From the IMG/VR virus record IMGVR_UViG_3300048927_000764, positions 1 to 21,462 of that record: DNA of 21,462 nt; one strand, 5' to 3'. Positions 1-21,462 of the stretch are shown here, one piece after another. A program made the position numbers and the translations under genes. This DNA is from a virus. Every line of letters starts with the position of its first letter. Position 1 is the stretch's first letter. The notes beneath the pieces are model-generated. The model searched no databases, was not told where the DNA came from, and saw only the letters and a program-made list of their open reading frames with translations.

Positions 1-264
1 ATGTTTACCGTAATTTTTGGTCGTCCGGGTTGCCCTTACTGTGTTCGCGCTAAAGAGCTGGCAGAAAAACTGACCACCGAGCGTGATGATTTTAACTATC
101 GTTACATCGATATTCACGCAGAAGGGATCAGCAAAGCTGACCTCGAGCAGACCGTGGGTAAGCCGGTTGAAACAGTACCGCAGATTTTTGTCGACCAGAC
201 TCATATCGGTGGTTTCACTGATTTTGAAGCCTGGGCGAAAGAGAACCTGGGTCTGTACGCGTAA
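1..264 (+). CDS. grxA: Glutaredoxin 1 (GrxA)
   Basis: This 87-residue protein is glutaredoxin 1, a small cytoplasmic dithiol oxidoreductase that uses glutathione to reduce disulfides, including that of ribonucleotide reductase. The sequence shows the redox motif CPYC at residues 11-14, followed by the thioredoxin-fold elements TVPQIF (cis-Pro loop, about residues 58-63) and GG near residue 70, which bind glutathione. Length and sequence match E. coli GrxA (85 aa) closely along the whole chain, with a slightly different C-terminal end. The start codon is the first base of the window, so its promoter and ribosome binding site are not visible. It converges on ybjM. Confidence 0.97.
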   Translation: MFTVIFGRPGCPYCVRAKELAEKLTTERDDFNYRYIDIHAEGISKADLEQTVGKPVETVPQIFVDQTHIGGFTDFEAWAKENLGLYA

Positions 265-270
265 TGAACG

Positions 271-295
271 GCGTGGGCGTTAATCGCGCCCACGT
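271..295. terminator. Candidate bidirectional hairpin between grxA and ybjM
   Basis: An 8-bp perfect stem (272-279 CGTGGGCG with 287-294 CGCCCACG) and 7-nt loop lies just after the grxA stop and overlaps the ybjM stop codon. The genes converge here, so it would serve both. The T-run is poor on both sides, so intrinsic termination is only likely, not certain. Confidence 0.45.
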
Positions 296-654
296 ATTCT
301 TGCAACCAACCCGCTGACAAACAAAAAGCACAGCGCGCCCAGCGCACACCAGAACACCGCACTGCACAACCACGCCAATTCCTGCCAGAACGATCGGTTC
401 GAGAAAAGCCACACACGCATCAATATCAGACAAACCGGTGCAGCCATCATTGCCCCAACGAGCGGCAATAAAATCCGCTGTCGTGATGAGAGAAAACTTG
501 CCACGGCTCCAGGGATAACAAAGAACAGCAGGCCCAGCTCCTGATGACCGGACGCACGGAATGCACCTTTCATATTCACTAACAGATAAAGGCACACCAC
601 AATAAAGAGGACAAAACAGCAGATAACGCCCGCCCAACCCCGTTCAGATCTCAA
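280..654 (-). CDS. ybjM: Inner membrane protein YbjM
   Basis: This is a predicted four-helix inner membrane protein of unknown function, matching E. coli YbjM (125 aa). The segments WAGVICCFVLFIVVCLYLL and QELAWLCSAVFWCALGALCF are conserved almost residue for residue. I place the start at a TTG codon (654-652), which gives 124 residues: it follows an AGGAGG at 664-659 and lines up with the E. coli N-terminus. The frame is open further upstream to an ATG at 747, but that 31-residue extension has no counterpart in the E. coli protein as I recall it. It is divergent from ybjL across about 260 bases, in which I see no promoter I would commit to. Confidence 0.85.
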   Translation of the reverse strand: MRSERGWAGVICCFVLFIVVCLYLLVNMKGAFRASGHQELGLLFFVIPGAVASFLSSRQRILLPLVGAMMAAPVCLILMRVWLFSNRSFWQELAWLCSAVFWCALGALCFLFVSGLVARIRGRD

Positions 655-915
655 AATTCCTCCTGATATGTCTCTATCAAACTTCAACTCAGCCTCGTTG
701 GATAAAGTTTTCCGGCACTCCTTGCCGTGATGCCTACATAAGAACAAACGATTGTTACTAGCCGCCGCTATCAGGAACGATTAAACTAACGGCCTTTATT
801 TGATGGTGAAAAACAGGCTGCCGTATGGTTGATTTTTTCTGTCTGACCAGGAAAAACCTTAGCCCAAAAAACCATTTCTTTCAACAACTTACTCGTAAAC
901 AAGAAGTTAGCTTCC

Positions 916-2601
916 GTGAATATAAACGTCGCAGACTTGTTAAATGGGAATTACATCCTGTTATTATTTGTAGTACTGGCGCTGGGCCTGTGTCTGGGCA
1001 AATTGCGCTTAGGATCTATCCAACTCGGTAATTCCATTGGCGTTTTAGTGGTCTCTCTGTTATTAGGCCAGCAGCATTTCAGTATTAACACTGACGCCCT
1101 GAATCTGGGCTTTATGCTGTTTATTTTCTGCGTCGGCGTGGAAGCCGGACCTAACTTTTTTTCCATATTTTTTCGCGATGGTAAGAATTATCTGATGCTG
1201 GCGCTGGTGATGGTCGGCTCTGCGCTGGTCATGGCCTTAGGTCTCGGAAAACTGTTTGGCTGGGATATCGGTCTTACCGCCGGGATGCTGGCCGGGGCGA
1301 TGACCTCCACGCCAGTACTGGTCGGCGCGGGTGACACGCTGCGTCATTCAGGTATGGCTGGCCCTGAACTGGCCGCTGCGCTCGATCACCTGAGCCTCGG
1401 TTACGCCCTCACCTATCTGATTGGTCTGGTCAGCCTGATCCTCGGCGCACGCTATCTGCCGAAGTTTCAGCATCAGGACCTGCAAACCAGCGCCCAGCAA
1501 ATCGCCCGCGAGCGAGGGCTGGACACCGATTCCAACCGCAAAGTGTATCTCCCGGTCATCCGCGCCTATCGCGTTGGCCCGGAACTGGTGGCGTGGGCCG
1601 ACGGCAAAAATCTGCGCGAGCTCGGCATTTATCGCCAGACCGGCTGCTACATCGAACGTATTCGGCGCAACGGCATTCTGGCGAACCCGGACGGCGACGC
1701 GGTACTGCAAATGGGCGATGAAATAGCTCTCGTCGGCTATCCCGATGCACATGCCCGCCTCGACCCCAGCTTCCGTAACGGCAAAGAAGTGTTCGACCGC
1801 GATCTGCTCGACATGCGTATCGTCACCGAAGAAGTGGTGGTCAAGAACCACAACGTCGTTGGTCGTCGTCTGGCACAAATTAAGTTGACCGATCACGGTT
1901 GCTTCCTGAACCGCGTGATCCGCAGCCAGATTGAAATGCCGATTGACGACAGCATTGTGCTCAACAAAGGCGACGTTTTGCAGGTCAGCGGTGACGCGCG
2001 CCGGGTGAAAACCATCGCCGACCGCATCGGCTTTATCTCGATTCACAGCCAGGTTACCGACCTGCTGGCCTTCTGCGCCTTCTTTATTGTCGGCCTGATG
2101 ATCGGCATGATCACCTTCCAGTTCAGCTCCTTCAGCTTTGCCATCGGTAACGCGGCAGGCCTGCTGTTCGCCGGGATCATGCTGGGCTTCTTACGTGCCA
2201 ACCACCCGACCTTCGGCTACATCCCACAAGGTGCGCTGAATATGGTGAAAGAGTTCGGCCTGATGGTGTTTATGGCAGGTGTCGGCTTAAGCGCGGGTAG
2301 CGGTATCGGCAATGGCCTCGGCGCTATTGGTGGTCAGATGCTGGTCGCGGGCCTGATGGTCAGTCTGGTGCCGGTGGTTATCTGCTTCCTGTTTGGTGCC
2401 TACGTGCTGCGTATGAACCGCGCGATGCTGTTCGGCGCAATGATGGGAGCCCGCACCTGTGCACCGGCGATGGAAATCATCAGCGATACCGCTCGCAGTA
2501 ACATTCCGGCCCTGGGATACGCAGGCACCTACGCCATCGCTAACGTGTTGTTAACCCTGGCGGGTACGCTGATTATCGTCATCTGGCCGGGCTTGGGATA
2601 A
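916..2601 (+). CDS. ybjL: Putative transporter YbjL (aspartate:alanine exchanger family)
   Basis: This 561-residue polytopic inner membrane protein belongs to the AAE (aspartate:alanine exchanger) transporter family, the same length as E. coli YbjL and nearly identical over long stretches. The layout is typical: an N-terminal membrane block (about residues 12-185), a cytoplasmic middle with two RCK_C-type regulatory domains (about 200-380), and a second membrane block (about 385-560). Each membrane block carries a family signature (GAMTSTPVL near residue 135; [14 protein letters not shown] near residue 515). The substrate of YbjL itself is not established. The start is a GTG at 916, as in E. 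coli, giving an [12 protein letters not shown]-terminus. Nothing in it looks damaged by the prophage downstream. Confidence 0.95.
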
Positions 2602-2644
2602 ATCTGAAGAATGCAATAAGCAGAAAAAAAAACTGTGAACTGCC

Positions 2645-2672
2645 GAACTTTTTGAATGGGCGGTAGTCATAA
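2645..2672 (+). promoter_or_regulatory. Sigma-E promoter of rybB
   Basis: A -35 element GAACTT (2645-2650) and a -10 element TCATAA (2667-2672), separated by 16 bases, fit the sigma-E consensus and lie 5 bases before the expected RybB start at 2678. In E. coli and Salmonella rybB is a known member of the envelope-stress regulon. The promoter lies wholly on the host side of the prophage junction. Confidence 0.85.
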
Positions 2673-2677
2673 TTAGT

Positions 2678-2758
2678 GCCACTGCTTTTCTTTGATGTCC
2701 CCATTTTGTGGAGCCCATCAACCCCGCCGCTCTTCGGTTCAAGGTTGATGGGTTTTTT
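2678..2758 (+). ncRNA. rybB: RybB small regulatory RNA
   Basis: This is RybB, an Hfq-dependent sRNA that pairs with outer membrane protein mRNAs (ompC, ompW, fadL and others) and lowers their synthesis when sigma-E is active. The 5' seed GCCACTGC, the middle TTTGATGTCCCC, and the terminator stem CATCAACC/GGTTGATG followed by GG and six T residues match the known RNA. Here it is about 81 nt against 79 nt in E. coli; the difference is in the terminator loop (CCGCCGCTCTTCGGTTCAA). In E. coli K-12 rcdA lies between rybB and ybjL; here the two are only 76 bases apart. The prophage starts directly after it, and the terminator T-run is intact. Confidence 0.95.
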
Positions 2759-2790
2759 GTTGCCTGAAATTCACGCCATTTATAATCAAC
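2737..2790. other. Probable prophage attachment-site region (ogr end)
   Basis: P2-type prophages end next to ogr, and here the last recognisable host element is the rybB terminator (ending about 2758) while the first phage element is the ogr terminator (2864). The attachment core therefore lies within or just after the 3' part of rybB. The exact core cannot be defined because the other junction, which should repeat it, is outside the window. I infer that the phage recombines at the sRNA terminator and restores it, as phages do at tRNA genes and ssrA. Confidence 0.5.
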
Positions 2791-2817
2791 CACTTAGAAC
2801 ACGTCTTTGACGCCAGC

Positions 2818-2835
2818 GGCGACAAAATGGCGACA
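2818..2835 (+). repeat. Tandem GGCGACA repeat, candidate integrase arm sites
   Basis: GGCGACA occurs at 2818-2824 and again at 2829-2835, an 11-base period that puts both copies on the same face of the helix. It is followed by alternating ATGGC/GCCAT words at 2827-2831, 2844-2848, 2847-2851 and 2859-2863. The location, roughly 50-80 bases inside the probable att core, is where arm-type integrase or Cox sites lie in P2-like phages. The assignment is by position and repetition only. Confidence 0.3.
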
Positions 2836-2863
2836 GCCGTTTAGCCATGGCGGCAACAGCCAT

Positions 2864-2886
2864 TAAAAAACCCGCCATCGGCGGGT
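2864..2886 (-). terminator. Intrinsic terminator after ogr
   Basis: On the minus strand a 6-bp GC stem (CCCGCC/GGCGGG, 2871-2885, 3-nt loop) is followed by six T residues (2870-2865). It lies 5 bases past the ogr stop and would end the FI-to-ogr transcript before it enters rybB and host DNA. Confidence 0.85.
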
Positions 2887-2891
2887 CAGAT

Positions 2892-3107
2892 TCAGTAAGC
2901 AAATTGTTCCTGCATACCTTTGGGATGCGGTGGCGCGGCGCTAATTTTTTGCGGACGGCACACAGAACGGACAAAAGTTTCATGCGTCACGAACGTATGC
3001 CCGCACTCGATGTTGGTGCACTGGTTGTAACGCTCTTTGGTTTCGTTGGAAACCTGGAAGCTGCTTCGGGTATGTGCAGCCTGTCCGCACATAGGACAAT
3101 TCATCAT
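2892..3107 (-). CDS. ogr: Ogr/Delta-family late transcription activator
   Basis: This 71-residue protein is the P2 Ogr type of activator, which binds upstream of phage late promoters and contacts the alpha subunit of host RNA polymerase. It has the family's zinc-binding pattern, Cys4-X2-Cys7-X22-Cys30-X4-Cys35, and the conserved TKERY-Q-C segment before the third cysteine. P2 Ogr is 72 residues. The start is the first of two adjacent Met codons (3107 or 3104); a GAGGG lies about 10-14 bases upstream. It follows D with a 67-base gap and is the last phage gene on this side. Candidate binding sites for it are given at 10161, 15404 and 21266. Confidence 0.95.
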   Translation of the reverse strand: MMNCPMCGQAAHTRSSFQVSNETKERYNQCTNIECGHTFVTHETFVRSVCRPQKISAAPPHPKGMQEQFAY

Positions 3108-3132
3108 TTTCGTCAGCCCTCATTATTAACCA

Positions 3133-3164
3133 GTTCGCAATAATGATACATCATTGTTCGCAAT
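3133..3164. repeat. GTTCGCAAT direct repeat flanking a small palindrome, upstream of ogr
   Basis: GTTCGCAAT occurs at 3133-3141 and 3156-3164, and between the copies lies AATGA-TACA-TCATT (3142-3155). It fills the D-ogr gap, 26 to 57 bases upstream of the ogr start. On the minus strand the palindrome contains TATCAT, which could be a -10 for ogr. No known operator is recognised here. Confidence 0.45.
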
Positions 3165-3174
3165 TTGGAACTAA

Positions 3175-4272
3175 TCATTCCATTTCGAAATCATCAATTT
3201 TCACCTCAAACTCAATGCTGGTCGTAAAACCACTGTCAGCGCTGACGTTGTGCGTCAACGTGGTGATGGTCCATTCCGCTTCATCAATCGGCTGTTTGAA
3301 GCCGCTGACCTTCACGGGCATTTCCGTGTAGAGATCAGCCCGCCCTTCTGCCAGCTGCAGCGAGAAGGAAGCCACACCACGCTGCAGGCGTTCCCACTGC
3401 ATTTTGGCGGCCCGTTCAGCGTTGGCCCGGTTAGCATAGGTCCGATTCAGTACCAGTACGTTTTCATCCGTGCCGACCAGATAATCTCCCTGCTTTGCCT
3501 CCGGCTCCTTTGCTGTCGTGGTTTTCTTCCGGCGCTTAACGCTTGTGGTTTCCTTCTTAGCTGGCTCCCGCGTATGCAGCCAGCTGGCAATCACGCCCGT
3601 ATAGGCCCCACGATCTGCCAGGCTGAAACGGTGACTGTCTCCGGCCTTGCGGGTGATAGTGATTACCGGCAGCGGCTTTCCGCTGGCAGTTCTGCCCTGC
3701 CCCTGGCGGATAAACAGCAGATGACCGTCTTTGACGGATGCGATGGCCCCATACTGCCGGGCCAGTTTCATCAGAAAACTCGCGTCACTTTCGTTGGTCT
3801 GGTCCAGGTGATCCAGCTGTTTGCTGGTCAGGTCTTTGCCCAGCGCCATCGTCAGATTGTGGCGGGCCGCGATGTCTTTCACCACGTCGCCCACCGTTGT
3901 CTGATGCCAGGACTTCTCCCGGCGCGTGTTCAGGGTTTCCCGGAAGTCGGCGCTGCGGGCGCGGATGGTCAGCCTGTCCGGCGCACCTGTATGTTCAATT
4001 TCGTCCACCGTGAAACTGCCCTTTGGAAAAAGGGGCTGCCCTTTCCAGCCCAGCGCCAGGGTGATGACTGCCCCACGCCGGGGCAGCACAATCTGCCCGT
4101 CTGCATCATCCAGTTCCAGATCGAGCTGGTCCGCTTCAAAGCCCCGGTTGTCCGTCAGAGTCAGGCTCATCAGGCGCTTGTCCAGCACCTCCGTCACGTT
4201 CTTACCTTCAATCACGATACTGAAAGCAGGCGTTTTGCTGTTGAGGTCGAGAAGGTCAGAACTGACATTCAT
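3175..4272 (-). CDS. D: Tail/baseplate hub protein gpD
   Basis: This 365-residue protein matches P2 gpD (387 aa), the contractile-tail hub protein related in fold to T4 gp27, VgrG N-terminal parts and Mu gp44. It forms the trimeric hub under the tail tube to which the gpV spike attaches. Visible support is the family opening (PAFSIVIEGKNVTEVLDKRL), the middle segment DVVKDIAARHNL, and QTNESDASFLMKLA near residue 185, all typical. A lysine/threonine-rich linker (about residues 243-260, KKETTSVKRRKKTTTAKE) separates it from the C-terminal domain. Its ATG overlaps the stop of U in an ATGA, so the two are translationally coupled. Confidence 0.93.
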   Translation of the reverse strand: MNVSSDLLDLNSKTPAFSIVIEGKNVTEVLDKRLMSLTLTDNRGFEADQLDLELDDADGQIVLPRRGAVITLALGWKGQPLFPKGSFTVDEIEHTGAPDRLTIRARSADFRETLNTRREKSWHQTTVGDVVKDIAARHNLTMALGKDLTSKQLDHLDQTNESDASFLMKLARQYGAIASVKDGHLLFIRQGQGRTASGKPLPVITITRKAGDSHRFSLADRGAYTGVIASWLHTREPAKKETTSVKRRKKTTTAKEPEAKQGDYLVGTDENVLVLNRTYANRANAERAAKMQWERLQRGVASFSLQLAEGRADLYTEMPVKVSGFKQPIDEAEWTITTLTHNVSADSGFTTSIEFEVKIDDFEME

Positions 4273-4754
4273 TGCAGCAGCCCTCCCACGGTGTTTGTGA
4301 TGTTCCCAATCGCGCCAGCAGCGGAGTCCTGCAGGTTGCTCAGTTGATCGCTGAGGCTGCCGAACATATCAGACAGGGACTCATCCGCCCGTTTGAGCGT
4401 CAGCGTAAACTCAATCCGCCTGGCCTCCCCTCCGGCGAAAAACTCCGTTTTGGTCTGGCTCAGACTCTCGATCACAAACATGCCGTAGATGATGCCGCTG
4501 CCCTCAATCAAAGGCCACGACTTGCCCAGCTCCGCCATCTGTTCCAGCGCCAGAAGTGACAACCTGCCGCCAGTGATTTCAGGCAACAGCACACCGGAAA
4601 GCGTCAGCGAATCATTATCCGGGCCAAGAAATTGCGTGGACGGACGGCGGCTCACCCGGCTGTTGGTCGCGTGTCGCCAGCTGCGCTGATACTGCAGCTC
4701 CTGATAAGGCACCGTGCGCAGCTGAAACACGTATAAACCCAGCACCATCATCAT
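4269..4754 (-). CDS. U: Tail terminator/completion protein gpU
   Basis: This 161-residue protein matches P2 gpU (159 aa), a small tail protein needed for tail assembly. It shares the MMMVLGL-VF start, the RTVPYQELQYQRSWRH block and the later LPEITGGRLSL and WPLIEGSGIIYGMFVIESL segments with the P2 protein. Three Met codons begin the frame (4754, 4751, 4748); I keep the first because it forms an ATGA overlap with the T stop and because P2 U also starts MMM. It lies between T and D in one operon. Confidence 0.92.
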   Translation of the reverse strand: MMMVLGLYVFQLRTVPYQELQYQRSWRHATNSRVSRRPSTQFLGPDNDSLTLSGVLLPEITGGRLSLLALEQMAELGKSWPLIEGSGIIYGMFVIESLSQTKTEFFAGGEARRIEFTLTLKRADESLSDMFGSLSDQLSNLQDSAAGAIGNITNTVGGLLQ

Positions 4755-7700
4755 GAATCATATCCCCCCTGGTCACTGAAATTACTGCGGGCTTTCGCTC
4801 TGGCCCGGCGCTCACGCTCATCAAGCTGTCTTGCCACTTCGCGGGCAATATCCTGCGCGTTTTGCCCTGGCTGGGCGACGATATGGATTGGCGCGTTAAT
4901 TTCATAACGCACAACCGATGGCTGGCTGGCAGGTTTTTCCGACGGTGCCCGATACGTGGCGGCGGGCAGGCTCATCGGGTGAAGTGGCACCGCCTCTGCA
5001 GGCACCGCTGCTGTGCCCATCATCCCGGCAACAACTGAAGCCAGCGCGGCAGTGCGCCTGCGGCTGGTCACATTTGCCGGACCGTTGACGATTTCCGGGC
5101 CGTTCTCCCCGACAATGCCAAACTGACCGCGAGGAATATCGCCGCCGCTGTCATACATTCCGGCAAAGCCCATGGACGGGAATCCGCCCGGCGGCAACGT
5201 CACTTTGCCGTCACTGTTCACCGTGGCGGGTTGCTGGCGAACAACCTGATCAGGCAGGCGGGCTTTCGCTGCCTCTTTGCTGACAATGCCGAGCTTTTCC
5301 AGCAGCCAGGATACCCCCGATTTAAGCGACTCAAGCGGATGCATCACCCTGTTCAGCCCTTCCGCCAGTGCTTCACCAAAGACGCGCCCCATCGCTGCTG
5401 CGCTACTCAGCTCCGCAGAAGTTGATTTAATCGGAGCCAACAGATCGGTGAACCATCCCCACAGCGCCTGCACCTTGTCACCTATCCACTGAAACACCGG
5501 TTTTAACGGCTCGAACGCCGAACTGATTGGGGCTGCGGCAGCTTTAAATCCTTCAACGACGCCCCCTAAAAATGCACCGATGGGCTGCCAGTATTTCCAG
5601 ATAACCAGTGCCACACCTGCCAGCGCCGCCACAACCAGCCCTACTGGGCTAAGCAGAACCCCCAAAAGACTACCGATACCGATAACAGCCGCACGCAGTA
5701 ATGCAAATGGTGACATAACCAGCCACCTGACCACGCCACCCGCCCCCCGGACCGAAGACACCAACGGAGCGAAGGCTGCACTGGCTAACCCACTGATTCG
5801 GGCTGACAGTTGTCGCACCGCTTCGCCAGGGTTACGGAAAGATGAGACCAGCACTTCTCCCGCCTGCTGGGCGTGTTCCTTTATTTTATCCAGAGCGCCA
5901 TCGCGAAAAGCATCAAGGATCCCGCCGCCATCGTTATCCTCATCGCTACCGCTGAGCGCATCACGGATACGTTCTATCCAGCTAACCGTTTCTCCGGCGT
6001 CGTTTCCTGAAAACAATGCGAATAGCTTTTTAAACGCTTCACCAGACCGAAAAAGCCCCGGCGCGAAGGACGTAAAGACCTGACCTAAACGTCCCAGCAA
6101 AGGGCTGAGCCTGCCAGAACCCGTGATGGCAAGCGACTTCATCCCAAAACGGAGTAATGCTATCGGTCCCAGAACAGCCGCCATGGCAATAGCAAAAGTG
6201 CCCAGAGCAAGTGTTACTGATGCCACAACGGCGGCAATTTTCATTAGCCGGCCCGCCAGTTCAGGGTTGGCCTCCACCCAGCGACGCATAACGCCCGTAA
6301 CACGCTTCACTACGTCCATAATATCCATCAGCGGCTGGCGCAGGGTTTCACCCAGGCTGCTGAACGTGTTCTGTGCTCCGGTCTTAACCAGCAACCACTG
6401 CGAGGACAGGGAGTCTTTGTTAATGTCGGACTCTTTCTGCATGGAGCCACTGGCATCACCGCCGGACGTGAGCTTGAGCTGGCGCTGCAGCTCCGGCAGG
6501 TTGTTTGCGAGCTTCGCCGCGTCATCACCAAATTCCTTGCCAAAAACCAGCGTCACTGCGCCCAGGCGCTTGTCTTTCGGCAGGTTGTTAACCTTCTCCA
6601 GCACGCGCTGAATGGTGCCCATTGCATCCCGGGTCATCTCTTTTTCAATCTGCGCGGGGTTCAGTTTCAGCAGGTCCATGCCTGCAAAAAAGCTTTTGCT
6701 CTGCATGGTGGCAATGGACAGCTCACGCACCATGGCATTTGCGGCACTGGCTGCCACTTCCGGTGCGGTGCCAAGGGACAGGAACGTGGAGCCGAGCGCC
6801 GCGGCTTTGCGATAATCCAGACGGTCTGCCACCCCGCCCATGCGCTGCAGGACGTCGATAATGTCCCCGCCTTTTGACATGGCGTTATCGTCCAGGTAGT
6901 TCAGCGCATCGCCCAGCTGCTCGATGTTGCGGGTCGGGACTTTGTAGAGCTGGGCAATTTTCCCCAGGCTTTCAGAAAGCTCATCTGCCGGAAGTTCAAA
7001 CGCCGTGGAGGCTTTCGCCGCCATAGCGGCAAAGGCCAGCAGGTCACGCTTCTGGTCAGCCCAGGAGTCATTCGGGTTTGCCACGTTCATGCGCGCGCCA
7101 CCCTCAACCAGGGCGGCAAAGTCCACTGCGCCATTTGCCATCGGCAGCTGTTCACTGGCGGCCTTGATGGCGTCCTGCATTTCATAAAAACGGGTGGTGC
7201 GGTTGCCGTTGTCATCGCGCAGGCCGTTGACCTGTTTAGACACACCTTTCATGGCATCTTCCATGCTGGCGTAGCTTTTCACCGCCGCCATTACCGGCGC
7301 ACCCATTGCCAGCCCGGCAGCTGTGGTGGTCGCTCCGGCCCCGGCGACGCGATCCCGCACTTCCAGACGGCGGGAATACTCCGCGCGTGCAGCGTTCATG
7401 CGTGCCTGCTGCTCACCCAGGCGTTTCAGTGATTTCTGTTGCCTGTCCAGAGCCTGCCGGGTTTCGTCTGCGTTCTGCCGCAGTTCCCGCTGCGCACCGC
7501 TCAGTTTTTTCGTATCAATGCCGGAATCTTTGAGTGCCTGGCGCTGGCGCTGCACGGACTGACGCAGCCCGTTGTATTTGGTCTGAAGCTCATTTACACG
7601 GGTTTTGGCCTGTTCCAGCAGTCGGGCCTGTTGGGCGGTAGGCCGATTGGTGGCGGCGAACTGCGTGGCGAGTTTTGCGGCTTCTTCGCGGGCGGCCTTG

Positions 7701-7909
7701 AGGTTAGTTCCGGTGACTGCCAGTTGTGAGCTGGCCTTGCGGAAGCCCTCAATTCGCCCGGCCTGGGCATCCAGCTCTTTGAGTCGGGTTTTGCTTTGTT
7801 GCACAGCGGCAGCCAGCGTCTTTGTGCTGGCCTGCGCGCTTTTGAATGGGCGGGTGAGTTTATCAACCGCATTCAGTACCACCTGCAGGCGCAGGTTGTT
7901 ATCACTCAT
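4751..7909 (-). CDS. T: Tail tape measure protein gpT
   Basis: This 1052-residue protein is the tape measure, which sets tail length during assembly and passes through the tube at infection. Domains in order: a charged coiled-coil region (about residues 25-190), the conserved tape-measure core (about 200-480, beginning SYASMEDAMKGVSKQV), a hydrophobic segment (about 556-588), a glycine/aspartate-rich linker (about 650-663), a second long hydrophobic stretch (about 727-771), and a C-terminal part with the common tail motif FGIVGENGPEIV. P2 gpT is 815 residues, so this one is notably longer. Its start overlaps the E' stop by 8 bases, as in P2. Confidence 0.95.
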   Translation of the reverse strand: MSDNNLRLQVVLNAVDKLTRPFKSAQASTKTLAAAVQQSKTRLKELDAQAGRIEGFRKASSQLAVTGTNLKAAREEAAKLATQFAATNRPTAQQARLLEQAKTRVNELQTKYNGLRQSVQRQRQALKDSGIDTKKLSGAQRELRQNADETRQALDRQQKSLKRLGEQQARMNAARAEYSRRLEVRDRVAGAGATTTAAGLAMGAPVMAAVKSYASMEDAMKGVSKQVNGLRDDNGNRTTRFYEMQDAIKAASEQLPMANGAVDFAALVEGGARMNVANPNDSWADQKRDLLAFAAMAAKASTAFELPADELSESLGKIAQLYKVPTRNIEQLGDALNYLDDNAMSKGGDIIDVLQRMGGVADRLDYRKAAALGSTFLSLGTAPEVAASAANAMVRELSIATMQSKSFFAGMDLLKLNPAQIEKEMTRDAMGTIQRVLEKVNNLPKDKRLGAVTLVFGKEFGDDAAKLANNLPELQRQLKLTSGGDASGSMQKESDINKDSLSSQWLLVKTGAQNTFSSLGETLRQPLMDIMDVVKRVTGVMRRWVEANPELAGRLMKIAAVVASVTLALGTFAIAMAAVLGPIALLRFGMKSLAITGSGRLSPLLGRLGQVFTSFAPGLFRSGEAFKKLFALFSGNDAGETVSWIERIRDALSGSDEDNDGGGILDAFRDGALDKIKEHAQQAGEVLVSSFRNPGEAVRQLSARISGLASAAFAPLVSSVRGAGGVVRWLVMSPFALLRAAVIGIGSLLGVLLSPVGLVVAALAGVALVIWKYWQPIGAFLGGVVEGFKAAAAPISSAFEPLKPVFQWIGDKVQALWGWFTDLLAPIKSTSAELSSAAAMGRVFGEALAEGLNRVMHPLESLKSGVSWLLEKLGIVSKEAAKARLPDQVVRQQPATVNSDGKVTLPPGGFPSMGFAGMYDSGGDIPRGQFGIVGENGPEIVNGPANVTSRRRTAALASVVAGMMGTAAVPAEAVPLHPMSLPAATYRAPSEKPASQPSVVRYEINAPIHIVAQPGQNAQDIAREVARQLDERERRARAKARSNFSDQGGYDS

Positions 7910-8338
7910 CGCTGGCCCCGCTTCTCAGGATTGCTTTATGCCGCCACTCCAGCACCTCAGTCAGCGGCATAACGTCAGTGACGGAAGGCGGCCAGTGAAA
8001 AATGGTGGCAATATCTGCCACCAGGTCATCAACCGTCAGGCTGTCGGCAAATCGGCAAGCACCGACTTCTTCAACAAAAAAGTGACCACCTCCACGGACA
8101 TTGCGGTGAGGTCTGCCGGGTCCAGCTCCGCCATTTCCTGCGGGGTCAGCGTCGGGCTGGAGATACGCGGAATGATGGTCATCATCGCGCTGACGTCCAT
8201 ATCCATAATGGCCTGCAGGCGGGTGCCACGCAGCGCGCCGGACTGGGGTTTACGCAGTACCACCTCTTTGATTTCGCTTTTGCCGCGCAGGATTGGGGTA
8301 TCCAGTACCACGGTTTTTTCGTTTGTTTTGTCGCTCAT
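7902..8338 (-). CDS. E': Tail assembly chaperone gpE+E' (-1 frameshift product)
   Basis: This is the extended frameshift product of E, the counterpart of lambda gpG-T, which holds the tape measure during tail assembly. It reads E from 8338 to the slippery T6G at 8081-8075, slips back one base, and continues to a TGA at 7904-7902, for about 145 residues (88 before and at the slip, 57 after). P2 E+E' is about 142. The extension reads VEEVGACRFADSLTVDDLVA and ends with a segment (FHWPPS, then WRHKAILRSG) that resembles the P2 E' tail. E' has no start codon of its own. Its stop overlaps the T start by 8 bases. Confidence 0.9.
8036..8338 (-). CDS. E: Tail assembly protein gpE
   Basis: This is the unshifted product, 100 residues, matching P2 gpE (91 aa). 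It is the abundant short form of the tail tape chaperone and is not part of the finished virion. Sequence such as KSEIKEVVLRKPQSGALRGTRL is typical of the family. AGGA lies 7 bases before the ATG. After the slippery site the zero frame runs only 13 more codons (LKKSVLADLPTA and stop). Confidence 0.92.
   Translation of the reverse strand: MSDKTNEKTVVLDTPILRGKSEIKEVVLRKPQSGALRGTRLQAIMDMDVSAMMTIIPRISSPTLTPQEMAELDPADLTAMSVEVVTFLLKKSVLADLPTA
8075..8081 (-). other. Programmed -1 frameshift site T6G in gene E
   Basis: On the minus strand the heptamer T-TTT-TTG is in the right phase: in the E frame it reads ACT TTT TTG. P2 is known to use the same T6G slip. After a -1 slip the frame stays open for 57 codons to a stop that overlaps T. 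Confidence 0.9.
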
Positions 8339-8390
8339 GTTCTTGTCCTGAAAAAGTGAGTTCTGGCGCGGTAGCCCGCGCCGTTATGGG

Positions 8391-8909
8391 TTACTGGAGG
8401 CCGATTGCGCGGCGGTGCGCTTCCATCAGGTCCACGCCGTCAACAATTTCAACCATGTTGATCGTGTCGACCTCATACAGCACTTCGCCGTTAATGGTCA
8501 GTTTGGCGTAGCTGTTGGTGCTGCTGACTTTGGTGGCGTTGCTCTCCCCGGTTTTCAGCTCGCCGGAGTCAATCTCTTTATGACGCCCGCGCACAACCAG
8601 CTCCACGGCCTGCACTTCTCCGGTGTCATCACGCTGGATGGATGCGGTAAAGCGCAGCTGCACGCCGTCGGCGGTGGTCTTCGCCAGCTGTTTAAACAGC
8701 AGCGACTCCATCCCACCAATGGAAAATTCCGTGTCCAGCGCACCGTCATCCAGCCCCATGTCCACATCCACCGCGCCAGCCATGCCGCCGCCGCGATACT
8801 TCTCAAACTTGCGGGTGAATTTCGGCAGGGTCAGGGACTCAACGATCCCCTGCCAGTTGTTCCCGTCGTTGAACAGGTTCAGGTGTTTTAACTTGCGTGG
8901 TAAAGCCAT
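8391..8909 (-). CDS. FII: Major tail tube protein gpFII
   Basis: This 172-residue protein has the same length as P2 gpFII, the subunit of the inner tail tube. The MALPRKLKHLNLFNDGNNWQG start and the GGGMAGAVDVDMGLDDGAL segment are characteristic. AGGGGG precedes the start. It lies 9 bases after the FI stop, and the gap to E is 52 bases. Tube and sheath genes are expected to be the most translated in this operon. Confidence 0.95.
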   Translation of the reverse strand: MALPRKLKHLNLFNDGNNWQGIVESLTLPKFTRKFEKYRGGGMAGAVDVDMGLDDGALDTEFSIGGMESLLFKQLAKTTADGVQLRFTASIQRDDTGEVQAVELVVRGRHKEIDSGELKTGESNATKVSSTNSYAKLTINGEVLYEVDTINMVEIVDGVDLMEAHRRAIGLQ

Positions 8910-8918
8910 GTTGCCCCC

Positions 8919-10091
8919 TTATGCGCTGACCTGGCTGGCGAAATTCATCAGGTACTGGTCCGTGATGCGCTGGCGTAACAGCAGATTTTCCAGTGGTGGC
9001 ACTGGCGTGTAGTCGTAGTCGATCAGCAGCTTCCCGGCCTTGAGCGTGTCCTTGTCGTTCACGGACTCATCCAGCCAGCAGTCACCGCCAATCAGATAAC
9101 CCTGACTCACCAGGCTGCGCATTTTGGCGCGGATACCTTCGATAATGTCGCGGGCCAGGGACGGGTTGAGCGGTTTGTCCACCGCCCACATGTGGGCTTC
9201 TGCCATGGTGTCAGCCAGCACCTGTGCCGTGCGGGTGTAGCTCTCAAAGGCAAACAGCGGATCATCGCTCAGGCAGCGGGAACCCCAGAAGCGGAAGCCG
9301 TCTTTGCGGATAAGCGTGGTGATATCGTTCTGGTTCAGCAGGCCAGCATCGGTTGCCGGGTCCTGCAGGTCCCAGAACACATCAGCCGACAGCCCGGTGA
9401 CGCCGTTCACGCCGACGTTGGACAGGGTTTTGTGCCACCCGGTCTGTTCGTCGATTTTGGCACGCAGACCCAGGGCGCGGGCCGTGGCAAACGCCGTGGC
9501 ATCGGCCTGCAGCACGGTGTCAAAGTTGATGAAGTCAGGCCAGATCAACATCCCTTCACGCTGGCTAAAGTTCTCACGGTAAGTGATCGCTTCTTCCATC
9601 GTTTTGCAGCCATAGGCCGACAGGTAAGCGAACCCGCGCAGACTCTGCGCCACGCCCAGCAATTCGGTGGCAACGGCCTGCGTGTCATGGCCCGGCACGC
9701 CGAGAATGCGCGGCTTAACGCCCAGCTGAGACTGCGCCGACAGCAGCGCCTTGATGCCCGTTTTTTTGCCGTCAACCGTCACACCGCCGATGATGTTGGT
9801 GGTGGTTTCGGCTTCGGTTTCGCCCTGCGCCACGCGGATAACCACGGTGACAGGTTTGGCCTGGTCGGCAATCGCATCCAGTGAACGGGCCAGGGTGCCA
9901 GACTCGCCTGCTTTGCCGCTGGCAGTCAGTACGTCGGTCAGTAAGACAGGTTTATTGAGGGGAAACACTGACGGATCGGCGTCGTCCCCGGTGCAGACCA
10001 TTCCCACAATGGCGGTGCTCACCGTGGTAATGGTGCGGGTGCCTTCGTTGATTTCTTCAACGCGCACCCCGTGGTGGTAATCCTGAGCCAT
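8919..10091 (-). CDS. FI: Tail sheath protein gpFI
   Basis: This 390-residue protein matches P2 gpFI (396 aa), the contractile sheath subunit. It has the conserved N-terminus with [16 protein letters not shown] (the arm that links neighbouring subunits), a variable outward domain in the middle, and the C-terminal sheath region with [14 protein letters not shown] and [14 protein letters not shown]. An AGGAG lies 9 bases before the ATG. It is the first gene of the operon FI-FII-E-T-U-D-ogr and follows a late promoter with an Ogr site centred near 10170. Confidence 0.96.
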
Positions 10092-10160
10092 ATAACGAAT
10101 CTCCTGTAGAAGAGTTTCGCCATGATTCCTTTGTATGGAATGAAAATCATCGAGGCCATA

Positions 10161-10180
10161 TTGTCTGAGTTATGATACAA
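10161..10180. promoter_or_regulatory. Ogr/Delta-binding dyad for the FI late promoter
   Basis: TTGT-N12-ACAA, with TGT at 10162-10164 and ACA at 10177-10179, matches the Ogr/Delta recognition pattern TGT-N12-ACA. Its centre is about 79 bases upstream of the FI start. On the minus strand a weak -10 (AATCAT, 10127-10122) sits 46 bases from the dyad centre, giving a start near 10115, at the known spacing of about -55. The same DNA contains the likely -10 of the gene at 10221. Confidence 0.75.
10171..10176 (+). promoter_or_regulatory. Candidate -10 of the accessory gene at 10221
   Basis: TATGAT (10171-10176), five of six matches to the sigma-70 -10, points toward the accessory gene and lies inside the spacer of the Ogr dyad. 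No good -35 is seen at the standard distance. An alternative is TTGTCT (10161-10166) with a poor -10 at 10183. Either choice overlaps the dyad. Confidence 0.4.
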
Positions 10181-10220
10181 AGTAATCGTTGAAGAATTAG
10201 CGAGCAGATGAGAGTTAGAA

Positions 10221-10727
10221 ATGGTTTTTAGTGAGATTACCGTTTTGTCATGTCAAATAGTTGCGTCTTTGCTGATGGGGTGTGATTATTTCATGCCTTC
10301 CGCATGGAGAGCCAAGATCAATCATTCTCTTTCTGAATACTTTTCCCGGTTGAGGAATAATGTTGACAGGGATATATCCCAAAAATTCAAAGAAACACTT
10401 GCACAATTACAAATAGTATTTTTCTGTTTATGCCTGATAGGCATTGCAGTCGCCATATATCATTTTAGAGTTTTTTTATTTGAGAGCTTACCCCCCACAT
10501 TGTATTTATGCGTCACAATAACTTCACTTTTATGCGCAGTCATAGCACTGCATTACATCATCGGTCACACAGTAAAATTGCTCGTCGCATTAGGTCTCGG
10601 GGGGTTATTCTTCAGAAGTATTTCTGTATTCTTACTAAAAACAGAAAAAGGTCCACTTGCTGGAACAGGATTTTTAATGTTACTTATCTCATTCATTATG
10701 CGTTACGCAAATATCACTCATAACTGA
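10221..10727 (+). CDS. Accessory polytopic membrane protein at the P2 Z/fun locus
   Basis: I do not recognise the family of this 168-residue protein. Hydrophobic segments at about residues 5-25, 64-83, 92-116, 118-137 and 148-161 predict four or five membrane helices. Residues 26-62 form a charged, probably helical stretch (for example NNVDRDISQKFKETLAQ). No catalytic motif or lipobox is seen. The gene is AT-rich, points against the flanking late operons, and lies between G and FI, where P2 carries Z/fun (which blocks T5) and where related phages carry other defence genes. A superinfection-exclusion or other lysogenic-conversion role is inferred from location and topology only. A GAGAG-like sequence precedes the ATG. 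Confidence 0.75.
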   Translation: MVFSEITVLSCQIVASLLMGCDYFMPSAWRAKINHSLSEYFSRLRNNVDRDISQKFKETLAQLQIVFFCLCLIGIAVAIYHFRVFLFESLPPTLYLCVTITSLLCAVIALHYIIGHTVKLLVALGLGGLFFRSISVFLLKTEKGPLAGTGFLMLLISFIMRYANITHN

Positions 10728-10890
10728 ATATTTCGAACCAGAAAAGAAATTTACCACACAAAGGATATACTCTTTATCATGCGTCAAAAAAGAAATATCA
10801 AATTGGCGAATCAGTAATTCACACTTCAAGCAATTAAAACCGTAGTGCACGCTTCTAGCCTTATGAGGGGATTTGCATAATGGACGGATG

Positions 10891-10916
10891 GAAAAACCCC
10901 CGCACGAGGCGGGGGA
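10891..10916 (-). terminator. Intrinsic terminator after G
   Basis: On the minus strand a 7-bp stem (CCCCCGC/GCGGGGG, 10897-10915, 5-nt loop) is followed by five T residues (10896-10892), 5 bases past the G stop. It ends the V-to-G operon. The 163 bases between the accessory gene and this hairpin are AT-rich, and I see no gene in them. Confidence 0.85.
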
Positions 10917-10920
10917 GGAA

Positions 10921-11517
10921 TTAAGCGGCTGGTGCTTCAGGCCAGATAATGGCGGGAGCGGTGCTGGTATCCACTCGAGTCAGCAGCACGCGGTATTTGC
11001 GCCACTCATTAAAACGGGCCTTTTCCTCATCGGTTGCCATATCAAGATCAACCGCATCCTGCAGGGGTTCGATTTGCTCACTGGCACTTTTCATCAGTGC
11101 TGCTTTGGTGGCGTTTGCCGCTGCAACTTCTGCCGCCTGTTGTGCGGCTTCGTCCGTTACCCAGCGCTCACCGTTCCATTTATCGTAAGGCGTAGCGGGT
11201 TCATAAAGCGTGGTATTTACAGGGTAATCACCCGGCACAGTAATTAGCAAAGGTTCTCCCGTTTTGGTATTCCAGACGGTTTCACCACGATGATCAGCCT
11301 GATATTCCCACCCGGTCAGCTTACTGTTGCGGCAGACTACATAACCCGCTTTTGCTGCCAGAGGTTTGTCGGTGCAGGCATTCGCTGGAATGCTGACACC
11401 TACCGGAAGATATTCTGTAGACTGAGATAAATACTCCCGCGTCTGGGTGTCATAGTTAAAAACAACAATATCACCTGCCACTACGGCATAACCATATTCA
11501 AGAACTGCTGTCTGCAT
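10921..11517 (-). CDS. G: Tail fibre assembly chaperone gpG (Tfa family)
   Basis: This 198-residue protein belongs to the Tfa/gpG chaperones that fold and help trimerise the tail fibre; P2 gpG is 175 residues. The N-terminal part (VVFNYDTQTREYLSQSTEYLPVGVSIPANA) and the C-terminal signature (EKARFNEWRKYRVLLTRVDTSTAPAIIWPEAP) are typical. Between them is an Ala/Glu-rich helix (about residues 120-160). Its start overlaps the H stop by one base (TAATG). Such proteins usually match their own fibre tip, so G and H are likely to travel as a pair. Confidence 0.92.
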   Translation of the reverse strand: MQTAVLEYGYAVVAGDIVVFNYDTQTREYLSQSTEYLPVGVSIPANACTDKPLAAKAGYVVCRNSKLTGWEYQADHRGETVWNTKTGEPLLITVPGDYPVNTTLYEPATPYDKWNGERWVTDEAAQQAAEVAAANATKAALMKSASEQIEPLQDAVDLDMATDEEKARFNEWRKYRVLLTRVDTSTAPAIIWPEAPAA

Positions 11518-12932
11518 TACGCTGCCCTCACGATAAAGTTAAATGCAAGGTTACGCGGGCGCGTTTCCGTAGCTGTTTTAGGTACATTCATTCCCGGATT
11601 ATTCCAGCCCGTACTTGCCCTATAAGTACGGATGAAGGAATACGGCGCATCCGTTGTATTCACCAGTCCATTATTGTTACCCACTGGCTTACCATCACCA
11701 CGCACGTAGATTTTGGATTGCGTGTAATCAGTCCATTGACCATCGCTCCCCTGACTACCGATATAAGCCATACGGTCAGAGAATGCCGCGTAAACATCTT
11801 TTTCTGTGCTGCCGAATTCTACCCCTGCATAACCCTGATTGGTTGGGATAGAGAGGGCGTGATCTTCGAATGCAAAACTCTGAGCGCTTAATAAGGCACG
11901 CCCGGCATCCACACCTCGCCCATCATCCCAGCCCCGCAAAAACTCGCCACGTAAATCAGGTAGGGTGCCGGAGGGATAAGCTGCTGCCAGTTTGGGGTAT
12001 TTCACCTTATCAAATGCCGCACCATTACATTTCAGCCATCCCTCCGGCGCCGTAGCAAGGGGCCAGGGGATCGGCGCACCAACAGGCAGAGCAGATCCGG
12101 CCCCCAACCCCAGGTTATTCAGAAATGCGGCAACATCCGCAATGTCAGCCCCGTTGGCGGATTTATCCATTTTGCCCGCCAGCGCATTGGTCATGGTGGT
12201 GGCGAAGTTCGGATCATTACCCAGCGCTGCAGCCAGCTCGTTCAGCGTGTCCAGTGCGCCAGGGGAGGAATTGACCAGCGCCGCAATAGCGGCCTGCACA
12301 AATGCCGTGGTGGCAAGCTGGGTGGTGTTATTGCCTGACGCCGCAGTGGGTGCTTTTGGTGTTCCGGTAAAGGTCGGGCTAGTCTTTGGCGCATACTGCG
12401 TATGGGGATCAACCGCGGCGATATGTTTCGCCATCTGGTCATCCACGTACACCTTCAGCTCCAGCACCTTGTCATCCACATACTTGCGGGTTGCCAGCAC
12501 CACCGCCGGGTCAATTTTCAGGGTGATGTTATCGGTGCTACTGGTAATCAGCACCATGCGCACGGTCTGTGTGCGCCCGCTGCCCTCCGCCAGCTGCGGC
12601 TTGTAACTTTCCGGGCAGTTGCCGACGGCAATCAACGCGCCTGTCTCATCAAACAGCCCGACCTCACGAATCCACCAACCGCCCTCCGTTTCAGGAATTA
12701 CCTGCTCAGCAATAATCTGGCTACTGTTCTGCGGGTCGATGTACAGCATGTTTAGATCGGCGCGGCGCTTTTCTGCAATCAGGCCAGTCTGCTGCGCGCT
12801 GGGTGTCGGCAGCACACCGCCCCCGTCGCCCACTGCCATTTTGGTAATTTTCAGCGGGACACCGAGCGCGGCGGCACTTGCCAGTTTTGCCGCGCCAATG
12901 TCCGTCAGCAGGGTGTAAAATTTTGCGCTCAT
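11517..12932 (-). CDS. H: Tail fibre protein gpH
   Basis: This 471-residue protein is the receptor-binding side fibre. The N-terminal part (about residues 1-160, MSAKFYTLLTDIGAAKLASA onward) is the conserved baseplate-attachment region of P2-like fibres. A repeat-like shaft follows (SPTFTGTPKAPTAASGNNTT, about 180-210), then a phage tail-collar domain (GSALPVGAPIPWP, EGWLKCNGAAFDK, LPDLRGEFLRGWDDGRGVD), ending in RPRNLAFNFIVRAA. P2 gpH is 669 residues, so the shaft or tip here is shorter. The start at 12932 forms an ATGA with the I stop; the frame is open upstream, but that part is the I gene in another frame. Confidence 0.93.
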   Translation of the reverse strand: MSAKFYTLLTDIGAAKLASAAALGVPLKITKMAVGDGGGVLPTPSAQQTGLIAEKRRADLNMLYIDPQNSSQIIAEQVIPETEGGWWIREVGLFDETGALIAVGNCPESYKPQLAEGSGRTQTVRMVLITSSTDNITLKIDPAVVLATRKYVDDKVLELKVYVDDQMAKHIAAVDPHTQYAPKTSPTFTGTPKAPTAASGNNTTQLATTAFVQAAIAALVNSSPGALDTLNELAAALGNDPNFATTMTNALAGKMDKSANGADIADVAAFLNNLGLGAGSALPVGAPIPWPLATAPEGWLKCNGAAFDKVKYPKLAAAYPSGTLPDLRGEFLRGWDDGRGVDAGRALLSAQSFAFEDHALSIPTNQGYAGVEFGSTEKDVYAAFSDRMAYIGSQGSDGQWTDYTQSKIYVRGDGKPVGNNNGLVNTTDAPYSFIRTYRASTGWNNPGMNVPKTATETRPRNLAFNFIVRAA

Positions 12933-13534
12933 GGGTTCACTCTCACTGTGTCGATAACATGGACCGCCCCGCCCGCAAAGGCCGGGCCGCCGGAGGTAAT
13001 GGTTTCGTTGATATACGGGTAGACGGTGATTTCCTCCCCGATGTAGGTGCCAGCCCCTACCCAAAACGGGCCGCTGGTCTGCAGGTTGATGGACATGCCG
13101 ATCAGATGGCGGCTGCAGGGTTTGGCGTCACCGATCAGGCGCTCCAGCTCCAGATAGGTTTCCTCCGTGATGCCCTGGTCCTGCACGCCAATGTCCAGCC
13201 GGAACGTGCCGGGGGCCTCGTTGGTCTGCCACCACTCCAGAATGCGGATCAGGAAACCGAACGGCTCCACCACCCGCCGCACAGCGCTGGTTGTGCCCTT
13301 GTGCTGATGAATGTAAAAGGCATCCTGCACCACCCGGCGTTTCACATTTTCCGACCAGCTTTCGTCCCAGCGGTCTACGGAAAATGCCCAGGCCAGATAC
13401 GGCAAAAAGGCAACCGGACACGTTGCCGGGTTCCACAGGTCACGCAAAGGAACCTGCAGATCGGAAATGCCGCTGCAGCTCTCCGCCACTCGACGCTCAA
13501 GTGCTGACGAACCCGGCGGCAACAGGCTATTCAT
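12929..13534 (-). CDS. I: Baseplate wedge protein gpI
   Basis: This 201-residue protein matches P2 gpI (176 aa), a baseplate wedge component that joins with gpJ and is related to T4 gp6/gp53-type parts of contractile tails. The segments LPPGSSALERRVAESC, WNPATCPVAFLPYLAWAFSVDRWD and HKGTTSAVRRVVEPFG are hallmarks. It overlaps J by 8 bases and H by 4 (ATGA), so the three are coupled. No anomalies are seen. Confidence 0.94.
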   Translation of the reverse strand: MNSLLPPGSSALERRVAESCSGISDLQVPLRDLWNPATCPVAFLPYLAWAFSVDRWDESWSENVKRRVVQDAFYIHQHKGTTSAVRRVVEPFGFLIRILEWWQTNEAPGTFRLDIGVQDQGITEETYLELERLIGDAKPCSRHLIGMSINLQTSGPFWVGAGTYIGEEITVYPYINETITSGGPAFAGGAVHVIDTVRVNP

Positions 13535-14435
13535 CCGTACCCCCGACGCTCACGCTCCAGTCAGTGCAGGAGGCGGCCTGGGTTTTATCCAGCACCACGT
13601 CCGCCAGCGGAGAAAGCAGTTCCACCCGCTGCACGCCCTCAACATGCAGGGCCGCATAGATGGCGCTCAGGCGAATATCCCGCCCCAGCCGGGTCTGGCT
13701 GGCGATGTACTTCTGCAGGCTTGCCCTTGCCGCTTCCAGAATGGGTTCAGACTCCGGTCCTGGATAGAGATAGAGCAAGGCGCGTACGCTGTAATTCACA
13801 ATGGAAGCCCCGCGCACCGTCAGGCGGTCAGCCACCGGGCGCACGCTCTCGCTGTTCAGCGCTTTTTCCACCACCGCCAGCAGTTCAGCATCTGCCGTGC
13901 CGTCACCCTCCCGGCTCAGTACGGTCAGCACCACCTCTGCCGGGGCGGGGCTGGTTGCGCTGGCATCTGCCACGCGCCCGTCTGCACTTTTGGCGTGAAA
14001 CTCGTAGGCTGCAGTGGGTCCCGCAACGGACAGCCCCTCAAAGGCTGCCGGAATGCGCAGGCGTAGCGCTTCGTCGGTTTCCATCACCGCCGCCACGGGC
14101 GGCACGGCATCGTTATCGGCAGGCGTGACCGTGAGGCGCTTAACGTTGTAATTAGCGCCGAGCTGCTCCAGGTCGCTGCTGTTGGCATAGGCCACCATCA
14201 CCGCCAGGGCCGCCTCGTTGATTCGCTGGCGCAGCAGAATTTCCCGGTAAGTATTCTCCTGCAGCTGTTTGGTAATCGGTTCAGATTCCAGCGCCAGTGT
14301 ACGGCGTACCGTGTCCTGCTGGTCAGCCGGGTACAGCGCCACAAATGCCGCCTTGCGCTCAGCCAGCAGCGTTTCAAAGTCAGGCACATCCACAATCTGC
14401 GGCGGCGGTAGCTGGGAAAGGTCAATAACTGCCAT
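13527..14435 (-). CDS. J: Baseplate wedge protein gpJ
   Basis: This 302-residue protein is P2 gpJ (302 aa), the larger wedge protein of the baseplate, of the Mu gp47/T4 gp6 group. It opens with MAVIDLSQLPPPQIVDVPDFE, contains LRQRINEAALAVMVAYANSSDLEQLGAN in the front third, and ends with the segment around DIRLSAIYAALHVEGVQRVEL. It overlaps W by 14 bases and I by 8. The reading frame is intact and the length is as expected. Confidence 0.95.
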   Translation of the reverse strand: MAVIDLSQLPPPQIVDVPDFETLLAERKAAFVALYPADQQDTVRRTLALESEPITKQLQENTYREILLRQRINEAALAVMVAYANSSDLEQLGANYNVKRLTVTPADNDAVPPVAAVMETDEALRLRIPAAFEGLSVAGPTAAYEFHAKSADGRVADASATSPAPAEVVLTVLSREGDGTADAELLAVVEKALNSESVRPVADRLTVRGASIVNYSVRALLYLYPGPESEPILEAARASLQKYIASQTRLGRDIRLSAIYAALHVEGVQRVELLSPLADVVLDKTQAASCTDWSVSVGGTDE

Positions 14436-14781
14436 TCTCTGCTCCTGTTGATACGGAAAGGGAAACGGGCGCGCCGTCAGTACGTCGCCCGGTCAGCTCG
14501 ACCACCATCGACCCGTCAAAACTGCTGTTGATGGTGATGCCGTCCAGCGTCAGCCGTGGCTCCCAGCGCATCAGCGCGACGTACACCGCGCTCATCATCT
14601 GCAGGCGTAGCGCCGGGTTTTGTGGCTGGTCAATCAGGGCAGACAGCAGCGAACCGTATTCCCGGCGAGCAATACGGCTGCCCTGCGGGGTAATCAGAAT
14701 ATCCTTCACGGACTGGCACAGATGTTCGGTGTCGGTGATGGCCTTGCCCGTGGCACTGCTCATGCCGGAATACATCGTCAT
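14422..14781 (-). CDS. W: Baseplate protein gpW (T4 gp25-like)
   Basis: This 119-residue protein matches P2 gpW (115 aa), related to T4 gp25, the wedge lysozyme-fold protein that starts sheath polymerisation. The family core is visible as SVKDILITPQGSRIARREYGSLLSALIDQP, with the EYG-type motif (here REYGS, about residues 40-44). Two Met codons are near the start; the first (14781) overlaps the V stop as ATGA and is preferred. It lies between V and J. Confidence 0.94.
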   Translation of the reverse strand: MTMYSGMSSATGKAITDTEHLCQSVKDILITPQGSRIARREYGSLLSALIDQPQNPALRLQMMSAVYVALMRWEPRLTLDGITINSSFDGSMVVELTGRRTDGAPVSLSVSTGAENGSY

Positions 14782-15356
14782 ACCGGGCCTCCTGAGGTAT
14801 CGCCGCCGGACTTCACTTTGATGTGCGCATGGTCATCCACCACGATCCCGTTAGAACTCATCGGACCGCCGCCCTGGGTGACTGCTCCGTTGATAACTAC
14901 GTCACTGTTAATGCGGGTGGTGTCAGCTTCCACGACAAATTCCCCGGTTTTAAAGGTGACGTTATCCGCTGCCTCGATAACCATCGACTTGATGCCCCGT
15001 ACATACCAGCGCCCGGTTGAAGGCTCATACTCAAACCAGCCGCCGTCCGGGTATTCCGTCACGCTGCCGTCCTCAGAATCGGACGGGGGAGGAAACTGAT
15101 TTGAGTAGACAGCAGGCAGCGCAAACGCGGTTTCCAGATTGCCGCCCAGGCTGAACAGCACTACCTGCTCCCCCACGGACGGTTTCCACCAGGTGCGCGA
15201 ATTGCCCGCACGCAGCGTCAGCCAGTTAATCCAGTTGGTTTCGAGGTCGCCTGTTTTCACCCGGCACAGCCAGTTGTCCCGGTCCACTTCGGTTACAGTA
15301 CCGGTGCGGATCAGGTTGGTGATAAGGCGCATGATTTCGGTGATTTGTGTGTTCAT
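14778..15356 (-). CDS. V: Baseplate spike protein gpV
   Basis: This 192-residue protein is the tail spike that pierces the outer membrane, matching P2 gpV (211 aa). It has the OB-fold N-terminal part with RAGNSRTWWKPSVGEQVVLFSLGG (about residues 52-75), a triple-stranded beta-helix stretch, and the C-terminal HAH in VDDHAHIKV, the HxH motif by which the P2 trimer binds an iron ion at its tip. I choose the ATG at 15356, whose N-terminus (MNTQITEIMRLITNLIRTG) lines up with P2; a GTG 18 bases upstream is also in frame. No Shine-Dalgarno is visible before either. Confidence 0.93.
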   Translation of the reverse strand: MNTQITEIMRLITNLIRTGTVTEVDRDNWLCRVKTGDLETNWINWLTLRAGNSRTWWKPSVGEQVVLFSLGGNLETAFALPAVYSNQFPPPSDSEDGSVTEYPDGGWFEYEPSTGRWYVRGIKSMVIEAADNVTFKTGEFVVEADTTRINSDVVINGAVTQGGGPMSSNGIVVDDHAHIKVKSGGDTSGGPV

Positions 15357-15403
15357 AGTTGCTGAGAATGTCACTTTTCGGTGGGCGGGCCATCCCGATG
15401 ACG

Positions 15404-15423
15404 TTGTGCTATTCGTGGTACAA
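15404..15423. promoter_or_regulatory. Ogr/Delta-binding dyad for the V late promoter
   Basis: TTGT-N12-ACAA, with TGT at 15405-15407 and ACA at 15420-15422, has the same form as the site upstream of FI. A weak minus-strand -10 (CATTCT, 15370-15365) lies 46 bases from the dyad centre. Transcription would then begin within a few bases of the V start codon (15356). The dyad's right arm is part of the extended -10 of the gene at 15455. Confidence 0.75.
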
Positions 15424-15424
15424 T
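15416..15424 (+). promoter_or_regulatory. Extended -10 promoter of the accessory gene at 15455
   Basis: TGGTACAAT (15416-15424) is an extended sigma-70 -10: a TGN motif plus TACAAT, five of six matches. It would start RNA near 15431, leaving a short leader with TGGAG at 15443-15447, 7 bases before the ATG. No strong -35 is evident. It shares ACAA with the Ogr dyad. Confidence 0.55.
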
Positions 15425-15454
15425 TGCGTTGTTCTCAACCACTGGAGCTAATAA

Positions 15455-15709
15455 ATGCCAATTATACGCGTTGACGTCGCCGCCGATGGATCAGTACTTT
15501 TTCAAAAAATTGAAGATGACTCCGCTCCGCTTACGTTGCTATTTAATGAACATGGGAGCAGATTTATTGATATTGCTGAAAAAAAAGGAATTGCTGGATT
15601 CCTTACTATTCCTGAATTTTCAGGGTTATTAAAAGAAGCTAGCAATAAAAATAAGTTATCAATTATTCCTAATCACCAAGCAGGAATAACGGCAATAATA
15701 ATTAACTAA
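15455..15709 (+). CDS. Accessory small soluble protein at the P2 orf30 locus
   Basis: I do not recognise the family of this 84-residue protein. It begins MPIIRVDVAADGSVLFQKIE and has no membrane segment, signal peptide or cysteine. Alternating hydrophobic strands at both ends (IIRVDV, AGITAIIIN) around a helical middle suggest a small alpha/beta fold. A ribosome binding site (TGGAG) sits 7 bases before the ATG and the promoter is plausible, so it is likely expressed. It is AT-rich and faces away from V and against S, in the place of P2 orf30. An autonomous lysogen-expressed gene (moron) is the best reading. The function is unknown. Confidence 0.7.
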   Translation: MPIIRVDVAADGSVLFQKIEDDSAPLTLLFNEHGSRFIDIAEKKGIAGFLTIPEFSGLLKEASNKNKLSIIPNHQAGITAIIIN

Positions 15710-15715
15710 TTTAAA

Positions 15716-15739
15716 TGAGCTGACTTTATGGTCGGCTCA
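15716..15739. terminator. Candidate bidirectional terminator between the accessory gene and S
   Basis: TGAGCTGAC (15716-15724) pairs with GTCGGCTCA (15731-15739), with one G-T pair and a 6-nt loop. A short T-rich stretch follows on the minus strand (TTTAAATT) and a shorter one on the plus strand (CTTT). It lies just past the ends of two converging transcripts, which supports its role more than the modest T-runs do. Confidence 0.5.
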
Positions 15740-15749
15740 CTTTAAGGTC

Positions 15750-16199
15750 CTACCCTCCTGCCAGCCAGCGCAATAAAGTGTCCTTAGTCACCGTCTTAAC
15801 TTCATCGTTAACACCCAGCAAACGGCGTTCTGTATAACGCACCTCCGGACCTTTCCGACTGACACGATCACGGAGGCCGTAATGGTGAACGCGGGCAATA
15901 CGCTGCACCTGACCGGCAAACTGCACGCTGGCAGATTCGGCACTGGCAGCTGTTTTCAGGTATTTGGTGGTGCGCAATTTGGCGAACATCTGCCGCTTAA
16001 TGCGGCCCTTCTTTGTTCGGGGCGTTACCCGGCGCGGCTCGTAGCCAGTCCCATCAGGATTGCGTTGCAGGCGGATGTTGTTCTGCTGGGTCCTGCGCAG
16101 CTGTTGCGCCAGTTCCCGCATCATTCGCTTTCGCGCCGCTGGTTCAAGATTTGCCAGCAGCGCCGCCAGCCAGGCGTCAACTGTCTGCAGGTTATCCAC
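15750..16199 (-). CDS. S: Tail completion protein gpS
   Basis: This 149-residue protein matches P2 gpS (150 aa), a basic tail completion protein acting late in tail assembly. Typical parts are RKRMMRELAQQLRRTQQNNIRLQ in the first third (arginine-rich helix) and VHHYGLRDRVSRKGPEVRYTERRLLG near the C-terminus. It starts with GTG at 16199 and overlaps R by 8 bases. It is the last gene of the O-to-S operon. Confidence 0.92.
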   Translation of the reverse strand: MDNLQTVDAWLAALLANLEPAARKRMMRELAQQLRRTQQNNIRLQRNPDGTGYEPRRVTPRTKKGRIKRQMFAKLRTTKYLKTAASAESASVQFAGQVQRIARVHHYGLRDRVSRKGPEVRYTERRLLGVNDEVKTVTKDTLLRWLAGG

Positions 16200-16623
16200 G
16201 CTTCACCGTCCACATTTCTTCCGGTACATCTGGCTCCGGCTCCGCCTTAACTGTTGAGGTTCCGCCCTCCGAACTCACCAGAATGCGCTCCGTCAGTTGC
16301 AGGTCCAGACTGATGTCGCAAATGTCATTGCGCAGAATATCCACCTCAAAAGAAAACAGCTTTTCGCGCAGTTCCGGGTTGTTGATGGCATCAGGCTGAT
16401 TCTCTATCAGCCACAGCAACACCGGGGCCATCAGCAGGTTTTGATCGCCGCTAAAGTCTTCAATCACCACATTCAGGGTGTAACGATATTCCCATGACAT
16501 GGAGGTGGCCCCGGTTGCCACCAGTGAGCCTTTATCCACAAACAGATGCAGCTTGTCCGGGTTTTCCCGGACGTAGGCCACCGACTTATTTAGCGCGGCG
16601 CGTAGGGACTGCGGCTTGTTCAC
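16192..16623 (-). CDS. R: Tail completion protein gpR
   Basis: This protein of 143 residues matches P2 gpR (155 aa), which acts with gpS in finishing the tail. It opens NKPQSLRAALNKSVAYVRENPDKLHLFVDKGSL and contains the typical SMSWEYRYTLNVVIEDFSGD. The start is a GTG at 16623: AGGAG lies exactly 7 bases before it, and P2-like gpR begins at the same place. The frame is open to an ATG at 16695, but that would add 24 residues read through the lysC gene in another frame. It overlaps lysC by 38 bases. Confidence 0.9.
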   Translation of the reverse strand: MNKPQSLRAALNKSVAYVRENPDKLHLFVDKGSLVATGATSMSWEYRYTLNVVIEDFSGDQNLLMAPVLLWLIENQPDAINNPELREKLFSFEVDILRNDICDISLDLQLTERILVSSEGGTSTVKAEPEPDVPEEMWTVKRG

Positions 16624-16876
16624 TGTCTCGCTCCTGACAGGACACGATGGTGTCCACTTTGTCGGCACAGACCGCCCAGGCGGCCTCCGTTTCATCCAGC
16701 AGGCTCAGCAGATCGCCGTTACTGCGTGGCGCTGACCTTTCCAGGCGGCACTGCGTCACCTTTGGACAGCCACTCACGGTAAGCTGCACCTCCGGTGAGG
16801 ATGGGTCTTTCGCGCAGCCTGACAACATCAGGAGGCAAAAGAGTGTCAGCCCAGCGGCGCAAATCGTCGTTTTCAC
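16586..16876 (-). CDS. lysC: Outer-membrane spanin lipoprotein LysC (Rz1-like)
   Basis: This 96-residue protein is the outer-membrane half of the spanin pair that fuses inner and outer membranes at lysis. It has a signal peptide (VKTTICAAGLTLFCLLM) ending in the lipobox LSGC, after which the mature lipoprotein begins (CAKDPSSPE). The start is a GTG at 16876 with GAGGAG 7 bases upstream. More than half of the gene lies within lysB in another frame, and its end runs into R. That overlap is the usual layout of lysB/lysC in P2 and of Rz/Rz1 in lambda. Confidence 0.9.
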   Translation of the reverse strand: MKTTICAAGLTLFCLLMLSGCAKDPSSPEVQLTVSGCPKVTQCRLERSAPRSNGDLLSLLDETEAAWAVCADKVDTIVSCQERDSEQAAVPTRRAK

Positions 16877-17147
16877 GTTTAAGCTCCTCGATCCGGTTCT
16901 GACGCTGATGCAGCAGTGAGCGAGTATATTCTGCCGCTGCATAAAGCCGCGTCTGCTCCCGGCTGTTGGTTTCGGTCAGGATGGACAGGCCGATCAGCTG
17001 GCTGTTTTTCTTCGCCAGCTCCTGGTTTTTGCTTTTCAGCGTAGCTTCCTGGGTTTCGATGGTGTGGCTGGCGTTATTGAGCCGCCACGATTGCCAGCCC
17101 AGCGCTACCAGTACCAGCGCCATAATCACAGCCAGGGCACGGGTCAT
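16719..17147 (-). CDS. lysB: Inner-membrane spanin LysB (Rz-like)
   Basis: This 142-residue protein is the inner-membrane spanin; P2 LysB is 141 residues. A single N-terminal membrane anchor (MTRALAVIMALVLVALGWQSW) is followed by a long charged coiled coil (about residues 25-105, SHTIETQEATLKSKNQELA onward) in the periplasm, ending in a short C-terminal part. It starts at 17147 in an ATGA overlap with the K stop. An upstream extension of the frame to 17252 is the K gene read in another frame. It is expected to bind LysC through the C-terminal parts. Confidence 0.92.
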   Translation of the reverse strand: MTRALAVIMALVLVALGWQSWRLNNASHTIETQEATLKSKNQELAKKNSQLIGLSILTETNSREQTRLYAAAEYTRSLLHQRQNRIEELKRENDDLRRWADTLLPPDVVRLRERPILTGGAAYREWLSKGDAVPPGKVSATQ

Positions 17148-17659
17148 GCGCTCGCCCCTTTCAGACACCAGGCCATTTCCCGCGCGCGGCGGTTGTCCAG
17201 CCCCTGATTGAACACACCTTTGACATACACCCAGCGCGGCAACTGTCGGCACGCATCCGCCCAGCGCTGTTGGTTGAGCAACTTAACCAACGTGGAGCTG
17301 CAGGCGTTGCCTGTGCCGACGTTGAACGCAAACGACACCACCGCGTCATAGACCTTTTGCGGCACCGTCTGCCGCACACATTTTTCCAGGGCCCTTTCCA
17401 CGCGCTGCACGTTGGTGATGAGCATCCCCGCCGCCTGCCGTTCAGTTATGGCCCGGCCCGGCACCACGCCGGAGGTGTTACCGATGCCATCGGTCCACAC
17501 ACCCGCGCTGCACTGGTACGGCTGCAGACGGCAGCCCTCGTAATCCGCAATCAGTTTCAGACCATCCAGTGAAGTGTGGAGTGACTGAAAACCCGGCAGC
17601 GTGGCGGCGATGGCCAGCACTGCACCGACCAGGCAGCGCTTAACGATTGATGGATTCAT
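17144..17659 (-). CDS. K: SAR endolysin, GH24 lysozyme (P1 Lyz type)
   Basis: This 171-residue protein is a GH24 muramidase with an N-terminal signal-anchor-release (SAR) helix (about residues 9-27, weakly hydrophobic, Ala/Gly-rich). Catalytic residues are Glu41, Cys50 and Thr56, in the E-X8-C-X5-T spacing of phage P1 Lyz (Glu42, Cys51, Thr57). A further cysteine, Cys43, sits two residues after the Glu, and Cys9 lies in the SAR helix. In P1 Lyz this set keeps the tethered enzyme inactive through a disulfide, which rearranges on release. The start at 17659 has GGGAGG just upstream. It overlaps the holin gene by 20 bases. P2 itself has an unrelated type of K. Confidence 0.93.
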   Translation of the reverse strand: MNPSIVKRCLVGAVLAIAATLPGFQSLHTSLDGLKLIADYEGCRLQPYQCSAGVWTDGIGNTSGVVPGRAITERQAAGMLITNVQRVERALEKCVRQTVPQKVYDAVVSFAFNVGTGNACSSTLVKLLNQQRWADACRQLPRWVYVKGVFNQGLDNRRAREMAWCLKGASA

Positions 17660-17855
17660 ACGCCTCCCGCGAGAGCCGCCCGGCACGCAGCAGCTGGTAA
17701 GTTTTGTGTTTGTAGTACCAGTTGATCAGCAGCATCAGTGCGCCAATCAATACGCCGCCCACCGTGGAGGCATCCTTGATGGACAGGTCCCCCATCCACG
17801 CCAGCACAACGGCGATACACCAGGTGATAAAGGCGCTGATTCGTTCAAGCGTCAT
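17640..17855 (-). CDS. Holin (two membrane helices, pinholin-like)
   Basis: This 71-residue protein has two predicted membrane helices (about residues 7-22 and 31-48) followed by a basic tail (YYKHKTYQLLRAGRLSREAYESINR), the layout of class II holins. Its place between X and the endolysin is that of P2 Y, but P2 Y is longer (93 aa, three helices), so I leave the symbol empty. Because the endolysin has a SAR domain, a pinholin that merely collapses the membrane potential would suffice; this is inference from the pairing. Its start follows the X stop by 3 bases. Confidence 0.82.
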   Translation of the reverse strand: MTLERISAFITWCIAVVLAWMGDLSIKDASTVGGVLIGALMLLINWYYKHKTYQLLRAGRLSREAYESINR

Positions 17856-17858
17856 GGT

Positions 17859-18062
17859 TCAGTCCCATAGCTGAACGGTCTGCACGGTGGGCGTTTCCGT
17901 CATATCCGGCAGCTCCACCTGCAGCCCGTGAGGTAAAAAGGGGCCATATTCAGCCAGGCCCGGATTTGCCCGCAGCACCTGCTCAGTGACACCCTGCGTG
18001 CGCCCGTAGTGACGCCAGCAAAGTGCATCCACCGTGTCATACTGGTGCGCACGCACTTTCAT
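17859..18062 (-). CDS. X: Tail protein gpX (LysM-like)
   Basis: This 67-residue protein has the same length as P2 gpX, a tail protein related to LysM-type folds. It shows the family pattern: YDTVDALCWRHYG near the start, then VLRANPGLAEYGPFLPHGLQVELP. Its ATG overlaps the L stop (ATGA). Homologues in contractile tails sit near the hub and spike. Confidence 0.92.
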   Translation of the reverse strand: MKVRAHQYDTVDALCWRHYGRTQGVTEQVLRANPGLAEYGPFLPHGLQVELPDMTETPTVQTVQLWD

Positions 18063-18526
18063 CAGATAAGCTCCACCGTGCAGTGCGGCGCATCCTGCAC
18101 CCGGCTGATAGCCCAGCGGGCATCACGCCACAGATCGGCGCTGGCTTCCGTCAGCTCATCCCCGCGCTTTACCGCAGACGCCGTGGCGTCATAGTCCTGG
18201 TAACGCTCATTCAGCACCGCCCGCGCCCAGCAATACACCGCATTGCTGTAGTGGTGCAGACGCTCGCTTTTGCCGTCCAGTTCTTCTGCGGGCACATCTG
18301 CCAGCATCCGGTAGCCCAGCACCTGCTGGCGCTGGCGGAAGGTGTACAGCTCCGCGTTGACCTCTGACATTGCCGTGAGCGCCAGCTGTTTCAGGCGGGC
18401 AGGCGTTACCGTGCCGTCAGTGCGCATCACGCTGCGAAATTCGTACAGGTCCACATCAGGCCAGAACGGCGTATTTTTGATGACCTCCGCCTGTTCCGGG
18501 GCCTGCTCAGGCGCAACAAACTGCAT
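18062..18526 (-). CDS. L: Head completion protein gpL
   Basis: This 154-residue protein matches P2 gpL (169 aa), the head completion protein that seals filled heads for tail joining. Typical segments are FWPDVDLYEFRSVMRTDGTVTPARLKQL and YSNAVYCWARAVLNERYQDYD. The start at 18526 has AGGAG 9 bases upstream. An upstream in-frame ATG at 18652 would overlap the M coding region and is not supported. The gap from the M stop is 94 bases, longer than other gaps in this operon. Confidence 0.93.
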   Translation of the reverse strand: MQFVAPEQAPEQAEVIKNTPFWPDVDLYEFRSVMRTDGTVTPARLKQLALTAMSEVNAELYTFRQRQQVLGYRMLADVPAEELDGKSERLHHYSNAVYCWARAVLNERYQDYDATASAVKRGDELTEASADLWRDARWAISRVQDAPHCTVELI

Positions 18527-18620
18527 ACAGCTTTCTCCTGAAAAAGTGGGCGGTGAACGGGATTTTGATAAGGCGCTGCCTGTCGCCATCCCGTGCCGCC
18601 CGTGCGCGGGGCACGTTCCG

Positions 18621-19271
18621 TCACTGGCTCTCGTTGCGCAGTCTGCGCTCAAGCCGTTCTTTGTCTTTCTTCACACCGCAGCGGGGGTCCAGCTGGAGCG
18701 CATGAGTGAGGTGATTCAGGGCAGAGGCCGGGCTGGCTTCGCAGAGCAAAAGGCCAATGGCTTTATGCAGACGGGCGCGAGACTGATCCGGCATGTCGGT
18801 GCCGTCCGTCATATCCAGCGCCTGCAACAAAAACTCCGTCTCAAAAGGTTGTGAGGCGGTGATAGCGGCCTGAGCTGCATCTGCCAGTTCCTCAACCAGC
18901 ACCGTCTGCGTGTTGCGGTTGCCCAGCGGCATCACCCAGCCATGGCGCAGCGCGTGCCCGGCGATTTGCAGCGCTCCGGCATAATCACCGGCATCAATGC
19001 GCCAGAGCATGGCGTACATCACCACGTCATCCTGGTGTGCAGCCTCAGCCGCCAGCACGCCCTCCACCCAGGCAGCATATTTCGGCAGCAGCTCCACCTT
19101 GATTTGCGCCTTTGTCACCGTGGACTGAATACCCTTCAGGCGGCGCTTGTCCTCTGCCAGCTGCAGCAGCATCTGGTCATAGCCCGACGCATGCCGAACA
19201 CTGCCGCCCATGCGGGCGGCCTGTTCAGCCTGAACGCGCAGGCGGTGTTGCCGTGCGGGACTCAGGCTCAT
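18621..19271 (-). CDS. M: Terminase small subunit gpM
   Basis: This 216-residue protein matches P2 gpM (247 aa), the DNA-recognising terminase subunit that works with gpP in packaging from cos. The start (MSLSPARQHRLRVQAEQAAR) and the segment VELLPKYAAWVEGVLAAEAAHQDDVVMYAMLWRIDAGDY are characteristic. It begins 3 bases after the N stop. It is about 30 residues shorter than the P2 protein; I see no sign of damage. Confidence 0.93.
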   Translation of the reverse strand: MSLSPARQHRLRVQAEQAARMGGSVRHASGYDQMLLQLAEDKRRLKGIQSTVTKAQIKVELLPKYAAWVEGVLAAEAAHQDDVVMYAMLWRIDAGDYAGALQIAGHALRHGWVMPLGNRNTQTVLVEELADAAQAAITASQPFETEFLLQALDMTDGTDMPDQSRARLHKAIGLLLCEASPASALNHLTHALQLDPRCGVKKDKERLERRLRNESQ

Positions 19272-19274
19272 GCG

Positions 19275-20339
19275 TTACTCCCCACCTTCCGGTGCTACGG
19301 GCACGCTGAAATCACCGATTTCGATGTTTTCCACCAGAGCCACGCAGCGGTAGTCCTCCACCACATACGCCTCGTTGACGGACTCAAAGTTTTCGATGCG
19401 GTCACGCTTTGGATTGTCGATCACGGCCCGGCGGCGGGTGTCTTCCTGCCAGTAAATGGACAGGTTATCCAGGCGGGTGATCAACAGAGCATTCGCCGGG
19501 AAGAACGGCGCGCGCACCGCCTGCAGACCGCCCATGCGTTTCTGGCTGATGATGAGATCGGCGGAGATTTTTTCGCTGTTGTCCTGCTCTTTGTTGACCA
19601 GCGGGAAATACTTGTCCGCCAGCAGGGCACGCCCACAGACCACCACCAGACCGTCATCGTCCTGGAAAATCGGGTCGATAAGCTCATTGACCGCATCCAT
19701 TACCACCGCATCCAGGTTGATGTACTGCCCACCCGGCCCGACTTTAACCTGGTCTGCCGTGGTGGTGCCGTCTGCATCGGTGGTGCTGCCCATCACGCAG
19801 TCCGGCGCATCTTCACGCACTTTCTGCAGCCAGCCTTTGTTCACATCCTGCAGCAGCGGGTTATCAACACGATTGGAGGTTTTGGCACGCTTCACGCCGT
19901 TAAAGCCGATCATGATGCGGTCCAGGGCCTGGCGCTGGATGATGGCGTTCCGGATGCGCAGCTGGAAGTCCTGGAATTTTGCCCACAGGTCCAGCTTCGC
20001 GTAGGTCAGCACCGTGTCAAAGTTGGTCTGCTCGCACTTGTATTCCACGTCCGTCATCAGCGTGGGATCAACCGCTTCGCGTTCTTTGGCGGTGGTGTCG
20101 GTGGTTCCTGCGATGGTGCTGCCCACTCCCAGCCCCAGCAGTTGACCGGACTGCTCAGACACGGGCATGATGTTAATCAGGGTCAGGAACGCGGCGGACT
20201 GCTGAATCTGGTCTTCCAGGGTCTGCTGCACGGACGGCTCCACCGTGAACTTGCTGGACAATTCCTCCACCGGAACATTGTTCAGGCGGGCCAGCTGCAT
20301 CAGGTAGGCGTTAAAGGCAAATTTGGTTTTCTGTTTCAT
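19275..20339 (-). CDS. N: Major capsid protein gpN
   Basis: This 354-residue protein is the HK97-fold major capsid precursor; P2 gpN is 357 residues. The processing region is conserved: residues 30-36 read KFTVEPS, and in P2 the protease gpO removes the first 31 residues here. Further conserved parts are LWAKFQDFQLRIRNAII and LLADKYFPLVNKEQDNSE. Shell size could be redirected by a P4-type satellite in this family, but no satellite gene is visible in the window. GGAG lies about 11 bases before the ATG. Confidence 0.96.
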   Translation of the reverse strand: MKQKTKFAFNAYLMQLARLNNVPVEELSSKFTVEPSVQQTLEDQIQQSAAFLTLINIMPVSEQSGQLLGLGVGSTIAGTTDTTAKEREAVDPTLMTDVEYKCEQTNFDTVLTYAKLDLWAKFQDFQLRIRNAIIQRQALDRIMIGFNGVKRAKTSNRVDNPLLQDVNKGWLQKVREDAPDCVMGSTTDADGTTTADQVKVGPGGQYINLDAVVMDAVNELIDPIFQDDDGLVVVCGRALLADKYFPLVNKEQDNSEKISADLIISQKRMGGLQAVRAPFFPANALLITRLDNLSIYWQEDTRRRAVIDNPKRDRIENFESVNEAYVVEDYRCVALVENIEIGDFSVPVAPEGGE

Positions 20340-20355
20340 CGGGTTGTGTGCTCCA

Positions 20356-21189
20356 TCAGCAGTTAGTTACGGTGCCAGCCGGAGCGTCACCGCCCGGCGC
20401 ACGCTGGCGGTAATCCTTGCGGCTATCTTCGGCATTCAGCTGCTGCTGCAGCGCCGCAAAATCGGCCTGCTGTTGCTGCAGTGCGGTTTCCAGCTCAGAC
20501 AGGCGCGTCCTCTGCTCTGACAGGGATTTATCTGTGCGCTCGCCAAAGCTCTGCTGCTCAGTGGCAACCAGCTCCACGGCCTTGTGCACATCAGAGAAGC
20601 GCGCATCATCGGTCTGCTCTTTTTTGGCAAACAGTGCAGTGACACGGGAAAAAAGGGATGGCTTGTCGTCCTGGGTTTCGTCCAGTTCGATAACCGTTTC
20701 GGCAGCTGCAGAAAACAGGTTTTCCGGGTTCTGCTTGCGGTTTGCCAGCGGGTTATGGGTGGCGGTGGCGCTAAAGGTCAGCATTTCGGTGCCCAGGCTT
20801 GCCGGGTCATCGGTGGCAGCCAGTCCTACCAGATACGCTTTCCCGGTGTCGGCAAACTGCGGACTGACTTCCATGGAGGTGAAAAGCTTCTGGCCTTTCT
20901 TTACCAGGGCCACAAGTGCATCTGTCGGGGCCACGTCGGCATACAGCGCCATCTTGCCTGCCAGCGGACCGTCTTTAATTTCCTCAGCAACCAGTGCAGA
21001 CACGGTGCCGTAGCGGTTAAAGGTGCTGTCCGGCACGTAGGACTTGATGTGCTCAAGGTTAATCTGCGCGGTGTACACCGCCGGGTTGTAACTGGCTGCC
21101 ATCTGTTCCAGCCATTCACGCTGGATTTCGCGTCCGTCAGTGGTGGCACCTTCCACCCCGATGCGGAAACGCTTTGCTTTCGCTGTCAT
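20356..21189 (-). CDS. O: Capsid scaffold and maturation protease gpO
   Basis: This 277-residue protein is the P2 gpO type (284 aa), an N-terminal serine protease joined to a C-terminal scaffold. The catalytic triad can be placed: Asp18, His47 and Ser105 (in FTSMEV) correspond to P2 Asp19, His48 and Ser107. The C-terminal third (about residues 190-265) is a coiled coil rich in Gln and Glu, and the end VTNC is conserved with P2. CGGAG lies 8 bases before the ATG at 21189. It is the first gene of the O-N-M-L-X-holin-K-lysB-lysC-R-S operon. Confidence 0.95.
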   Translation of the reverse strand: MTAKAKRFRIGVEGATTDGREIQREWLEQMAASYNPAVYTAQINLEHIKSYVPDSTFNRYGTVSALVAEEIKDGPLAGKMALYADVAPTDALVALVKKGQKLFTSMEVSPQFADTGKAYLVGLAATDDPASLGTEMLTFSATATHNPLANRKQNPENLFSAAAETVIELDETQDDKPSLFSRVTALFAKKEQTDDARFSDVHKAVELVATEQQSFGERTDKSLSEQRTRLSELETALQQQQADFAALQQQLNAEDSRKDYRQRAPGGDAPAGTVTNC

Positions 21190-21265
21190 GAGCCATGCTC
21201 CGTTAGAAATAACTTACTGGAGCCTTATGTTTGCCGGGACGGGGGAGTGAAACAACGCGCAGGCT

Positions 21266-21285
21266 TTGTGGGGTTCACCACACAA
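21266..21285. promoter_or_regulatory. Ogr/Delta-binding dyad between O and P
   Basis: TTGT-N12-ACAA, with TGT at 21267-21269 and ACA at 21282-21284, is extended by one more T and A on each side (TTTGT...ACAAA). It lies in the divergent O-P gap and could serve both promoters: toward O a weak -10 near 21224-21232, toward P TAATCT at 21319-21324, 46 bases from its centre. Confidence 0.75.
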
Positions 21286-21330
21286 AACGCAGCCGGGGAA
21301 AGGTGTCAGGCAAGGCCGTAATCTTGTGCA

Positions 21331-21462
21331 ATGAACACCACACTGACTCCCGCAGATCTCGATCCCCGTCGGCAGGCCATGCTGCTGTATTTTCAGGGAT
21401 ACCGCGTAGCCCGCATTGCTGAAATGCTGGGCGAGAAAGTTGCAACCGTTCACAGCTGGAAA
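21331..21462 (+). CDS. P: Terminase large subunit gpP (first 44 codons; cut by window end)
   Basis: The window ends inside this gene. The visible N-terminus (MNTTLTPADLDPRRQAMLLY followed by a helix-turn-helix, about residues 22-44, GYRVARIAEMLGEKVATVHS) is that of P2 gpP, the ATPase/nuclease subunit that packages DNA into the head. The ATPase motifs lie beyond the edge. The orientation opposite to O is as in P2. No Shine-Dalgarno is visible before the ATG, and the predicted transcript start lies within a few bases of it. Confidence 0.9.
   Translation, partial: MNTTLTPADLDPRRQAMLLYFQGYRVARIAEMLGEKVATVHSWK

Follow-up and report, generated by a model that had tools for sequence, protein, structure and literature searches.

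We analysed a stretch of viral DNA, hereafter the window, that comprises positions 1 to 21,462 of the IMG/VR virus record IMGVR_UViG_3300048927_000764 (21,462 nt). Within it, a gene for a 168-aa protein, here called the cargo gene, lies on the plus strand between P2-type late genes, including FI and G, that are carried on the minus strand. The interval holds the following features, in order of position.

8919-10091, minus strand: FI, encoding the tail sheath, which borders the slot on the left (PF04984, PF17482, PF22671).
10161-10180: Ogr/Delta activator box of the F-operon late promoter, an exact match to TTGT-N12-ACAA.
10221-10727, plus strand: cargo (moron) gene for a polytopic membrane protein of an unnamed family, 168 aa, start codon ATG (from the open reading frame, homologs, selection and an AlphaFold model).
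10767 to about 10855, plus strand: what is left of the 5' part of a second cargo gene, now broken, of which loci L002 and L006 have intact copies (from blastn and a MAFFT alignment against L002).
10897-10915, minus strand: V-operon intrinsic terminator, which follows G; an annotated terminator occupies the equivalent place in P2.
10921-11517, minus strand: tail fibre assembly gene G (gpG equivalent), right border of the slot (PF02413).

The cargo open reading frame is a real gene under selection, as two measurements reveal: none of 500 dinucleotide shuffles of the intergenic region contained a frame of 168 aa or more (mean longest 61, maximum 159), and comparison with the closest relative, in L002, gave a dN/dS of 0.17, which indicates purifying selection. 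Between these two sequences, the protein is unchanged over residues 1-30 and 139-167 even though 11 nucleotides differ there, and within a second subfamily dN/dS ranged from 0.11 to 0.30. The GC fraction is 0.368 over 10251-10750, whereas most of the phage part lies at 0.55-0.62. An earlier note on this DNA had described an AT-rich, reverse-oriented gene between G and FI, and both the composition and the frame, which falls exactly at 10221-10727, bear this out.

That note had also placed the gene in the Z/fun cargo slot of a P2-type prophage, and the anatomy of the interval agrees closely. According to the P2 record, fun(Z) runs opposite to the late genes, flanked by the V-operon terminator on one side and the activator site of the F-operon promoter pF on the other, which is the same succession of terminator, cargo gene and Ogr box that we see in the window. 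The G-FI interval is also published as "moron position 2", where E. coli CFT073 carries the acyltransferase gene neaT in reverse orientation, a gene that affects host-interaction and aggregation phenotypes (PMC3573123). The window gene has the marks of a moron in this position, namely its place between G and FI, its orientation opposite to the late genes, a foreign composition (GC 0.37 versus about 0.58) and a patchy presence among close relatives.

Only 40 nt separate the Ogr box from the cargo ATG, and the four relatives in the same slot (L002, L004, L009 and L010) likewise have an Ogr box just upstream of the start codon. Because the box is so close, a promoter of the cargo gene would have to overlap it or lie beyond it, so that Ogr might switch the cargo gene off during the lytic phase; a promoter scan upstream of the gene revealed no clear sigma-70 promoter. 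Further exact Ogr boxes precede V (15404) and O (21266), where P2-type late promoters would be expected. Adjoining the first of these (15404-15423) is a second reverse-oriented, low-GC open reading frame, between S and V (15455-15709, plus strand, 84 aa), which had no family match in Pfam, PHROGs, NCBIfam or PADLOC; P2 has orf30 in this S-V slot. At the left end of the window are what we take, by reading, to be grxA-like (1-264) and ybjL-like (916-2601) host genes, followed by a presumed ogr-like gene (2892-3107, minus strand). This succession from host-like genes to an ogr-like gene suggests an attachment junction at about 2.6-2.9 kb, and the integrase and early genes fall outside the record.

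The cargo product is predicted to be a membrane protein of four or five helices. Hydropathy places membrane segments near residues 1-24, 61-79, 96-114, 120-138 and 145-163, and an AlphaFold2 model built on a shallow alignment of 6 sequences (mean pLDDT 84, pTM 0.55) has helices at 5-24, 27-61, 63-81, 83-89, 92-140 and 145-167. Taken together, these predict a protein that begins with a membrane helix, continues with a long charged helix of 35 residues (27-61) and then a hydrophobic helix bundle, and ends in a conserved hydrophobic helix at 145-167, in agreement with the four or five membrane helices and the charged helical loop (residues 26-62) that had been read from the translation in the earlier note. 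A structure-aware homology search, which the same note had proposed, was run on the predicted model with Foldseek (BFVD, PDB) and VIA-align, and yielded no match with E <0.001; the best Z was 7.9, to varied helical proteins, so that the matches are generic helical ones within the noise stated for helical bundles.

Sequence searches were similarly empty, in keeping with the earlier reading that the protein has no recognisable motif. Nothing in Pfam, PHROGs or NCBIfam matched above the curated cut-off, no PDB entry matched, PADLOC 2.0.0 had no model matching either the window protein or its L012 relative, and the phage, plasmid and E. coli collections gave no match to the gene by DNA or protein. 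Pfam matches to Anoctamin, Sec15 and DUF5693 (E near 0.01-0.1) were below the cut-off and inconsistent between relatives, and were set aside. Eight relatives were nevertheless found. Four share the G-FI slot of P2-like prophages and the orientation, one at 77% identity to the window protein (L002, in Enterobacter wuhouensis) and three at 31-33% (L004, L009 and L010), two are in decayed prophages (L011 and L012), and two, at 26% (L134) and 37% (L137) identity, come from the same phylum and lie outside any recognisable prophage. Across all nine sequences F3, Q12, A15, M19, Y23, L138, T141, K143, G144, A147, G148, G150, L154, L155, S157 and F158 are invariant, so that conservation is concentrated at the N- and C-terminal ends, with drift in the middle, and conserved motifs include DY and TEKGP. 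In genome searches, which sample one genome per species, the family is rare, with two credible matches in 392 genomes from one family, and one in 61 and one in 37 genomes of the two genera holding relatives. The profile rests on nine sequences, and the relatives may be under-counted, since some collections omit records near the window. One candidate (G198; 23% identity, six stops) was rejected, as were weak profile matches in about 30 enterobacterial genomes, most of them in open frames of >1000 codons and at residues 23-137, the pattern expected of large transporters that match by composition. The protein thus represents a new family, and the gene a moron of a known kind in an already published slot.

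To see what else occupies the slot, as the earlier note had suggested for P2-like prophages, we surveyed the 80 loci in IMG/VR whose FI proteins are closest to that of the window, and the cargo family was absent from all of them. This absence bears on whether the gene could be a structural or lytic-cycle gene of the phage, such as a lysis regulator, rather than cargo. Its position within the late region and its several membrane helices, as in holins and antiholins, would fit such a role, but the opposite strand, the low GC, the operon terminator that stands between and the presence of the family in two non-phage contexts also argue against it, and we regard it as very improbable.

Most of the surveyed loci have little or no cargo between G and FI. 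Where cargo is present, it includes acyltransferases assigned by Pfam to Acyl_transf_3 (PF01757) in L013, L017, L064 and L072, with the L028 cargo nearly identical to that of L017, and a second unannotated membrane-protein family of about 205 aa in P2-like prophages (L063, L074 and L085, ~730-20 nt upstream of FI) that is unrelated to the window protein. The L039 slot encodes a 240-aa, presumably effector-like product that may resemble SopE, and a SopEPhi record is among the nearest phages. The earlier note's expectation that relatives carry defence genes between G and FI therefore stands only in part: the slot does carry accessory genes, of the kinds just listed, whereas the hotspot at which defence has been validated in P2-like phages lies between A and Q, at old/tin (Rousset et al., PMC9122126). 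That hotspot resembles the G-FI slot in being an accessory site, and the anti-phage systems validated there include some that have membrane proteins (PMC9122126), but it is a separate locus near cos and its systems are not the cargo family as far as PADLOC covers. Because G-FI also carries acyltransferases and the validated hotspot lies elsewhere, location alone supports lysogenic conversion and not specifically defence.

These acyltransferases also raise a different role, in which the window gene is a lysogenic-conversion gene serving the envelope or host fitness, as neaT at moron position 2 does (PMC3573123), and not phage exclusion. The neaT-type cargo shares with the window gene its slot, orientation, AT-richness and multi-pass membrane character, but is twice as long and belongs to an enzyme family (PF01757) that the window protein, with no enzyme motif, does not match. 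The chromosomal relatives, moreover, have HEPN-like and toxin-antitoxin genes as neighbours rather than envelope genes. We consider an envelope or fitness role unlikely, though one of the two main rivals of phage exclusion.

The neighbours of the relatives revealed a second gene that was absent from the earlier note. In E. wuhouensis it encodes 160 aa (L002:6549-7031), 41 nt downstream of the membrane gene, and an intact copy at 99% is present in L006; the window retains a stub without a start codon, internally deleted and missing its 3' part. Since this stub persists 3' of the cargo gene, a two-gene ancestor is most likely for the window. An AlphaFold model of the second gene product had a mean pLDDT of 32, and from a "YHAS ... 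AIYIT" pattern we would guess that the protein may be ADP-ribosyltransferase-like. The gene ahead of the membrane gene in L137 encodes a 131-aa protein that carries a HEPN-type motif, RNKLAH, and over that motif weakly matches the PDB entry HepS (E 0.04). This pair forms a two-gene insert (L137:6850-8422) flanked on one side by an intact gcvPB and on the other by a 221-nt repeat of the gcvPB 3' end (93% identity), and looks, from its sequence, like a small mobile element integrated at gcvPB. The L002 second gene and the HEPN-like partner have no similarity to each other. Near L134 there is an MqsA antitoxin gene, and the P2-like prophage of genome G223, which also carries a relative of the cargo protein, has an OLD-like AAA ATPase/TOPRIM gene (L139:2607-4583, minus strand; PF13175, PF20469) in its V-S slot. 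Near the relative in the decayed prophage L011 is what we take, reading by eye, to be a HEPN (MAE_28990-like) and DUF262 pair (L011:7390-9139, minus strand).

Such pairings could mean that the cargo gene is one half of a two-gene unit, for abortive infection or toxin immunity, whose small cytosolic partner was lost in the window, perhaps leaving an antidote or a no longer triggered effector behind. The intact second gene in L002 and L006, its broken stub in the window and the discrete L137 insert with its HEPN-like partner are consistent with this. The dN/dS value may mostly predate the loss of the partner. Against such a unit, L004, L009 and L010 leave no room for a second gene, since only 3-4 nt lie between the cargo stop and the end of G, and the partners in L002 and L137 are dissimilar; we judge it unlikely, though it is the other main rival. 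A more novel reading, also unlikely, would make the family the membrane component at the centre of a modular anti-phage system not yet described, in which a five-helix protein with fixed end helices would combine with interchangeable small cytosolic partners (HEPN-like in the L137 cassette, the unrelated 160-aa protein in Enterobacter) and would stand alone in P2-like prophages.

Evaluating these observations together, phage exclusion appears to be the likeliest role of the cargo protein, and our leading, though tentative, interpretation, which we would put just short of an even chance, is that the gene is a membrane-acting phage-exclusion moron in the G-FI slot of a P2-like prophage. It is favoured by the slot and orientation shared with fun(Z), a T5-blocking gene by annotation, by the insulation that the V-operon terminator and the Ogr box give the gene on either side, by the four same-slot relatives at 77% and about 31-33% identity, whose retention spans diverged prophages, by purifying selection together with the helical membrane model, and by the company that the relatives keep (the OLD-like gene, the HEPN-motif partner and MqsA). 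Known exclusion proteins offer a further parallel, as P22 SieA, P22 SieB and lambda RexB are likewise small prophage membrane proteins, theirs excluding other phages, and P22 sieA is also a reverse-strand gene interrupting late genes.

The same interpretation is weakened because the family has no similarity to known exclusion or defence proteins, and because the slot also holds acyltransferases and other non-defence cargo, the fold searches stay within helical-bundle noise and there is no clear sigma-70 promoter upstream. Fun(Z) itself differs in length (528 aa), and profile comparison revealed no detectable homology between it and the cargo family (hhalign probability 0.13%), nor any sequence similarity to SieA, SieB or RexB (0.2-1.3%); a short "KTEKG" match in SieB, at 1.3%, was judged to be chance. 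If exclusion is indeed the role, the gene would be a lysogenic-conversion gene with a transcription unit to itself, expressed during dormancy of the phage to yield a small inner-membrane protein that may exclude other phages either by superinfection exclusion or by membrane-acting abortive infection. The conserved first and last membrane helices would then form the working surface, and the variable charged helix at 27-61 would lie in the cytoplasm, where it may sense or bind a phage or host factor.

With these observations, the cargo of a textbook phage slot, so far sparsely characterised, gains a membrane-protein family that has no name and occurs both in phages and outside them. Should the protein exclude phages, it would represent a compact single-gene system at a site outside the defence surveys that have centred on the old/tin hotspot.
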